From Candidatus Enterococcus huntleyi (GTDB lineage Bacteria; Bacillota; Bacilli; Lactobacillales; Enterococcaceae): a stretch of DNA of 64,000 bases. This document shows, piece by piece, positions 1 to 64,000 of this stretch (the first letter of the stretch is position 1; every line of letters starts with the position of its first letter). The stretch is taken from the NCBI RefSeq assembly GCF_009933175.1, contig NZ_MAEJ01000008.1:1-64000 (forward strand), read 5' to 3'. The notes beneath the pieces are model-generated. The model ran no database searches. It was not told the origin of the DNA and saw only the letters and a list, made by a program, of their open reading frames with translations. The position numbers were made by a program, and so were the translations under genes.

Positions 1-71
1 AGATAGGGGTAGCATACCAAACTGTCGCAGGTTCTTTTTTAATTATTCTATTTTATAAGTCTTTTTCACAA

Positions 72-887
72 CTACTCAGCTTCACTCACTTGCACAGCTT
101 TAGCCCCTAGCAACAGGCCGTAGCACATATCTGCCCCTGACGTATGTCCGACTGCCAAAATTGCTTGGATTATCTCGTCAAGATTCAGCGAATTTGGATT
201 GATTAAATAGTCATTTAAATCTTTGAATACTGAGCTGACGTAGCCATCTGCGAGAGCTAAAAAATAGTTCTCACTGATGATTGTGGTTCTCTTGATTGAT
301 TGTTGGATTAGTTTTTGTAGCGTTGCAGCTTGTGATCTTTGATAGAGTTTGAGCATGTATAGATAGCCTAATAATAAGTCATCGCCACTGGGAGTTAAGC
401 CTTTGCCTCGACCTATAAAATAAGTAATCATCTCTGGCTCTATTTCGGCTTTCGCAAGCTGTCGCGCAAAACGTTTTTCTTTGTCTGCAAACTCTAGCCC
501 TAACTTCTTTTGTAATCCTAGGTCCGTTATTGAGTCAACCACTGTTTGAAGGTGTCCTTCGCTATAAGGTACCACCCCGATTGCTAAATCTTTTACTTTG
601 GTGGGTTTTAATGAAAGAATTTGAACTTTTTGGCGGCTATATATCACCAATTGACTCTCTGAAATTTTTACCAAGTCGCCTACCTTTGTATAAGAACGAA
701 TGGCTTGGAAGTCTGCCTCGGTGACACGCAAACCAAAACTTGAGAGAAAGGTGGGATAGCTCGTCAAATTAATCAAACGCTGCCCGACGATTATATTGAG
801 AGAATGCTCAAAAATACTATGAATCTTCCTCATCGAACCCCATCGTGTGAGTGGCATCAAATAGGAACTGATCGTTGTTTGAGTCAT
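72..887 (-). CDS. allH: AllH-like DUF2877 protein
   Basis: 271 residues from the chosen ATG at 887, which follows an AAAGGTGGG ribosome binding site; the longer reading frame back to 956 lacks one. The protein resembles the DUF2877 family, including E. coli YlbF, which is also about 271 residues. A 'GRGKGLTPSGDDLLLGYL' stretch in the middle is typical of the family. From recollection of the literature, E. coli FdrA, YlbE and YlbF (renamed AllF, AllG, AllH) together form oxamic transcarbamylase, which phosphorolyses oxalurate to oxamate and carbamoyl phosphate. Here the gene is the last of a leftward operon with the AllFG fusion and carbamate kinase, so a role as third subunit or partner is likely. 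The actual substrate in this organism is inferred, not shown. Confidence 0.8.
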   Translation of the reverse strand: MTQTTISSYLMPLTRWGSMRKIHSIFEHSLNIIVGQRLINLTSYPTFLSSFGLRVTEADFQAIRSYTKVGDLVKISESQLVIYSRQKVQILSLKPTKVKDLAIGVVPYSEGHLQTVVDSITDLGLQKKLGLEFADKEKRFARQLAKAEIEPEMITYFIGRGKGLTPSGDDLLLGYLYMLKLYQRSQAATLQKLIQQSIKRTTIISENYFLALADGYVSSVFKDLNDYLINPNSLNLDEIIQAILAVGHTSGADMCYGLLLGAKAVQVSEAE

Positions 888-987
888 GCTAATTCCCACC
901 TTTCTCCTCTTATGTACAGAGAGATAGAAGAGGATTGAGCTCTCTTCTATCTCCATTTTACTCTTTATTTGGACTAATTTGATTCAT

Positions 988-2211
988 TTATTTCATGATA
1001 GTAACTGTTTTTTCAACTTTTACGGTTACTCGACCGTTCTTAATCACATAGGCACGCTCTGGGAAATCAATCAAAGCTGTTGCTATTGATGTGGTGTCTA
1101 ACAAGACTAAATCGGCGTTTTTACCGACAGCTAAGCCGTAGTCTTTTAGGCCTAACGCCTTGGCTGGATTTTCCGTAATCATCGGTAGTACCGTTGGTAA
1201 ATCATCTGAGCCGCCTAAATGTCCGACTGGCACAGCGAGCATCGCAATCTGGATGAGGTCGCCATTACCATAAGGTGTGAAGGCATTACGAATATTATTG
1301 GTTGCGAGTGCTACGTTAACCCCAGCATCACGCAATTTGCGGATTGGTGTCACCGCTCGTCTCACGTTAAATGAATCATTTCGTGCGCCTAAATGTAAGT
1401 CGGTTGCTGGCAGTGGCATGACATTGATTTTGGCCTCTGCCATACTGGCAATGACTTTTTCTAAGCGTTCCGGTTCCATCGCATGAAGGGCTGTCAAATG
1501 TCCGACTGAAACGCGCCCTTGATAACCTTCTTTGATCGTTTTTTCGCATAGATATTCGATCGATGTGTTATCTGCTTCATCGGCAAAATCTTGGTGTAAA
1601 TCGATGTCTTTATCATATTTTTTAGCAATTTCAAAAATCAAATCAATGTGTTCGTTGGCTGGTGCATCGTTATACGGAATCCCACCGACCACATCTGCGC
1701 CCATTTCCATCGCTTCGTATATCATTTTTTCAGTGCCTGGCGCTTTGAAAATTCCTTCTTGTGGGAAGGCCACCACTTGCATATCGATAAACTCTTTGTA
1801 TTCTTCTTTTAAACGCATAATTGTGTTAAAGCCTGTGAAGCCTTGTGCTGGATCGAATTCAGCATGGGTCCGAACAGCTGTCGCGCCGTGGCTGATAATC
1901 ATTTCCAAGGCTTTTTTTGCACGCGTATAAATGTCTTCTTCAGTGAACGTTGGTTTCAACTTGGCTGTCACTTCGATGGCTTCTTTCAAGGTACCCGATT
2001 TATTAGGTTCGCGATCTGCAATCAAGGCTTTATCCAAATGAATATGACTTTCTACTAAACCTGGGATTAATACGCGGCCGTTTCCTTCGATGGTTTCCGT
2101 AGCTGTGCCTGCAATAGTCGGGGCAATTTCGGTGATTTTCCCGTCAGTAATTGCGACGTCTTGCAAAGGTTCACCATCGTTGATTCGTACTTGTTTGATT
2201 AATAAATCCAT
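988..2211 (-). CDS. Cytosine-deaminase-like amidohydrolase, divergent metal site
   Basis: 407 residues. The ATG at 2211 follows an AAGGAG site with 8-nt spacing; the upstream in-frame ATG at 2238 overlaps the permease stop and is less likely. The fold is the metal-dependent amidohydrolase TIM barrel of the cytosine deaminase / N-isopropylammelide hydrolase group: HIH near residues 56-58, His206 and Glu212 in a 'LHQDFADEAD' motif, His238 in 'VGHLTALHA', and a C-terminal beta-sandwich return around 'LGLKDYGLAVGKNADLVLLD'. The position where relatives carry the metal-binding Asp (S-D-N-I-R-D) reads T-N-N-I-R-N, so Asp appears to be Asn305. The enzyme sits between a permease and AllH, which suggests that it opens or deaminates a cyclic ureide or pyrimidine-type ring. 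The substrate cannot be named from sequence. Confidence 0.8.
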   Translation of the reverse strand: MDLLIKQVRINDGEPLQDVAITDGKITEIAPTIAGTATETIEGNGRVLIPGLVESHIHLDKALIADREPNKSGTLKEAIEVTAKLKPTFTEEDIYTRAKKALEMIISHGATAVRTHAEFDPAQGFTGFNTIMRLKEEYKEFIDMQVVAFPQEGIFKAPGTEKMIYEAMEMGADVVGGIPYNDAPANEHIDLIFEIAKKYDKDIDLHQDFADEADNTSIEYLCEKTIKEGYQGRVSVGHLTALHAMEPERLEKVIASMAEAKINVMPLPATDLHLGARNDSFNVRRAVTPIRKLRDAGVNVALATNNIRNAFTPYGNGDLIQIAMLAVPVGHLGGSDDLPTVLPMITENPAKALGLKDYGLAVGKNADLVLLDTTSIATALIDFPERAYVIKNGRVTVKVEKTVTIMK

Positions 2212-2230
2212 TTTCTTCCACTCCTTCGTT

Positions 2231-3589
2231 TTATCCAAAAATTAAACCAATTACTAACAAGATAACTGAAGCCATACTGAGCCATTTGACGTTCCCTTTG
2301 ACCACCTCTAAAATAGGAATCTGGAAACCTGAAGATAACGCTTGCATCGTAATGTTAACGAAGCTCATTTGACTACCTAAACCGACACCCATAGTTACAA
2401 AACCTAAGGCAATTGGTGGAAATCCTAATGACACGGCGACAGGCAGGACTAGCGTAAGCACTGAGCCAACGTAAGCACCGGCGGGCACTCCAATCAAAAC
2501 GCCGGTCAAAATAGCTACCGGAACCACGATAAACTCAGGTGCATTTTGGGCCACCCCAGCAATCACGGCAAAGGTTCCCGTTTGGGCAATCACATTGATA
2601 AAGGCTAAGAAAATCCCAACTTGGAACAGTCTCGTTAAGATATAAGTCGAGCCATCAACCATCGCTTCGACCGATTTATTCATCGAGAAGTCTGTACATA
2701 GGTAAATTAACGCTAAGGTTAGGACCATGTATACTAATGGCGTGAAGAAAGCAAAGTTAATTAAGTCATTTACGATAGGACCAAAGATTACCGCAAATAA
2801 TAAGAAGATGGCTGGTAAAGTGATTTTAAATAGCTCGCCATTACTTTTCTTTTCGAACTCATCATCTTCTGATTCTTTAAAGCCGATATTACGACGTTTT
2901 GTTCCCCAAAAGGCTAAAACAATTGCTAAAATAACAAATACTAACCAGAATGGACGCATTTCAGCCACATACGTTGAAACACTGACATCCCCTAATTTTG
3001 ATACAATGCTTGATTCTAAGGAAGCTGGTGAAGTGGTAAATGAGACTGCAGCAGCAAGAGACATCGCAGCAATTAATTCTGGTACCACGCCAACTGCGGC
3101 AAAAGCTAGCGGCGCGATAACCATGGCACTCCCGCCACCGATCCCTGACATGTAGGTTGCTGCAGCTAATAGAATAACAATAAATGCTGAGACATATTCA
3201 ACTTTCCCTTTGGTGCCACGTTTCGCTAACGTCAAAGCAGCAGAGTAACTCCCCACCTTAAAGACAGCCATCGCTATAGCAGAATTGATGATAGGTACAG
3301 TAATACTCAGCATCGACGGAATCGTTTCTAAGAGCTGTTTGTTGGCATCGGCTAAACTAATTCCACCAATAATCATGGCCAACACACCGGCGACCAACCC
3401 AGCAATAATCATATCTACTTTTCTAAATAATAAGACCAAAACTAAGATTAACGGCACTAAAACTAATAAAGCTTTCAGTCCTGTTGGTGCGACAATACTG
3501 TCAATCTCGGCGGCATAGGCGCTGACCCCTGATACCGCTCCAAAAAGTATCGATACTATCAGAAACATTATTTTCTTGCGTTTATTCAT
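2231..3589 (-). CDS. Multi-spanning permease of the ion-transporter type
   Basis: 452 residues starting at the ATG at 3589, which has an AAGGAG site ten bases upstream; the in-frame extension to 3622 overlaps the kinase gene. About eleven to twelve hydrophobic segments are visible. A glycine-rich 'SGIGGGSAMVIAPLAF' loop and a second 'GVGLGSQMSFVNI' re-entrant-like loop near the C-terminus recall the ion-transporter (GntP/DcuC/NhaC-like) superfamily. There is no ATPase or PTS partner, so ion-coupled import is likely. It lies between carbamate kinase and the amidohydrolase in the same operon and is the obvious importer of the pathway substrate. Family assignment is approximate and the substrate is unknown. 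Confidence 0.7.
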   Translation of the reverse strand: MNKRKKIMFLIVSILFGAVSGVSAYAAEIDSIVAPTGLKALLVLVPLILVLVLLFRKVDMIIAGLVAGVLAMIIGGISLADANKQLLETIPSMLSITVPIINSAIAMAVFKVGSYSAALTLAKRGTKGKVEYVSAFIVILLAAATYMSGIGGGSAMVIAPLAFAAVGVVPELIAAMSLAAAVSFTTSPASLESSIVSKLGDVSVSTYVAEMRPFWLVFVILAIVLAFWGTKRRNIGFKESEDDEFEKKSNGELFKITLPAIFLLFAVIFGPIVNDLINFAFFTPLVYMVLTLALIYLCTDFSMNKSVEAMVDGSTYILTRLFQVGIFLAFINVIAQTGTFAVIAGVAQNAPEFIVVPVAILTGVLIGVPAGAYVGSVLTLVLPVAVSLGFPPIALGFVTMGVGLGSQMSFVNITMQALSSGFQIPILEVVKGNVKWLSMASVILLVIGLIFG

Positions 3590-3615
3590 CTCGTTTTTCT
3601 CTCCTTTTTGTTGGA

Positions 3616-4548
3616 TTAACAAACAATGGTGGTACCGAATCCGTTAGGAATATTTCCTAAATTTTCGATTGAGGTGATAATCGCCTCTCTGTGAGGATGT
3701 GCTTTGACAAACGCCATCGCCGATTCAACTTTAGGTAGCATACTCCCTGGCGGAAATTGATTTTCAAGAATATACCCTTGGGCTTCTTCACAGGTCATCT
3801 TTTCAATCTTTTTCTGATTTGGCTGATTGTAATTGACATAAATATAATCAACTCCGGTTAGAACAATCAACCGATCTGCATTTATTTCTTCCGCCAGCTT
3901 CTGTGCAGAGAGATCTTTATCAATGACTGCTTCGACACCAGTCAGAGCGCCCTCTTCATTTCTAATCACAGGAATGCCCCCGCCACCTACGCAAATTGTG
4001 ATAATCCCAGCTTCGATTAATGACAAAATAGTCTCTTTTTCAATAATTTGAATAGGCTTTGGTGACGCGATGACCTTCCGATAACCGCGTCCTGAATCCT
4101 CTTGGTAAATGCCTTCTCCTTTCGCTTGTTTTTCTTGTGCTTCTTGTGCTGTATAAAAAGGACCAATTGGCTTCGTTGGCACTTCAAAAGAAGGATCATT
4201 TTCGGAAACTTCCATTTGAGTGACGATACTCACGACCTCTTTTTTAATTCCTAAGTCGGCAAGTTCGTTTTGAAGTGCTTGCTGAATCCAGTAACCGATG
4301 CTGCCTTCTGTCATTGCAACGTTTGTATCTAATTTCATCATCGGAGTTTTGTCGGACTCCCCGACTGTTTGTTGAACTAACAAGTTTCCGACTTGCGGAC
4401 CATTGCCGTGGCACAAGACCACCTCTTCTCCTTGTTGGATAAACTTGGCCAATTCTCGCGCCACATTGCGTACAACCTCACGTTGTCCTTCATCGGTTGG
4501 TATTTTATCGAGGATCGCATTTCCCCCTAGTGCAATTACATTTAACAA
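3616..4548 (-). CDS. arcC: Carbamate kinase
   Basis: 310 residues, full length for the family. Translation starts at a TTG (4548) preceded by AAGGGGG; no ATG fits. Family motifs are clear: 'ALGGNAIL' at the N-terminus, 'CHGNGPQVGNLL' for substrate binding near residue 50, 'VIASPKP' and 'ICVGGGGIPV' in the nucleotide-binding half, and 'AVIDKDLSA'. The enzyme converts carbamoyl phosphate plus ADP to ATP, ammonia and CO2. No arginine deiminase genes are nearby. Its partner here is the AllFG fusion immediately upstream, 23 bp away, which would supply carbamoyl phosphate. That matches the role of the dedicated carbamate kinase of the E. coli allantoin cluster rather than the arginine pathway. Confidence 0.93.
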   Translation of the reverse strand: MLNVIALGGNAILDKIPTDEGQREVVRNVARELAKFIQQGEEVVLCHGNGPQVGNLLVQQTVGESDKTPMMKLDTNVAMTEGSIGYWIQQALQNELADLGIKKEVVSIVTQMEVSENDPSFEVPTKPIGPFYTAQEAQEKQAKGEGIYQEDSGRGYRKVIASPKPIQIIEKETILSLIEAGIITICVGGGGIPVIRNEEGALTGVEAVIDKDLSAQKLAEEINADRLIVLTGVDYIYVNYNQPNQKKIEKMTCEEAQGYILENQFPPGSMLPKVESAMAFVKAHPHREAIITSIENLGNIPNGFGTTIVC

Positions 4549-4571
4549 ATTGGCTTTCCCCCTTTTAGTCG

Positions 4572-7500
4572 TTAGTCGACCTCAATTCCTAAATCTCGTG
4601 CGTAAGCTTCCAAGGCTTTTTCAAAACACGCAAGCGGTGCTCTAACAGTTCCAGCACCAATTTGACCAACGCCAGCATTTTTATGAGCAATGCCTGTATT
4701 AATGACTGGTGTGATGCCAGTTTCAACGACTTTGCGGATATCAATCCCTAGACAAGTCCCTTGGAAATCCCACGTCGGAATCGTCCAAGTTGGATTATGA
4801 CCCTCACTAATCTTAGCCATTTCGTTGGAGGTATCTAGTGCATCCTGGAAACCACCAGCGCCGACAAAGCGCGTCACGCCAGGTGCTGCCACCATCGCCA
4901 TACCACCAACACCGACCGTTTCAGTAATTGAACTATCCCCCATATCAGGATTGCCATCGTCTTCAGTGAAGCCAGTAAAATAGAGGCCTTTTGGCGTATT
5001 AACTGGTGCCGTGAACCATTCATCGTTGGTTTGAGCAATCCGAACCCCAAACTCGACACCATTTCTAGCAAGTGTTGTAACAATCGTGCCCTTCGCACCT
5101 TTTCTTGCTGTATCAGCCATCGTTTTAGCAGCGGCCATCATAATATTTAAGAAAAATTGATCGGTATCAGCTAAGAATTTCATCACATCGAAACGGGCTT
5201 GTGTATCCATGTCCACTAAGATAATATATGGGGCAACTTCCCGTAAAAAGTTTAGTGAAGCGGCAAAATTCCGTTGATGGAATTCATCCCCCATCGTTAT
5301 AGAACGTGCGATAAGAACACTGAGATTAATACCATCCTCTGTTTTCTTTAAGGCACTAGAAAGTGTTGGTCCTAAGACATCACGTAGCCAATTTAGACGC
5401 GTAATAACCTCTTCAGAAAAGGCGCCAAAGCGTAAGACTTTCCCAATTCCTTCATTCATTGTGCAGTAACCTCTGGTGCCATCTAAGCGATTTTCAACAA
5501 CTAGCACGGGCATATTTGCGGAGGTAATTCCACCCATTGGACCGACTGCATTGACATGGTGACAAGGAATAAAGCGGATTTCATCTTGCTTAATTAACTC
5601 GGTCACGTCATCTTCATTTTTCGCCCAGCCTTCAAAAATAGCGGCGCCGACGACAGCTCCCTTCATAGGTCCCGTCATTTCTTGCCAAGTGATTGGCGGT
5701 CCGGCATGAAGAATTGTTTTCTTCTCTTCATTCAACTCAGGAATCGCGTCTTTGGCAGGTACAACATCGATTAGGAACGGCTGCGCATTTTTAATCTTGT
5801 CTGTCACTTTTTGGTTTTCTACTTCAATTTGTTCGTCGTATTCCTCTAAAGCATTTAAAATTTTAATCATTTTTTTATTGCCATTGGCCCGTGGCTTCCA
5901 ACTAAATTGTTCGGACTGCCCATCAAATTTATGGATTGATTCATTGAAGCTAGCTAACCCGATATTGATAATCCGTGGTTTCGTAGTCAATAATTCCATT
6001 ATTTTAGGACTGATTTCTGGAATACTTACTTTTTCGCCGGTATATTCGCGCACGTCTTTATCCGCTTCCGTCACCTTCAAGCCTTTTAAGCCCAAAGCCA
6101 GAGCGACAGCTTTGGCATTGCTTTCTGCTACAAAAACACCATTTTCCTTCAACGTTTGAACCGCTTGGGCATAATTTTGCGGATCATTGTTTGTACCTAC
6201 AACTGTTGCTACAAAATAAAGCGGCCGATTATTTTCCGCTGCAGTTTGCTGCGCTTCCTTAATAGTTGGTAATAGAGCATTGACCATATCTTCATGCGCG
6301 CCGTAGCCTAACACGAAGTCTAATAATATAACGCCGGTCTTCTCGTCAGCTGCATACTCTTTAATTTTCTTTATACGTACCTCTGGATCAATCATTGGGT
6401 GCGGTTTTCCTTGAGTATAGACATCATCGCCGAGGTCAATCACATCATAGCCATGCGATTGCAAGACGAATCCAGATTTCTTAACTAAGCCTTCGAGACC
6501 GACCGCTTCAGATATCAGCATGCCTGCTTCTGCCGCCAACGTGCCGCCTGAATATAAACCGGTAATGACTTTGTCTTCATCAAGTTGTGGTACATCTGGC
6601 AGTGAAACTTCTTCAAAATAATTCTTTTTAATCGCCACTTCATTCGCTAAATCCACTGCAATCTTCGCCGTTTCTTCTAACGTATGGGCTAAATACACTT
6701 TACCTTCATGAGATGCCGGTTTTTCACCTAAAAAGATTGCTACGACTGGTTTCGAGATACTTTGTAACAATTGAACCACTTCATCACGCACTTCTTTTGC
6801 AGGTGGCTTCGAGATAACACACACGACATCTGTTGGCTCATGATTTTCAAGCGCAACAATGGCATCCTTCATAGTAATGGCACCGACTGCATCACTTAAA
6901 TCACGACCGCCTGTTCCAATTGCATGAACGACTCCACCACCTAAGCGATCAATAATCGTCGTTACTTCTTGAATCCCAGTTCCCGATGCGCCCACGACGC
7001 CAATATTGCCAGGCGCGATAACGTTGGTAAAAGCAATCGGGATACTAGAAATAATTCCGGTTCCGCAATCAGGTCCCATCATCAAGAGACCTTTTTCATG
7101 AGCCAATTTCTTCAAACGGACCTCATCCTCAATCGGAATATTGTCTGTAAATGAAAATACATGTAAGTCATTTTTTAACGCAACTTCCATTTCAGCAGCC
7201 CCGTATTCACCTGGAATACTGAATAGCGCCATATTAGCGTCTGGTAAATTAGTTAAAGCTTCCTTCCACGACGTCGAAACACGTTCAGTAGTCTCTTGGC
7301 TCTTCGAAGATAAATCGCCTAAGAAACGATCCACCTCAGGTAACACTAAATCCATTACTGAGTCGGACTGACTATCCACAACAATCATCAGATCATTAGG
7401 TGAAGCTGCTTTTGCTTCTTGCGTCAACAGCCCTGTGTTTTGTAAAATATCTTTATTTGCATCCGTTCCCATCATCAATTGACTCATCTCAACTTCTGCG

Positions 7501-7580
7501 AGATCATTGATTCGATTGGTCAGTAGCATCAGATTTATAGAGTCTTGATAATTATTTTTTAAAATAACAGTATTTAACAT
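4572..7580 (-). CDS. allFG: Fused AllF-AllG (FdrA + YlbE/DUF1116) carbamoyltransferase protein
   Basis: 1002 residues from the ATG at 7580, which has an AGGGGGA ribosome binding site; the 36-residue extension upstream runs through the divergent promoter region. The N-terminal half is FdrA, an acyl-CoA-synthetase-like protein, with a CoA/nucleotide-binding 'GVVGASGTGIQEV' near residue 195 and 'GTGGRDLSDAVG' shortly after. From about residue 580 onward the protein matches YlbE (DUF1116), with 'HAGPPITWQEMTGPMKGAV' and a metal-like 'CHHVNAVGPMGG' loop. In E. coli these are two separate proteins of about 555 and 419 residues, whose sum is close to this length. The E. coli pair, with YlbF, has been assigned oxamic transcarbamylase activity. 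Here one chain carries both parts and carbamate kinase follows directly. Confidence 0.88.
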   Translation of the reverse strand: MLNTVILKNNYQDSINLMLLTNRINDLAEVEMSQLMMGTDANKDILQNTGLLTQEAKAASPNDLMIVVDSQSDSVMDLVLPEVDRFLGDLSSKSQETTERVSTSWKEALTNLPDANMALFSIPGEYGAAEMEVALKNDLHVFSFTDNIPIEDEVRLKKLAHEKGLLMMGPDCGTGIISSIPIAFTNVIAPGNIGVVGASGTGIQEVTTIIDRLGGGVVHAIGTGGRDLSDAVGAITMKDAIVALENHEPTDVVCVISKPPAKEVRDEVVQLLQSISKPVVAIFLGEKPASHEGKVYLAHTLEETAKIAVDLANEVAIKKNYFEEVSLPDVPQLDEDKVITGLYSGGTLAAEAGMLISEAVGLEGLVKKSGFVLQSHGYDVIDLGDDVYTQGKPHPMIDPEVRIKKIKEYAADEKTGVILLDFVLGYGAHEDMVNALLPTIKEAQQTAAENNRPLYFVATVVGTNNDPQNYAQAVQTLKENGVFVAESNAKAVALALGLKGLKVTEADKDVREYTGEKVSIPEISPKIMELLTTKPRIINIGLASFNESIHKFDGQSEQFSWKPRANGNKKMIKILNALEEYDEQIEVENQKVTDKIKNAQPFLIDVVPAKDAIPELNEEKKTILHAGPPITWQEMTGPMKGAVVGAAIFEGWAKNEDDVTELIKQDEIRFIPCHHVNAVGPMGGITSANMPVLVVENRLDGTRGYCTMNEGIGKVLRFGAFSEEVITRLNWLRDVLGPTLSSALKKTEDGINLSVLIARSITMGDEFHQRNFAASLNFLREVAPYIILVDMDTQARFDVMKFLADTDQFFLNIMMAAAKTMADTARKGAKGTIVTTLARNGVEFGVRIAQTNDEWFTAPVNTPKGLYFTGFTEDDGNPDMGDSSITETVGVGGMAMVAAPGVTRFVGAGGFQDALDTSNEMAKISEGHNPTWTIPTWDFQGTCLGIDIRKVVETGITPVINTGIAHKNAGVGQIGAGTVRAPLACFEKALEAYARDLGIEVD

Positions 7581-7601
7581 ATTTATCCCCCTATCATTGA
7601 A

Positions 7602-7617
7602 TACAATACCTATTGTA
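7602..7617. promoter_or_regulatory. Perfect inverted repeat TACAATA-CC-TATTGTA, candidate operator
   Basis: A perfect 7-bp dyad with a CC spacer lies in the 121-bp divergent region between allFG and pucR, 22 bp upstream of the allFG start. Its position fits an operator for the adjacent PucR-type regulator controlling the leftward operon. No experimental support is available. Confidence 0.45.
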
Positions 7618-7640
7618 AATTTAATTGTATGGGTTTTCAT

Positions 7641-7669
7641 CGGACAATATTCTAAATAAGTGTTATAAT
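7641..7669 (+). promoter_or_regulatory. Candidate pucR promoter
   Basis: A consensus -10 TATAAT (7664-7669) follows, after 17 bp, a weak -35 CGGACA (7641-7646). The predicted transcript starts about 25 bp ahead of the pucR ATG. The poor -35 box would suit an activated or autoregulated gene. Confidence 0.5.
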
Positions 7670-7701
7670 TTTTATCCATAAGGGACAAAAAGGAGAATTC
7701 T

Positions 7702-9294
7702 ATGAAATTAAGAGAGCTTTTATCGATTGGTGAATTAAAAACGAGTAAACTCTTAACAAAAGAGATTGGTTTGGAGAATGAAGTTGATTCAGCGATGGTC
7801 TTAGAGGCGATTGATATTGAGGTTTGGAGTAAGAATAATCAATTAATCTTGACCTCCTTCTACGCTTTCAGCGGATTGGAGATGCCAGCACTCGAGGAAT
7901 TCTTTTCAAAAATGAAACAGATTGGTGTAAGCGGACTAGTCGTCAAAATGGATCGTTTCATTACGATGATTCCTGTCTGGTTCATCGATTTATGTTTCAA
8001 GTATGAAATTCCACTAATTAAGATTGCCCAAGAAATTAGCTATGAAAAAATTCTTTTAACGATTTATGAACCCTTACTCAATCATCAAACGCACATCTTG
8101 CGGACCTATTATGAGGTGAGACAACGGTTCACCCAGTTGGAAAAAAATAACTCTTCTATAGAAGCAATTATGGAAGAATTTTATCAAATGATTGGTCATC
8201 CTTGCTCTTTAAAGCTTGTCGATAAGCAAGTCGAGGTTAGTTTTGGCGAGCAACTAAGTAACTGTATTGTGCTATCGAGAGAGCCCATCGCGAATGGTGA
8301 ATTCACTAAAAATGACTATTCTCTTCTCACACTCTATTCACAATCTACAGCACAGGAACAAAAAGCAATCGAGGTCAGCATCTTCAATAGTTACTCCAGC
8401 AACTGTCTATTACTCGTTTATTTGGATAGCCCAGAGATTAAAGAAACCAATCTAGTAATCATTGAAAATACCATTGACGTGCTTCAGGAAAAATTCAATA
8501 CCGAACGTTTATTAAATAAAGAACGCTACACTCGCCTAAACAATTTAGCCGATGCGATTTTACAAAACACGCCGGCGAACCCGCTTGAGCTAGACAGTCT
8601 TCTATCGGAAGCCAACATGCGGGATTATCCTGATTATCAGGCGATTGCTTTTTCAACACGTTCGACGACTATCCAATTGGTTAAGGAACGCATCTTAATC
8701 CAGCTAAAATCACTAAAAAGTCACTCCATCTTCTTTGATCAACACAGCTATTCAATCGTCTTATTTAATTTTGACGAGGCGAATGGCTCTATCACTAAAC
8801 AACGAATTCAAAAGCTCTTGGGTCAAACAATCGAAAAATATCCTGAATTGGCTTTTTCTATTAGTAACGTCAAACCTAAGTCGGCAATCAAAGAAATCCT
8901 TGTTGAGTGCTTGGATATTTTGCGTTTCAACGAAACCTTTTATAGTGATGCGATTGTCAGTCTAGCAGATATCGGGATTTTCCGTTATTTCATTCAAAAT
9001 GAACAATTAGAAGAAATGGATAGCTTTATTCCTGAAAATTTAGCTGCTTTAGCAAATAATAATTACGATCTTTTTGAAACCTTTTATCAGTTTTTACGCA
9101 ATAATCGTAACTTCAATAAAACAGCGGACGAGATGTTTTTGCATTCAAAAACGATTCGCTATCGCTTAAATAAAATCGAACGTCTATTGGCGATTGACTT
9201 CAGCAATCCTTTGCAATTACTGAATCATGAAATTGGTGCCTACATTATAAAAATGAGGAGAAATGCTCGTGAAAAAGACCCTAAAATTACCTAA
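7702..9294 (+). CDS. pucR: PucR-family transcriptional regulator
   Basis: 530 residues, starting at the ATG at 7702 behind AAAAGGAG. The N-terminal 120 residues fit the PucR sensor domain ('VWSKNNQLILTSFYAF', 'GVSGLVVKMDRFI'). The C-terminal 60 residues carry the PucR-type helix-turn-helix ('NFNKTADEMFLHSKTIRYRLNKIERLL'). The family controls purine and ureide catabolism in Bacillus and relatives. The gene is divergent from the allFG operon and is the probable regulator of that operon. The effector is likely the pathway substrate or an intermediate; this is inference. Confidence 0.88.
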   Translation: MKLRELLSIGELKTSKLLTKEIGLENEVDSAMVLEAIDIEVWSKNNQLILTSFYAFSGLEMPALEEFFSKMKQIGVSGLVVKMDRFITMIPVWFIDLCFKYEIPLIKIAQEISYEKILLTIYEPLLNHQTHILRTYYEVRQRFTQLEKNNSSIEAIMEEFYQMIGHPCSLKLVDKQVEVSFGEQLSNCIVLSREPIANGEFTKNDYSLLTLYSQSTAQEQKAIEVSIFNSYSSNCLLLVYLDSPEIKETNLVIIENTIDVLQEKFNTERLLNKERYTRLNNLADAILQNTPANPLELDSLLSEANMRDYPDYQAIAFSTRSTTIQLVKERILIQLKSLKSHSIFFDQHSYSIVLFNFDEANGSITKQRIQKLLGQTIEKYPELAFSISNVKPKSAIKEILVECLDILRFNETFYSDAIVSLADIGIFRYFIQNEQLEEMDSFIPENLAALANNNYDLFETFYQFLRNNRNFNKTADEMFLHSKTIRYRLNKIERLLAIDFSNPLQLLNHEIGAYIIKMRRNAREKDPKIT

Positions 9295-10093
9295 CGGTTC
9301 AGCAATCGATTATTATCAATCTGATTTTCCGACCTCTCAGCCCAAAAACTATATTTTTTATTTCCATGGCGGCGGACTTGTTTACGGCACAAAAAGTGAT
9401 TTACCCACCGAGCTTACCGAAGTTTTCTTAAAAAATAAGTACGAGGTCATCGTCTTCGACTATTTACTTGCACCCAATGCGACACTCGAAGAAATCCTTC
9501 AAGCCTTATTTGAATCCATTCAGTATGTTCAAGGAAAAATCACTAAAAACCGACCTTACAGTTTCTGTGGTCGATCAGCAGGCGGCTTTTTGATGCTCCA
9601 ATTACTCAAACAGTTTCCTAGTCTTGCACCAGAATTTTTAGTGAATTTCTACGGCTATACTGATTTGGCTTTTCTAAATGTGGAACGAACACTTATTCCA
9701 ACCGAGATAACAGAAAAAGACATTCAGACAATTGATACCAGCCCAACAGCAGCTGTCTGGGATGATCCATTTTTAGAACGCTTCCTGCTCTATCATTTTG
9801 CTGTACAGCAACAAAAACTCCTTGATTACTATGGACTGACTACACAAACAGCGGAAAAATACAGACTCACACAAGCAGACTTAGCCAACTTTCCTATCTG
9901 CTTCAGTACAGCAAGCACCACCGACAAGGAAATTCCTTTTCGCTATAGTAAACAGTTAGCCAAAGCAATTCCCGGCAGCCAGTTCGTTCCGCTATACTAT
10001 CTCGACCATGACTTTTTAAAGCAAACCGATCAACCATCAGTCAAAGAGCTATTCACAAAACTCGATACCTGGCTACAAGGTCAAAGTAGCTAG
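9269..10093 (+). CDS. Alpha/beta hydrolase (HSL-like)
   Basis: 274 residues if translation begins at GTG 9269, which lies 8 nt after GAGGAG; the ATG at 9263 is only 2 nt from that site. The gene overlaps the 3' end of pucR and is therefore cotranscribed and probably translationally coupled. An oxyanion-hole 'FHGGGLVYG' motif near residue 30 and a nucleophile elbow 'GRSAGG' near residue 105 place it in the hormone-sensitive-lipase / carboxylesterase group. 'YLDHDFLK' near the C-terminus supplies the catalytic His. No signal peptide is seen, so it is cytoplasmic. Its link to the ureide-type pathway is by position only. It could hydrolyse an ester or amide form of the substrate or be unrelated. 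Confidence 0.8.
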   Translation: MKKTLKLPNGSAIDYYQSDFPTSQPKNYIFYFHGGGLVYGTKSDLPTELTEVFLKNKYEVIVFDYLLAPNATLEEILQALFESIQYVQGKITKNRPYSFCGRSAGGFLMLQLLKQFPSLAPEFLVNFYGYTDLAFLNVERTLIPTEITEKDIQTIDTSPTAAVWDDPFLERFLLYHFAVQQQKLLDYYGLTTQTAEKYRLTQADLANFPICFSTASTTDKEIPFRYSKQLAKAIPGSQFVPLYYLDHDFLKQTDQPSVKELFTKLDTWLQGQSS

Positions 10094-10152
10094 TCATCGC
10101 CAATTTAACTTAATTCTATAAATGGAAGCCGTGAATAAAAGTTTGCTCACCA

Positions 10153-10210
10153 AAATAAACCGTCAGAAATCTTTCTCTCTTTTGAAAGAAGATTTCTGGC
10201 GGTTTATTTA
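10153..10210. terminator. Bidirectional rho-independent terminator
   Basis: A long stem pairs the AAATAAACCGTCAGAAATC side with GATTTCTGGCGGTTTATTT around a short loop at about 10172-10186. It lies between the convergent ends of the hydrolase gene and the AraC-type gene, with A- and T-rich flanks on both sides. Confidence 0.85.
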
Positions 10211-10270
10211 GTTTATTTCGTAGTTACATTAGCCGACTAAGACAAATTTTTATGGAATAGTTTGCATCTT

Positions 10271-11071
10271 CTACAACTCCCGATAATAAAGAGCTTTCTG
10301 ATTGCGATAGTCACTTGGCGTCATGCCCATTTCTTTTTTGAAGACTTTGCTGAAGTAATTGCCTGACGAAAAGCCGACTGTTGTAGCGACGGTTTCAATG
10401 GGGTCGTCTTGCCATAAAAATGACAGTGACTGACTGACGCGTACTCGCTTCAGATAATTCATCGGTGTTATCTTATAGGCCTCTTCAAATTGACGAATAA
10501 TCTTATATTTAGACATGCCATAGCTATCTGCCAATTGATCCAAACTGATATCGCTCATATAATCCGTATCTAAATAAGCCTTTATCTGTTGGACGGTTTT
10601 CGACTTTTTCTGTTCTTGGGATTGCGTGTATTCCTTTAGCTTCAGAAATAAATCGAAGGAGATTCGAGCATTTTCAAACGCACTGATTTCTCCTGACTTT
10701 AGTTCATCTGCCAACGCCAATAATTCTTCTACAAATTCATCTGAACCTTCTATAATTGAAAATGGCGTTTCTAGCCATTGCAGCATCACGGCCGAAAACT
10801 CGATGAATAGAAATTGCCATTCTTCTCCGTAATAGCGATACTGTCCAGGTATTTTAGCAAAGAATGCTTGGTTTTTATTCAATCGTTGTTGTTTACCGCC
10901 TCTTTCTATATAACCAGTTCCACTTATGGTTAATTGAAAAACAATTAGTTGATCTTTTCTAACGCTGGCATCCCAATCATAGCTGGCACTTCCTTGCCCA
11001 ATTCCAATTCCTCGTATGACGGGTAGTTGTGGCTCATTAAGATAATAAAATTGACGGACAAAATTCTGCAA
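10271..11071 (-). CDS. AraC-family transcriptional regulator
   Basis: 266 residues. The start is TTG at 11071, placed by an AAGGAGGG site; no suitable ATG exists. The first 160 residues form a cupin-like sugar-sensing domain, and the C-terminal 100 residues hold two helix-turn-helix motifs ('SLDQLADSYGMSKYKIIRQFEEAY' and 'PIETVATTVGFSSGNYFSKVFKKEMGMTPSDYR'). The gene is divergent from the alpha-galactosidase gene, 85 bp away, so it probably activates that gene in response to an alpha-galactoside, in the manner of RafR/MsmR-type regulators. This is inferred from family and position. Confidence 0.88.
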   Translation of the reverse strand: MQNFVRQFYYLNEPQLPVIRGIGIGQGSASYDWDASVRKDQLIVFQLTISGTGYIERGGKQQRLNKNQAFFAKIPGQYRYYGEEWQFLFIEFSAVMLQWLETPFSIIEGSDEFVEELLALADELKSGEISAFENARISFDLFLKLKEYTQSQEQKKSKTVQQIKAYLDTDYMSDISLDQLADSYGMSKYKIIRQFEEAYKITPMNYLKRVRVSQSLSFLWQDDPIETVATTVGFSSGNYFSKVFKKEMGMTPSDYRNQKALYYREL

Positions 11072-11156
11072 TTTTTTACCCTCCTTGAAATTATTTCCTC
11101 TTGTTGCTTCTCATTATACTAGATAAGATAAAAGAAATACGGAAGAGGTGCGATAA

Positions 11157-13337
11157 TTGACAATATTATTTGATGAACAACAACAATTTTTCCATTTAAG
11201 CAATTCAACGATGAGCTATATTATCGGAATAGAAAAAGAAAAATATATTACCCATCTTTATTTTGGCCAACGACTTGAAAGCTATCATAAAGTCAATCAA
11301 CTGCCTTATATTGACAGAGGATTTGCTACGAATCCAATTAATGAAGAACGGAATTTCTCTTTAAATGCTTTACCTTTAGAAACAAGTACTCAGGGTAGTC
11401 TGGATTTCCGCATTAGTAATTATCAGTTCCGCAACAATACTGGTGGTCGTGTCACGAATTTTATTTATGATCATTACGAAATTCTCGATGAAAAGCCGAC
11501 TCTATCTGGGTTACCTTCTGTACGTGGTGAAAACGAGCAGACACAGACTCTGGAAATATATTTAGTGGATCATCAGCAGCAATTAGAGATGGTTCTTCGC
11601 TATACGATTTATGAAACGCTCGACATTCTTACTCGTAGCGTTGAGTATCGTAATCATGGAACTCAAGCGATTTATCTTGAAAATGCGGGTTCGATGATGC
11701 TTGATTTCCCGAGAAGTGATTACGACTTTATTACGCTATACGGTGCGCATACGAATGAAGCAAATATTGCTCGTCAACCACTACATCCAGGGATTCAAAA
11801 AATTGAGTCTGTTCGTGGCACAAGCAGCCCGCAGCATCAGCCATTTCTCGCTCTAGCAGATTCTCAGGCAACTGAAGATAGTGGTGTTGTCTATGGTTTT
11901 CATCTTATTTATAGTGGTAATTTTGTAGCGCAAGCAGAGGTTGAACAGTATGGGAGTACACGGGTTCAATTAGGGATTAATCCTGAAACCTTTGAATGGA
12001 AACTGGAAGCTTCGACGGCTTTCCAATCTCCTGAGGCTGTCTTAAACTTCAGCAACCGCGGCTTTAATCAACTGTCACAGAACTTTCACACGCTATACCA
12101 AACGCATTTGGTCCCTACCCAATGGAGTCAGACTGAACGTCCTATTCTATTAAATTCTTGGGAAGGAAATTATTTTGACTTCACCCAAGAAACGATTATC
12201 CAACAAGCGACTCTGGCAAAAGAATTAGGGATTGAGCTATTTGTTTTAGATGATGGTTGGTTCGGCGAACGTAATGATGATACGACCTCTCTTGGTGATT
12301 GGTCAGTAGATAAAAACAAGCTACCTGATGGCATTGATCATTTAGCGACCACCATTCAAGAAATGGGCTTACAGTTCGGTCTTTGGTTTGAACCAGAGAT
12401 GATCTCAGAAAAAAGTGACCTCTATAAAAAGCATCCTGAATGGAGTTTACAAGTTTCTGGTTATCCGCAAACGCAAGGGCGTCAACAGCTTGTGTTAGAT
12501 TTGAGTAGACGTGATGTGCAGGATTATTTAATTCAAGTCTTCGATACCTATCTCTCTTCTGGAAAGATTACCTATATCAAATGGGATATGAACAGGCATT
12601 TAACAGAGGTCGGGAGTTTTGGCCTTGCTCATGACCAGCAGAAAGAAGTCAGCCATCGCTATGTACTAGGTCTCTATCGGATTTTAGCGACAGTCACGAC
12701 ACGCTATCCTCAGGTTCTTTTTGAAAATTGTTCTAGCGGTGGCGGACGATTCGACCCAGGAATGATGGCTTACATGCCTCAAACCTGGACCAGTGATAAT
12801 TCGGATGCCATTTGTCGTTCGAAGATCCAATATGGCTATAGTCTCCTATACCCACCAGTTATGTTAGGTGCGCATATCTCAGAAGTACCTAATCACCAGA
12901 TTGGCCGAGAAACACCTTTAGAGACGCGTTTCTTGATTGCCATGAGCGGCAACTTTGGCTATGAACTCTCTCTTGAACGACAAACAAAAGAGGACCTAGC
13001 AGCCATTAAAGAGCAGATTGCTTTTTACAAAACACATCGAAAACTGATTCAATTTGGTTCTTTTTATCGACTCAAACCGTTCGATGAACAGGCATCTACC
13101 GCTTGGTTATTTGTCAATGACACGGATGCTTTACTTATCTATTCCCATGGACTCGCTCGTCCTGCCCAAACCGTTGAATACCTGAAAACAACCTATTTGG
13201 ATGAGGAAGCTCTCTATAAAGAAACTCAGACAGGAAACATCTATAGTGGCAGTGAATTGAACCATGCTGGACTCTTAATTCCGCGCATCAAAGGTGATTT
13301 CAAAGGGTTCTCACTGCACTTCACAAAATTATCTTAA
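11157..13337 (+). CDS. Alpha-galactosidase, GH36
   Basis: 726 residues, the usual size for tetrameric Firmicutes GH36 enzymes (Aga/RafA/MelA). The start is TTG at 11157 behind AGAGGTG. The N-terminal third is the beta-sandwich domain. The catalytic barrel carries 'LFVLDDGWFGERNDD', the nucleophile Asp in 'YIKWDMNRHLTEVG', and the acid/base Asp in 'WTSDNSDAICR'. 'ENCSSGGGRFDPGM' is also diagnostic. There is no signal peptide, so the enzyme acts on imported melibiose or raffinose in the cytoplasm, releasing galactose and, from raffinose, sucrose. The neighbouring sucrose genes could use the latter. No dedicated alpha-galactoside transporter is seen nearby. Confidence 0.95.
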   Translation: MTILFDEQQQFFHLSNSTMSYIIGIEKEKYITHLYFGQRLESYHKVNQLPYIDRGFATNPINEERNFSLNALPLETSTQGSLDFRISNYQFRNNTGGRVTNFIYDHYEILDEKPTLSGLPSVRGENEQTQTLEIYLVDHQQQLEMVLRYTIYETLDILTRSVEYRNHGTQAIYLENAGSMMLDFPRSDYDFITLYGAHTNEANIARQPLHPGIQKIESVRGTSSPQHQPFLALADSQATEDSGVVYGFHLIYSGNFVAQAEVEQYGSTRVQLGINPETFEWKLEASTAFQSPEAVLNFSNRGFNQLSQNFHTLYQTHLVPTQWSQTERPILLNSWEGNYFDFTQETIIQQATLAKELGIELFVLDDGWFGERNDDTTSLGDWSVDKNKLPDGIDHLATTIQEMGLQFGLWFEPEMISEKSDLYKKHPEWSLQVSGYPQTQGRQQLVLDLSRRDVQDYLIQVFDTYLSSGKITYIKWDMNRHLTEVGSFGLAHDQQKEVSHRYVLGLYRILATVTTRYPQVLFENCSSGGGRFDPGMMAYMPQTWTSDNSDAICRSKIQYGYSLLYPPVMLGAHISEVPNHQIGRETPLETRFLIAMSGNFGYELSLERQTKEDLAAIKEQIAFYKTHRKLIQFGSFYRLKPFDEQASTAWLFVNDTDALLIYSHGLARPAQTVEYLKTTYLDEEALYKETQTGNIYSGSELNHAGLLIPRIKGDFKGFSLHFTKLS

Positions 13338-13345
13338 CTCTCAAC

Positions 13346-13389
13346 AAGTGCAACAAAAAAAGCGCCTAGGCGCTTTTTTTGTTGCACTT
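13346..13389. terminator. Bidirectional terminator
   Basis: A perfect inverted repeat (AAGTGCAAC-A7-GCGC, CTAG loop, GCGC-T7-GTTGCACTT) sits between the convergent alpha-galactosidase and scrA genes and reads as a rho-independent terminator on both strands. Confidence 0.92.
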
Positions 13390-13391
13390 AC

Positions 13392-15371
13392 TTAGTTATT
13401 GTCATTCGCTACGACTGTCAAAATATCTTGCCCACCCTCGACAGTACCATTCGACAATGGATTAATTGCTGAATAAGCTTTTGTATTGGTCACAATCAAC
13501 ATGACCGTTGTATCGAAGCCGGCTTGTTCTAACGCTTCACGATCAAAGGTACCCAAGATATCGCCTTTAGAGACTTTGTCTCCTTTTGCACGTTTTGCTT
13601 CAAAGCCGTCACCATTTCTTTTCACTGTATCAATGCCAATGTGAATCAGAATTTCTGCACCCGAAGCTGTTTGGAGTCCGTAAGCATGCTTTGAGGCATG
13701 ACTGACCGTAATTTCACCATCAGCTGGCGCGTAGATAATTCCTTTAGTAGGTTTGAATGCCAGTCCTTTTCCCATCATTTCTGTAGAAAATACTGGATCA
13801 TTGACTTGGCTTAATTCGACAACTGTTCCGCTAACAGGGGCCGCCAATACGTCGTCTTTCACTGCTTGACTAGACGCTGAATTTGCAGCAATTGCTGAAA
13901 CTTCAGCTGACTCTTCAGTTTGATTAGCAGATTCTGAAACTTCTTCGCTTGCTAATAATGACATGTGACTTTTTCCGTAAAAATAAGTCGTTAAGAAACC
14001 AACAATTAAACTGATAACAATCCCAATCATAAAGAATGGCACAGATTTTGAAGCAATTGAGATAAAACCAATCACGCTCGCTGGTCCCATCGCTACTGAA
14101 ACGACGTGGAATGCGCCAATGAAGACACAGGCAACAGCGGAAGCAATCATCCCACAAATGAATGGGAATTTCAGTTTTAGATTCACACCAAAGATTGCTG
14201 GTTCAGTAATACCTAGCATCGCTGAAATACTCGCTGAGGTTGCTAAACTTTTCTGTTTCTGATTTTTCGTAAGCATCATGATAGCAAGCGTCGCAGCTCC
14301 TTGTCCAACATTTGCCATAGAAGCAACTGGGAAAATAAATGAGCCGCCAGTTTTCGCAATATCTGCTAATAAAGTTGTTTCGATTGCAGGAAAACTTTGA
14401 TGCAACCCAGTGATAACAATCGGTGAGTAGAATAAGCCAAAGACACCCAGACCAATTGCACCCGTCGTATTATAGAGCCAAACTAGCCCTTCGGTTAAAC
14501 CATCCGAAACGATTCGCATAAATGGACCGACAACAATAAACGTTAAAAATCCAGTAATAATAATAGCTAACATCGGTGTAAACGTATAATCAAACGCATT
14601 CGGAATTCGTTTGTGGAAAAACTTTTCTAACATAGCTAAAATATAAGACACAGCAAGGATTGGTAACACGGAACCTTGATAACCTGCTTGGGCAACATTC
14701 ATCCCAAAAATATTCCAGTAAGGCATGGTACCCTCAGCAATTGCATTGGCTACCCCATAGCCATTGACCAAATCAGGCATCACCATCGCCATGGCCATCG
14801 CTGCTCCTAAATAAGGATTTCCGCCAAATCTTCTTGTTGCAGAAAAACCAACTAGAATTGGTAGAAATGCAAACGGCGCGGAAGCGAGTAAGTTAATGAT
14901 ACTAGCAAAATCAGTGACATTCGGGAACATTTCGACAACCGATTGCGGGCCAAATAAATTTTGTGCCGTCAAGACATTATTGATTGCCATCAATAAACCA
15001 CCAGCAACTAAAGCTGGGACAATCGGAACAAAGATATCTGATAAGACCTTAATAAAAGCCATCACAGGGTTATTCTTTTTCCCTGCTGCAGCCACTTCCT
15101 TCAAATCAGCTGTTGATGCTTCTTTTACATGCGTGATTTTCACGAATTCATCATACACGTTATTGACATCCCCGGCGCCAATAATGATTTGGAATTGATC
15201 GTTTGCTTCAAAAGTGCCTTTCACTGCGTCATTATTATCTAACGCTTTTTGATCGACTTTCGATGAATCCTTCAAGACAAGTCTTAGACGAGTTGCACAA
15301 TGGGCCGCCGCTTGTACGTTGTCTTCTCCGAGGGCTTTATTTATCTCCTCAGCCACTTTTTTGTAATCCAT
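13392..15371 (-). CDS. scrA: PTS sucrose-specific transporter EIIBCA
   Basis: 659 residues starting at ATG 15371 behind GGGAGGAAT; the longer frame to 15443 covers the promoter and is rejected. Domain order is EIIB (residues 1-90, phospho-Cys in '[10 protein letters not shown]'), EIIC (about 100-460, around ten membrane segments, '[18 protein letters not shown]'), and EIIA at the C-terminus (from about 520, phospho-His in '[11 protein letters not shown]'). A Ser/Ala/Glu-rich linker joins EIIC and EIIA. It takes up and phosphorylates sucrose to sucrose-6-phosphate. It is divergent from scrB-scrR and shares operator-like dyads with them, which makes sucrose rather than another beta-glucoside-class sugar the best call. 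Confidence 0.92.
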
Positions 15372-15411
15372 TTTTATTCCTCCCATTAAGTTAATTCTAT
15401 TATTTGATAAG

Positions 15412-15427
15412 TGAAATCGCTTTTTCA
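15412..15427 (-). promoter_or_regulatory. Weak cre-like site in scrA leader
   Basis: TGAAATCGCTTTTTCA resembles the CcpA site core but carries two extra T bases in the right half. It lies downstream of the scrA -10 box, where bound CcpA could block elongation. Low certainty. Confidence 0.3.
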
Positions 15428-15433
15428 AAACAA

Positions 15434-15473
15434 AGTATGCCATTCTTTTTCAAAATTGTCAAACGTTTATCAA
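15434..15473 (-). promoter_or_regulatory. scrA promoter with ScrR operator-like dyad
   Basis: On the minus strand a consensus -35 TTGACA (15462-15457) and -10 CATACT (15439-15434) are 17 bp apart. The -35 lies inside the dyad TTGTCAAAC-GTTTATCAA (15456-15473), a LacI-family type operator centred on CG. ScrR binding here would cover the polymerase site. Confidence 0.65.
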
Positions 15474-15532
15474 TTTTAATTTTAATTAAAACGACAAACG
15501 CGAGAATGATATATTTGAAATTAACTTTATAA

Positions 15533-15572
15533 TTGTTATACGTTTGACATATTATTTATTACAGTATAAAAT
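15533..15572 (+). promoter_or_regulatory. scrB promoter with ScrR operator-like dyad
   Basis: A -35 TTGACA (15544-15549) and -10 TAAAAT (15567-15572) are 17 bp apart. The -35 overlaps the dyad TTGTTATAC-GTTTGACAT (15533-15550). Its centre is 77 bp from the scrA-side dyad, so one ScrR tetramer or two dimers could control both directions. Confidence 0.65.
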
Positions 15573-15605
15573 ATGCTCAAGAATACGCTTATAAGGAGAC
15601 AACTC

Positions 15606-17090
15606 ATGCCTTTAAAAAAACAGTGGACGCAAGCACAGCGCTACCGTCCTTATAAAGAATGGCCACAAGAATATTTCAACGCTCTAGAGCAAACGGTTAA
15701 TGCCTCTATTTGGCGTTTACACTACCATATCCAACCGCAGACTGGCTTACTAAATGATCCAAATGGCTTTTCTTACTTTAATGAAAAGTGGCATGTCTTT
15801 TATCAATCTTACCCTATGGGACCGGTTCACGGCATTAAATCTTGGTATCACATGAGTTCTGCTAATTTGGTTGATTGGCAGGCAGAAGGAACCACTCTTT
15901 TACCAGATGGCCCATTCGATAGCCATGGTGTCTACTCGGGTTCTGCACTTCCGCTAGACGATAAATTATTTATGGCCTATACAGGAAATGTGCGCGATGA
16001 AACTTGGCAAAGGCATTCCTATCAACTCGGTGCCTTCATGACAAAGGATGGGCAGATTGAAAAATTAGAGCAGCCTTTGATTGTCGCACCTCCAGCAGGT
16101 TATACAGCTGAATTCAGAGATCCCCAGATTTTCCGTTATAAAGAAGAGTATCTTTTAGTGATTGGAGCCCAGAATCAAGAAGAAGCAGGCGAAGTTCTGA
16201 CCTATAGTAGCGCTGATTTATTAAACTGGACGCTGATTGGAAATTTACGCTTTACTGAAGAGAAAATGGGCTTTATGGTTGAATGCCCTAACCTTTTAAT
16301 TCAAGATGAATTTGCTTTACTCCTTTTCTGTCCTCAAGGATTAGATCCAGCGATTTGTTCTTATCAAAATATTTATCCTAATATGTATACGATTGGTGAA
16401 CGGTATGACCGAACTGAAAATCAGCTGGTGAATCCTTCGGTTATTAAAAATTTAGATGAAGGCTTTGATGTCTATGCTACCCAAGCCTTTATAGCTCCTG
16501 ATAACCGGATGCTTGCTATCAGCTGGGTGGGACTGCCTGAGATCGATTATCCCACTGATCAAGAAAATTGGGCCCATTGTCTGAGCATGGTAAAAGAACT
16601 CACGGTGAAAGATCAAATACTGTATCAGCAACCCGTCAAAGAGATGGTTGAACGTCGCTGTACAGAGCCTTTCAACTTCGAAAACAACGAAGCATTTTTC
16701 TATGACAGTCAAACAAACTGCTATGAGCTGAATCTAACGTTTGAAGAAGGAGCAGTCGGTACGCTCACTTTATTTAGTCATCCAGAACAAAATCAGGGAT
16801 TAATGATTAATTTTGATTCTAAGCATGGTAAAATAAAGATAGATCGCAGCTTAGCTGGCGTACCCTTTGCTGAAGACTATGGCCAAACAAGAGAGTTCTC
16901 AATCAAAAAACAAGCACTCAGCTTGCAAATTTTTGTCGATTCTTCCGTTGTTGAAGTCTTCATTAACGAAGGACAAGAAGTCGCTACAATGCGCGCCTTC
17001 CCTTCGACAGAACAGACAGGTTTTCAGATTGACTGTTCTACTAATTATACAGGCACGCTATGGCAACTGCGAAAAAATACAGTGCTATAA
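15606..17090 (+). CDS. scrB: Sucrose-6-phosphate hydrolase, GH32
   Basis: 494 residues from ATG 15606, seven bases after AAGGAG; an upstream in-frame ATG at 15573 has no site. The five-bladed GH32 propeller is marked by the nucleophile Asp in 'LLNDPNGF' near residue 45, 'FRDPQIF' for transition-state binding, and the acid/base Glu in 'VECPNLL'. The C-terminal beta-sandwich ends with 'IFVDSSVVEVFINEG'. It cleaves sucrose-6-phosphate from the PTS to glucose-6-phosphate and fructose. The scrR gene follows 13 bp downstream in the same transcript. Confidence 0.95.
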   Translation: MPLKKQWTQAQRYRPYKEWPQEYFNALEQTVNASIWRLHYHIQPQTGLLNDPNGFSYFNEKWHVFYQSYPMGPVHGIKSWYHMSSANLVDWQAEGTTLLPDGPFDSHGVYSGSALPLDDKLFMAYTGNVRDETWQRHSYQLGAFMTKDGQIEKLEQPLIVAPPAGYTAEFRDPQIFRYKEEYLLVIGAQNQEEAGEVLTYSSADLLNWTLIGNLRFTEEKMGFMVECPNLLIQDEFALLLFCPQGLDPAICSYQNIYPNMYTIGERYDRTENQLVNPSVIKNLDEGFDVYATQAFIAPDNRMLAISWVGLPEIDYPTDQENWAHCLSMVKELTVKDQILYQQPVKEMVERRCTEPFNFENNEAFFYDSQTNCYELNLTFEEGAVGTLTLFSHPEQNQGLMINFDSKHGKIKIDRSLAGVPFAEDYGQTREFSIKKQALSLQIFVDSSVVEVFINEGQEVATMRAFPSTEQTGFQIDCSTNYTGTLWQLRKNTVL

Positions 17091-17103
17091 AAGGATGGAC
17101 AAA

Positions 17104-18087
17104 ATGGTTGTCAAACTAACAGACGTTGCCAAAAAAGCGGGTGTCTCACCTACGACAGTTTCTCGTGTCATTAATAACTATGGCTCATTGAGTCAAAAAA
17201 CCATTGATAAAGTAAATCTAGCGATGAAAGAGCTGAACTATCAGCCAAACTCACTTGCCCGTTCCTTACAAGGAAAAAATACTCAGCTGATTGGCCTGAT
17301 TTTCCCGACAGTTGCGCACCCTTTTTTCGGAGAATTGGTTGAACGAATCGAAAGTAAATTATTTGATTTAGGCTACCGCGCCATTCTGTGCGACAGCGCC
17401 AATAACAAAGAAAAAGAGCGCCACTATCTCAACATGCTAGCTGCAAATAAAGTTGACGGTATTATCGCTGGTGCCCATAATTTGGGGATTTCAGAATATG
17501 AAGACATTGAGTTACCGATTGTTTCTTTCGACCGTTATTTAGCCGATAACATTCCGATTATCGGAAGTGATAATTTCCAAGGCGGGTACTTAGCTACCGA
17601 AACCTTATATATGCGTGGTGCTCGAAAGATTGCGATGCTTACAGGCTCGCAAGAATCTGACTCACCAACGAATTATCGTTTAAATGGGTATCTAAAATTT
17701 CTAGAGGAGCAGCAACTGGAACCTAAAGTTTTCCACCTGCAATCGACTGCTCGCTCGACCACGCTAAAGAATCTAGAAATCAAACGAATCCTAGAATCAG
17801 AAGAGATTGATAGTCTATTTTGTACCGATGATTTAACGGCAATTCTGGCATACAATCAATGCCAACAGCTAGGCATCAAAGTGCCAGAGCAGCTAAAAAT
17901 TATTGGCTATGATGGGACAAAATTCGTTCAAAATTATTTCCCTCAGCTCTCAACGATTGCTCAGCCGTTAGCTGATTATGCGGAAATTCTGGTTGATTTA
18001 TTACTACAACGAATTCAAGTACCAGATAAACCACTTGAGAAAAATTATTTATTACCCGTCAAGTTAATTCAAGGAACCACAACTTAA
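17104..18087 (+). CDS. scrR: Sucrose operon repressor, LacI family
   Basis: 327 residues, starting at ATG 17104 with AAGG(ATGG) upstream; the earlier frame runs inside scrB. The N-terminus is a canonical LacI headpiece ('VKLTDVAKKAGVSPTTVSRVINN' with hinge 'LNYQPNSLARSLQGK'). A periplasmic-binding-protein-like ligand domain follows, including 'SFDRYLADNIPIIGSDNFQGG'. It very probably binds the two dyads between scrA and scrB and releases them on sucrose-6-phosphate or fructose. The gene is the last of the scrB-scrR unit. Confidence 0.93.
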   Translation: MVVKLTDVAKKAGVSPTTVSRVINNYGSLSQKTIDKVNLAMKELNYQPNSLARSLQGKNTQLIGLIFPTVAHPFFGELVERIESKLFDLGYRAILCDSANNKEKERHYLNMLAANKVDGIIAGAHNLGISEYEDIELPIVSFDRYLADNIPIIGSDNFQGGYLATETLYMRGARKIAMLTGSQESDSPTNYRLNGYLKFLEEQQLEPKVFHLQSTARSTTLKNLEIKRILESEEIDSLFCTDDLTAILAYNQCQQLGIKVPEQLKIIGYDGTKFVQNYFPQLSTIAQPLADYAEILVDLLLQRIQVPDKPLEKNYLLPVKLIQGTTT

Positions 18088-18089
18088 AA

Positions 18090-18137
18090 GACAAATAAAA
18101 AAATCACTTCCCCAAAAGGAAGTGATTTTTATTTGTC
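18090..18137. terminator. Bidirectional terminator after scrR
   Basis: A stem formed by GACAAATAA...ATCACTTCC and GGAAGTGAT...TTATTTGTC closes a CCAAAA loop, with A-rich and T-rich arms. It separates the convergent scrR and mdcB genes. Confidence 0.9.
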
Positions 18138-18159
18138 TAGATTTTCCCAACTCAATTCT

Positions 18160-19020
18160 CTACAACAGTCCATCCTGTTCTTTCATTCCTTGAACATAAA
18201 GACTGGCTGCCAGCAGATCAGCACTTCCTCCTGGCGAGATTTGTTTTTCCTCACAGTAGGCGATCAGCGCTAGAAATGCTTGATTGGGTAGGGCAGTTTG
18301 ATTGGCTTCTTTGGCAAGCTGATGGACATGGGTCAGTGTTTCTTGATTGCTACGATATAAAATACACGTATCATCTAATGAACCAATAATCGCTAAGAGC
18401 ATGTGCAGATTGCGCATTTGTGTGGTTTCGTCAGTATGGCGTTCGTACTCGTCCAATGCAAGTTGGACATGTGGATAGCCAGCGACTGCTTCCCCATAGG
18501 CTCCGGATACGCCAAATTGTTGTTTGACCTTTTGCCCGTGGGTAACTTTTGATTCACGGCTGACTGGTGCTTTCTGATAGGTCCGATCGGGATAAGCCGC
18601 TAGTTTTGCAACTTCGTCAAAGATTGTTCGCGTATCGACGAAGCCTTGCAAGCTCATTTGGCTAGCCGATACACTGACCAACAAGCCTAACGACCAGATA
18701 GCACCTTTATGCGTATTGACTTGGTCGGTTGCTTGATACATCGCTTCTTCTGCTTGTCGACCAATCTGCGCAATCGCTTCTCTTAGTTCCTGATTGACGG
18801 GTTTGCCCCATGCTGCTTGAGCCATTTCATAAAAATAAGGTGTTAACGCGCGAGCTGATTTGATGAATAATTGATAATTCATGTCTTCATGAGAGCCATT
18901 ATTTAGTCGATCCACTAGGCCTGGTTTTGGCGTTAGACTGACTTCCTCAATCAAGGCTGCTTCCACCTTTTTCGCTAGTGTCCAACTAATTACTTGGCTC
19001 TTTTCAACCACTTTATTCAT
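18160..19020 (-). CDS. mdcB: Triphosphoribosyl-dephospho-CoA synthase
   Basis: 286 residues from ATG 19020, eight bases after AAGGAG; the GTG at 19029 overlaps that site. The CitG/MdcB family signature is present: 'VSLTPKPGLVDRLNNGSH' near residue 30 and 'VNTHKGAIWSLGLL' near residue 100, plus 'SPGGSADLLAASLY' at the end. The enzyme makes 2'-(5''-triphosphoribosyl)-3'-dephospho-CoA from ATP and dephospho-CoA, the precursor of the acyl-carrier-protein prosthetic group. MdcG uses it to load MdcC. It is the last gene of the malonate decarboxylase operon. Confidence 0.93.
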   Translation of the reverse strand: MNKVVEKSQVISWTLAKKVEAALIEEVSLTPKPGLVDRLNNGSHEDMNYQLFIKSARALTPYFYEMAQAAWGKPVNQELREAIAQIGRQAEEAMYQATDQVNTHKGAIWSLGLLVSVSASQMSLQGFVDTRTIFDEVAKLAAYPDRTYQKAPVSRESKVTHGQKVKQQFGVSGAYGEAVAGYPHVQLALDEYERHTDETTQMRNLHMLLAIIGSLDDTCILYRSNQETLTHVHQLAKEANQTALPNQAFLALIAYCEEKQISPGGSADLLAASLYVQGMKEQDGLL

Positions 19021-19101
19021 CCTCTGCACTCCTTCTTTTCATTTTATTATTCCTATTTATTGAATAAATAGGTCCTTCCGATTACGAATTCCTATGATTC
19101 T

Positions 19102-20217
19102 CTATTTCTTAACTAAATGAGCAACTTCCTTTTGTGGATGCACTAGTCCTTTAACCCATGACCACACGATATGCAAGATGAACGATAGGAAGAAGGCGCA
19201 GGTTGCTGTCAATAAGTAAGCAAAAATAATCATCGCGCCTGTTGGTAATTTCAACCAAGTATCTTTGAAGACCAATAATAACGTTTGGAAAACAAAGACG
19301 TTGGCTAAATAGGTTCTGTATGCGTAAGTTGAGAGCCATTTGAAAGCAGGTAAACAGAACGAATTTTTCAAAATCATCTTAGAAGCAAATAAGAAAACAG
19401 CAAGCACAATCAATAAGCTATAGAGACTTTGAATTGTATTGAGGTACGGCGCATTGCCGAAGCTAACCTCGCCGGGTGCTGCTAATATAGCTTTAATCGC
19501 GAACATTGTAATAGCTATTCCTACAGGAATCAACGCGAAACGAATTTTGTTAAGAACGGTGTACAACTCTTCATGATAACGGAAGGCTGCCGCACCATAA
19601 ATGCCATAGATTAAAAAGCTGAGTACTAAACGATCAAGTAAATACCAGTCCTCATTGTGGACACCTGCAAAGACTTGATTTTGATAGAATAGGTACCAAA
19701 CGACATACAAAACTGTCGCTAAAAATAACACAGGAAGCACTTGTTTTTTCTTGTTAAATACCTTGTAGCCTAACCAAACAAAGAAAGGCATTAGTAATTG
19801 AATTTGGAGCATCATCACGGTATACCACAAATGTGGCGCACCGTCACCCGTGACATATTTCAAAAGAAAGCTGGCTGTATCAGTGTATGGAACCTTTTGT
19901 TGAACCGCTGGAAAGACGAATAAATAAACGCTTGTCCATAAAAGATAGGGCACCACCAATTCAAAAAACTTTTCCTTCAAAAATTCGATATAGGTTAAAT
20001 GCTGACTCGTTTTTACCATGTTATAAACAATTGCAAAAATAAACATTGGCGCCGTATATTTCATAATCACATAAAAAGCACCGATGAAGGTAGCCGTTGT
20101 TTCATTGTGTGTGTTGCTCAAGGCAAAGGTCAAAATCGTTTGCATCATTACGGCCGTTACGGCAAACACCTTTTGAAAATCACTTACATTAATCTTGATT
20201 TCTTTATTTTCAAACAT
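19102..20217 (-). CDS. Acyltransferase-3-like integral membrane protein in malonate operon
   Basis: 371 residues with about ten predicted membrane helices from residue 14 to 355 and a short basic tail. The overall pattern ('FLKEKFFELVVPYLLWTSVYLF', 'HLWYTVMMLQIQLLMPFFVW') recalls the acyltransferase 3 / OafA family of membrane proteins. The family's usual first helix with a conserved His is replaced by 'FQKVFAVTAVMMQTILTFAL', so the enzymatic site may be absent. The ribosome binding site is weak (GAGAAGATGAC). It lies between mdcG and mdcB, in the slot where other malonate clusters carry transporter genes. No known malonate transporter (MdcLM, MdcF or MatC type) is visible, so a transport or accessory role is possible but unproven. 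Confidence 0.75.
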   Translation of the reverse strand: MFENKEIKINVSDFQKVFAVTAVMMQTILTFALSNTHNETTATFIGAFYVIMKYTAPMFIFAIVYNMVKTSQHLTYIEFLKEKFFELVVPYLLWTSVYLFVFPAVQQKVPYTDTASFLLKYVTGDGAPHLWYTVMMLQIQLLMPFFVWLGYKVFNKKKQVLPVLFLATVLYVVWYLFYQNQVFAGVHNEDWYLLDRLVLSFLIYGIYGAAAFRYHEELYTVLNKIRFALIPVGIAITMFAIKAILAAPGEVSFGNAPYLNTIQSLYSLLIVLAVFLFASKMILKNSFCLPAFKWLSTYAYRTYLANVFVFQTLLLVFKDTWLKLPTGAMIIFAYLLTATCAFFLSFILHIVWSWVKGLVHPQKEVAHLVKK

Positions 20218-20244
20218 GTCATCTTCTCACTTTTCTGTATTTTT

Positions 20245-20832
20245 TTACCATAACTCATCCGTTAATACAGGACCTGTAATGGTTTTAAGCAGGAGTTTCT
20301 TCCCATGATTTCTGAGGTACTCTTTTAAAGCAAAACCGCCTTTTTCAGTGATGATTTGTGTGTCTACTTGGTGAAAATATTCAAGGTTTTGCTGAATGAC
20401 CGTTAAAGGTAAATCAGCTAGCTCCTTGGTATAAATAAGCAAATCAAAATCACTGGTTTCCTTCACAGTTGGAAATCCTGTGGCTAGCTCAAAGCCTAAA
20501 CTCCCGCCAACACCCCATTTTGATCCTTTCAGAATTTTCTTTGCTTGTTGGAAAGCAAGATAAACAGGATATTGAGCAATTTCAGTTTTACGAAAGCTCT
20601 CTTTTTCGGTCAGCTGCCACGGATGAATGACTGCTGTCACGGCTTCTTGAGGCAGCTCAAAAGCAAATCGTTGACTGCGTTCTTTGCCTCTGAGGCCGAC
20701 AGGTAGTTTATTTTGCGTGGCTGTTCCTCGACGCACGGTTGCATAGAGCGGATCTGTTTCACAAAACCAATCTGGCCAGTCAACTTGAAGAGCTTCCGTT
20801 TTTTGAAATTGCACAATATCATGAGCATCCAT
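20245..20832 (-). CDS. mdcG: Phosphoribosyl-dephospho-CoA transferase (holo-MdcC synthase)
   Basis: 195 residues. A nucleotidyltransferase-like core is visible: 'KWGVGGSLGFELATG' near residue 105 and the metal-binding 'TSDFDLLIY' near 128. The protein transfers the triphosphoribosyl-dephospho-CoA made by MdcB to a serine of MdcC, giving active acyl carrier protein. The start lies 3 bp after the mdcDE stop, which suggests translational coupling. The length is a little shorter than the roughly 205 residues of the proteobacterial MdcG. Confidence 0.9.
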   Translation of the reverse strand: MDAHDIVQFQKTEALQVDWPDWFCETDPLYATVRRGTATQNKLPVGLRGKERSQRFAFELPQEAVTAVIHPWQLTEKESFRKTEIAQYPVYLAFQQAKKILKGSKWGVGGSLGFELATGFPTVKETSDFDLLIYTKELADLPLTVIQQNLEYFHQVDTQIITEKGGFALKEYLRNHGKKLLLKTITGPVLTDELW

Positions 20833-20835
20833 TAC

Positions 20836-22518
20836 TTATCCATTCCATTCTTCATTCATTTTTTTGAACACTTTATTTGTTTCTACACGTCCACCATCGA
20901 CCGCAATTTGATTTGTGTAACGATTAGTTAGCATCGTGTCGTTGGTTTCTCGAACATCTTTGATGGCTGCATTCACAGCAGAAATTACTTGATTAACGCT
21001 ATCTTCCGTTGTTTCTTGACTGACAACTGTTTCTAAAAATGCATAGACAGCGCCTAATCGAGTAAAGTTTTTCACATCATAAGCAATTGCTGGTACTTTT
21101 TCAGCTGCCGCTTCAATTTCTTCAATCGTTCGATTAGTTACCCGTCCAGCACTCGCTTTAGACATCGCTTGGACATTGATTTCTTGACTATTCAAGGCGA
21201 TTAAACGAGAGGATTGCAAGCCATGTGCTAAGAACGCACCTGAGATAGCATTTCCGGCAATCACGCCAATAACTGGGTGACCCGCTTGACGTAATTTGGC
21301 ATAGCCTGCGGCACTATTTGCTAGCGCCATGTGGATCCCGATCAATTCTTCATTGTAGCCGTAAGCTTGGCTTGGCACATCAATAACTGCTACGATTGGA
21401 CGCTTGACTGATTTGTCTTTATCTTCTTGATAGATTGCTTCAAGAATTTGTCCCATGCGAAAGCCTTCAACTAGACCCACTTCGCCATTTCTCACACGAT
21501 ACATCGGATTTTCGTTGTCTGGAATAATGCTAGTCACGACGGCTTCTTCCGAAAATTTATCAGATGCCCCATAATAGACTGTTCCGACAGAAGATTTAGG
21601 TTGGCTGTAGTTAGTTAACGCTTGGAACCATTGGTATCCCACGCTATCACTCACGAATTCTTGTGACTCAGTAATCGTTGGTAACGCCACTTTCTCTTCT
21701 TTATGATTGTTCAATGCTTGGTTGTAGTCCTCAATAGTCATCGGTTTAGATAGGTCTAATTCTGATAGAAGCGACAAGTAAAAGTCAGCTCGTTCGCTGC
21801 GATGACTGTCGACTCTTTCTTTGATTGCCGTACTTACCGCTGCCTGAATCGCTTCGACTGAGTCCGTAACCACTTCATCGACCACCTGCGCATTCAACCG
21901 TTGACGCGAACCTACTGTATTCCAAATGAGGTCTTTGTCGCTCGCATCAAATTCACGCACGCCAGCTTCTTGTTCAATGACTTCAGGTCCATTCAACCCA
22001 ACTCGGGCTTTTTTCGTTGAAATCAAGTAACTCATTAGAGCTGACGTTATAGACATGCCACCAAATGAACCGACACGTCCAGGAACGACGCCAATCACTG
22101 GCACATATTTTTTCAAAGCCACGATTAAATTACCAATCTCTGAAATCGAAAGTAGGCCATAATTTGCTTCTTGCAAACGCACGCCACCGGTATCTAAAAT
22201 CAGTACTGGAATAATTTCATTTCCTGCTTGATTTTCTTCTAGAACGTGGGTTAAGGCAGCAATAATTTTAGCGCCTGATACTTCGCCAATCCCGCCTCCT
22301 TGGAATTTTCCTTCTGTCGCAATCACAACGACTGCTTTTTGATCAATCGTACCGCGACAAACTACGATCCCGTCATCACTTTCTGGGACAATCCCTTGTG
22401 CGACCAAGTTCGGAGCAATCATTTGGTCAAAAGGATCAATCAATTCGCGGCCGCTTTTATCATCTAATAAGGCCGCGACACGTTCTCTTGCTGCTAATTC
22501 AACAAAACTATTTTTCAT
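20836..22518 (-). CDS. mdcDE: Malonate decarboxylase beta-gamma fusion (MdcD-MdcE)
   Basis: 560 residues in one chain. Residues 1 to about 275 match MdcD, the malonyl-ACP decarboxylase beta subunit of the crotonase/carboxyltransferase fold ('GTIDQKAVVVIATEGKFQGGGIGEVSGAKI', 'VPGRVGSFGGMSITSALMSYLI'). From about 300 the match is to MdcE, the gamma subunit ('PIVAVIDVPSQAYGYNEELIGIHMALANSAAGYA', 'GNAISGAFLAHGL'). In Klebsiella and Pseudomonas these are two genes. The start overlaps mdcC by 11 bp and has GGAGG upstream. It decarboxylates malonyl-MdcC to acetyl-MdcC and CO2 in the cytoplasm. Confidence 0.92.
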   Translation of the reverse strand: MKNSFVELAARERVAALLDDKSGRELIDPFDQMIAPNLVAQGIVPESDDGIVVCRGTIDQKAVVVIATEGKFQGGGIGEVSGAKIIAALTHVLEENQAGNEIIPVLILDTGGVRLQEANYGLLSISEIGNLIVALKKYVPVIGVVPGRVGSFGGMSITSALMSYLISTKKARVGLNGPEVIEQEAGVREFDASDKDLIWNTVGSRQRLNAQVVDEVVTDSVEAIQAAVSTAIKERVDSHRSERADFYLSLLSELDLSKPMTIEDYNQALNNHKEEKVALPTITESQEFVSDSVGYQWFQALTNYSQPKSSVGTVYYGASDKFSEEAVVTSIIPDNENPMYRVRNGEVGLVEGFRMGQILEAIYQEDKDKSVKRPIVAVIDVPSQAYGYNEELIGIHMALANSAAGYAKLRQAGHPVIGVIAGNAISGAFLAHGLQSSRLIALNSQEINVQAMSKASAGRVTNRTIEEIEAAAEKVPAIAYDVKNFTRLGAVYAFLETVVSQETTEDSVNQVISAVNAAIKDVRETNDTMLTNRYTNQIAVDGGRVETNKVFKKMNEEWNG

Positions 22519-22807
22519 CTGAAATTTCCTCCATTGCTTGTGTCAATCGTAAATAAACAACACCTGGTGTCGCACCAAAATCATTAATTACGATATCTGA
22601 CAAAATAGGATAACGATCAAAAAATCGCGTCAAAACATTTTTCCACACTTCATCAAAGCTATCGCTACCAGTACATACTCGAACAGTCGCTTCACTTTTT
22701 TCAGTTGGAAACAGTAATATTTCTAAGTCACCTGAGCCAACTACGCCCACATGCACTTTTTCTTTAATTGGTTGGGTTGCTTTATAGGTATACGTTAATT
22801 GTTCCAT
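22508..22807 (-). CDS. mdcC: Malonate decarboxylase acyl carrier protein (delta)
   Basis: 99 residues, the normal size. The prosthetic-group serine lies in 'VGVVGSGDLEILL' near residue 27. GAAGGAG precedes the ATG at 22807. The protein carries acetyl and malonyl thioesters on 2'-(5''-phosphoribosyl)-3'-dephospho-CoA between MdcA, MdcH and MdcDE. The gene overlaps the start of mdcDE. Confidence 0.93.
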   Translation of the reverse strand: MEQLTYTYKATQPIKEKVHVGVVGSGDLEILLFPTEKSEATVRVCTGSDSFDEVWKNVLTRFFDRYPILSDIVINDFGATPGVVYLRLTQAMEEISDEK

Positions 22808-22823
22808 CTTCTCTATCTCCTTC

Positions 22824-24470
22824 TTATGACCAAGTCCGAAACTTCATTGGGGGTTCATACAAGCCATCTGACCATTCAACTAAATCGTCGATGGTTTGAG
22901 CAGCTAATAAAGAACGTTTAGCATCGCTACGTTTGATGCCTAAATCCTCTGGCAATTTAACAATTCCGGCTTTTCTCAATTCATCTAATGACGCTTTTGT
23001 GCTAGTCATGCCAATCGGTGTCACGCCACCAATCGCTGCAATCGCTGCTTGTTTTTCAGCTTTTGTTTTGGCTTTGTAGAGATAAGCAATCCCTTCTTCA
23101 GTCACAATATGCGTCGTGTCTTCGCTATAAATCATCACCGGTGCATTCGCAAGTCCCGCTTGTTTTTGCACATCGATAGCATCCAGCGTTTCGACAAAGA
23201 CTGGTTTCTTGTTTGAGCCATAGGTTTCAACCATTTGAACCACTAATTTTTGGCCTTTGCCTAATGGATCGTCCCCTTGACGTAATGATTGCCATGCGGG
23301 TGTTGAATGACGACGTCCGCCAGGATTATGGCCCATGTTAGGGGCGCCACCAAAACCAGATAGACGACCTTTTGTAACCGTTGAAGAATTGCCTTCATAA
23401 TCTAATTGTAAAGTTGAGCCGATGAACATATCCGCTGCATATTGGCCGGCTGTTTGTGATAAAGCACGGTTACTACGCATGGTGCCATCTTTGCCGACAA
23501 AGAACACATCTGGACGAGCCGAGATATATTTTTCCATGCCAACTTCGCCACCAAAACTATGAATACTTTCAACCCAACCAGACTCAATCGCTGGAATCAT
23601 CGTTGGATGTGGATTTAAGACCCAATTCTTCGCAACTTTCCCTTTAATTCCTAAAGTTTCGCCATACGTTGGCAACAATAATTCGATCGCTGCGGTATTA
23701 AAGCCAATCCCGTGATTCAATGATTGTACTTCATGCTCTGCATAAATTCCTTTTAGAGCCATCATCGCCATCAAAATTTGGAGCTCCGTGATGTTTTGTG
23801 GGTCACGTGTAAATAGTGGTTCTAATTGATACGGTTCATCAGACTGAACAATCACGTCAATCCAGTCACCTGGGATATCGACACGTGGTAATTTATCCAC
23901 CACTTCGTTCACTTGAACAATCACAATACCGTCCTTGAAGGCTGCCGCTTCAACAATCGTCGGTGTTTCTTCTGTGTTATAACCGGTATAAAGATTGCCT
24001 GCTTTATCTGCTTTATCTGCAGCAACTAAGACCACATTTGGAATTAAATCAACAAATAAACGGCCGTATAATTCTAGATACGTATGAATATCGCCTAACT
24101 TCATCGTGCCATCTTCGATCATTTGTGCGACGCGCACACTTTGAGCACCGGCATATGAAAAGTCCATCTTGTCAGCAATCCCTTTTTCAAAGATTGTTAA
24201 ATGCTCTGGGCGAGAAATACTCGACATAATGATATGCAAATTATTGACTTTCTCTGTGTTGACTTTTTCTAAGCTCTTTGATAAAAAGCTCGCTTGTTTT
24301 TGGTTATCGCCTTCTAAAACAACCTTGTCGCCCGGTGTAATTAAGCGTTCCAAGACCTCAACAATTGCCTCAGTTTGAATGTATTTTCCATCCATCAATT
24401 CACTGATTTTCGCCATTGTCTTCGCTTTTTTCTCACGTTTTGAAGCCCAATTTCTTTTTTCTTTTTCCAT
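22824..24470 (-). CDS. mdcA: Malonate decarboxylase alpha subunit (ACP transferase)
   Basis: 548 residues from ATG 24470. TTG 24476 and ATG 24488 are in-frame alternatives, and GGAG at 24486-24483 fits TTG or this ATG better. The sequence resembles MdcA throughout, from 'NWASKREKKAKTMAKI' to 'SDGLYEPPMKFRTW'. A glycine-rich 'GRLSGFGGAPNMGHNPGGRRHSTPAW' near residue 365 is diagnostic. It swaps malonate for acetate on acetyl-MdcC. The gene lies directly after mdcH, with their ends within a few bases, and 16 bp before mdcC. Confidence 0.93.
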   Translation of the reverse strand: MEKEKRNWASKREKKAKTMAKISELMDGKYIQTEAIVEVLERLITPGDKVVLEGDNQKQASFLSKSLEKVNTEKVNNLHIIMSSISRPEHLTIFEKGIADKMDFSYAGAQSVRVAQMIEDGTMKLGDIHTYLELYGRLFVDLIPNVVLVAADKADKAGNLYTGYNTEETPTIVEAAAFKDGIVIVQVNEVVDKLPRVDIPGDWIDVIVQSDEPYQLEPLFTRDPQNITELQILMAMMALKGIYAEHEVQSLNHGIGFNTAAIELLLPTYGETLGIKGKVAKNWVLNPHPTMIPAIESGWVESIHSFGGEVGMEKYISARPDVFFVGKDGTMRSNRALSQTAGQYAADMFIGSTLQLDYEGNSSTVTKGRLSGFGGAPNMGHNPGGRRHSTPAWQSLRQGDDPLGKGQKLVVQMVETYGSNKKPVFVETLDAIDVQKQAGLANAPVMIYSEDTTHIVTEEGIAYLYKAKTKAEKQAAIAAIGGVTPIGMTSTKASLDELRKAGIVKLPEDLGIKRSDAKRSLLAAQTIDDLVEWSDGLYEPPMKFRTWS

Positions 24471-24478
24471 TATCAAAT

Positions 24479-25384
24479 TCATCTCCATTTTTCATATAGA
24501 AAGACTGTATCTTCCATTCCATGCTGTTCAAGGTTAAGCAGCCTGATTTCCTCACCAAACTTCGCTTGATAAAGATTCGTTAACGTCTTGCCCGGTGGCA
24601 GCTCGATGGCCATCTTCATGCCCAGTTCTTTTGTCACATCCATGATTTTATTCCATTGAACAGGGTGGGCAATGTTGTTCAGTAAATCTTGACGAATCTC
24701 CTCTTTATCAGTTGTTGCGCGCCCATCAGTATTTTTTAAATACGTACAAGAAGGAGGTGCTAATTGCGTGTGTTCAACAAAAGGTGCAAAAGCTTCGACC
24801 GTATCTTCCATTAATAAACAGTGGGAAGGAACGGCTACTTTTAATAACTTAGCTGTCTGAGCTTGATATTGCTTCGCTGCCTCAAGCGTATGCTCCATTC
24901 CTTGAATACTCCCTGAGATTGTCTGTTGCATCGGACAATTTTCATTAGAAACATACACCGGATGAGCTTCATCGAAGGTTTTAGCAACCAATTCTTCGAC
25001 TTCTGAACGCGTCAGGCCAACAATCACACCCATACCAAAGCCACTGGGATAAGCTTTCTTCATCAATGAAGCCCGATGATAGACCAACGCGAGCATCTCG
25101 TTTAGATTCAGTACGCCACACGCATAAGCTGCGGCAAATGCGCCAATCGAATGACCCGCAACTAACTCCGGATAAATCTCTCGCTTCTTCAACTCATCCG
25201 TATAAAAAGCAGCCTTTACGACTAACGCTAATTGCGTGAACACCGTATCCTCATAACACAATGGCGTCTCTTCTAACAAAATGCCGGTTATTTTTTGACA
25301 AGCCTCGATATATTCCTTAGGCACATCCTTCAACATACCCAAGCCTTGCCCCCCTTGTCCGGGAAATAAAAATCCACTACTCAT
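24479..25384 (-). CDS. mdcH: Malonyl-CoA:ACP transacylase of malonate decarboxylase
   Basis: 301 residues from ATG 25384 behind AAAGGAGGTG; the GTG/ATG codons upstream are redundant. FabD-like fold: 'FLFPGQGGQGLGML' at the N-terminus, the catalytic Ser in 'VAGHSIGAFAAAYACG' near residue 80, and His near 'VAVPSHCLLME'. It provides the first malonyl load on MdcC from malonyl-CoA, priming the cycle. As the first gene of the leftward operon, it faces the divergent LysR regulator. Confidence 0.92.
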   Translation of the reverse strand: MSSGFLFPGQGGQGLGMLKDVPKEYIEACQKITGILLEETPLCYEDTVFTQLALVVKAAFYTDELKKREIYPELVAGHSIGAFAAAYACGVLNLNEMLALVYHRASLMKKAYPSGFGMGVIVGLTRSEVEELVAKTFDEAHPVYVSNENCPMQQTISGSIQGMEHTLEAAKQYQAQTAKLLKVAVPSHCLLMEDTVEAFAPFVEHTQLAPPSCTYLKNTDGRATTDKEEIRQDLLNNIAHPVQWNKIMDVTKELGMKMAIELPPGKTLTNLYQAKFGEEIRLLNLEQHGMEDTVFLYEKWR

Positions 25385-25505
25385 CACTGCACCTCCTTTC
25401 ATATAAGAGCTTCTATGACTATCTTAACGAATCTCTGCTATAATGATAAATATCGATATGATAACAACCTATAACCATAAAGATATGGATGGAGGAAAAC
25501 GACTG
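25385..25505. promoter_or_regulatory. Divergent mdc / LysR control region
   Basis: Rightward: -10 TATAAT at 25439-25444, with a poor -35 near 25415. Leftward: TTATCA and TAAGAT boxes 17 bp apart fit an mdc promoter. A palindrome ATATCGATAT (25450-25459) lies between and at the edge of both, where a LysR-type activator would be expected to bind. The assignment is by pattern only. Confidence 0.5.
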
Positions 25506-26390
25506 ATGAATTATTTACATCTGCGTTATTTTAAGAAAATCGTTGAGACAAAAAATATCACTCAAGCAGCCAGAGAACTCTATACTTCTCAGCCTGCATT
25601 AAGTCGAGCAATGAAGAACTTAGAAAAAAATTTGGATGTGCCTCTGTTCTCTCACCAAGGTCGTAATATTGAATTAACTGCCTACGCAGAAAATTTCTAT
25701 CCTTACGTTGTCAAAAGTCTTCAAGCACTCGATGACGGATTAGACGTGCTTCGTTCTTTAAACGATCAAGATATTTCTTCTATTGAGCTTCATTTAGATG
25801 TAGCCTCAATCTCGATACCTAGTCTGGTTCGGACTTTTTCAGAAAAGCATCCAGACATTCAGCTATCCATCATGCAACACGACACCTTGCCCGACTATAC
25901 CCAGGCAAATGTTCTGTCGATTACTTCTGAGGAGAAAAAAGGCTTAATCAATAGCCCGATTTTAACGGAACCCGTCTATATTGCGCTGCCTAAAAATCAC
26001 CCACTAGCTAAAAAAGAAAAACTTTATCTAGCAGACATCTTACGCGTGCCAATCACCATGCTCTCTAAGAAAAATGCTTTCCGAAAAACGATTGATTTAG
26101 CCGCAGAAGGCAAAGGAATCGAACTAACGATAGGCTCTGTCATGGACGATCCAGCAACCCTCAGATCCGTCCTACGACAAGGATTAGGAATTAGCTTCTT
26201 CCCAAAGATTTCATGGTCCTATGATCAAAACGACCCGTTCGTCATTCGCCCGATTGAAGATTTCCCGATTGAACGAACCATCTACCTATCATCCAATTTA
26301 ACGAAAGACAATCCACTAGCAAAAACCATCGCCCATACGTTAAAAGACTTTTTCTTAACGCGCCACTGCCAAAACGTGGTAGACGAATAG
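25506..26390 (+). CDS. mdcR: LysR-family regulator of malonate operon
   Basis: 294 residues from ATG 25506, ten bases after GGAGG; the upstream frame runs through the promoter. The N-terminal winged helix-turn-helix is clear ('MNYLHLRYFKKIVETKNITQAARELYTSQPALSRAMKNLE'), followed by the substrate-binding domain. Divergence from mdcH and the usual presence of a LysR regulator in mdc clusters make malonate-dependent activation the likely role. The symbol follows the Klebsiella naming and is tentative. Confidence 0.85.
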   Translation: MNYLHLRYFKKIVETKNITQAARELYTSQPALSRAMKNLEKNLDVPLFSHQGRNIELTAYAENFYPYVVKSLQALDDGLDVLRSLNDQDISSIELHLDVASISIPSLVRTFSEKHPDIQLSIMQHDTLPDYTQANVLSITSEEKKGLINSPILTEPVYIALPKNHPLAKKEKLYLADILRVPITMLSKKNAFRKTIDLAAEGKGIELTIGSVMDDPATLRSVLRQGLGISFFPKISWSYDQNDPFVIRPIEDFPIERTIYLSSNLTKDNPLAKTIAHTLKDFFLTRHCQNVVDE

Positions 26391-26402
26391 CAGAACCTAA
26401 AA

Positions 26403-26449
26403 AAGAGAACAAGCTGTGAAGATTTGATATCTTCACAGTTTGTTCTCTA
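26403..26449. terminator. Bidirectional terminator between mdcR and ruvB
   Basis: A 20-bp stem (AGAGAACAAGCTGTGAAGAT with ATCTTCACAGTTTGTTCTCT, one mismatch) closes a TTGAT loop between two convergent genes. Confidence 0.9.
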
Positions 26450-26485
26450 TGTGTTTCAGTAGATAAATTGGTTCTATAATATTTC

Positions 26486-27496
26486 CTATTCATCTTTCCC
26501 CATATAAGGATAGTTGAAATGTTCATAAGCCAATGCTGTCGCAACTCGGCCTCTTTGCGTTCTTTTGATGAAACCTTTTTGAATCAGATACGGTTCATAC
26601 ATATCTTCCACCGTTTCCGTTTCTTCGCCGATGTTGACTGATAATGTACTCAAGCCTACGGGGCCGCCGCCGTATAATTCAATCATCGTTCGTAACAGTT
26701 TTTGATCGACATAATCTAAACCTGCCTGATCGACCTGCAGCATAATCAATGCTTGATCCGCCACACTTCGGTCGATCACCCCATCTGATTGAACTTGCGC
26801 AAAATCTCGTACACGTTTTAATAAACGGTTAGCAATTCGTGGTGTGCCACGTGAACGGCGGGCAATTTCTAGCGCCCCGTCTTCAACAATTTCTGTCGCG
26901 AAAATATCTGATGAACGAAGCACGATTTCTTTCAAGTCACTCTCTTTATAATATTCCATATGCGAAATAATTCCGAAACGGTCTCGTAAAGGCGCCGAAA
27001 GCATCCCCGCTCTGGTCGTCGCACCAATTAATGTGAACGGTGGGAGTGGAAAATGAACCGGATGAGCAGTCGGGCCTTGTCCCACCATGATATCCACATA
27101 AAAATCTTCCATCGCCGAATACAGCATTTCTTCCGCTACACGTGGTAGCCGGTGAATTTCATCAATAAATAACACATCGCCCGGCTCAAGCTCATTTAAA
27201 ATAGCCACTAAATCGCCTGGCCGTTCAATCGCTGGCCCACTAGTTGTTCGGATATTGACCTGCATCTCGTTAGCAATCACCATCGCCATCGTGGTTTTCC
27301 CTAATCCCGGCGGTCCATAAAGTAAGACGTGATCCAACGATTCTTCACGATTTTTCGCGGCTTCAATGTAAATACTCAACTCTTGTTTGACTTTATCCTG
27401 ACCGATATATTGTGCTAAGTACTGAGGACGTAATGATTTTTCTAAGCTTTCCTCTTGCTCATTTGTTTCTGGCGAGACGATTCGTTCCTCTGTCAT
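26486..27496 (-). CDS. ruvB: Holliday junction helicase RuvB
   Basis: 336 residues, from ATG 27496 behind AAGGAGGAG; a GTG one codon upstream is the alternative. The AAA+ ATPase has Walker A '[14 protein letters not shown]', Walker B 'LFIDEIHRL', sensor motif '[17 protein letters not shown]' and arginine finger context '[13 protein letters not shown]'. The C-terminal winged helix ends with '[17 protein letters not shown]'. It drives branch migration of Holliday junctions with RuvA, whose gene lies 12 bp upstream. Confidence 0.98.
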
Positions 27497-27508
27497 CACG
27501 ACTCCTCC

Positions 27509-28105
27509 TTACTTTTTCATCATGAGTTTCAAGCCTAAGCGTAGGTATTCATCCGTCGCCATAGCCGGTTCTTTTTCAAGCAATTTCTCGACACGTTTGG
27601 CTTCTTTTTCGCTGTAGCCCAAAGCTGTCAATGCAGATACAGCCTCTTCCAACGCTTGATTTCCGGAAACTTTTGGCGTAGCTTTCACCGCCACTTCGCC
27701 AGCTAACTCGCCTAATTTCCCTTTCAAATCCAAGACCATTTGTTGTGCCGTCTTCTTGCCGACACCAGGGAATTTTGTCAAATAAGCAACTTCTCCCGTT
27801 TCAACCGCCTGAATTAAGCCTTCATGATCCTCATTTGCCATAATCGCTAAGGCACTCTTCGGACCAATGCCTGAGACACTAATTAAGCGTAAAAATAATT
27901 GCTTCTCTTCTAAATTATTAAAACCATAAAATGAGTGAGCATCTTCTCGAATCACTTGATGAAGATAAATTTTCACTTCTTGATTTAATTTTGAGCTATA
28001 ACGATAGGGATTTCCCATCGCAATCTGATAGCCGATTCCCTGCGTTTCAATAACAATATAAGCGGGACTAATAAAGGTCACCTGACCAATAATATATTCG
28101 TACAT
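27509..28105 (-). CDS. ruvA: Holliday junction DNA-binding protein RuvA
   Basis: 198 residues from ATG 28105 behind AAAGGA; the in-frame ATG at 28126 is rejected on spacing. Domain I begins '[20 protein letters not shown]'. The helix-hairpin-helix pair is at '[16 protein letters not shown]' and '[20 protein letters not shown]'. The C-terminal RuvB-contacting helix bundle contains '[15 protein letters not shown]'. It forms the tetrameric platform for RuvB. Confidence 0.98.
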
Positions 28106-28160
28106 GTATTTTTCCTTTCTGAACATATATTCGCTTTATTGTAGCACAAATTAGCCCACG

Positions 28161-28198
28161 AAAAAAGTTCAGATAGCCTGAATCTTGCTACCTGAACC
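28161..28198 (-). terminator. Terminator after msrB
   Basis: On the minus strand, GTTCAGGTAGC pairs with GCTATCTGAAC and is followed by TTTTTT, directly after the msrB stop and before the ruvA leader. Confidence 0.85.
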
Positions 28199-28208
28199 TA
28201 TCAACTCT

Positions 28209-28643
28209 CTATTTCACCAAATCGACATAAGACTCATAGCCTTCTGCGCTCATTTTTTCCAAAGGCACAAAACGTAATGCAGCTGAATTAATGCAATAAC
28301 GCAAACCACCTTGATCCTGTGGACCATCGGTAAATACATGCCCTAGATGAGAATCTCCCTCGTGACTACGCACCTCAACGCGATGCATGCCATGAGTAAA
28401 ATCTGCCTTCTCTTTGACACCTTTTTTCTCAATCGGCTTAGAAAATGACGGCCAACCACAACCCGCATCATATTTATCAGTCGAAACAAATAGCGGTTCC
28501 CCACTCACGATATCGACATAAATTCCTTTTTCATAAAAATCATCATATTTCCCAGTAAACGGCCGCTCCGTCGCATTCTCCTGCGTCACCGCAAACTCAA
28601 TCGGCGATAAACGCTCTTTCAATTCATCCTTAGATTTATCCAT
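28209..28643 (-). CDS. msrB: Peptide-methionine (R)-S-oxide reductase
   Basis: 144 residues from ATG 28643 behind GGAGGAGG; the upstream frame lacks a site. Family motifs are '[14 protein letters not shown]' and the catalytic Cys in '[13 protein letters not shown]' near residue 120. '[13 protein letters not shown]' supplies active-site His residues. The paired CxxC zinc motifs of the E. coli-type protein are not visible. It repairs oxidised methionine (R form) with thioredoxin. Monocistronic, with its own terminator. Confidence 0.95.
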
Positions 28644-28811
28644 AATCGCATCCTCCTCCAGATAATCCAGCCACTCATTCTCTGAATTACTTTGGAAAAA
28701 GTATAGCACACGATCCACCACTCAGTGGGCTCCAATGCTCAAGGAAATCAATAAAATCAACAGCTAGAACATTCATCCGGCAAACAATTAACCATCGAAC
28801 TTTCTCAGTAC

Positions 28812-28963
28812 TTTCTTTACCCTTTTACTACATTTTCATCACAATTAATTCAAACTTATCCGTTATATTATATACATACCAACAAACAACCCTAACAATA
28901 ATACTTTTTCATTTTTTTAACTCCTATTGCCCACCAGCTACCCTCTGGTGGGCTATTTTTTTG
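28812..28963 (+). ncRNA. Candidate small RNA, copy 1 of duplicated module
   Basis: A promoter-like pair TTCAAA (28849-28854) and TATACA (28871-28876), 16 bp apart, is followed about 50 bp later by a perfect hairpin GCCCACCAG-CTACCCT-CTGGTGGGC (28929-28953) and a T-run. The predicted transcript is about 80 nt. Positions 28812-28953 recur almost unchanged at 29735-29874. Promoter, leader and hairpin are all conserved, which favours a functional unit over chance. Transcription is inferred. Confidence 0.45.
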
Positions 28964-29008
28964 TCAGTTGCCAGTTGCCAGTTCCGCTTACCAAGTATCG
29001 CAGTAGCG

Positions 29009-29268
29009 GAATGGTATGCGTAGAGCAATCCTGTGAATTGGCACAATTCACTTCCTTTAAACGCTCTTAGCTGCTCAATACAATTTTTAAAGATCCATTT
29101 TGTGGGATGGTATGCGTAGAGCAATCCTGTGAATTGGCACAATTCACTTCCTTTAAACGCTCTTAGCTGCTCAACTCTATAGCTGTACAACCATCTAGCA
29201 GAATGGTATGCGTAGGACAATAAAGAAAATGGTACATTTTCATTCCTTACCCGTCCCTAGCTGCTCAA
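29009..29268. repeat. Three structured repeats with 96-bp period
   Basis: Units start at 29011, 29107 and 29203, exactly 96 bp apart. The first two share an identical 68-bp core (ATGGTATGCGTA ... TAGCTGCTCAA). Each core folds into an inner hairpin inside an outer 4-bp stem. Inner stem: GTGAATTG-GCA-CAATTCAC in units 1 and 2, GAAAATG-GTA-CATTTTC in unit 3. Outer stem: GAGC/GCTC in units 1 and 2, GGAC/GTCC in unit 3. The bases differ but pairing is kept in both stems. This pattern indicates selection on RNA or DNA structure. An apparent 98-codon minus-strand reading frame across the units is not considered a gene. Confidence 0.75.
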
Positions 29269-29315
29269 TTCAACAGTTATAAAACCATCTAGTTGATTTC
29301 TCTATACTAGCTACC

Positions 29316-29576
29316 TCAAGTATTTTGTGAACCCCAACTATGCTCTCCAAATTTTTCTTTCATTTTTTCTTCAGAATAACTATTTTCCATGGAAAAATTT
29401 TTAAAGCTATCTTCGATTAATTCTCTATCATGCTCTCTTCCAACATTTTGGATATCCAGTATTATTTTTTCACCATCTTGTTTATAACCTACTACGTCTC
29501 CTACTCGTAAGTCACTTTCTTTTGGTAGAATAATGCCGATTGAGTTCCCAATTTTTCGGACCAATACATCTTCCAT
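29316..29576 (-). CDS. AbrB/MazE-like antitoxin, no partner visible
   Basis: 86 residues. GAGGAG lies upstream of the ATG at 29576. The N-terminal 45 residues match the swapped-hairpin AbrB/MazE DNA-binding domain ('VRKIGNSIGIILPKESDLRVGDVVGYKQDG'). The acidic C-terminus ('REHDRELIEDSFKNFSMENS') would be the toxin-binding tail in a MazE-type antitoxin. A toxin gene would be expected immediately downstream on the minus strand, but that space holds only the structured repeats. It may be an orphan antitoxin or a stand-alone regulator. Confidence 0.7.
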   Translation of the reverse strand: MEDVLVRKIGNSIGIILPKESDLRVGDVVGYKQDGEKIILDIQNVGREHDRELIEDSFKNFSMENSYSEEKMKEKFGEHSWGSQNT

Positions 29577-29734
29577 ATAATTTTTCTCCTCATCTAAGTA
29601 CGCTCTTACTTAGTTATAGTCTTTATTACAACTAAGCACAATGGAAATACATAGCTAGCATCAGAAAAGAAGGTAAAACAACTTTCTCGTTTCAATCAAC
29701 TTATGAAATTCTACTACAGCAAATTCCTTATAAG

Positions 29735-29880
29735 TTTCTTTACTCTTTTACTACACTTTCATCACAATTAATTCAAACTTGTTCGTTATATTATATACAT
29801 ACCAACAAACAACCCTAACAAAAACACTTTTTCATTTTTTAACTCCTTTGCCCACCAGCTACCCTCTGGTGGGCTTTATC
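29735..29880 (+). ncRNA. Candidate small RNA, copy 2 of duplicated module
   Basis: Nearly identical to 28812-28953. The promoter-like boxes TTCAAA (29772-29777) and TATACA (29794-29799) keep the 16-bp spacing. The hairpin GCCCACCAG/CTGGTGGGC (29850-29874) is unchanged, but the following T-run is poorer (TTTATC), so termination may be less efficient than in copy 1. Confidence 0.4.
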
Positions 29881-29907
29881 AGCTCCGCTTTTACAGGAAC
29901 ACCTAAC

Positions 29908-29966
29908 GGAATGACATGCTAAGAGCAATAGTAAAACACTACCTCTAACCCAAAATCTCAACTCTT
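29908..29966. repeat. Fourth, diverged structured unit
   Basis: Starts GGAATGACATGCTAAGAGC, similar to the 96-bp units. The inner hairpin is TAGT-AAAAC-ACTA (29929-29941) and the outer stem is AAGAG/CTCTT (29921-29925 with 29962-29966). As in unit 1, it follows the duplicated hairpin and a CCGCT...CGGA mini-stem, so the module was duplicated as a whole. Confidence 0.5.
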
Positions 29967-30000
29967 AACATTCCCCTACTAAACCAACGTTCCTATTCTA

Positions 30001-30918
30001 TCACTCACCTTTTACGATCCCATCAAATGTTCCGCGAATCACCGTGATTGATTCCTGTAATTTTCCAGACTCTTCGTCAGTCAATACGCATGGACTCAAT
30101 CGTTCTACCCCATTTTTTCCAACAACTGCTGGTTGCCCATAATAGATTCCCGCTGATTCATCATATGCTGAAATAGGTAAAATAGCCTGGGCATCGTTGA
30201 AAATCACTTGAATTAACGCCGTTGTGCAGGTCGCGATTCCATAACTGGTATAGCCTTTCCCAGAAAATATCTTCCAACCGCCCAATCGAGCATCCTCTTT
30301 CAATTGTTCCAAGTCTTGTTTTTCATCTAAATTAAAAATAGATTTTCCGCCGACCGTCACCGTCGACCAAGCAACGAATTGCGATTCTCCATGCTCACCA
30401 TAAACAAAGCCTTCAATTGAACGACTATCTATGGTTAACGCTTTTCCTACAGCCTGTTTCATCCGCGCCGTATCTAGTAAAGTCCCTGTTCCAATCACCT
30501 GATTTGTCGGTAATCCAGTTAATTTTTGCATGTAAGTCGTAATTACATCACAAGGATCCGTGATTACTACGATAATCCCATTGAACCCTGAAGCCTTAAT
30601 TTTTGGTGCTATTTCTTCAACCATTTTACTGGTCAAACGTAGCTCCAATAAGCGCCCGCCTTCACCCGCTAAGACAGTGATTTTCCCTGGGCAAAATACG
30701 ATAATATCAGCATCAGATAACTCCTCATAGCTCTGGATTTTTACGACTGTTTTACTCGGCAAATGAACCTGTGCATCCAATAAATCGTATTGCTCAGCCA
30801 CCGCCTTTTTCTCTTCCTTATCAATCAGTACTAGCTCGTCAGCAATCCCTTTTGATACCAATGAATACGCCAGTGTGCTACCAACATTCCCCAATCCAAT
30901 AATCCCAATCTTTCTCAT
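30001..30918 (-). CDS. hicD: L-2-hydroxyisocaproate dehydrogenase-like (L-LDH family)
   Basis: 305 residues, start ATG 30918 behind AGAGGTG. Rossmann motif 'GIIGLGNVGSTLAYSL' at the N-terminus, 'VITDPCDVITTYMQ', 'GTGTLLDTARMKQAVG' and the catalytic His in 'FVYGEHGESQFVAWSTV'. The general pattern, including the GKGYTSYGIAT helix, is closer to L-2-hydroxyisocaproate dehydrogenase of lactobacilli than to housekeeping L-lactate dehydrogenase. The substrate loop reads 'VLAGEGGRLLELRL', without the usual Gln/Arg lactate signature. It reduces branched 2-oxoacids with NADH. Monocistronic. Confidence 0.85.
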   Translation of the reverse strand: MRKIGIIGLGNVGSTLAYSLVSKGIADELVLIDKEEKKAVAEQYDLLDAQVHLPSKTVVKIQSYEELSDADIIVFCPGKITVLAGEGGRLLELRLTSKMVEEIAPKIKASGFNGIIVVITDPCDVITTYMQKLTGLPTNQVIGTGTLLDTARMKQAVGKALTIDSRSIEGFVYGEHGESQFVAWSTVTVGGKSIFNLDEKQDLEQLKEDARLGGWKIFSGKGYTSYGIATCTTALIQVIFNDAQAILPISAYDESAGIYYGQPAVVGKNGVERLSPCVLTDEESGKLQESITVIRGTFDGIVKGE

Positions 30919-30946
30919 ATGACACCTCTCAGTTTTTTTACTTATA

Positions 30947-30976
30947 AGCGTACCAAACTAAGAATAGATTAGTCAA
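30947..30976 (-). promoter_or_regulatory. Candidate hicD promoter
   Basis: On the minus strand -35 TTGACT (30976-30971) and -10 TACGCT (30952-30947) are 18 bp apart, the -10 preceded by TGG. The predicted start is about 22 bp ahead of the ATG. Confidence 0.5.
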
Positions 30977-31036
30977 TCCTAATTTAATTGTCACCATATT
31001 TTAATTTTCAATCGGACGATAAATGACCTCTTTTTC

Positions 31037-31169
31037 CCACTAGTCTTCATTCGCACACTTTTCATGGTGAAAAAAGATTGATTTAACAGCGAAACCCAGT
31101 ATCCAATGGATTCTCGCAGTTTGAAGCACCTATAAAATCTTGTAAAACAGTGCGAATGAAGACTAGTGG
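31037..31169. repeat. Inverted-repeat element 1 (MITE-like, 133 bp)
   Basis: Perfect 20-bp terminal inverted repeats, CCACTAGTC... at 31037-31056 and ...GACTAGTGG at 31150-31169, enclose about 93 bp without a reading frame. The inside starts with a small TTTTCA-TGG-TGAAAA hairpin. A related element follows at 31318. No transposase is present, so this is a non-autonomous element or a structured intergenic repeat. Confidence 0.75.
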
Positions 31170-31317
31170 ACTATTTCTCGTTTCAAGTTAATTAACACTA
31201 ATAGTACCGAATGTATTTTCATGGAAAATCTCAGCACAATCCCTTCTCTATACGGTTCTATGACTTTTATGAGTTCCAAAAATCACATTTTTTGAGTAAT
31301 AAAGGACCTCTTTTTCC

Positions 31318-31461
31318 CCACTAGTCCTCATTCGCACACTTTTCATGGTGAAAAACGAGGTAAAAATGATGATTCTAGATGCAAAACCTAATAGGCAATG
31401 GAATCCTACTACTTTGTTCTCTGCTAAAATCCCAGAAAACAGTGCGAATGGCGACTAGTAG
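31318..31461. repeat. Inverted-repeat element 2 (MITE-like, 144 bp)
   Basis: Terminal repeats at 31318-31337 and 31442-31461 match in 17 of 20 positions and are nearly those of element 1. The inverted repeat extends outward to AGGACCT...AGGTCCT at about 31303 and 31472. The inner sequence is recognisably related to element 1 but diverged. The right end touches the terminator of the downstream gene. No other landmark is seen in the rest of 30977-31560. Confidence 0.72.
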
Positions 31462-31497
31462 AAAAAGGTCCTCACATTTTGCGAGGACCTTCCTTTT
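31461..31497. terminator. Bidirectional terminator beside element 2
   Basis: AAGGTCCTC pairs with GAGGACCTT around an ACATTTTGC loop, with runs of A and T on both sides. On the minus strand it follows the stop of the HTH gene at 31561. Its left arm is shared with the extended terminal repeat of element 2. Confidence 0.8.
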
Positions 31498-31560
31498 TAT
31501 TATTCATTTAAGTGAATAGCCATCTACACTTACAGTATGCTATCCAATTTTCTTGTTAGC

Positions 31561-32514
31561 TTATTTTTTAAATAATCTAGCCCACAACCCAGGTTTCTTT
31601 TCGACTTTTACAGCTGCTTCAGCTGTTTTATTCGAATTGGTCTCAGCAGTCGCTTTTGCACTGGTATCTGCTTGAGTTGTCTCAGTTTTTTCGTTCGATT
31701 CTGTCGCAGATGGCTCTTTTTCATTCGCCTCTGTTTTTGAAGCTGCCTCCACTTGTTTATCTGCGATTTCAGTGGTCTCGCCAGTTGTCGAACCTGATTC
31801 CTCATTTGAATCTTCAGTTGGTTCTTCACTCAACTCTGCCTTTTCATCTGAATCTACTTCAGTTTCTTTCACACTATCGTCAGTCGTTTCTTCAGTCACT
31901 TCGTTTTCAGTTGACTCGTCAGCTTTTGTTGCTTCCTCAGCTTGTTGATCTTCATCAGTTTTACTAGTCTCCGCGGATGAACTTTCCTCTTGCGGCGTTT
32001 CGACCGTTTCACTAGCCTTCGTTGCTACTACTTCACTTGCTTCTTTATCTTCTTTTTCTTCAGGCTTAGTTCCTTCTATTGAAAGTTGTTGGTTTGAAGA
32101 ATGACCAACTTCTACAGGCGCTTTTAATTCTTTCACCTGTGTCTGCAACAATTCAATTTGCTTATTGGCATGTAAGGTCAATTGCTGTTGCTGATCCACT
32201 AATTTTTGTTGTGTTTTGAGCATCTCTTGTAGGTGTTCTATCTGTTCGTCCTTCTTCTCGATGATACCCTTTAGAAAATCATCGTTATGGACTGGGTAAT
32301 CGCTAGGTACTTCACTAGGTGTTTCCCTAGGTACTGTTTCCGTTTCTACCTCGTTGAATTCCGAACGAATCGTTGTTACAGCAGTTTTTGTTAGGTAGGT
32401 AACATTTCCTTTTTTGTAGGTAAAATCGCTAGGTAATTTCCGTACACGGTATTTTACTTTATCTTTACTGACTCCCAGTTCGTCAGCGAGTTCTTTAATC
32501 GTTAAGTCAGACAT
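31561..32514 (-). CDS. HTH protein with coiled coil, acidic Ser/Thr/Glu region and basic tail
   Basis: 317 residues, start ATG 32514 behind GGAAGG. Residues 1-50 form a helix-turn-helix ('LTIKELADELGVSKDKVKYRVRKLP') like that of plasmid- and chromosome-borne accessory proteins (DUF536-type). Residues 80-135 are a likely coiled coil rich in Gln ('KKDEQIEHLQEMLKTQQKLVDQQQQ'). Residues 150-300 are almost entirely Glu, Thr, Ser, Ala and Lys, hence disordered. The end 'KKPGLWARLFKK' is basic and amphipathic and could touch membrane. The function is unknown. It lies 27 bp downstream of treR on the same strand and may be read from its promoter. Confidence 0.7.
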   Translation of the reverse strand: MSDLTIKELADELGVSKDKVKYRVRKLPSDFTYKKGNVTYLTKTAVTTIRSEFNEVETETVPRETPSEVPSDYPVHNDDFLKGIIEKKDEQIEHLQEMLKTQQKLVDQQQQLTLHANKQIELLQTQVKELKAPVEVGHSSNQQLSIEGTKPEEKEDKEASEVVATKASETVETPQEESSSAETSKTDEDQQAEEATKADESTENEVTEETTDDSVKETEVDSDEKAELSEEPTEDSNEESGSTTGETTEIADKQVEAASKTEANEKEPSATESNEKTETTQADTSAKATAETNSNKTAEAAVKVEKKPGLWARLFKK

Positions 32515-32541
32515 AAATCTCTTCCTTCCATTTTTTCTTCA

Positions 32542-33255
32542 TTAAACTTTTCTTCTGCGAGCGAATTCCACAAATCGAAACTTGTCTAAGCGGTGAATCG
32601 ATTCAGTATATTCAAAGCAGCGTGTATCTTCCAAATAAACTAAACTTCGGATGACAACGACTGGTTCATTTTCTTTTAATTCCATTAATTCTTGGACCTC
32701 TTTACTGGCCGATTCCACTGTAATCTCTTTTTGTGCATAGGCAATTTCTAGTTGTAGATCATTTTCAAAATAATCATAAATCGAATCGGCTGCTCGTTCT
32801 TTAGGTAGCTTAGGAATGATTGACTTCACTAAATAATCTTTATCTAGAATAACAATTTCGCCGTCAATTTTCCGTTGACGTATCAATTGCCAAACAACTT
32901 CGTCCGTCGACCAACCAGTTAGCTCACTTAACTTTTTAGGGACAACCGTCTCTTCCAATGTATGTACAATTGTCTGACTAGGAATACCTTGAGTCTGTTG
33001 TAATTCTTTATAGCTTGTTAACCCAGAAATTGGGAAATCGAAGCGATTCAAATCTAGCACAATTGACCCTTTTCCTTGTTTTTTTTGAATATAACCAGCA
33101 TTAGTTAATAAATTCAATGCTTTACGAATGGTTTCCCTAGAGACGCCATAAATCTTGATCAATTGATTTTCACTTGGCAGCAATGTCTGCGGTGGGTATT
33201 CATTTTCTAAAATCTTTCGTTCGAGGTCTAAAAAAATTTCATTAAACTTATTCAT
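32542..33255 (-). CDS. treR: Trehalose operon repressor, GntR family
   Basis: 237 residues, ATG 33255 behind AAGGAG. N-terminal GntR winged helix ('PSENQLIKIYGVSRETIRKALNLLTNAGYIQKKQGKGSIV') followed by a UTRA effector domain, with 'FPISGLTSYKELQQ' as in TreR. In Bacillus, TreR responds to trehalose-6-phosphate. The neighbours (pgmB, trePP, treB) and two matching operator-like dyads near 36829 and 37205 support the assignment. Confidence 0.92.
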   Translation of the reverse strand: MNKFNEIFLDLERKILENEYPPQTLLPSENQLIKIYGVSRETIRKALNLLTNAGYIQKKQGKGSIVLDLNRFDFPISGLTSYKELQQTQGIPSQTIVHTLEETVVPKKLSELTGWSTDEVVWQLIRQRKIDGEIVILDKDYLVKSIIPKLPKERAADSIYDYFENDLQLEIAYAQKEITVESASKEVQELMELKENEPVVVIRSLVYLEDTRCFEYTESIHRLDKFRFVEFARRRKV

Positions 33256-33450
33256 GACCGGCTCCTTATCTGATTGACTACCTACAAGTATAATCGTCTG
33301 CTTTTTTTAAATCAACCACTAGTCGCACAGAAATCCAGTCTTCTTCCAGTAAAAATCAAAGAAAAATAGGCAGACTTCTCTTTGAACAAGAAAATTCTAC
33401 CTATCCGCCACTTATCTATCACACTAGCCACTGCTGATGTGAGTTACTCT

Positions 33451-34101
33451 TTATTTAGCTAATAATTCATCGACTGATAATTCATCTAATCGGCTGACTA
33501 CTTGATCAGCACCTTCTAATACTTCCTCTGTCTGCACGCCAACTGCATACATGCCCGCCGCTTTGATGGCTACAATTCCAGCTGGTGCGTCTTCAAATCC
33601 GACTGCTTCACTTGGTTCAATCCCCAAATCTTTTGCAGCTCGAAGGAAGATTTCTGGGTCTGGCTTCCCTTTCTTTAACAAACTAGGATCAACAATCACC
33701 GAGAATTGCTCTTTAATTCCAAGTTTTTCTAAAATAAATGGTCCATTTTTTGAAGCTGAAGCAATTCCACATGGCACGTTTTTCGCTGCTGCTGCTTGAA
33801 GAAAAGCTTCTACGCCAGGTAGTAAATCTGCCGGTGTCAAATCTTGTAACAATTGGACGTACTCTGTGTTTTTCTTTTCGGCTAATGCCTCTTTTTCTGC
33901 AGTAGAATATTGCTTAGATTTTCCACCATACTCAAGAATCCGTTCTAGAGAATCAATCCGACTGATGCCTTTCAATTGTTCGTTAAATTTCAAATCAATC
34001 GAAATGCCTAACTCATCTGCTAGCTGTTTCCAAGCCACGTAATGATATTTAGCCGTATCCGTAATCACACCATCTAAATCAAAAATAAACCCTTTTTTCA
34101 T
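33451..34101 (-). CDS. pgmB: Beta-phosphoglucomutase
   Basis: 216 residues, HAD superfamily. Nucleophile and acid/base Asp are in 'FIFDLDGVITDTAKYHY' (Asp8 and Asp10). The cap-domain 'LKGISRIDSLERIL', 'IASASKNGPFIL' and 'GFEDAPAGIVAIKAAGM' match the family. It turns beta-glucose-1-phosphate, the product of trehalose-6-phosphate phosphorolysis, into glucose-6-phosphate. The start lies 3 bp from the trePP stop, with GGAG within the end of that gene, so the two are coupled. Confidence 0.95.
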   Translation of the reverse strand: MKKGFIFDLDGVITDTAKYHYVAWKQLADELGISIDLKFNEQLKGISRIDSLERILEYGGKSKQYSTAEKEALAEKKNTEYVQLLQDLTPADLLPGVEAFLQAAAAKNVPCGIASASKNGPFILEKLGIKEQFSVIVDPSLLKKGKPDPEIFLRAAKDLGIEPSEAVGFEDAPAGIVAIKAAGMYAVGVQTEEVLEGADQVVSRLDELSVDELLAK

Positions 34102-34104
34102 CTA

Positions 34105-36813
34105 CTATTCTCCTAATCTGATTTCCATTTTTTTATTCGGTACAAGTTGAATGACCTGATCGTCGACCGTCATCTCAACTGCTTCACTTGCTTCTATTAT
34201 AAGTTGTGTGTGCGAGACAGTAAATGAAAAATGAATGCCTCTAATTGTCAACTTGAACGATAACTCTTGCCACTGCTCAGGTAAACGAGGTTGCATGTGA
34301 ATTCGTTCTTGTCTAATATCAATGCCCGCAAAGGTCGTCAGAGTGATAAATAAAGTAGCCGCCATCACGCCTGCATGAATCCCTTCGGCAGTCGTCCCTC
34401 CTTGAATATCTCGGTAATCAGACTGTAACGCTTCTTGGTACAACTGCCAAGCAAGCGACCGATCACCGACGATCGACGCCAGCTGTGCATGAACAATTCG
34501 TGAAAGTGTCGAACCATGAGAAGTCCGAGCCAGATAGTACGCTAGATTCTCTTCCAAATAATCTTCAGGCAATTGATAATTCATATCCTTTAGAAGCTGA
34601 TCAACCCGTGTTTTATGCAAATTATAGAAAATCATCAGGCTATCGGCTTGCTTAGCCACCTTAAATTCATCCGCTGAGCGACCCTCTGCTTGCAAAATCC
34701 GATCCATTCGATAGATATTGCCATATTTTTCTTTGTAATAGGTCCAATCAACTTCTTCTAAATCAAAATAGCCTTCAAATTGAGCAATAATCCCTTCCGA
34801 ATTAATTTCCAAATGCAGGGCATGTTTTATTTGTTCCATTTGCTTACGCTGTTCCTCAGTCAAAGCGACCTTCTCTTGAATAGCTGATAAAACAGACGGT
34901 TGATAGGTTTGATAAATTTTTTCGATTTCTTCGAACAACCACACCACCATCATATTGGTATAGGCATTGTCCGTTAATCCGCCTGTCTGACTGTCTGGGT
35001 AGGCTTCATGAAATTCGTCAGGCCCCATTACACCAGCAATCGAATAACGCCCCGTCTCCTGATTAAAGTCTGTTTTACTTAGCCAAAACTTAGCGATTTC
35101 TAGCAACAGCTCAATCCCATACTTTTCCATAAATTCATGGTCATTAGTATTGTGAGTATATAGCCAAACATTATAGGCAATTGCCAGTGAAACGTGGCGC
35201 TGCAAACGACTATGATCTTCACTCCATTCCCCACTAATTGGGTTCAAATGCAGTTCTTGTGACTGCTCAGTTCCATCAAGTCCTGATTGCCACGGATACA
35301 TTGCTCCTTCATAGCCGACCTCTTTTGCCGCTTGTTTCGCAGTATCCAATCGTTGATAGCGATACATTAATAATTGTCGCGCCGTTTCCGGAAAATGAAT
35401 AATGTAAAATGGTAAGATAAACAACTCATCCCAGAAAATGTGTCCGCGATATGCCTCACCATGTAACCCCCGCGCCGTAATCGAGGCATCCAACTGATGA
35501 TTCCCCACTGGAGAACCAGAGACTAATAAGTGATACGTATGCAGGTGTAGCATTTTTTCAGACAAACGATCGCCAGCCAGACTAATCTCTGCTCGTTGCC
35601 ACAATTTTGCCCAAGACTCACTAGAGGCACGCGTGATTTCTTCAAATGTTCCAGCTGGTGGATTGGCCTCCATACTTGATATTTCAGAATTTAGCGTATC
35701 ATTTGAACGAGCCTTAGCACGCGCTTTTTCTGAGTAAACAGAAACGATCTTCTCCACCTTGATTGATTGTCCTTTTGTCACAGCGACGGGAATTATCTGA
35801 CGCACCTTGGTATCGGTTTGTTCACTAGTCATATGCTCAAATGAAATAGCGTCACTCTTTAATTCTGCTTGCTGACAAATTAGTATATTCGATTGGCGAG
35901 TTTGCGCAAGTAAGCGGCTTTTAGTCCCTTCAGACCCAATTTCCAGCACCTCTAAATGATGATGCGTTAAGCTACGGTACCGCGCAACATTGTAATTATA
36001 AACGCCGCCATCTGCTTCACTAATTAATTCAATCTCACCCGAGAAATTCAATGGTGTTACTTGATAAGATAACGCGTAGAGATGTCTGTCGGCCATACTA
36101 ACCACTTTTTTGGCGACTACTTCAACTTCTTTTCCACTAGCTGTTTTAAAATGAGTCGTACTCGTAAATAATCCTGTCCGCATATCAAGTGTTCGTTCAA
36201 AATAGCCAACTTGTTCTTCAGTAAAAAGCAACTCTTCCCCATCAATTTTTACAGTCAAGCCTTGCATATTAGGGGCATTGACGAAATCTTCGTTCTTAAT
36301 TTCTTTGCCAGCAACCTCCGAAACAGCTGTATTATATAACCCAGCTAAATAAGTAGCAGGATAATGATCCTCGCTAATCCGCATCTCGGGCGTCGTTCCT
36401 CTTAATCCGATAAAGCCGTTTCCGACAGTCAATAGAGATTCCGCTGCATACTCGTCTTTCCCTGGTTGATAGCCATAATAACGAAGAAGCCAACCCATCT
36501 TTTCTTTTTCTTGCTCAAGCGCCTCTGCTTCTGATGTCGTCACTTCACTATCGAAGATAACCGGACAATTCCACGCTTCACCCAATGCCTGACGAAAACT
36601 CTGCACTGCGTCTTCAAACACGATTCCCTTTGGACTTTCTAAGTGTTTTTCTGTTTCAGTCAGGATCATTCCACTTGTCGCTTGAGGGAATTTTTCCGCA
36701 ATCTCTTCTGCCAATTGTCTAACATCTATCTGGGTGTACGTCCCTGCCCAGCGCAACTCCTTCTTCTCGTCGCTTATTATCAGTTCATCTTTCACTCGCT
36801 TAATCGTTAGCAT
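34105..36813 (-). CDS. trePP: Trehalose-6-phosphate phosphorylase, GH65
   Basis: 902 residues from ATG 36813 with AAAGGGTG upstream. A GH65 (alpha/alpha)6 barrel is flanked by an N-terminal beta-sandwich. The general acid Glu lies in 'GPDEFHEAYPDS' near the middle, and 'HRGHIFWDELF'-like context ('AYRGHIFWDELFILPFY') precedes it. About 130 residues precede the usual family start, longer than in maltose phosphorylases. GH65 also includes maltose, trehalose and kojibiose phosphorylases. The adjacent TreR and trehalose PTS decide for trehalose-6-phosphate, as in Lactococcus. Products are glucose-6-phosphate and beta-glucose-1-phosphate. Confidence 0.88.
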   Translation of the reverse strand: MLTIKRVKDELIISDEKKELRWAGTYTQIDVRQLAEEIAEKFPQATSGMILTETEKHLESPKGIVFEDAVQSFRQALGEAWNCPVIFDSEVTTSEAEALEQEKEKMGWLLRYYGYQPGKDEYAAESLLTVGNGFIGLRGTTPEMRISEDHYPATYLAGLYNTAVSEVAGKEIKNEDFVNAPNMQGLTVKIDGEELLFTEEQVGYFERTLDMRTGLFTSTTHFKTASGKEVEVVAKKVVSMADRHLYALSYQVTPLNFSGEIELISEADGGVYNYNVARYRSLTHHHLEVLEIGSEGTKSRLLAQTRQSNILICQQAELKSDAISFEHMTSEQTDTKVRQIIPVAVTKGQSIKVEKIVSVYSEKARAKARSNDTLNSEISSMEANPPAGTFEEITRASSESWAKLWQRAEISLAGDRLSEKMLHLHTYHLLVSGSPVGNHQLDASITARGLHGEAYRGHIFWDELFILPFYIIHFPETARQLLMYRYQRLDTAKQAAKEVGYEGAMYPWQSGLDGTEQSQELHLNPISGEWSEDHSRLQRHVSLAIAYNVWLYTHNTNDHEFMEKYGIELLLEIAKFWLSKTDFNQETGRYSIAGVMGPDEFHEAYPDSQTGGLTDNAYTNMMVVWLFEEIEKIYQTYQPSVLSAIQEKVALTEEQRKQMEQIKHALHLEINSEGIIAQFEGYFDLEEVDWTYYKEKYGNIYRMDRILQAEGRSADEFKVAKQADSLMIFYNLHKTRVDQLLKDMNYQLPEDYLEENLAYYLARTSHGSTLSRIVHAQLASIVGDRSLAWQLYQEALQSDYRDIQGGTTAEGIHAGVMAATLFITLTTFAGIDIRQERIHMQPRLPEQWQELSFKLTIRGIHFSFTVSHTQLIIEASEAVEMTVDDQVIQLVPNKKMEIRLGE

Positions 36814-36828
36814 TTTTCGACACCCTTT

Positions 36829-36881
36829 CACTTGTCTATACATGTTACCATGAGTATAAATGATAGTGAAAGCTTTTTCAA
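36829..36881 (-). promoter_or_regulatory. trePP promoter with TreR operator-like dyad
   Basis: On the minus strand -35 TTGAAA (36881-36876) and -10 TATACT (36858-36853) are 17 bp apart. Downstream, CACTTGT-CTAT-ACATGTT (36829-36846) closely matches the dyad at 37205. A TGAAAGCTTTTTCA sequence over the -35 resembles a cre site, but with CT in place of the central CG. Confidence 0.6.
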
Positions 36882-37151
36882 TAAAAACAAGTAATTTATT
36901 TTTTTCGCACCTAGATAAATCTCTAATAGAAAATTGGCCTTCTCTTTTATTTCCGCCTATTTAGCCCCTCCAAAACAGGACGATTCTTTTTTCTATTTTT
37001 TTAATTAGGCGTACTTTTCCCTGATTACTGAATCCATCTTTCCACTGAAGTATTCATTCACTCCCAATACTCATTTAATTTTCAAGCGAATTTTTGCCGT
37101 TCATTTTATAGAAGGAAACTTTTACAACTAGAAAAGATCGAAAAAAATATA
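36882..37151. other. AT-rich spacer between divergent tre promoters
   Basis: No gene or clear signal is seen in this part of the 431-bp gap between trePP and treB. Confidence 0.5.
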
Positions 37152-37222
37152 TTAAAACGCTTGCATTTTTTCTTGTTCAAAGGTATGATGAAAACGAATT
37201 AACAAACTTGTATACACAAGTT
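37152..37222 (+). promoter_or_regulatory. treB promoter, cre and TreR operator
   Basis: A cre-like TTAAAACGCTTGCA (37152-37165) overlaps the -35 TTGCAT (37161-37166), which is 17 bp from the -10 TATGAT (37184-37189). A dyad AACTTGT-ATAC-ACAAGTT (37205-37222) lies just past the expected start point. Together these fit CcpA repression plus TreR control. Confidence 0.75.
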
Positions 37223-37244
37223 AAAAAGAAAGGGGTACAAAACT

Positions 37245-39254
37245 ATGGGTAAGTATCAAGCAGATGCTGAGAAGCTTCTAAAAGAAGTCGGTGGCAAAGA
37301 AAATATTGCAGCAGTCAGTCACTGTGCGACAAGAATGCGTTTTGTTCTTAATGACCACAGTAAAGCCAACGAAGCCGCTATTGAAGATATTCCTAGCGTG
37401 AAGGGAATGTTTACCAATGCTGGACAATTTCAAGTCATTATTGGGAATGATGTTTCCGTATTTTACAATGATTTCGTTGCTGTTTCTGGTGTTGAGGGTG
37501 TTTCGAAGGATCAAAGTAAAGCCTTGGCCAAACAAAATCTGAATCCCGTTCAGCGAGCAATTGCTGTCCTAGCAGAAATTTTCACACCACTAATTCCAGC
37601 TATCATTGTGGGTGGGTTAATTCTCGGTTTTCGAAATGTTTTAGAGGGGATTCAATTTGACGGCTCAACAATTGTTGAAAAATCAGTCTTTTGGAATGGA
37701 GTCAATGGTTTCTTATGGCTACCTGGTGAAGCAATTTTCCATTTCTTACCTGTCGGAATTACTTGGAGTATTGCCAAGAAGATGGGGACAACACAAATTT
37801 TAGGAATTATTTTAGGGATTACTTTAGTTTCACCGCAATTATTAAATGCGTATAGTGTTGCACAGACGGCAGCGGCTGACATCCCGTTTTGGGACTTTGG
37901 CTTTGCTCAAGTTCAAATGATTGGTTACCAAGCACAAGTAATTCCCGCTATGTTAGCTGGGTTCTTACTGGCTTATCTGGAAATCTTCTTCCGTAAGATT
38001 ATTCCGCAAGCCATCTCGATGATTTTCGTGCCTTTGTTCTCTTTGATACCGACAATCATTGCTGCCCATGTTATTTTAGGCCCGATTGGTTGGGTCATCG
38101 GTAGCTGGATTTCATCTATCGTAAATGCTGGCTTAACTTCTTCGGTGAACTGGCTGTTCAGTGCTGTTTTTGGTTTCCTGTATGCACCATTAGTAATTAC
38201 CGGACTCCATCATATGACCAATGCCATTGATATGCAGCTAGTTGCTGACTTTGGCACAACCAACCTATGGCCGATGATTGCACTATCTAATATTGCTCAA
38301 GGTTCTGCTGTATTAGCTGTAATTTTCTTACACAGAGGCAATGAAAAAGAAGAACAAGTTTCTATTCCAGCGATGATTTCTTGTTATCTAGGCGTGACAG
38401 AACCCGCAATGTTCGGGATTAACTTGAAGTATATTTATCCCTTTGTCGCAGCTATGATAGGTTCTGGAATTGCTGGTATGTTCTCAACATTAATGGGTGT
38501 TCGTGCCAACGCAATTGGAGTTGGTGGCTTACCTGGCCTTCTGGCAATCAACACAAAAATTGGTGGCGGCTGGCTAGCTTACATTATAGCTATGGTGATA
38601 GCTGTCGTTGTTCCAATTATCTTAACAATTATTTTCAGACGTCAAGGAATTTTAAACAAACTAGATCCAGTCGGAGCAAATGGTGGCGCCTTATATGCCG
38701 CAGATACAGCACCCGAACTAGCTTCAGCTGCTGCAGGTGTTGGCTCAACTAACGCAACAAATATGACGGGAGCAACAGCTTCAGCTACTCAAATCAAAAC
38801 AGAAATGTATTTTTCACCAGCTGATGGTACTATTCTGCCAATCACAGATGTGAAAGATCCAGTCTTTTCACAAAAAATGATGGGTGATGGCTATGCTGTG
38901 CAGCCAACAAATCCTTCTATCTACTCACCTGTTGAGGGTCAGATTACTAATATTTTTGACACCAAACATGCGATTGGTATTTTGACTCCGAATGGCGTAG
39001 AAGTGCTTGTCCATATGGGCTTAGATACTGTTGAGCTCAAAGGAGAGCCTTTCCACGTACATGTCAAAGTGAACCAATCAGTGACACCTGATACCTTGTT
39101 GGCAGACATGAACATTGAGCAGATTAAACAAGCTGGAAAAGAAACGGATATTATCGTCGCTTTAACCAACGATGATCGTGTTCAAGACTTCAAGCTCACA
39201 GCTTCTGGCTCAGTCACACATGCGCAACAGATTGGTGAAGCTGACGTAAAATAA
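37245..39254 (+). CDS. treB: PTS trehalose transporter EIIBCA
   Basis: 669 residues, ATG 37245 behind AAAGGGG. EIIB at the N-terminus with phospho-Cys in 'VSHCATRMRF', EIIC from about 105 to 470 with about ten membrane segments ('GVTEPAMFGINLKYIYPF'), an Ala/Thr-rich linker, and EIIA at the end with phospho-His in 'EVLVHMGLDTVELKG'. It imports trehalose as trehalose-6-phosphate for TrePP. A self-contained EIIA differs from the B. subtilis trehalose EII, which lacks one. Single gene with its own terminator. Confidence 0.9.
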   Translation: MGKYQADAEKLLKEVGGKENIAAVSHCATRMRFVLNDHSKANEAAIEDIPSVKGMFTNAGQFQVIIGNDVSVFYNDFVAVSGVEGVSKDQSKALAKQNLNPVQRAIAVLAEIFTPLIPAIIVGGLILGFRNVLEGIQFDGSTIVEKSVFWNGVNGFLWLPGEAIFHFLPVGITWSIAKKMGTTQILGIILGITLVSPQLLNAYSVAQTAAADIPFWDFGFAQVQMIGYQAQVIPAMLAGFLLAYLEIFFRKIIPQAISMIFVPLFSLIPTIIAAHVILGPIGWVIGSWISSIVNAGLTSSVNWLFSAVFGFLYAPLVITGLHHMTNAIDMQLVADFGTTNLWPMIALSNIAQGSAVLAVIFLHRGNEKEEQVSIPAMISCYLGVTEPAMFGINLKYIYPFVAAMIGSGIAGMFSTLMGVRANAIGVGGLPGLLAINTKIGGGWLAYIIAMVIAVVVPIILTIIFRRQGILNKLDPVGANGGALYAADTAPELASAAAGVGSTNATNMTGATASATQIKTEMYFSPADGTILPITDVKDPVFSQKMMGDGYAVQPTNPSIYSPVEGQITNIFDTKHAIGILTPNGVEVLVHMGLDTVELKGEPFHVHVKVNQSVTPDTLLADMNIEQIKQAGKETDIIVALTNDDRVQDFKLTASGSVTHAQQIGEADVK

Positions 39255-39301
39255 TTTCACGTAACCCAGCACCAACTCGTGCATTAAAAAAATACTATAA
39301 A

Positions 39302-39350
39302 AATAACAACAGGCAACCAGCCTTTATCCGGCTGGTTGCCTGTTGTTATT
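39302..39350. terminator. Bidirectional terminator after treB
   Basis: A perfect 21-bp stem (AATAACAACAGGCAACCAGCC and its complement) around a TTTATCC loop lies between convergent genes. Confidence 0.93.
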
Positions 39351-39514
39351 CACTTATTCTATGTGTTGTCTAGGCACTTTTCATCATGAAAAACACCTTT
39401 CAGCTCATAATCAATCGGTTTTATCTAGCTATTTTAATTTCCACGTCTATCTCGGTATCCATTTCGTTAGCCCTATCCGATTGCTTTTGCCTTTGACGTT
39501 TCGCTTGTTACCTA

Positions 39515-39862
39515 TTACACATATCTAGCCATTTGAAAAAGTGAGACAGGTGCTTTCTCGTTTAATTTGTAACCAAACTGTTCTTTTGCGAAGGTTTTAT
39601 AGCCACTCTCAGCTATCTCCATCACCTTTTCTTCAGCCAGTATGCCTTTTAAATCAAGAATAATCTGCAGCTGGGCATCATATCCTTGTAATTTACCGAT
39701 ACTCCACAAGGCATTTTGTTCAGATATCTCTTGAATGATTGTCTCAATCGATGTACAAATTTCCTGCATTCTCCCAGCAATTTTGGGATATTTTTGTTGA
39801 AAATGCTCTTCCTTGTAGATAGCTTCGAAGTGATGTATGTAGTCTGAGTGATTTATTTCCAT
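39515..39862 (-). CDS. Hypothetical 115-residue protein
   Basis: The start ATG 39862 has an excellent AGGAGGAGA site, which supports a real gene. The protein appears all-helical, soluble and slightly acidic, with no signal peptide or membrane segment; 'MQEICTSIETIIQEISEQNALWSIGKLQGYD' suggests a helical bundle. I recognise no family. It is isolated between the treB terminator and the WxL operon end, so context gives no clue. Confidence 0.6.
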   Translation of the reverse strand: MEINHSDYIHHFEAIYKEEHFQQKYPKIAGRMQEICTSIETIIQEISEQNALWSIGKLQGYDAQLQIILDLKGILAEEKVMEIAESGYKTFAKEQFGYKLNEKAPVSLFQMARYV

Positions 39863-40111
39863 TTTCTCTCCTCCTATCCAACAATAATAAACAGATTTCC
39901 CCTACAGCTATTGTCTGCGCAAACAGTTCTGTCTTTGCCGAAGACATCCTCTGCAATTATTCCTAGCTATAATTTTTAATTAATCAAATGAATGACTCAA
40001 TTTGCCTTGTTTTCTTAAAGGTTTACTGAAATCACTAGCCAGAAAAACTGATCTAAACTAGTGATCTGTCAGCGCCTTTGAAATTTTTTTCTGTTGTTTT
40101 ACTTTACCTAA

Positions 40112-41179
40112 CTAATAGACTTTTCCAACCACTATCTCACGACTGACAAAGCCAAAATTCCGACTGTCCACCGACTGTTCATAATTATCTCCCAGTACAA
40201 AGTAGCTGTCAGACGGGATTGTACTAAATCCTTGAATTCCTTTTAAATCCTCCATCTTCAGCTCAACGGTGATCGTCCCACTAGGCAATTGCCCATCTGA
40301 AGGATTAATGGTTGTCGCAGCTTTAATGTAAGGATTAATATATAATGTGTTGCCAGACAACCAAATTGCATCCCCTGGCATACCAACAATCCGTTTTACA
40401 TACGTCTCATCTGTATTTTTCAGCTGAAACATCACCAATTCTCCTCTTTTAAGATTCTTGGTTTTCTCTGTAAATACAATCTCTTGATCCTTTAATGTCG
40501 GACTCATAGACTGTCCTTCAATCCGATGTATTCGAATTTTAAAGAGGGCAAATACTAACACCATTAGACCGATAGTCAGCAAGGCACTTTCATAGATACG
40601 CTTGACCAATTGTTTGCGTCTACGTTTCTTTTTCTGCTCTTCTAAAAAAGCTGCTTTGCGTTTTTCATAAGCCGCTTGTTCAGCAGGTGTTCTTTTTTTT
40701 CGTTTCTTTTTCGGCGCAGCTGTTTGTCCGGCTGATCCCTCAGCAGACACTTCTGAGCGTTTCTTGCCTTTTTTTCTCACTGATTCTTTTTTTCTAGCTG
40801 GCCCTTTTTGTAAAGGTGGCTCTTCTTTAGGCCGTGCTGCACTAGCAAGCATGTTTGTCGCGTGTGTTATACTCTGTGAAGGGTGTTGTTTTTCTAAATG
40901 AGTGCTTTTTTTACGAGGTCCATCTGACGAGTTCATTTGCGGGTTTAATGGCGGGTTCTGCGGTGATTTCTGTGTATAAGTGTCTGCCAATTCAGTAGTA
41001 GGTAAATGATTGGTTGACTTCCCCAGTGGATTCACCTTTTCAGTATTGTTCATCTCTTTATTCGTAAACGTTTCTTTGTCTAAATTAAGCACAGAGTCTG
41101 CAGGAGTAGACAATGTTTTTGCTGTCTTATTTAAAGACTGACCTTCTTTTTTTGAACGGAATTTCTTCTCTAAATCCAT
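40112..41179 (-). CDS. lepB: Signal peptidase I with long basic N-terminal extension
   Basis: 355 residues, ATG 41179 behind GGAGGGGG, within 3 bp of the preceding stop. The catalytic part starts near residue 190 with a membrane anchor ('ALLTIGLMVLVFALFKI'). It has the nucleophile Ser224 in 'EGQSMSPTL' and general base Lys262 in 'YVKRIVGMPGD', then 'LGDNYEQSVDSR'. The first 190 residues are cytoplasmic, disordered, Asn/Pro/Ser-rich and then strongly Lys/Arg-rich. This is far longer than the usual few residues. It is the last gene of the WxL operon and probably processes the operon's exported proteins. Confidence 0.88.
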   Translation of the reverse strand: MDLEKKFRSKKEGQSLNKTAKTLSTPADSVLNLDKETFTNKEMNNTEKVNPLGKSTNHLPTTELADTYTQKSPQNPPLNPQMNSSDGPRKKSTHLEKQHPSQSITHATNMLASAARPKEEPPLQKGPARKKESVRKKGKKRSEVSAEGSAGQTAAPKKKRKKRTPAEQAAYEKRKAAFLEEQKKKRRRKQLVKRIYESALLTIGLMVLVFALFKIRIHRIEGQSMSPTLKDQEIVFTEKTKNLKRGELVMFQLKNTDETYVKRIVGMPGDAIWLSGNTLYINPYIKAATTINPSDGQLPSGTITVELKMEDLKGIQGFSTIPSDSYFVLGDNYEQSVDSRNFGFVSREIVVGKVY

Positions 41180-41182
41180 TTG

Positions 41183-41845
41183 CTACTCCCCCTCCGACTC
41201 TCGCATACTGATAACACCGATTACCTGATCTTCTGCTACTGGGCCAAAATATCGGCTGTCTGTCGCATAGGATCGGTTATCGCCTAATACATAATAGGTA
41301 TTCTTCGGCACCGACTGGATGCCTTCAACTTCTTGTCCCGAAAACTCGCCAAGCTTTGTGGCCTCTTCTGTTGGGACAGATTCCTTCGTCAAATAAAACT
41401 CGACTCGCTCTTCATCATTCACATACAGCTTGCCTTGACGTAGCTCAACTTTCTCCCCCGGTAAGCCAATCACCCGTCGCACAATCACATCACCCTTCAC
41501 TGTCCGAAAAGCGATTAATTGATAACGAGTGACCGGTTGGCGGCGATTGACAATCACTACATCTCCGTCATCTAAGGTAGGCAACATACTATATCCATAT
41601 ACCTTAGTGACTGAGAAAAAGTAGAAAAAGACAATCGCCATAAAGAACAAACCGCTACCGATTGACACCAGCGCCATCCGAATCGTGCGCTTTCTCGCCT
41701 GCTTGCGCCGTTGTTCCATCAACCAACGCTTCTTACGCAGACGCCGTGCTCGTTCTTTTCTGGCTCGTAGTTGTTTCGATGTGTGCGCGCTTTTTTTTAC
41801 ATGTGTGTGCTTTTTTTTAGGAACTCTTTGACGTTCTTCCTGCAT
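41183..41845 (-). CDS. Signal peptidase I homologue with Lys-to-Arg at catalytic base
   Basis: 220 residues. A basic N-terminus (about 55 residues, over a third Lys/Arg) precedes one membrane anchor (57-78, 'MALVSIGSGLFFMAIVFFYFF'). The nucleophile Ser86 is kept in 'YGYSMLPTLDDGD'. The catalytic Lys of the 'VKRVIGLPGD' box is Arg123 in 'IVRRVIGLPGE'; the codons CGA CGG are unambiguous. The Asp box 'LGDNRSYATDSR' is intact. In signal peptidases I the lysine deprotonates the serine, so activity may be lost or changed. A precedent for signal-peptidase-like proteins without a full dyad is pilus-locus SipA of streptococci. Tandem with an intact paralogue. Confidence 0.88.
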   Translation of the reverse strand: MQEERQRVPKKKHTHVKKSAHTSKQLRARKERARRLRKKRWLMEQRRKQARKRTIRMALVSIGSGLFFMAIVFFYFFSVTKVYGYSMLPTLDDGDVVIVNRRQPVTRYQLIAFRTVKGDVIVRRVIGLPGEKVELRQGKLYVNDEERVEFYLTKESVPTEEATKLGEFSGQEVEGIQSVPKNTYYVLGDNRSYATDSRYFGPVAEDQVIGVISMRESEGE

Positions 41846-41851
41846 AAACGA

Positions 41852-42514
41852 TCACTCTCGTTTCGATAATGCGTCTTCTTTCAAGCCGAAATGCTTCGTG
41901 ACTTCTTTCTGAATCGTTAAGATGCCTGATAGATCGTCGACATAATTCTGACGTCTCTCTTCATCCTCCAGTATTTGGATCAGATCTGCAGAAATATTCA
42001 AGCCAAATTCTTTCATCTTTTTGTAATAGCGATTTAATATCCGCTGCCCCTGCACATTGATTCGGCCATCGGCACGTTTACTTCCGAAACTCGCCATTCG
42101 GCCAGAAAGTTCAGTAATATTGGTCCGTGCGCGACTCGGATCTTCTTCAATCAAGGCCAGCTGTCCTTGCATCTCGCTCGTCAAATAATACCCTGAGACA
42201 ATCGCTGACGTATCGTCTTTTGAAAGAGCTGTGGATTGATAATAACGACCACCAAAGCCACCAGCTACCAACAAAATGCCAATCAAAAACAAGGAAATGG
42301 CCGTGGTCCGCTGTTTCTTGCGCGCCAGTCTCAGTTGTTTGATTTTGCGCATCCATAGACGCTTTTTCTTCTTTCTTTTTGGTGGTGTCATAGCCAACAA
42401 ACGCTGGATTTCTTTTTTCGTCCCAAAAATTCGAATGAAAAAGACCATGCCAAAGACCCCACATAAAATCGAAATACTGATACAAGCAATAAATAACCAA
42501 TCGATAATGCTCAT
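41852..42514 (-). CDS. Unrecognised two-helix membrane protein in WxL operon
   Basis: 220 residues, ATG 42514 behind GAGGGGAAG. A first membrane helix (5-28) is followed by a highly basic cytoplasmic loop ('PPKRKKKKRLWMRKIKQLRLARKK', 45-68 approx.), and then a second helix (73-90, 'AISLFLIGILLVAGGF'). The C-terminal 125 residues would lie outside and are mixed-charge and helical ('LEDEERRQNYVDDLSGILT'). No family is recognised. It sits 7 bp from the signal peptidase homologue and 50 bp after the DUF916 gene, so it is probably part of WxL protein export or assembly. Confidence 0.7.
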   Translation of the reverse strand: MSIIDWLFIACISISILCGVFGMVFFIRIFGTKKEIQRLLAMTPPKRKKKKRLWMRKIKQLRLARKKQRTTAISLFLIGILLVAGGFGGRYYQSTALSKDDTSAIVSGYYLTSEMQGQLALIEEDPSRARTNITELSGRMASFGSKRADGRINVQGQRILNRYYKKMKEFGLNISADLIQILEDEERRQNYVDDLSGILTIQKEVTKHFGLKEDALSKRE

Positions 42515-42563
42515 ATTCTTCCCCTCATTTTCTTGTTCTGATTTTTAGGAATGACGGTTACGG

Positions 42564-43730
42564 TCATTTTTCCTCAGGCTCTTTTGTACTCCGCGTTGGG
42601 CGTTTCTTCCCGTTACCTGTTTCTTTTTTACTCGCTGATTTTTGCGCTTTTCGCTGACGTTTGCGCGCTTCTGCTAGTTTCTGTTGTTTCTTCTTATTCA
42701 TGAGACGGATCCCCACGAATAGACCAACAGCGACGACAACACCGGCACCAACGATCATAGCGATCAAGGTCCAATCAATCCCGCGTTCTTGAATCACGCC
42801 GACATCTTCTTGGTTAAACTTATCTGCTTCTTCTTTGGTAATGGTGAACTCTTCGGTCCATTCCCATTTCTTTTCCCCAATCGTTGCGACGACTTTCGCC
42901 CGGTAATCGCCGGCTTTCATTTCGTCACCTTCCATACTTACTGGAATCGTAATTTGAGAATTTGGTGCCATGTTCATCCCGCTTTGTTTCTTATCATATA
43001 AGACTTCATCGGAATCCTTGCCAAAGATTTGTGCTTCAACACTCATATCAGCGACAAAAATGGCGTTAATATTTGAATAATTAATAAAGATTGACCCGCG
43101 ATAGTTACTTAACCCCGCGTAAACCTTGTTCATTTTCAATTCAGGTACAACAGGTGTACTACTTTCTTTTAGTAACACCCCAATCAAGTTGGCATAGCGG
43201 TTAATAATTGTCGCGTTCGGATCGACTTCCCCTTGATCCTTCGAGATCATGCGGATTCCTCCTGCAATCACGCCATCATAGGCAACATCGGGCATCGTGA
43301 TTTCGACAGGAATCTCTTCTTCACTTTTTGCTGGCACGGTAATTTCTGCCGGCACTTTGACGATATCGACAAAGTCATACTTCAATGACGCATCTTTTTC
43401 CACTAGACTTGGTCCCCATTCAAGGACACCCGCTGAGTTGGTTTTCGTACTATTCAGCTCAAGCGATAAGGTCATGGGTTTATCAGACGTATTTTTAATT
43501 TTAATCTTGACCGTTTGTTTTTGACCCGGCGTCATCTTCAGATCCAGTCCACCACTCTCACTAATCTGGTTCTCTGGATGCATCACTTGGTATTCAAAAC
43601 CGGCTGGGCTTTGCCCTTCGGTGCTACTGGCTGTTTCTGCTGCTTTCTCCTCTCCTACCCCATATGCAACACTGGGTACTAAGAATAAGCCACAAGCGAT
43701 CATGACGATCATGAGTATTTTTTTCTTCAT
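42564..43730 (-). CDS. WxL-interacting surface protein (DUF916/DUF3324)
   Basis: 388 residues. Signal peptide 1-27 ('MKKKILMIVMIACGLFLVPSVAYG'). Residues 45-165 match DUF916, the WxL-protein-associated peptidoglycan-binding module ('GGLDLKMTPGQKQTVKIKIKNTSDKPMTL'), and 170-300 match DUF3324. A membrane helix near 320-340 is followed by a long basic tail ('NKKKQQKLAEARKRQRKAQKS'). Proteins of this type anchor or bridge WxL proteins at the cell wall. GAGGAGG precedes the ATG. Confidence 0.92.
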   Translation of the reverse strand: MKKKILMIVMIACGLFLVPSVAYGVGEEKAAETASSTEGQSPAGFEYQVMHPENQISESGGLDLKMTPGQKQTVKIKIKNTSDKPMTLSLELNSTKTNSAGVLEWGPSLVEKDASLKYDFVDIVKVPAEITVPAKSEEEIPVEITMPDVAYDGVIAGGIRMISKDQGEVDPNATIINRYANLIGVLLKESSTPVVPELKMNKVYAGLSNYRGSIFINYSNINAIFVADMSVEAQIFGKDSDEVLYDKKQSGMNMAPNSQITIPVSMEGDEMKAGDYRAKVVATIGEKKWEWTEEFTITKEEADKFNQEDVGVIQERGIDWTLIAMIVGAGVVVAVGLFVGIRLMNKKKQQKLAEARKRQRKAQKSASKKETGNGKKRPTRSTKEPEEK

Positions 43731-43809
43731 ATAAGTCCTCCTCTTTTCATCATAGATTAAGACACAAAAGCTGCCTGATTTTGTCTCTCAACCTACTATG
43801 AATAAATAG

Positions 43810-43831
43810 GGTACAGGATTTCTCCTGTACC
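43810..43831 (-). promoter_or_regulatory. Intra-operon hairpin with GAAA tetraloop
   Basis: On the minus strand GGTACAGGA pairs perfectly with TCCTGTACC around GAAA, in the 134-bp gap between the WxL gene and the DUF916 gene, followed by CTATTTATTC. It may be a partial terminator, a processing site or a 3' stabiliser that raises the level of the upstream WxL mRNAs. Confidence 0.55.
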
Positions 43832-43864
43832 AACTATTTTTTCATTTACTTAGTTAAGTAATAA

Positions 43865-44704
43865 TTATACTTCTGGTGTTGTTGCTGGAATTTCAGCGAT
43901 TGTCCAAGTGATTTCAGCTTGGTAAGTGTTCGCTGTTAATTGAGCAGTTGCTGGAATAGTTAATTTAACTGATTCTTCAGATTGAGTTTTACCTTCTGCT
44001 GCTCCAGGAGTAGCTAGGTCACCAAATTTGATATCGAATACGCCGAAACCTTTTTCGCCAGTAGTAGATAATACTTCTACTGAATCACCAGCTGCCTCTG
44101 CAGAAACTGTTCCAGTTTGAGCATTTGGAGCTAATACGAAGCTTGATTTAAGAGTTGTGTTCGCTGAGTCAATCTCTGGTAAGTTCGCTGCGTTACCTTC
44201 AGTTGTTACTAATTTAGCGTTATCGAAGCTTAAAGTAGCTGCTTTAAGTACTAAGCTTTCATCTGTAGTTGCAGTGAATTGTTTAGTTAACTGAGCGCTA
44301 ACAGTGTAGTCATGGTTTTTAACACCACGGATATCACGGAATTTTACAAAGTTTTCTGTTGTTACAGGATTATTTGCTGTATCAGTTGTTGTAAAGTTTT
44401 TCGCGTTATACACTAATTCTTTTGTGAAACCTTCAATATTGTGCTCATCGAAGTTTAAAGGTGTAGCCGCGATCATCATTAACGGGCTATAGTCTTCAGG
44501 TGTTCCTGGTTCAGTAATAACTGGACCTTCTTCTCCTGGAGGAGTTACGATTGGTTCTTCGTTACCTTGTTTAAAAGTTACTGAACCTGTACCTGTTACT
44601 GGTACTGGTCCTGCTACAGGTGCTGCTGAAGCGCCTACTGGTAATAATACTGCTGAGCTTACTAATGCTAGTAAAGCTGCTGAACATAGTGTTCTTGTTT
44701 TCAT
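43865..44704 (-). CDS. WxL-domain surface protein
   Basis: 279 residues, signal peptide 1-27 ('LCSAALLALVSSAVLLPVGASA'), Pro/Glu-rich spacer, then the C-terminal WxL domain (from about 95). The distal motif is 'ITWTIAEIPATTPEV', with Ile in place of Leu. In the proximal motif the usual Trp is not seen: 'NHDYTVSAQLTKQF' stands where the sister protein has 'GKGWTLQLSQDYQF'. WxL domains bind peptidoglycan non-covalently. It is the last gene before the hairpin and perhaps the most expressed of the operon, given its strong codon regularity. The start codon ATG 44704 follows an AGGAGG site. Confidence 0.88.
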   Translation of the reverse strand: MKTRTLCSAALLALVSSAVLLPVGASAAPVAGPVPVTGTGSVTFKQGNEEPIVTPPGEEGPVITEPGTPEDYSPLMMIAATPLNFDEHNIEGFTKELVYNAKNFTTTDTANNPVTTENFVKFRDIRGVKNHDYTVSAQLTKQFTATTDESLVLKAATLSFDNAKLVTTEGNAANLPEIDSANTTLKSSFVLAPNAQTGTVSAEAAGDSVEVLSTTGEKGFGVFDIKFGDLATPGAAEGKTQSEESVKLTIPATAQLTANTYQAEITWTIAEIPATTPEV

Positions 44705-44737
44705 TTTTTGTTTCCTCCTAGTATGTATAAAAAATAT

Positions 44738-45538
44738 TTATGGTAGCTCGGACAATGTCCAAGTTAACACCGTTTGGTAGGGTACTGCTTTTTTCTCTGT
44801 TTTTCCTGGTACGAGTAAGGAAACAGAATTATTTACGTATACATCCTGTTTATAGACGGGATCCGTCACGGGCTTCTTATCCACAAGCATTTGTTCCAAT
44901 GAAGGTTTCATGGACAGCTTGTTTGTTTCAGAAGCACCAAATGAAATCAACCATGTGCCTTCACCAGCGCCGGGTTTTGCCGTCGCTAGATCATAGGTCG
45001 TACCTGGCATCATTTCAATCACATCTTTTTGGACCTCCGGCTTACCCGTTGATTGGTTCGCTGAGTTGGCCCATGAATGGTTGAGTGAAATCACTGCCCC
45101 ATTCAAGATGATGTTTTTATCCTCTGGATTACGAAATTGGTAATCTTGAGAGAGCTGTAAGGTCCAGCCTTTGCCTGTTCCTCTGAAATCACTGACTTGG
45201 ACGTAATTCGCCCGCGCCGGTGTTCCATCATGGAACAATTGCGCTTTCGCTGGATACACCTGATCCTCTGAAGAAACTACCTGTTGGTTAAAGTCCAAGG
45301 TCGGTACATAATCAATCCGTAACGATTTGCCGGTTGTTTCACTTTCACCAGGGTCAACAATCTTTCCAGGATTTTCTGGATCGACCTTTTCCCAATCATA
45401 TTCACCGGTGAACTTGATTGTTCCGTTATTCGAAACGTCTGACGTAGCCGAAGCACTCTGACTTGCCAGAGCCAGGGGACCCACTACCATCAAGGTAAGT
45501 GAAGTAAGTAAGAACGATTTAAGAGACATGTTCTTCAT
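44738..45538 (-). CDS. WxL-domain surface protein
   Basis: 266 residues. Signal peptide 1-31 ending 'ASQSASA'. Both motifs of the WxL domain are intact: proximal 'GWTLQLSQDYQF' near residue 130 and distal 'YQTVLTWTLSELP' at the very C-terminus. 'DYVPTLDFNQQVVSS' is the typical domain entry. The start overlaps the end of the small LPXTG-like gene by 20 bp. It is secreted and expected to be wall-bound together with the neighbouring DUF916 protein. Confidence 0.92.
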   Translation of the reverse strand: MKNMSLKSFLLTSLTLMVVGPLALASQSASATSDVSNNGTIKFTGEYDWEKVDPENPGKIVDPGESETTGKSLRIDYVPTLDFNQQVVSSEDQVYPAKAQLFHDGTPARANYVQVSDFRGTGKGWTLQLSQDYQFRNPEDKNIILNGAVISLNHSWANSANQSTGKPEVQKDVIEMMPGTTYDLATAKPGAGEGTWLISFGASETNKLSMKPSLEQMLVDKKPVTDPVYKQDVYVNNSVSLLVPGKTEKKAVPYQTVLTWTLSELP

Positions 45539-45866
45539 TCTTTTGGTCCTCCTGACTTTTTCGTTTAAAGATTAGGAAATAACACCCTATAAATAGGAGC
45601 GCTACCCCACTAATCCAGAGACTTTTGGTGACTAACTCCCCGGTTTTAGGGAAGGTTTTACCGGTACCTGGCGTTTTGGGCGTTGGCTTTTTCACGCCAG
45701 GTGTGACTACACCAGGTTTCTTACTTCCTTCAACGAAAGTAATCGTTCCCTGGCTTTTTACCGAGCCGCCGTCCTTCTCATTAGCATAGCTAACATCTGT
45801 AAACAAGAGCGTTGAAAAAGAACAGAGCACGATAACTAGCATAGCGCTAGCTAATTTTTTCATCAT
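45519..45866 (-). CDS. Small sortase-anchored protein, FPKTG motif
   Basis: 115 residues. Signal peptide 1-28, a Pro/Lys/Gly/Thr spacer ('GVVTPGVKKPTPKTPGTGK'), sorting signal 'FPKTGE' near residue 77, a membrane segment and a basic tail 'FKRKSQ'. The sorting motif has Phe in place of the usual Leu. Small LPXTG-type proteins are common in WxL clusters and may link the WxL complex covalently to the wall. No sortase gene is in the window. Confidence 0.85.
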   Translation of the reverse strand: MMKKLASAMLVIVLCSFSTLLFTDVSYANEKDGGSVKSQGTITFVEGSKKPGVVTPGVKKPTPKTPGTGKTFPKTGELVTKSLWISGVALLFIGCYFLIFKRKSQEDQKNEEHVS

Positions 45867-45881
45867 TTCAGCACTCCTTCT

Positions 45882-48800
45882 TTATTCGCCTGGTAAAATA
45901 TTGGCCGCAGCTGGTAATGGCGTATTTTCGATATTCCATTCCAAGACTGCTTGATATTTACCGACGCTCTCTACTTTTCCAGCAGGGACGTATAACTCAA
46001 ATCCATCAGTGGTCGCTGTATCTGTCCAACCTTCACTTAAGTTATATAAGCCTTCAGCATCTGGTGCTTTATAGTCGTTACCGACTAAAGGCATCGCTTG
46101 ATTCGTTAATGTAGTCGTTTTATCGCCTTTGACAAAGCGAATTGCGTCTCTTAACACATCTGTGCCAAGGTCGCCATTCTCATCGACTAAGGTCAATTCT
46201 TGCGTTAATTTCACGGTGATATGCCATGGATCTTGACGATTGGCTGCACGCGTGTCCTCAACGACCAACGGATTACTATACGTAGGCGTCGTCACATGTG
46301 TCGCTTTCTCATTGATTTCTCGAATATCAAAATCAATTTTTTCTGGTGCAGAGACTAAACTCAAAGTACCGTAAACGGCACCACCAGGGTTCGGGATTGC
46401 TCGACTTGTGCTAACTTCATACGTTTGGTACGTTGGATTTTCAACAAAACCAGGGACAAAAGTTCCAGCTTCTCTCGGGGTAAACCCGATCGCTTTGGCA
46501 CTGTTGTAAATGATTTCACCGACAGCATTCCGTTTAACTTTGGCTTTAAAGGTCACGGTTTTTTCTGCCTGTGACACTAAATCGCCTAGGTCAATCGTCA
46601 GTTTGCGGGTTTCTTCATCATACGTGAAGGTTGTATCGGCAGGAGTAATTCCCGCTGTTTCAACACTTGTCGCATCGAATTCTAGATGTTCATCCAGAAT
46701 ATCTTCGATTTTGACATCTTTCCACGTTGTTTTGAATATCGCATTTTTCGTGTTTTTGACTTTCAAGGTATAAATCAAGGTATCGCCAACTTGTGTCGTT
46801 GTCGCCCCACCTTCAACAACCACTGATTTATTGATGGTTGCGGAATTTGGTAAGACATCTTCCACTGTGTAAGTAATAGCTTTCTTGAATGTCGCATCAC
46901 GATATTTAACATCTGTATCTCCTGGATTTCGGTTACCCGTTTTGATGCGCGTTTTTTCTAGACCTGTTTGATCGAAATCAGCAGGTAAGGTTGAACGGTC
47001 TTCAAAATAAATCGTCACGCGATCACCAATTTCTAGATAACGAGGCAAGTTGTATTCCCACATGCCAAACTCATCGACATAGTCAGCGAACAAGAGTCCA
47101 CCACCTTCAATCGTCACGCGAACCATGGCACCTTTCTCAGCGCCAATACCAGAGATTTGCTTAGTCGCATTGGTAATTTTGTTACCAACGATCCCTTTTG
47201 GTTCTGGCGGCGTAACATCAAGAACAGTTGTAGCATCAATCTCCTCTTGAACCCACGGACCACGTTTCGCTGAAGCAGTAATTTGTTTCCCTGCTACGTT
47301 AAATCGAGTATCCGTGACTTTCGCATAACCATCTGCATCAGTAGGTACAACACGTTTTACACCATATGTATCCACAAATGTGACTTCCGCTTGGCCTTCT
47401 GAAGCATAGACTGGAACTAAAACTGCATTCCCAAATTCATCAAAGTCATCAGCAGGCGTGTACCCGATAAGTACGCGAACGCCATAGGTTTTATCGGCAT
47501 CCGTTACAGGAATCCATTCCGTTTGCGGCGCTACATTCATTCCGGCAATCCGTCTGAAGCCATTGTATTTAATAGTCCTCAAGACATTCAATAAATCAGA
47601 ATTCGTTGAGCTTGGTGTTTGACCAGTGAACTTCATATTAGGAACTCTCTCATACGTATAATCCGATGGTCCCATTACATGACTCGTATTCTTCCACAGG
47701 TCGATATCAGAAGAAATAATCTCAAACGTACCTGAAGATGCACTTATATCTATGGCTCTACTTCGGAAATCCTTATCAGCATTTCTATTTCGGATATCAA
47801 ATATTTTCGGCGAATCAAGCAAGAACTTGTTCCCAGTCATATTATTGAGATAGCCATTCATTTCTATAATCCCTTGACCAAACACTTGTAATGGGATATC
47901 TGTACCCTCAACTTGTCCAGCAATAAAGATACTTGATCCTGGTTCTCCTATAAATGATGAATTACTCGCATAATAATTGACTACCGAAGCACCACCTCGG
48001 CTTAACAAGTTGACAGTCGAGCCTTTTTTAGCAACAAACTTAGACCCATTATCGTCAAAACGAACCGCATTTCCTGTCATATTCGCGTTGAACGTTGCGT
48101 TCTCGCCAATAGTCATTGTTCCATAATGATGGTAAATAGCTGGGAAAATATACCCGGCACTTGTATTTCGATTATAGACAAAGGAGTTCTCTCCGACTGT
48201 ATATTCTTTCGTTCCACCAGTATCAGCAGCATCAGCTAGATGTTGATACCATAGCGTCGAATAGTCGTAGTGAGTACATGTATTCAACCAGAAGGTACCT
48301 GGCTCAATCACAACACTTCCTGCGTAAAAGTTTTCTGCGATAGTTGGCATGTCATTATGACCATACATAGTTACTTCACCAGAATACGCACGGGCTAAAC
48401 GGGCAACTCCACGAGCAGTCATTGGATCATGAACCGTCCGGATATTTCCAAATCGATAGTACCAATCCTGACCAGAATCTTCATTAATCCCATCACCCGT
48501 TACAAATGACCATGAGCCTGGTGCTTCAGGAACTGACCCCCCTATCCAACCAGATACAGTACTTGTACTACCAACAGCGTTTGTTCCTTGAATAGCAACC
48601 ACATCATGCATATGGAAAAATGCGCGACTTCTGCCGTTTTCAGTAAACGAATTAGGTCTGAGGTTTGTTCTCAAGTTATGACCACGCGCTAAGTACAAAG
48701 CATACCCTTGTCCATCAATTTCAATCGATTTTTGTCGCTCATCCAATCTTGACGAAAGAGAAGTACCAGGATCGGTAATGTGTCCTTGCATCACGATTTT

Positions 48801-49631
48801 TGTCGTCGTTTGATCATTGTAGGCAGCGTAAAACTGCGCCCACGTCGATACATATTTGACATTCGCATTCGGATTAAAATTCCCGTGCTTCGCATTCGCT
48901 GCTGCAATCTCTGCAGCAGTTGCCGGAATAAAGCTACCTTCCGTCGCTTGCGCATAGATAGATGCTTGCGTATCAGGTTTCGTATTATCTAGAAGCTTGT
49001 TAAGATGATCCGTAATCGTTGGTGTAATCAATGGATACTGACTTTCAACCACTTCAGACTCTTCAGTCTTTTCAGTTTCCTTCGTCTCACTAGTAGACTC
49101 AGAAGCTGTTGAACTTTCGCTCGATGTTTCTTTTGTTGCTTTTGTTTCCTTTGTATCTTCTGCTGCCTTTTCCTCTTTCAAAGTCGCTACTTTGTTTTCC
49201 CCAGAGTTAAGGACTGCTTCTGCCTCAGAAAAATCATCAGATTGAACAGGAATTAAACCTTCACTCACTTTTTCAGAAAATGTAAATTTAACTCTTTCAG
49301 CATCCTTTGTTTCTTTGACTTCAAAATCTGTAAATCCTTCTACGACTTCTACATCTTCTTCGCTAGATGTTGTTTCTGAACTATCTGTTTCTTCTTCTGC
49401 TGCAAAATCCCCCATGACTTGCATCCCTTTTAAATCTAATGTGTATTGTTCATCGGCATCCGTTACCTTGACTTTCAAAGCTTTTCCAGCATCGGTTTCT
49501 ACGAGAGATAACTGATACGGTTCTTCTTTGGCCTGTAAAGGCTGAATCCCTTTGATAATAGCTCCCCCAATTAAAGCTACAACAACCAACATAACGATTT
49601 TCAAATAATTATTTAGTGCATTCTTTTTCAT
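45882..49631 (-). CDS. Giant WxL protein with pectate-lyase-like adhesive domain
   Basis: 1249 residues from ATG 49631 behind GGAGGTGAG; the longer frame reads through that site. N-terminal hydrophobic export signal ('YLKIVMLVVVALIGGAII', about 8-26), then an acidic Ser/Thr/Glu-rich stretch to about 210. Residues 240-680 look like the parallel beta-helix (pectate-lyase-like) adhesive domain ('YVSTWAQFYAAYNDQTTTKIVMQGHI', 'GSTVNLLSRGGASVVNYYASNSSF'). Ig-like and DUF11-type repeats follow (about 860-1060, 'NKSVVVEGGATTTQVGDTLIYTLKVKNT'). The end is a WxL domain with 'DPWHITVKLTQEL' and 'YQAVLEWNIENTPLP', both with Ile. It is the first gene of the operon and the likely adhesin. Confidence 0.9.
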   Translation of the reverse strand: MKKNALNNYLKIVMLVVVALIGGAIIKGIQPLQAKEEPYQLSLVETDAGKALKVKVTDADEQYTLDLKGMQVMGDFAAEEETDSSETTSSEEDVEVVEGFTDFEVKETKDAERVKFTFSEKVSEGLIPVQSDDFSEAEAVLNSGENKVATLKEEKAAEDTKETKATKETSSESSTASESTSETKETEKTEESEVVESQYPLITPTITDHLNKLLDNTKPDTQASIYAQATEGSFIPATAAEIAAANAKHGNFNPNANVKYVSTWAQFYAAYNDQTTTKIVMQGHITDPGTSLSSRLDERQKSIEIDGQGYALYLARGHNLRTNLRPNSFTENGRSRAFFHMHDVVAIQGTNAVGSTSTVSGWIGGSVPEAPGSWSFVTGDGINEDSGQDWYYRFGNIRTVHDPMTARGVARLARAYSGEVTMYGHNDMPTIAENFYAGSVVIEPGTFWLNTCTHYDYSTLWYQHLADAADTGGTKEYTVGENSFVYNRNTSAGYIFPAIYHHYGTMTIGENATFNANMTGNAVRFDDNGSKFVAKKGSTVNLLSRGGASVVNYYASNSSFIGEPGSSIFIAGQVEGTDIPLQVFGQGIIEMNGYLNNMTGNKFLLDSPKIFDIRNRNADKDFRSRAIDISASSGTFEIISSDIDLWKNTSHVMGPSDYTYERVPNMKFTGQTPSSTNSDLLNVLRTIKYNGFRRIAGMNVAPQTEWIPVTDADKTYGVRVLIGYTPADDFDEFGNAVLVPVYASEGQAEVTFVDTYGVKRVVPTDADGYAKVTDTRFNVAGKQITASAKRGPWVQEEIDATTVLDVTPPEPKGIVGNKITNATKQISGIGAEKGAMVRVTIEGGGLLFADYVDEFGMWEYNLPRYLEIGDRVTIYFEDRSTLPADFDQTGLEKTRIKTGNRNPGDTDVKYRDATFKKAITYTVEDVLPNSATINKSVVVEGGATTTQVGDTLIYTLKVKNTKNAIFKTTWKDVKIEDILDEHLEFDATSVETAGITPADTTFTYDEETRKLTIDLGDLVSQAEKTVTFKAKVKRNAVGEIIYNSAKAIGFTPREAGTFVPGFVENPTYQTYEVSTSRAIPNPGGAVYGTLSLVSAPEKIDFDIREINEKATHVTTPTYSNPLVVEDTRAANRQDPWHITVKLTQELTLVDENGDLGTDVLRDAIRFVKGDKTTTLTNQAMPLVGNDYKAPDAEGLYNLSEGWTDTATTDGFELYVPAGKVESVGKYQAVLEWNIENTPLPAAANILPGE

Positions 49632-50403
49632 TTTCTCACCTCCTCTCAAGTAGAAATTTCCTACTCAATGTTGCTTCTATAGATCAAACACTAACATCAG
49701 CTAGCTTTTAATCAACTAGAATAACTAGGGTTATATTTATGTGGAAAATAAATACATGAATGAAAACTCCTATTCATGTATATTAGGCATAATGCATTCA
49801 ATTAGAACATCTCTGAATTCTCGATACAAATCTGTCTTTTAAATTAAATGGGTCGTACTTTGCTGTTAGGCATTCTAAATTTTTAAGTACCTCTCGCAAA
49901 TTCGACTTTTTTAGCGCTCGCTAAATTTGCTTTTCTGTACTATTTTTCAAGTTTTTCTTATGTATTGCTCACGCTTATCTACCAAGGTGCTAGCATTTCT
50001 AGCCTATTTCTAAGCCCACTCTCGCAACCTCTTCTATGTATCGTCAGTTATTTATTGAAACAAATCATTTGTTCATCGCCCATCCAAAAAAATGACACTT
50101 ACTCAGTCCCAAACTAAGTAATCCCCAAAACATTGTCATACTGATGTCAACTACCCCTTGATTCGTCCACTGTTATCAATCAAAAATTCATTCTCAGAAA
50201 AAATTTCTGCAAATCATTTTCAACTATAAAAGCGCCAGATTCGATTTATCTCACCGAATTCCGCTCTCAAATAACACGACTTATTATACCATAAGTTATT
50301 TTAATAGCTGTGTCAACAGCCTGAATAAAAAAAATTTTGATTTTTTTTATTTGTCAAATAAAATCCCCTATTAATTTTAGTCGCTCTATTTTCTCAGCAA
50401 AAA
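49632..50403. other. Long non-coding leader/control region of the WxL operon
   Basis: About 770 bp without a supported gene, AT-rich. It holds several dyads: ATACATGAAT/ATTCATGTAT, with half-sites 20 bp apart (49752-49781), TTTAGCG-CT-CGCTAAA (around 49910), and AACAAAT-C-ATTTGTT (50059-50073). An extended -10 TGGTATAAT on the minus strand (TATAAT at 50288-50283) lies about 650 bp upstream of the ATG, which would give a long leader. A short hairpin with stem AGTAG/CTACT directly precedes the ribosome binding site. Confidence 0.5.
49752..49781. promoter_or_regulatory. Perfect 10-bp inverted repeat upstream of the giant WxL gene
   Basis: ATACATGAAT and ATTCATGTAT are separated by 10 bp, so the half-site centres are two helical turns apart. 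It lies 120 bp ahead of the start codon. It may be an operator for an unlinked regulator or a leader RNA hairpin. Confidence 0.5.
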
Positions 50404-50452
50404 AAATGAGGCGTATACCAATTAGCTGATAGACACCTCATTTATTTTTAGA
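50404..50452 (-). terminator. Terminator after maf
   Basis: AAATGAGG...GT pairs with AC...CCTCATTT across a loop of about 20 nt with A/T runs at both ends. On the minus strand it follows the end of the mutS-mutL-maf group. Confidence 0.75.
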
Positions 50453-50523
50453 CTTTATTTATATTTTATCCGTAGCTTATTGCGCATATTCCTCGCTAAT
50501 CACGCCTAGTTAATCTGGCAAGC

Positions 50524-51078
50524 TTACAGAAATTCTTTTAGTAACTGATGAACGACACCGACCGGAAAACCGACAATACTATAGTAATCACCTTCAACTT
50601 TTTTGACAAAAATTGACGCAGCACCTTGGATTCCATAGCTACCAGCTTTGTCTGCATAATCGCCAATATCCAAGTAATCATTGATTTCGTCGTCTGTAAT
50701 CTCAAAAAAAGTGACTTCCGCTGGCACAGTTTCTTCACGTATCTGTTGCCCTCTTCGTAAGACAACTGTCGTGTAGACCATTTGTTTCCGTCCGCTCATT
50801 CTTTTTAACATACCAAACGCATCTTCTCGCGACACAGGTTTTCCTAAAATCTCATTATCTAAAGCGACAATCGTATCACAAGCGATAATCAATGCTTCAG
50901 GATACTTTTCAGCAATCGCCGCAGCTTTGGCAGTCGCCATCTGAGCAACGTATTCTTTTGGCGTATCCCCTTCACGGACAGTCTCGTCAATATCAGCTGG
51001 TACGATTTCAAATGAGTCAACCAACTGACTTAACAACTCTTTTCTTCGCGGTGATTGAGAAGCAAGAATAATTTTCAT
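50524..51078 (-). CDS. maf: Maf-family nucleotide pyrophosphatase
   Basis: 184 residues, the standard size. 'LASQSPRRKELLSQL' at the N-terminus, 'PADIDETVREGDTPKEYVAQMA', and the active-site 'IIACDTIVALDNEILGKP' identify the Maf/HAM1-like fold. 'DYADKAGSYGIQGAASIFVKKVEGDYYSIVGFP' is the conserved C-terminal block. The family hydrolyses non-canonical or canonical nucleotides (dTTP, UTP or modified forms) and has been linked to septum control. AGGAGT lies ahead of the ATG. Downstream of mutL by 109 bp. Confidence 0.95.
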   Translation of the reverse strand: MKIILASQSPRRKELLSQLVDSFEIVPADIDETVREGDTPKEYVAQMATAKAAAIAEKYPEALIIACDTIVALDNEILGKPVSREDAFGMLKRMSGRKQMVYTTVVLRRGQQIREETVPAEVTFFEITDDEINDYLDIGDYADKAGSYGIQGAASIFVKKVEGDYYSIVGFPVGVVHQLLKEFL

Positions 51079-51187
51079 AGAGGAGTATCTCCTTTAGCAT
51101 TTATTTAAAACCGGACATCGCAGTCCTACGCCCTCTTATCCACTGAAGGACTTATTTACTGAGGATTTTATTTACTGAGAGTCTTAA

Positions 51188-53314
51188 TTAATGTGGATCT
51201 TGGATACGTTTAAACATTCGTTCCATATCAGAATTCGTAAAATGGATCAAGACAGGGCGACCATGTGGACAATTAAATGGATTCTCACAGGTTTTTAAAT
51301 CCTCTAGTAAAACACGTGCCTGTGCCTCATTCAAATAATGATTGGCCTTAATCGAACGTTTGCAACTCATCATAATCGCCGTTGCTTCACGGAACTTCTT
51401 GACGCTAACACTCCCCGTCGTCAGCAACATATCCACCATTTCGCGAATAATATCTTCCTCTTGACCCGCTGGATACCAGGTTGGATGAGCGCGCACAATG
51501 AAACTATTTTGACCAAAGTCTTCTAAATAAATACCGACTTCTTCTAATAATTCCCGTTGTTCTTTCAGTTTTAAGGCATCATTATTTGGATAATCCAAAA
51601 TAAATGGTACCAACAATTCTTGCAAGTCATCACTTACTTCGCCAATCTTTTCACGGAAATATTCATATTTAATTCGCTCTTGTGCGGCATGCTGATCGAC
51701 AATATACAAGCCATCTTTACTTTGGGCAAATAAGTACGTGCCATGCATTTGACCAAAATATTCTAGCTCCGGAAACCGTTGCTTCGGCCGTTCCTGTTCA
51801 AGTTTTTTGATTGCTTGAGCCAATTCTCGCTCACTGGTTCCGCCATGAAAATCAAACTCAGGGTGTTGATAACTTTCTCTTTCACCCTCTGTATCCACAG
51901 GTTCCAATGATTGCGCAGGTTTTTCCACCATCTTAGACTCAGATTGGGGAGACTCCTGACTAAACACTCGATAGTTATCCACAAGTCCATCTTGATTTTC
52001 TTTTGTCTTTCTAACAGTTTTATCCACAGATTCATCTTGTTCAAGCTGATTTACCAACATTTCTGTGGATTGATTTTCCTCTGCCTCATGTTTTCCAGTG
52101 ATTTCCACAGAGTTATCCACCGGTTTATCCACAGTGTTGTGGACAGCTGGTTTTTCGACGAAAAAGTCGCCGGTTTCTCGATCAAAGGACAAGCTACCTG
52201 GTGTCCGCTTAGTGGAAATGGTCGTTTCTTGTTCCTCCACTAGATCAATTTCTAGTTGTTCCACTTTGGGCTGATCCGCGACTTTCTTTTTGAAGCGCAA
52301 ATTATCCGCTGCATTAGGAATTAAATTCTCTTCCTGCAAGGCCTCACGAATCGCTTCTGATAATAAAGCCATCAATTCTTTTTCTTTTGATAAACGCACT
52401 TCTTGTTTTGTAGGGTGCACATTAACATCGACTAATAACGGGTCCATCTGAATCTCAATGACCGCAATCGGAAAACGCCCCACCATCAATTTCGACCCAT
52501 AGCCAGCCACAATCGCCTTATTCAGTGCAAAGTTCTTAATATAACGACCATTGATGATTGTCGACAAATAATTGCGGCTCGCTCGCGTTACTTCTGGTAA
52601 AGAAACATAGCCAGTAATTTTAAAATCTAAATCTTCTGCTTGAATTTCCAACATCTTCTTCGCCGTAGCCAACCCATAAATCCCAGCAATCGTCTGCTTC
52701 AAATCACCATTTCCAGCTGTATTTAACATCCGATTCCCGTCATGAACTAAGCGAAAGGCAATCGTTGGATGACTCAAAGCTAAGCGGTTGACGATATCAC
52801 CAATATTCGCCAACTCCGTTTGAATTGATTTAACATATTTTAAGCGAGCAGGCGTATTAAAGAACAAATTACGAATGGTAATCTTCGTTCCCTGACGTAA
52901 AGCCGCCGCAGTATGAACCTCAACTGAGCCACCCTTGAGTGAAATAAATGACCCTTGCTCCGCCCCTTGAACAGCTGTTTCCACCTCTAGCTCTGAAACA
53001 GAAGCGATACTAGGTAAGGCCTCGCCACGAAAACCCAATGTTCGAATTCTAAAGAGATCATCGCGGCTATGAATTTTACTCGTCGCGTGGCGTTTGAAGG
53101 CGTTCAGGACATCCTCTTCGGCAATCCCTTCGCCATTATCCACCACTTGAATCGTCTTCAGACCGGCTTCTTCTATTAGAATGTCAATCTGCGTGCCACC
53201 TGCATCAATCGCATTTTCGACAAGCTCCTTAACGACGGAGGCTGGGCGTTCCACCACTTCACCAGCCGCAATCTGATTGGCTAAGCGTTCTGATAATTCT
53301 TGGATTTTCCCCAT
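51188..53314 (-). CDS. mutL: DNA mismatch repair protein MutL
   Basis: 708 residues, ATG 53314 with GGAGAG upstream. The GHKL ATPase has '[13 protein letters not shown]', 'VDNGEGI', 'RHATSKI' and '[15 protein letters not shown]' in the first 100 residues. The C-terminal endonuclease/dimerisation domain includes '[15 protein letters not shown]' and '[17 protein letters not shown]', with the zinc-site 'NCPHGRP'. The linker (about 350-480) is acidic and carries several Val-Asp-Lys/Asn repeats, whose codons create DnaA-box sequences. It couples MutS recognition to strand incision. It follows mutS by 15 bp. Confidence 0.97.
51975..52133 (+). other. Cluster of DnaA-box sequences inside mutL
   Basis: TTATCCACA occurs exactly at 51975-51983, 52020-52028 and 52125-52133. 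One-mismatch forms lie at 51891-51899 (GTATCCACA) and 52113-52121 (TTATCCACC), all in the same orientation. They coincide with codons for V-D-K/N in the MutL linker. Whether DnaA binds here is unknown. Confidence 0.5.
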
Positions 53315-53329
53315 AATCTCTCCTTCTTC

Positions 53330-55888
53330 CTAGATTCGTTTTTGAAGATCATATAACGTATTTAAGGCATCCATTGGTGTCATCTCAAGTAAGTTTAATT
53401 TTTTCAGCGTATCCACAACACCTAACTCTTCAGTCGATACCTCTGTAAATAAGGACAACTGTTGCGTCTCCTCTTCAACAAGCTCTTTCTTTTCAACGGT
53501 GTGACTCCCCGCCTCTAAAGCCTGTAAAATGGTCGCTGCCCGTTCTAATAAATTCGTGGGTAAGCCCGCAATTTTTGCGACATGAATTCCGTAACTCTTA
53601 TCTGCTGGTCCCGCCATCATTTTGTGTAAAAAGACCACATCGCCATCCTTTTCAACCGCCCCGACATGGACATTTTTCAAATGAGCTAAAGCTTCATCTA
53701 AGACGGTTAATTCATGATAATGGGTAGAAAAGAGGGTTTTCGCACGCACTTCTTTGTGGATATACTCGATAATCGCCTGAGCCAGTGCCATCCCATCATA
53801 CGTCGCTGTTCCTCGACCTAATTCATCAAATAAAATTAGACTATTCGGTGTGGCATGTCGCAAGGCTTGATTGGCCTCCATCATCTCCACCATAAAGGTA
53901 CTCTGACCCGCGATCAAGTCATCACTAGCCCCAATCCGGGTAAATATTCGATCAAAAATCGGCAATTCGGCAGACTCAGCCGGCACAAAGCAACCCATTT
54001 GAGCCATCACAACCGTCAAAGCCAGCTGACGCATATACGTACTTTTCCCCGACATATTCGGCCCAGTAATCAACTGAATCATCTCGTTCGGATTCATCTG
54101 CACACTATTTGGAATGTATTCCTGATGCCCTAGAACCTTCTCAACAACCGGATGTCGGCCCTCAGTAATTTGTAAATTCTGCCCGTTACTCTTCATTTCA
54201 GGTCGCACATATTGATATTGTTCACTAATCGTCGCGAAGCTTTGAAGTACATCTACCGCACTCAAAGACTTAGCCAATTTTTGCAAACGAGCAATCGCTT
54301 TTTTGACCTCTTCACGGACACCTAAAAACAGCTGATACTCTAAATCAACTGATTTCTCTTCCGCCTCTAGAATTTGCGTTTCTAACTCTTTTAATTCCGG
54401 CGTAATGAAACGTTCAGCATTCGCTAAGGTTTGTTTCCGATCATATTTACCTTCTTCAAGATTGGCTAAATTCGACTTAGTGATTTCGATATAATAACCA
54501 AACACACGGTTAAAGCCAACTTTTAAGTTCTTAATCCCAGTCTCCGCTCGCTCACGTGCTTCTAACTCGGCTAGCCACTGCTTGCCATTTTTCATCGCTT
54601 CTCGATAGCCATCCAGCTGCTCATTAAAGCCATCCTTAATCACATTTCCCTCTGTAATTTGCAAGGGGGCTTCTTCACGAATCGCTTCATTAATCAACTC
54701 AACCAGCTCATCCATCGGCTCCATATCTAATAAAAGGTCATTCCATTGGCCTTGGTTAATTCCTTCTATTAATTCTCGAATCATCGGTACTTGCTCTAAC
54801 GACGTTTTCAATTGAATCAAATCACGCCCGTTGACATTCCCAAACGCGACACGTCCCGCTAACCGTTCTAAATCATAGACCTTCGTTAAGGCACCTTGGA
54901 TATCAATTCGCTCAAAATAGGCAGCAATTAAAGAAGCCACCATCTCTTGTCGTGAAAAGATTTGTTTCTGCTGAATTAAAGGACGATCCAGCCACTGCTT
55001 TAATAAGCGGCCACCCATCGCCGTTTTCGTTTCATCCAACAGCCACAATAACGTGCCATGTTTCTTGCCCGTACGAATCGACTGACTTAACTCTAAATTA
55101 TATTTCGAATAATAATCCATTTTCAAAAAATGATCTGGTTGATATTCCAGCGCTTTTTGCAGATGATCCAAGCCTCGTTTTTGGGTCACAGATAAGTAAG
55201 TTAAAAGTTTACCAGTGACTTCTTTTTCCAACGCATTCTCTAATTCACTAGTGAGAAAACTAAACTCGGCATTCTCTTCCGCCGTTTCCTGCGTCGAAAA
55301 CACAAGACCCAAGCGCTCGCGCAATTGTTTTTCTAACGACTCTGGCAACGTGCTACCTAAGACAATTTCCTTCGTTTGAAGTGCAGAAGCTTCATTTAAA
55401 ACAGCCTCTTCATCAGCAAGCACCGCGGTCTTCAACTCTCCCGTACTCAAATCGACATACGCAAAGCCAAAACCAGACGCCCCAGCAACCACCGCAGTCA
55501 AAAAGTTATTCTCTTTGGCAGACAGCCCCTTACTATCCATGACCGTCCCCGGCGTTACTAGCTGAACCACCTCACGCTTGACCATTCCTTTGGTGGTTTT
55601 TGGATCTTCCACCTGCTCACAAATCGCCACCTTGTAGCCTTTTTCAATCAGCGTATCGATGTAGCCCTGCGCCGCATGATGAGGCACGCCACACATCGGA
55701 ATCGGGTCATCGGCATTTCTATTACGACTAGTTAAAGTCAGCTCCAAAATTTGTGCTGCTTTCTCAGCATCTGCATAAAATAGTTCATAGAAATCACCCA
55801 AACGATAGAATAAAAAAGCATCCGGGTATTGATCCTTGATGCTTAAATATTGTTCCATCATCGGTGTATTCTTAGTTTTTTGAGGCAT
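53330..55888 (-). CDS. mutS: DNA mismatch recognition protein MutS
   Basis: 852 residues. ATG 55888 has AAGGAGG upstream within the end of the ricA-like gene. The mismatch-binding Phe-x-Glu is in '[15 protein letters not shown]' near residue 35. The ATPase has Walker A '[13 protein letters not shown]', the signature 'STFMVEM', Walker B '[12 protein letters not shown]', and 'FSTHYHELT'. The C-terminus ends with the small dimer domain. It initiates mismatch repair with MutL, encoded just downstream. Confidence 0.98.
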
Positions 55889-56258
55889 AAACTAATCCTC
55901 CTTCTAATTCTTTGTTGACGTTTCTCTGAATCAAATCTGTGATATGCTGTACCAAATCATTGGCTTCAATCAGCTGTTCACGGTAAGCCAAAACCAACGG
56001 ATGTTGATTAAATTCCGTGGTTAAGCGATCCGCTTCTTTGAGCGCCACACGTTCCGCTTCCGGCTTACCATAATGGGCAAACTGAACCGCATCCTTTTGC
56101 GCTTGTTTGATTTGTTCAACCAATTCATCCAAATAGGCATTTTTTTCAACGCGAGCTTTCAACTCTTTGTACCGCTGAATGACTTCATTTCCATCCAACA
56201 ACTCACTTAATTTATCTAAAGCAGCCTTTACTGCCAGTTCTTGTTCTAATAAATCCAT
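55872..56258 (-). CDS. YlbF/YmcA (RicA-like) family protein
   Basis: 128 residues from ATG 56258 behind AAAGGAG; the longer frame overlaps ymdB. Helical protein of the YlbF/YmcA family ('[32 protein letters not shown]', '[29 protein letters not shown]'). In Bacillus, YmcA (RicA) forms a complex with YlbF and YaaT that stimulates RNase Y mRNA processing. The ymdB-ymcA-mutS-mutL order is known from Firmicutes. The short C-terminal tail overlaps mutS. Confidence 0.85.
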
Positions 56259-56268
56259 AATTTCTCCT

Positions 56269-57066
56269 TTATTCGGAAAATGGGCGATCTTCACTAATTT
56301 GGATAGGCACAATTGACGTTGCTTTTCCAGTCTGTTCATCAATATCAATCACACACGCGCACAATAATGAACGGCCCTGTTCCACCACTTCAAAACGTTG
56401 AGGTAAAGTCGTGATAAAACGTTCAAGCACTGCTTCACGCTTCATCCCCAAAATACCATCATAAGGCCCCGTCATGCCAACATCACTTAAATACGCCGTG
56501 CCATTCGGCAAAATTCGCGCATCATTCGTTTGGACATGCGTATGCGTCCCCACCACAGCCGAAACTTGACCATCTAAAAACCAACCCATCGCTTGCTTTT
56601 CACTCGTCGTTTCGCCATGGAAATCAACAAAAATAAACGGCGTCCGCTCTTGGGCGATATTCACCAATTCCTCGGCTTTCTTGAACGGATCATCAATCGC
56701 GGTCATGAATGTCCGAGCCTGTATACTAATCACCGCAAGCTCAATCGTATTCACGCGCACGAAAACCATTCCTTGACCCGGCGTTTCTTCCGGAAAATTC
56801 GCCGGACGAATCATCTTTTTCGCATCATCGATAAACTCAAAAATATCGCGATTATCCCACGTATGATTACCCAGTGTCACGACATCAACACCATCTTGCA
56901 GAAATTTCTTATAAATTTTCTCTGTAATTCCGCGACCCGACGCCGCATTCTCACCATTAGCTATCGTCACCTGTGGACGGTATTTCTTTTTCATTTTAGG
57001 TAGGTAATCAGTCAACATTTGGCGACCCATTGAACCCACAACATCTCCAATAAATAGTAAACGCAC
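56269..57066 (-). CDS. ymdB: YmdB-family metallophosphoesterase
   Basis: 265 residues, start GTG 57066 behind AGAGGAAAA; this gives the 264-residue length of B. subtilis YmdB. Metal-ligand motifs are 'FIGDVVGSMGRQ', 'NGENAASGRG', 'VVTLGNHTWDNRDI', 'VDFHGETTSEK' and 'GTHTHVQTND'. The B. subtilis protein is a 2',3'-cyclic nucleotide phosphodiesterase that influences biofilm and motility programmes. Eleven bp separate it from the ricA-like gene. Confidence 0.93.
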   Translation of the reverse strand: MRLLFIGDVVGSMGRQMLTDYLPKMKKKYRPQVTIANGENAASGRGITEKIYKKFLQDGVDVVTLGNHTWDNRDIFEFIDDAKKMIRPANFPEETPGQGMVFVRVNTIELAVISIQARTFMTAIDDPFKKAEELVNIAQERTPFIFVDFHGETTSEKQAMGWFLDGQVSAVVGTHTHVQTNDARILPNGTAYLSDVGMTGPYDGILGMKREAVLERFITTLPQRFEVVEQGRSLLCACVIDIDEQTGKATSIVPIQISEDRPFSE

Positions 57067-57163
57067 ACTATTTTCCTCTTTTCTATTCACATCTTTCCCT
57101 ATTATAGTTGTTTTTCGAAAGAAAGAAAAGCCACGGGGAGAAAGGGTTAAAATAAAATTGTAC

Positions 57164-57196
57164 AAAAAAAGTTACGTCTTCTCAACGCAACTTTTT
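57164..57196 (-). terminator. Terminator of the nan operon
   Basis: On the minus strand AAAGTTGCGT pairs with ACGTAACTTT, followed by T-rich sequence, 14 bp after the nanA stop. Confidence 0.8.
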
Positions 57197-57209
57197 GCTC
57201 ATTACAATA

Positions 57210-58121
57210 TTATTTAAATTTTGCCACATACGTTTGTATCAATTTATCTGCTTCATCTATAAGCAGTTGATCATTTGATGTAACAGGAAGCAGTGGTGCG
57301 CGAACACTTCCCACCTCTACTCCTCGTTTAGCTAAGATTGCTTTAATCACTGCATACATATTTCCTTCACAGCTAGTCAATTTCAGTATAATTTGATTGA
57401 TTGCTACTTGTATCTCTTGCGCTTTGGCGATATTTCCTTCCTCAAAAGCTTGGTTAGCAGCTATAAATAATTCTGGCATAGCTCCATACGTACCACCAAT
57501 TCCCGCATCAGCACCCATTATTCGACCACCAATATATTGTTCATCCGGACCATTAAAGACTATCGTCTCTTTATCAGCAAAATATTTAAATAGCTGGATA
57601 TCTAGTACTGGCATTGATGAATTTTTCACACCTATTACTTGCGGATGAGCAGTCATTTCTTTAAATAAATCCATAGATAGGGCATACCCAGTTGTCTGAG
57701 GAATGTTATAGATAATAAAATCTAATTTCGTTGCATTCACCATAGACATCCAATACTCTTTAATCGCTCTTTCAGGGAGTGAAAAATAAATTGGTGGGAT
57801 TGCTGCTAAAGCATCCACGTCAAGGCTTTCTGCATGCTTCGCTAACTCAACACTTTCTTTCGTTGATGGAGCCGCCACATGGGCAATAATTGTCATTTTC
57901 CCGCCAACAGCAGACATGACATTCTCTAATACTAATTTCCGCTCCTCAACCTTTTGATAAATACATTCACCTGAACTACCGCCAACATAAAGTCCAGTTA
58001 CTCCTTTTTCTAAATAGTATTTAGCTAAATTTTGAACCCTTTCACCACTAATATTTCCTTCATCATCATAACATGCATAAAATGCGGGAATAATCCCTTT
58101 ATATTTGTCTAAATTTTTCAT
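57210..58121 (-). CDS. nanA: N-acetylneuraminate lyase
   Basis: 303 residues from ATG 58121, with AAGGAG twelve bases upstream. DHDPS/NAL family: carboxylate-binding 'YVGGSSGECIYQ' near residue 45, catalytic Tyr in 'FIIYNIPQTTGYALS', Schiff-base Lys in 'VIGVKNSSMP', and 'VFNGPDEQYIGGRIMGADAGIGGTYG'. It splits N-acetylneuraminate into N-acetylmannosamine and pyruvate. The nan neighbours decide against dihydrodipicolinate synthase. Last gene of the operon. Confidence 0.93.
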   Translation of the reverse strand: MKNLDKYKGIIPAFYACYDDEGNISGERVQNLAKYYLEKGVTGLYVGGSSGECIYQKVEERKLVLENVMSAVGGKMTIIAHVAAPSTKESVELAKHAESLDVDALAAIPPIYFSLPERAIKEYWMSMVNATKLDFIIYNIPQTTGYALSMDLFKEMTAHPQVIGVKNSSMPVLDIQLFKYFADKETIVFNGPDEQYIGGRIMGADAGIGGTYGAMPELFIAANQAFEEGNIAKAQEIQVAINQIILKLTSCEGNMYAVIKAILAKRGVEVGSVRAPLLPVTSNDQLLIDEADKLIQTYVAKFK

Positions 58122-58137
58122 AAAGTTTATTTTCTCC

Positions 58138-58944
58138 TTAAGTTTCATCAGTTCTAGTAATTATCTTAATTGTTCGACTCATTTTTTCGTTTAAATCTTC
58201 ATTCTCTAATAACATCGTAGAAATTACATCAATTTGATACATAATTGCAAATTGAGAATTTACAAAACGTTGATTATCAATAAATAAACTACTGTATGCA
58301 ATCAATGTTTGCTCTGATAGATTAGCTAATGTACTTTCAGGAAAACAGGTGATACTGATAATACGAGCCTCATTTTGTTTAGCATTCCTCAAAGAATCAT
58401 TGACTTCTTTCGTTTCACCAGAAGTAGAAATTCCAATAACTAAATCCCCTTCTTTGGCCATCGAACTAGTAATCAGCATCATATGGGAATCTGTTGTAGA
58501 TATAACATTCAATCCCATTCTTAATAACCGCTGGGTTAACTCAAGTGCTGTCAAACCAGAACTACCTACACCAAAAATAAATATTCTCGGTGTGGTCATA
58601 ATTAATTGTACAATTTCTTTTAAACTTTCTTGATTTGTAAGCTTCTCAGTATTCTCTATCACTCTCGAATAGTAATCATATACTTCATTATTTAGTTCCA
58701 TTTTGTTTTGTCTCTGTGTTGTTTGTAGAGAGCCTAATTGTATCTTCAAATCGACAAAACTTTTTTGATTTAGCTTTTTAGCAAATCTAGTAATAGTAGC
58801 TGGGGATGTCCCTGTCTCTTTAGCAAGCGTAGAGATATTGATATTCATCATTGTATTACTATTTTTTAATAAGTAAGTTGCCAACTTTTTTTCTTTTTCT
58901 GAAAATGATGGGAATTTATTTTGAATATCTTCTAGAATACTCAT
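58138..58944 (-). CDS. RpiR-family regulator of sialic acid genes
   Basis: 268 residues. N-terminal RpiR helix-turn-helix ('STLAKETGTSPATITRFAKKLNQKSFVDLKIQL') and C-terminal SIS sugar-phosphate domain ('PRIFIFGVGSSGLTALELTQRLLRMGLNVIST', 'VIGISTSGETKEV'). NanR of the RpiR type in Gram-positives senses ManNAc-6-phosphate or a related sugar phosphate. The gene lies inside the operon between nanK and nanA, 3 bp from the former. Confidence 0.9.
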   Translation of the reverse strand: MSILEDIQNKFPSFSEKEKKLATYLLKNSNTMMNINISTLAKETGTSPATITRFAKKLNQKSFVDLKIQLGSLQTTQRQNKMELNNEVYDYYSRVIENTEKLTNQESLKEIVQLIMTTPRIFIFGVGSSGLTALELTQRLLRMGLNVISTTDSHMMLITSSMAKEGDLVIGISTSGETKEVNDSLRNAKQNEARIISITCFPESTLANLSEQTLIAYSSLFIDNQRFVNSQFAIMYQIDVISTMLLENEDLNEKMSRTIKIITRTDET

Positions 58945-58947
58945 TTT

Positions 58948-59835
58948 TTAACGCCTCACTGACTGTCTTTTCTTAAAATTATACAACGCGCCTACCATTC
59001 CTGCATCATTTTTTAATTCTGCAAACTTTATTCGTGTCTGATTAAATATAGGATGTTGTATTTTATGACTCACAGTATTTAGAATTTTCTCTTTCAAAAA
59101 TTCCTCTTGAGCCATAATTCCACCACCCAATACGAGACACTCAGGATTCAATAAGTACATAATATTCACAATCCCTGTACTCAGACTATCAACTAATACC
59201 TCAATCTCGCTCAGACATTCTTCATCGCCCGAAGTAGCTAAGATAAATATTTCCTCACCTGTTAATAGCTTCCCCTTTTTTTTACTGACTCTAGTGACAA
59301 GCGCTGATGTAGAAGCCAAATCTTGAAAATTTGTTCCATCAACTGTCAAATATCCTACTTCACCCGCTGTAAATCCTGTTCCATGATAGATATCCCCATC
59401 GAGCAAAATAGCTCCCCCTACTCCAGTTCCTACAGTTAAACACACCCCGTTTTCAATCCCTCTTAATGCGCCTTTCCAGTGTTCTCCGAGACATGCTGCG
59501 TTGACATCATTTTCAACTTCACATGGAATCGAAAATCTATTTTCTAACGTTTTTTTGATCTCAGTTCCCGTATAGTTAGGTATCGTGTATCCTGAATAGA
59601 TAATCTTACCCTCTATCTGATTGACAACGCCAGCAGAAGAAACACAGATTCCAGCCAAAGGATGGTCCATCATGATGTCGGATATTTTTGCACAAATTGT
59701 CATCAAAATCCCATTCTCATTGGTTCGATTATCTGTTTTATCCGCTTCAAATTTGGCTAGCTTATTTCCCATTCCATCAAATAAGCCATATTTTATAGCG
59801 GTTCCACCAATATCAATACAAAGATAGTTACTCAC
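58948..59835 (-). CDS. nanK: N-acetylmannosamine kinase, ROK family
   Basis: 295 residues. Phosphate-binding 'CIDIGGTAIKYGLFDG' at the N-terminus, 'GTGVGGAILLDGDIYHGTGFTAGEVGY' in the middle, 'NPECLVLGGGIMAQEEF' near the end. The ROK zinc cysteines (CxCGxxGCxE) are absent, as in some Gram-positive ROK sugar kinases. It phosphorylates ManNAc to ManNAc-6-phosphate for NanE. A glucokinase is the main alternative on sequence alone; the operon favours ManNAc. Confidence 0.85.
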   Translation of the reverse strand: MSNYLCIDIGGTAIKYGLFDGMGNKLAKFEADKTDNRTNENGILMTICAKISDIMMDHPLAGICVSSAGVVNQIEGKIIYSGYTIPNYTGTEIKKTLENRFSIPCEVENDVNAACLGEHWKGALRGIENGVCLTVGTGVGGAILLDGDIYHGTGFTAGEVGYLTVDGTNFQDLASTSALVTRVSKKKGKLLTGEEIFILATSGDEECLSEIEVLVDSLSTGIVNIMYLLNPECLVLGGGIMAQEEFLKEKILNTVSHKIQHPIFNQTRIKFAELKNDAGMVGALYNFKKRQSVRR

Positions 59836-59839
59836 TCAA

Positions 59840-60319
59840 TCACATCCGTATCTTAAAAACTATTTTTTTAATCTTGGTACTCACGCCATCGATTTGAACA
59901 CCTGTTTTATGTGCTTCATCAGGAAATAAAATTAAGAATTGTCCTTTGCTCATCCGAATGCTTCTATTTTTTTTACCATGAAGAAGATAATAATCTTCCT
60001 CTTCATGGTAGTCTTCTGCCTGCAAATCATTACCAATATCAATCATTTCTTCACCAGCAACTATATAGTGAATATCAGCCGCTACTTTGTGTGCTTCCCA
60101 AACCCTTTGAGTCTCATCTGAAGTCGGATACTCTATAAAATTAGCCTTAATTTTTTCGTTAAGCTCAATGCTTTGTACAGCAAATTTTTGTTCATCAAGC
60201 TCAATGCTTTGTACAGCAAATTTTTGTTCATCTAAGCTTTTAATGTACGTTTCTATGAGTATCAATTCTTTTTGAATAGATCCGACCTTTTCTAAAAAAT
60301 CAAAATCAGCATATATCAT
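59840..60319 (-). CDS. nanQ: YhcH/NanQ-type sugar anomerase with internal 12-residue duplication
   Basis: 159 residues from ATG 60319; a GTG at 60328 is too close to its possible site. Cupin fold of the YhcH/YjgK/YiaL family: 'RVWEAHKVAADIHYIVAGEEMI', 'YYLLHGKKNRSIRMSKGQFLILFPDEAHKTGV'. In E. coli NanQ (YhcH) speeds the alpha/beta interconversion of sialic acid. Residues near 35-58 contain DEQKFAVQSIEL twice in tandem, from a perfect 36-bp direct repeat at 60161-60232. It is an in-frame insertion in the N-terminal region, likely tolerated. Confidence 0.88.
   Translation of the reverse strand: MIYADFDFLEKVGSIQKELILIETYIKSLDEQKFAVQSIELDEQKFAVQSIELNEKIKANFIEYPTSDETQRVWEAHKVAADIHYIVAGEEMIDIGNDLQAEDYHEEEDYYLLHGKKNRSIRMSKGQFLILFPDEAHKTGVQIDGVSTKIKKIVFKIRM
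60161..60232. repeat. Perfect 36-bp tandem duplication inside nanQ
   Basis: 60161-60196 and 60197-60232 are identical. The unit is 12 codons long, so the reading frame is kept. Perfect identity suggests a recent event and possible length polymorphism. Confidence 0.95.
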
Positions 60320-60331
60320 CCCAGCCACATC

Positions 60332-61690
60332 CTACTTAAGAATTACAGATTTTTTTTCATTTGTTTCGATGATTCTATTACCTTGCTCAGCAAAGTTATC
60401 CAATGCCTCTTTTTCTGTTTTTTCGCCAGTGAATACTGCTTGAAGCTCTGGGAAAAATGCATTTCTTAATTCAGCATAACCTGGTGCATTGTTTGAGAAA
60501 TTAATAATGTATTCTGAGTTTTTATTATACGCATCCAAATAAGGCAAATCTGGTGCCAACTCTTTAGAAACCGAATCACGTACTGGCAATGTATTTTGTG
60601 AAGCTTTTACCAACTCAGAATCTGTTGAATAGAATTTAACAAAATCCTTTGCAGCCTCCGTTTTGGCTTTGTCTCCTGTATTAAAGACAACTGAACTTGT
60701 TACGTAGGTGAATGATATAGGATTGCCTGATTCAGAAGGAATGTTAGCAAGTCGCATATCAAATTTCTCTACTTTTCCATCATTCATGTCTTTTTGTATG
60801 CCAGCGAATAAAACACTATTTGTAAAGTTGATAGCCGTTTGTTTATTTTGGAACATCGCATTCACATCGTTACTTGTCAATGATTCAGGACCAGAAGTTG
60901 TCAATCCTTTTTCACGTAGCTCATTCAAATAACTTAATGCTTCAACCCCGTTTTCCTCATTCACAATAATTTTCCCGTCTTTATCAAAAAATTCATTTCC
61001 AAACATTCTCATATACGACAAATTCCAAGTATCCCCTTGATTATTTTTTGCATATAAACCGAATGGAGCAACTTTACTATTTTTTTCCTTCAGTGTAGTC
61101 AAAATTGTTTTGAATTCTTCTAAATCCCACGTTTTAATCTCATGCTCATCACCAATGTATTGTTCTAAGCCTGCTTCTTTCAACATATCAGCGTTATAGG
61201 CTAAAGTACCTGGATTGTGACCAAATGGATAGAAATATGTTTGATCATTAATTTGAACATTATCCCAAATTGATTCGGGGATATCACCTTTGGTCTTATC
61301 ATCAATAATGTCATCCAATGGTTCTAATACACCCATATGGGCATATTCGCTTAATGCGAAACTGGAATCAAAGAAAATATCTGGCAATGTTTTTGTTTGG
61401 ATTGCCACGCTTAACTTATCCGAGCGTTGCTCACCTGGAATTACTTGCACTTTGATGTTAACATCAGGATTTTTTTCATTGTAGCGCTTTGCCGCCTCTT
61501 TAAAAAAGCTATCATAATCGGCTCCTTCTTCCGTCGAATCCATGACGCCTTTCCATTGAGGAGTTAACCAAACTTCTACATCAACTGGGCCATCCGCTTT
61601 TTCTTCTTTTGCCGATCCACCACCACAACCAGCTAAAAATAAAATAGCTGAACTAATCAGTACAAGAGAACCCAATACTTTCTTTTTCAT
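60332..61690 (-). CDS. ABC transporter sugar-binding lipoprotein
   Basis: 452 residues, ATG 61690 behind AAAGGAGAG. Lipoprotein signal 'LFLAGCGGG' with Cys22 as acylation site. Family 1 extracellular solute-binding fold ('VEVWLTPQWKGVMDSTEEGADYDSFFKEAAKRYNEKNPDVNIKV', 'LPDIFFDSSFALSEYA', 'AAKDFVKFYSTDSEL'). By operon context it captures sialic acid or a derivative such as ManNAc. The two permeases follow upstream in the operon, but no ATPase gene is present. Confidence 0.9.
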   Translation of the reverse strand: MKKKVLGSLVLISSAILFLAGCGGGSAKEEKADGPVDVEVWLTPQWKGVMDSTEEGADYDSFFKEAAKRYNEKNPDVNIKVQVIPGEQRSDKLSVAIQTKTLPDIFFDSSFALSEYAHMGVLEPLDDIIDDKTKGDIPESIWDNVQINDQTYFYPFGHNPGTLAYNADMLKEAGLEQYIGDEHEIKTWDLEEFKTILTTLKEKNSKVAPFGLYAKNNQGDTWNLSYMRMFGNEFFDKDGKIIVNEENGVEALSYLNELREKGLTTSGPESLTSNDVNAMFQNKQTAINFTNSVLFAGIQKDMNDGKVEKFDMRLANIPSESGNPISFTYVTSSVVFNTGDKAKTEAAKDFVKFYSTDSELVKASQNTLPVRDSVSKELAPDLPYLDAYNKNSEYIINFSNNAPGYAELRNAFFPELQAVFTGEKTEKEALDNFAEQGNRIIETNEKKSVILK

Positions 61691-61704
61691 AATTTTTCTC
61701 TCCT

Positions 61705-62547
61705 TTATTCTTTAACAGCTCCTGCTGCTATTCCTTTAGTAAAATATTTTTGGAACGCAATAAACACAACAATCATTGGGAGTGCTGCAATAGCCGCACC
61801 AGCAACTCGTAGCCCAATATTTGGATTAATTTCTTGCATAAGCCCTGCAACCCCCACGGTTAGAGTATTCATAGTTTTACTTCTTGCCATAAGTAATTGC
61901 CATAGATAATCATTCCAGAATGTCACAAAATTTAATATAAATAATGCGCCTATCCCAGGTTTAGCAATTGGTAGCATCAATCTGAAGAAAATAGTCCATT
62001 CACTTGCCCCATCAAGCTTCGCAGATTCTCGAATTGAGTCTGGAATTGATTCAAAGAATGATTTAAGCATGAATACGCCAAAACACATAGCTAAGTTAGG
62101 GATAATTAATGATTGATAAGAATCCACCCAATCAAAAGCAACAACAATTTTGAACAATGGAACGATAAATGTTTCTTTGGGAACCATCAACGAAGCAATA
62201 AACAGAGCGAATAAAACTTTTTTCCCCTTAAATTCTAGTTTCGCAAAAGCGTAAGCAGCTGCAGAAGAAATCACAACGCTCAAACCCGTCGTTACAAAAG
62301 AAACAAAGAAGCTATTAAACCCCCACCTCAAAGCTGGTTGATTATTAAATAATTCTTTAAAATTTCCTAGATAAAGTGATTTTGGCAATAAATCTGGAGG
62401 CATTTTATAGATATCTGCTGAAGTTTTAAACGAGTTCGTCAATAGCCACACAATAGGAAACAAGCTAAGTAACGCGCAGATAAACACAATAATATTCGAG
62501 ATTAAGTCATACCTCTCCATATTCCTCAATTTTTTTAACAGTTTCAT
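61705..62547 (-). CDS. ABC sugar permease, MalG type
   Basis: 280 residues, six membrane helices. The inner-membrane EAA loop reads 'RESAKLDGASEWTIFFRLMLPIAKPGIGAL' near residue 175. 'AAYAFAKLEFKGKK' is typical of the MalG branch. It pairs with the permease encoded 12 bp upstream to form the membrane channel for the presumed sialic acid / amino-sugar transporter. Confidence 0.92.
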   Translation of the reverse strand: MKLLKKLRNMERYDLISNIIVFICALLSLFPIVWLLTNSFKTSADIYKMPPDLLPKSLYLGNFKELFNNQPALRWGFNSFFVSFVTTGLSVVISSAAAYAFAKLEFKGKKVLFALFIASLMVPKETFIVPLFKIVVAFDWVDSYQSLIIPNLAMCFGVFMLKSFFESIPDSIRESAKLDGASEWTIFFRLMLPIAKPGIGALFILNFVTFWNDYLWQLLMARSKTMNTLTVGVAGLMQEINPNIGLRVAGAAIAALPMIVVFIAFQKYFTKGIAAGAVKE

Positions 62548-62559
62548 TTTTTCAACTCC

Positions 62560-63471
62560 TTACTTAGTCTTTCCAAACGTTTTAAATTGTGGTAATGATA
62601 GTAATAACGCTACAACAAACATCAGAACACCCACCGCAGAAGCAACACCGGTATTATTATAAACAAATGCATTTTGATACAGATAATACATCATCGTTAC
62701 AGACGCGTTATTAGGTCCTCCACCCGTCAACAATTGAATAACAACGAATATTTTCAAGACTGCAATAATATTAATAACTGTCAAATATAAGGTTGTCGGT
62801 TTAACTAAAGGAATTAAAATCTTTGTAATTCTCTGCCATCTTGTCGCTCCATCTATCTGAGCGGCTTCGAAATAATCCTCTGGAATACCAATCATAGCCG
62901 CTACATATAAAATAATTGATTGTCCTACATTTCCAACAAATGTTACAAATATAATAGTTGGCATAACCCATGTACTACTACCCAATAAATTAACATCTGT
63001 TACTCCAAAATTTTCAAAAATATAGCTGATTAATCCATTAGCTGGATTTAAAAGGAAATTCCAAACCATACTCATAACAACCATAGATACCATTACAGGT
63101 AAGTAAAAACTTCCTCTAATGAATGAAATATATTTAGCTGATTTATCATAAACAGTCGTTGCAACGAATAAACCAAAAATGATTGTTAAAAATACAATTG
63201 CTACAACAAATAATACTGTGTTGATTATTGATTTTAAGAACACTGGATCTGCAAATAGTTCCTTATAGTTTTCTAAACCCACAAATATGTCCTCAGTATA
63301 AGTTTGTCTAAACAAGCTCATCTTGAATCCTTCAAACACTGGATAGACAATAAAGAGTAAAAATAAAATTAGCTGTGGTGCAACAAATAAATAGCCTGTA
63401 AAGGTTTCTTTATTTCTAGAAAAAAAGTTGCGTTTCTCCTTCGCTTTCTTGTTCCCAATTGAAGTTTCCAT
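62560..63471 (-). CDS. ABC sugar permease, MalF type
   Basis: 303 residues, six membrane helices after a basic cytoplasmic N-terminus. The EAA loop is 'FEAAQIDGATRWQRITKILIPLVKPTTLY' near residue 205. 'GYLFVAPQLILFLLFIVYPVFEGFKMS' starts the first helix. It is the partner of the MalG-type permease. An ATPase such as a shared MsmK must be encoded elsewhere. Confidence 0.92.
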   Translation of the reverse strand: METSIGNKKAKEKRNFFSRNKETFTGYLFVAPQLILFLLFIVYPVFEGFKMSLFRQTYTEDIFVGLENYKELFADPVFLKSIINTVLFVVAIVFLTIIFGLFVATTVYDKSAKYISFIRGSFYLPVMVSMVVMSMVWNFLLNPANGLISYIFENFGVTDVNLLGSSTWVMPTIIFVTFVGNVGQSIILYVAAMIGIPEDYFEAAQIDGATRWQRITKILIPLVKPTTLYLTVINIIAVLKIFVVIQLLTGGGPNNASVTMMYYLYQNAFVYNNTGVASAVGVLMFVVALLLSLPQFKTFGKTK

Positions 63472-63483
63472 CTTCTTCTCCCC

Positions 63484-64000
63484 TCAATCTTTAGTTCCTT
63501 GCATCTGAATAGTATCGACAAAGCGTTTCGTAATCTCCTGTGGCCTAGTAATTGCTCCACCCGAAACAACACTATAACCACCAATATCTAACGCTTTTCT
63601 CGCTTTAGTCGGTGTATCTATTTTCCCTTCAACAATGACCGGCAAATTTGTCTGACTGATAATTTGTTTTAGATGTAAGAAATCATTATCTGCAATATTT
63701 TTACCTTTTGTCTCTTCTGTATATCCATATAATGTTGTACCAATAAAATCAAATCCAATCTTCTCTGCATAAGCGACATCTTCTAATGTAGCTGCATCTG
63801 CCATGAGTAATGTATCAGGAAATTCTTTTTTAATAGTAGATACTATATCAACTAAACTCTCCCCATTTGGCCTTCTTCTGGTTGTTGCATCCATTGCGAT
63901 AACTTCGACTCCTGTTGCGCAAACTGCCCTCACTTCTTTCAATGTAGGGGTAATAAATACTTCTGAATCCTCATATACTTTTTTAATAATTCCAATAATA
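63484..64000 (-). CDS. nanE: N-acetylmannosamine-6-phosphate 2-epimerase (5' end beyond window)
   Basis: 172 codons of a gene of about 225, cut by the right edge. Reading continues through a Leu (TTG) at 63942 into 'IGIIKKVYEDSEVFITPT', a usual internal NanE block, so the start lies outside the window. Active-site features: 'VEVIAMDATTRRRPNGE' (Asp and Arg ligands), 'DFIGTTLYGYTEET', 'PVIVEGKIDTPTKA' and 'YSVVSGGAITRPQEI'. It converts ManNAc-6-phosphate to GlcNAc-6-phosphate. It is the first visible gene of the nan operon, 12 bp ahead of the MalF-type permease; the promoter is not in view. Confidence 0.93.
   Translation of the reverse strand, partial: IIGIIKKVYEDSEVFITPTLKEVRAVCATGVEVIAMDATTRRRPNGESLVDIVSTIKKEFPDTLLMADAATLEDVAYAEKIGFDFIGTTLYGYTEETKGKNIADNDFLHLKQIISQTNLPVIVEGKIDTPTKARKALDIGGYSVVSGGAITRPQEITKRFVDTIQMQGTKD

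Follow-up and report, generated by a model that had tools for sequence, protein, structure and literature searches.

The window, a 64,000-nt stretch of DNA (positions 1-64000 of its contig) from a 3.49-Mb Enterococcaceae genome (hereafter the host genome), holds an array of a structured repeat, the parts of which are collected in Table 1. The array is made up of one complete unit, two left-truncated units and a remnant, and it follows the terminator that closes an sRNA-like module, where a weak match to Rfam Ref84 ends at 28961. Over the whole window, units 1-3 were found by the covariance model R1 with E-values from 6e-19 to 5e-9, although the 40 copies from which that model was built include unit 1. 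In the covariance-model alignment, units 2 and 3 showed mismatches in helix 1, its left arm being missing. The 7-nt partial left ends ahead of unit 1 are not peculiar to this array, and identical remnants were also observed ahead of other arrays in the host genome.

Table 1. Features in and around the repeat array of the window.
Feature	Position	Strand	Evidence and remarks
sRNA-like module, first copy	28798..28962		
Terminator-like hairpin and T tract of sRNA-like module	28927..28962	+	inverted repeat I14; directly upstream of array
Two 7-nt partial left ends (TGTCAGT, TGCCAGT)	28962..28975	+	sequence; abut first complete unit
Unit 1, complete (TGCCAG ... CTTAGCT)	28976..29072	+	covariance model R1: 106.5 bits, E 5.9e-19 over window
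Helix 1 of unit 1	28978..29014	+	28978-28980 and 28982-28988 with 29005-29014; bulged G at 28981
Outer helix of unit 1	29021..29069	+	TAGAGC 29021-29026 with GCT 29063-29065 and TTA 29067-29069; bulge 29066
Inner hairpin of unit 1	29033..29051	+	29033-29040 with 29044-29051
Unit 2	29074..29168	+	64.7 bits; outer helix and inner hairpin intact; helix 1 left arm replaced
Unit 3	29170..29262	+	55.8 bits; outer stem and inner hairpin bases differ; helix 1 left arm replaced
Frame for 86-aa antidote-like protein	29316..29576	-	TIGR02609 doc_partner, E 1.8e-5, below cut-off
sRNA-like module, second copy	29721..29881		
Degenerate remnant ('unit 4')	29878..29970	+	17.4 bits, filters off; no match with default filters
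Another repeat with long inverted repeats	31031..31466		CCACTAGTCTTCATTCGCACA..

The sRNA-like module is composed of a promoter-like TATATTATATAC, a terminator (CATACCAACAAACAACCCTAACAA..ACTCCTTTGCCCACCAGCTACCCTCTGGTGGGC) and an anti-Shine-Dalgarno ACTCCTT. More copies were present elsewhere in the host genome, and five stood in tandem in a sister genome (L230); compensatory changes were seen in the terminator stem, and the Rfam Ref84 match of the module was sub-threshold. The 86-aa protein encoded between the two modules resembles addiction-module antidotes and has no obvious toxin partner. A type I toxin-antitoxin neighbourhood was considered and rejected, as no toxin frame was found next to the sRNA-like modules. 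Elements similar to the repeat with long inverted repeats occur beside unit arrays elsewhere in the host genome (L027, L044 and L045), and the sister genome carries a short tandem repeat of its own (L226:14000-14480, GTCTCCACTACGTTTCGCTCTCATCAACTTCTACGCATG...).

The original prediction had described 96-bp periodic repeats with compensatory changes in two stems. The periodicity was recovered exactly, with copies at 29004, 29100 and 29196 (spacing 96 and 96), and so were the changes: the inner hairpin reads GTGAATTG/CAATTCAC in units 1 and 2 as against GAAAATG/CATTTTC in unit 3, and the outer stem AGC/GCT as against GAC/GTC, which is far beyond chance. The fourth unit, said to keep both stems, did not survive the analysis; the inner hairpin was left unaligned, and the remnant retains part of helix 1 along with chance or residual outer pairing (TAAGAG/CTCTTA). 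Helix 1 (28978-28988 with 29005-29014) had been overlooked; it is part of the unit and also covaries. The two constant flanks were likewise placed within the repeat, since GGTATGCGTA joins helix 1 to the outer helix, and TAGCTGCTCAA consists of the right end of the unit and the first bases of an alternative left module that downstream units carry.

The unit is about 95-107 bp long and contains three helices, namely helix 1 and a two-part second helix. Complete copies extend further left than the original prediction had it, with TGCCAGTTCCACTTACC..GTAGTGGAATGGTATGCGTAG forming helix 1 ahead of it. In later array units the left arm is often replaced by another module (GCTCAACTCTATAG...), and the family is therefore modular. 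One array of E. hulanensis (L139:5208-5408) alternates two unit types (GTGTTGA/GAAATAGG and GGAATGA/GAATGAGG).

The earlier claim was to stand or fall with covariation among more copies, and this covariation was found to be significant. Across 40 complete copies from the host genome 93.9% of cells were paired, and two-sided pair changes occurred in 118 cells against 42 in shuffled alignments (0/500); when the partner was slid by 1-3 columns, such changes fell to 3-18. Helix 1 was paired in 96.5% of cells with two-sided changes in five of its ten pairs, the inner hairpin had them in five of eight pairs, and in the outer helix the pair columns 48-91 and 49-90 covaried. The same was observed with 41 copies from other species (alignment A4), where 96.1% of cells were paired, 98 two-sided cells stood against 28 shuffled (0/500), sliding reduced them to 6-24, and the pairs 10-37 and 52-107 showed all four Watson-Crick types across loci. 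Both alignments contain related copies, so the slide control carries more weight than the shuffles. The secondary structure of the unit is real and strongly covarying. A G-U pair was invariant in 41/41 copies from other species, and G-U cells exceeded A-C cells in the host-genome copies (31 vs 16); the fixed pair and the excess together favour the annotated strand as the folding strand, the excess alone being a weak indication. Rfam gave no match over the units of either subfamily, in agreement with the earlier failure to assign a known RNA family.

The region matched 67 places in the host genome by BLAST, about 75 unit matches were obtained by nhmmer in parts of that genome, and the covariance model built from the 40 complete copies found 78 copies in it at E 0.01 or better. 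No unit was detected by the covariance models in one other genome of the same genus. A second covariance model had matches in 42 of 105 Enterococcaceae genomes, belonging to 6 of 17 genera; the unit counts per genome are lower bounds, and many genomes had at least 37. Within a 149-genome sample of the order Lactobacillales all matches were in Enterococcaceae, with none in the other members of the sample. A pattern with free stem positions matched 99 stretches in named genomes, and all records among the matches listed were Enterococcus, including raffinosus, devriesei, hulanensis, avium, malodoratus, songbeiensis, dispar and larvae. Copy number at the glmU locus differs among species; one E. 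raffinosus genome had four complete units and a partial one there, and another genome so labelled had one. The repeat is thus a dispersed multi-copy family with head-to-tail arrays and a strongly covarying fold. The units at 28976-29262 are members of this dispersed repeat, not a local RNA gene, and no sign of a local function was found at the locus. The structured repeat of the original prediction stood, but its scope had to be widened, as the window units are one stop of a genome-wide and Enterococcus-wide family.

The position of the units differed between the host genome and the other species. In most other species the right end of the unit, ..GAANAAGGA, is followed directly by the remaining Shine-Dalgarno sequence and the start codon, and a credible start codon lay 6-21 nt past the AGGA of the unit in 54 of 65 scored loci. 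The downstream genes, named by eye from the protein sequence with no family search, were unrelated (glmU, mutS, gyrA, dnaN, tsf, radA, fabI, plsX, mraY, uppS, purM, aguA and arcC). At one locus (L043:8362-8500, minus strand) a unit was located just upstream of a small frame for a one-helix membrane peptide (MSKVEFWMVVLTNIILILTIVHLSLAIIEKIKNLKD), whose resemblance to the small hydrophobic peptides of type I toxins is one of appearance alone. Host-genome units, unlike those of most other species, end in CCTAGCT. Their arrays are intergenic; among 36 cases in which both flanking genes were known, the array came after a gene of the same strand in 24. Of 28 first units, 10 were preceded by four or more T within six bases (background 9.8%, p = 2e-4). 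These T-rich stretches are typically terminator tracts, for example at 28952-28962.

Evidence of insertion came from an ABC-permease locus compared in 22 genomes of one genus. With junctions marked by a slash, the empty site of some relatives reads ..AGTGGA/GGATAAAAATGTTTAAG (short form GTGGA/GGATAAAAATG), and the filled site of others reads ..AGTGGA/TGCCAG...GAATAAGGA/GAATAAAAATGTTTAAG (short form GTGGA/unit..AAGGA/GAATAAAAATG). The junctions are exact, with at most GGA common to both and nothing further duplicated. The unit ends, TGYCAGT..GAANAAGGA, are not complementary, and hence there are no terminal inverted repeats. At prmA, intact or decayed units occupy the interval from the upstream stop codon to the start in E. 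hulanensis and several relatives, and other genomes have no unit at the site. Empty sites were not obtained for the host-genome copies, the sister genome being too diverged between genes (about 77% in genes) to place junctions. Insertion is precise and occurs beside a short motif, which in many species is the GGA of the Shine-Dalgarno sequence; it duplicates nothing beyond that motif, and the right end of the unit serves as the new Shine-Dalgarno sequence.

From these comparisons of sequence, the units probably belong to a mobile-type Enterococcus repeat that is non-coding, non-autonomous and small (95-107 bp), a reading to which we give roughly two chances in three. The fold would then serve mainly as the recognition signal for a mobilising enzyme, probably on a single strand of the DNA; arrays may grow by local amplification and perhaps also by re-insertion at the right end of the unit itself; and copies would persist where they are least harmful, either at ribosome-binding sites that they restore or behind terminators. 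Neither an autonomous relative nor a linked transposase was detected. Among 234 helix-1 finds there was no autonomous copy with split ends, and the 12 finds that lacked a recognisable right half were mostly chance, truncated or contig-edge cases.

The fold might also be that of a cis-acting regulatory RNA, in which transcribed leader units would control translation of the next gene by presenting or hiding the terminal Shine-Dalgarno sequence, with arrays acting like tandem riboswitches for a regulon. The sense orientation of the units and the Shine-Dalgarno sequence at their right end are consistent with this, as are the fixed G-U pair and a GA/GA step adjoining the covarying pair at the base of the outer helix. 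At mraY, moreover, 99% pairing and compensated C-G to U-A changes were maintained in three species that have few copies, which hints at selection in place. However, the downstream genes are unrelated housekeeping genes rather than one class, and host-genome units mostly lie behind same-strand genes, not before them. The structure has also been lost at two shared sites though the Shine-Dalgarno sequence persists. The ABC-permease insertion is common to eight species, with scores from 92 down to 32 bits; the inner hairpin is wholly gone in one copy, in others 3-5 pairs are broken or there are large gaps, and AAGGAG or an equivalent is still present in the decayed copies. The prmA copies showed similar decay (24-68 bits), and at the shared sites it is the inner hairpin or helix 1 that is lost. 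We consider a regulatory RNA distinctly unlikely. As for the functional structure claimed originally, a conserved and selected fold was upheld, but pairing changes alone do not show a functional RNA here, since the units insert as discrete elements and lose structure at some loci. Our reading is that the structure is selected mainly for mobility, with use or concerted evolution possible at some sites; this is the weakest step of the argument.

Within the mobile-repeat explanation, one sub-case is that an IS200/IS605-type single-strand transposase (Y1 HUH) moves the repeat, as with REP or palindrome-associated miniature elements, with its left cut beside GGA and its right cut at AGGA. Such an enzyme would account for strand-specific hairpins, exact junctions, head-to-tail arrays, the lack of inverted repeats and of duplication beyond GGA, and GTAG precedes the second helix in host-genome copies. 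The search for the enzyme pointed the other way. No REP-associated transposase was found, and the sole intact Y1 gene of the host encodes an ordinary IS200 enzyme (TnpA, 33.9 bits against a cut-off of 80 for REP_Tyr_transpos; one fragment is also present). Y1 genes occurred in 69 of 105 genomes, yet the unit-rich E. songbeiensis (G047, at least 37 units) had no Y1 match, although some genomes are incomplete (G047 is 88% complete) and absence of a gene there is not proof. The 31 Y1 loci scanned had no ends in common with the units, and the sole helix 1 match among them was an independent unit beside the host IS605 remnant (L050), outside the right-end hairpin of that element. A Y1 enzyme, together with these cleavage sites, is possible but somewhat doubtful. 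An IS605 right-end remnant or a TnpB guide RNA was rejected as the identity of the unit: at C30:127.5 kb a unit adjoins tnpB, but the right-end hairpin of the element stops before the unit.

Both target classes, Shine-Dalgarno sequences and terminators, are mRNA signals, as would be expected of RNA-mediated insertion (reverse splicing or reverse transcriptase) directed at transcript landmarks. However, no reverse transcriptase match was found in the unit-rich genomes G094, G017, G059, G093 and G047, with the same caution about incomplete genomes, and a reverse transcriptase was rejected as mobiliser, showing no correlation with the units; we hold this route to be very improbable. Fainter still is the chance that the unit is a miniature transposon derived from a DDE-type insertion sequence, an origin that has been proposed for pneumococcal RUP and BOX. 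Size, copy number and intergenic position are similar, but TGYCAG at one end is not the inverted repeat of AAGGA at the other, and the duplication is at most GGA.

Several known repeats were compared with the unit. EFAR repeats are cited as an enterococcal MITE family (De Gregorio 2009, through PMC3733652), and Efa-1 of E. faecalis is described as 163 bp long, with 65 copies and two adjacent stem-loops (PMC2267715). By the descriptions consulted, both are like the unit in being short structured intergenic Enterococcus repeats, and Shine-Dalgarno insertion is not among the features that those descriptions give; EFAR repeats may, going by description only, be related to the unit. REP sequences resemble it in their hairpin, multi-copy nature and extragenic position, and in the GTAG tag of host-genome copies. 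GCGTAG stands ahead of the outer helix in most of those copies, and in the Shine-Dalgarno subfamily TACGGC is commonest and GTAG is mostly missing. REP elements, however, are 20-40 bp long, whereas the unit has three helices in about 100 bp and all its arrays are direct; the REP/RAYT assignment suggested by GTAG and the hairpin was rejected, the host genome having no RAYT gene. BOX, RUP and SPRITE of S. pneumoniae are modular and structured with tandem internal modules, sometimes inside operons (PMC3049150). They share modularity, structure and tandem internal modules with the unit, but BOX and RUP have insertion-sequence-like terminal inverted repeats, and the unit has none and targets Shine-Dalgarno motifs. 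Miniature elements derived from IS200/IS605 likewise insert beside a short motif without duplication and have strand-specific subterminal hairpins, but no parent element with ends matching the unit was found. REP/RAYT and inverted-repeat MITEs thus differ from the unit in their defining features, and the way in which it inserts is similar in logic to that of IS200/IS605 elements, although the unit is not placed among them.

If the mobile-repeat reading is right, it carries a caution: where copies are dispersed, pairs may covary strongly through selection on mobility, and such covariation is not in itself proof of a regulatory RNA. A tentative and rather doubtful extension is that the repeat represents a genus-wide class of mobile element that both targets and carries Shine-Dalgarno sequences, so that insertion into an operon leaves translation intact, and that is mobilised by an enzyme of neither Y1 nor reverse-transcriptase type. 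A search of the literature for repeats that target Shine-Dalgarno sequences returned nothing. If the mobile-repeat reading holds, dozens of Enterococcus genes, many of them essential, would owe the ribosome-binding site from which they are translated to a member of this family, and the family would offer a natural experiment in how elements enter operons without breaking them.
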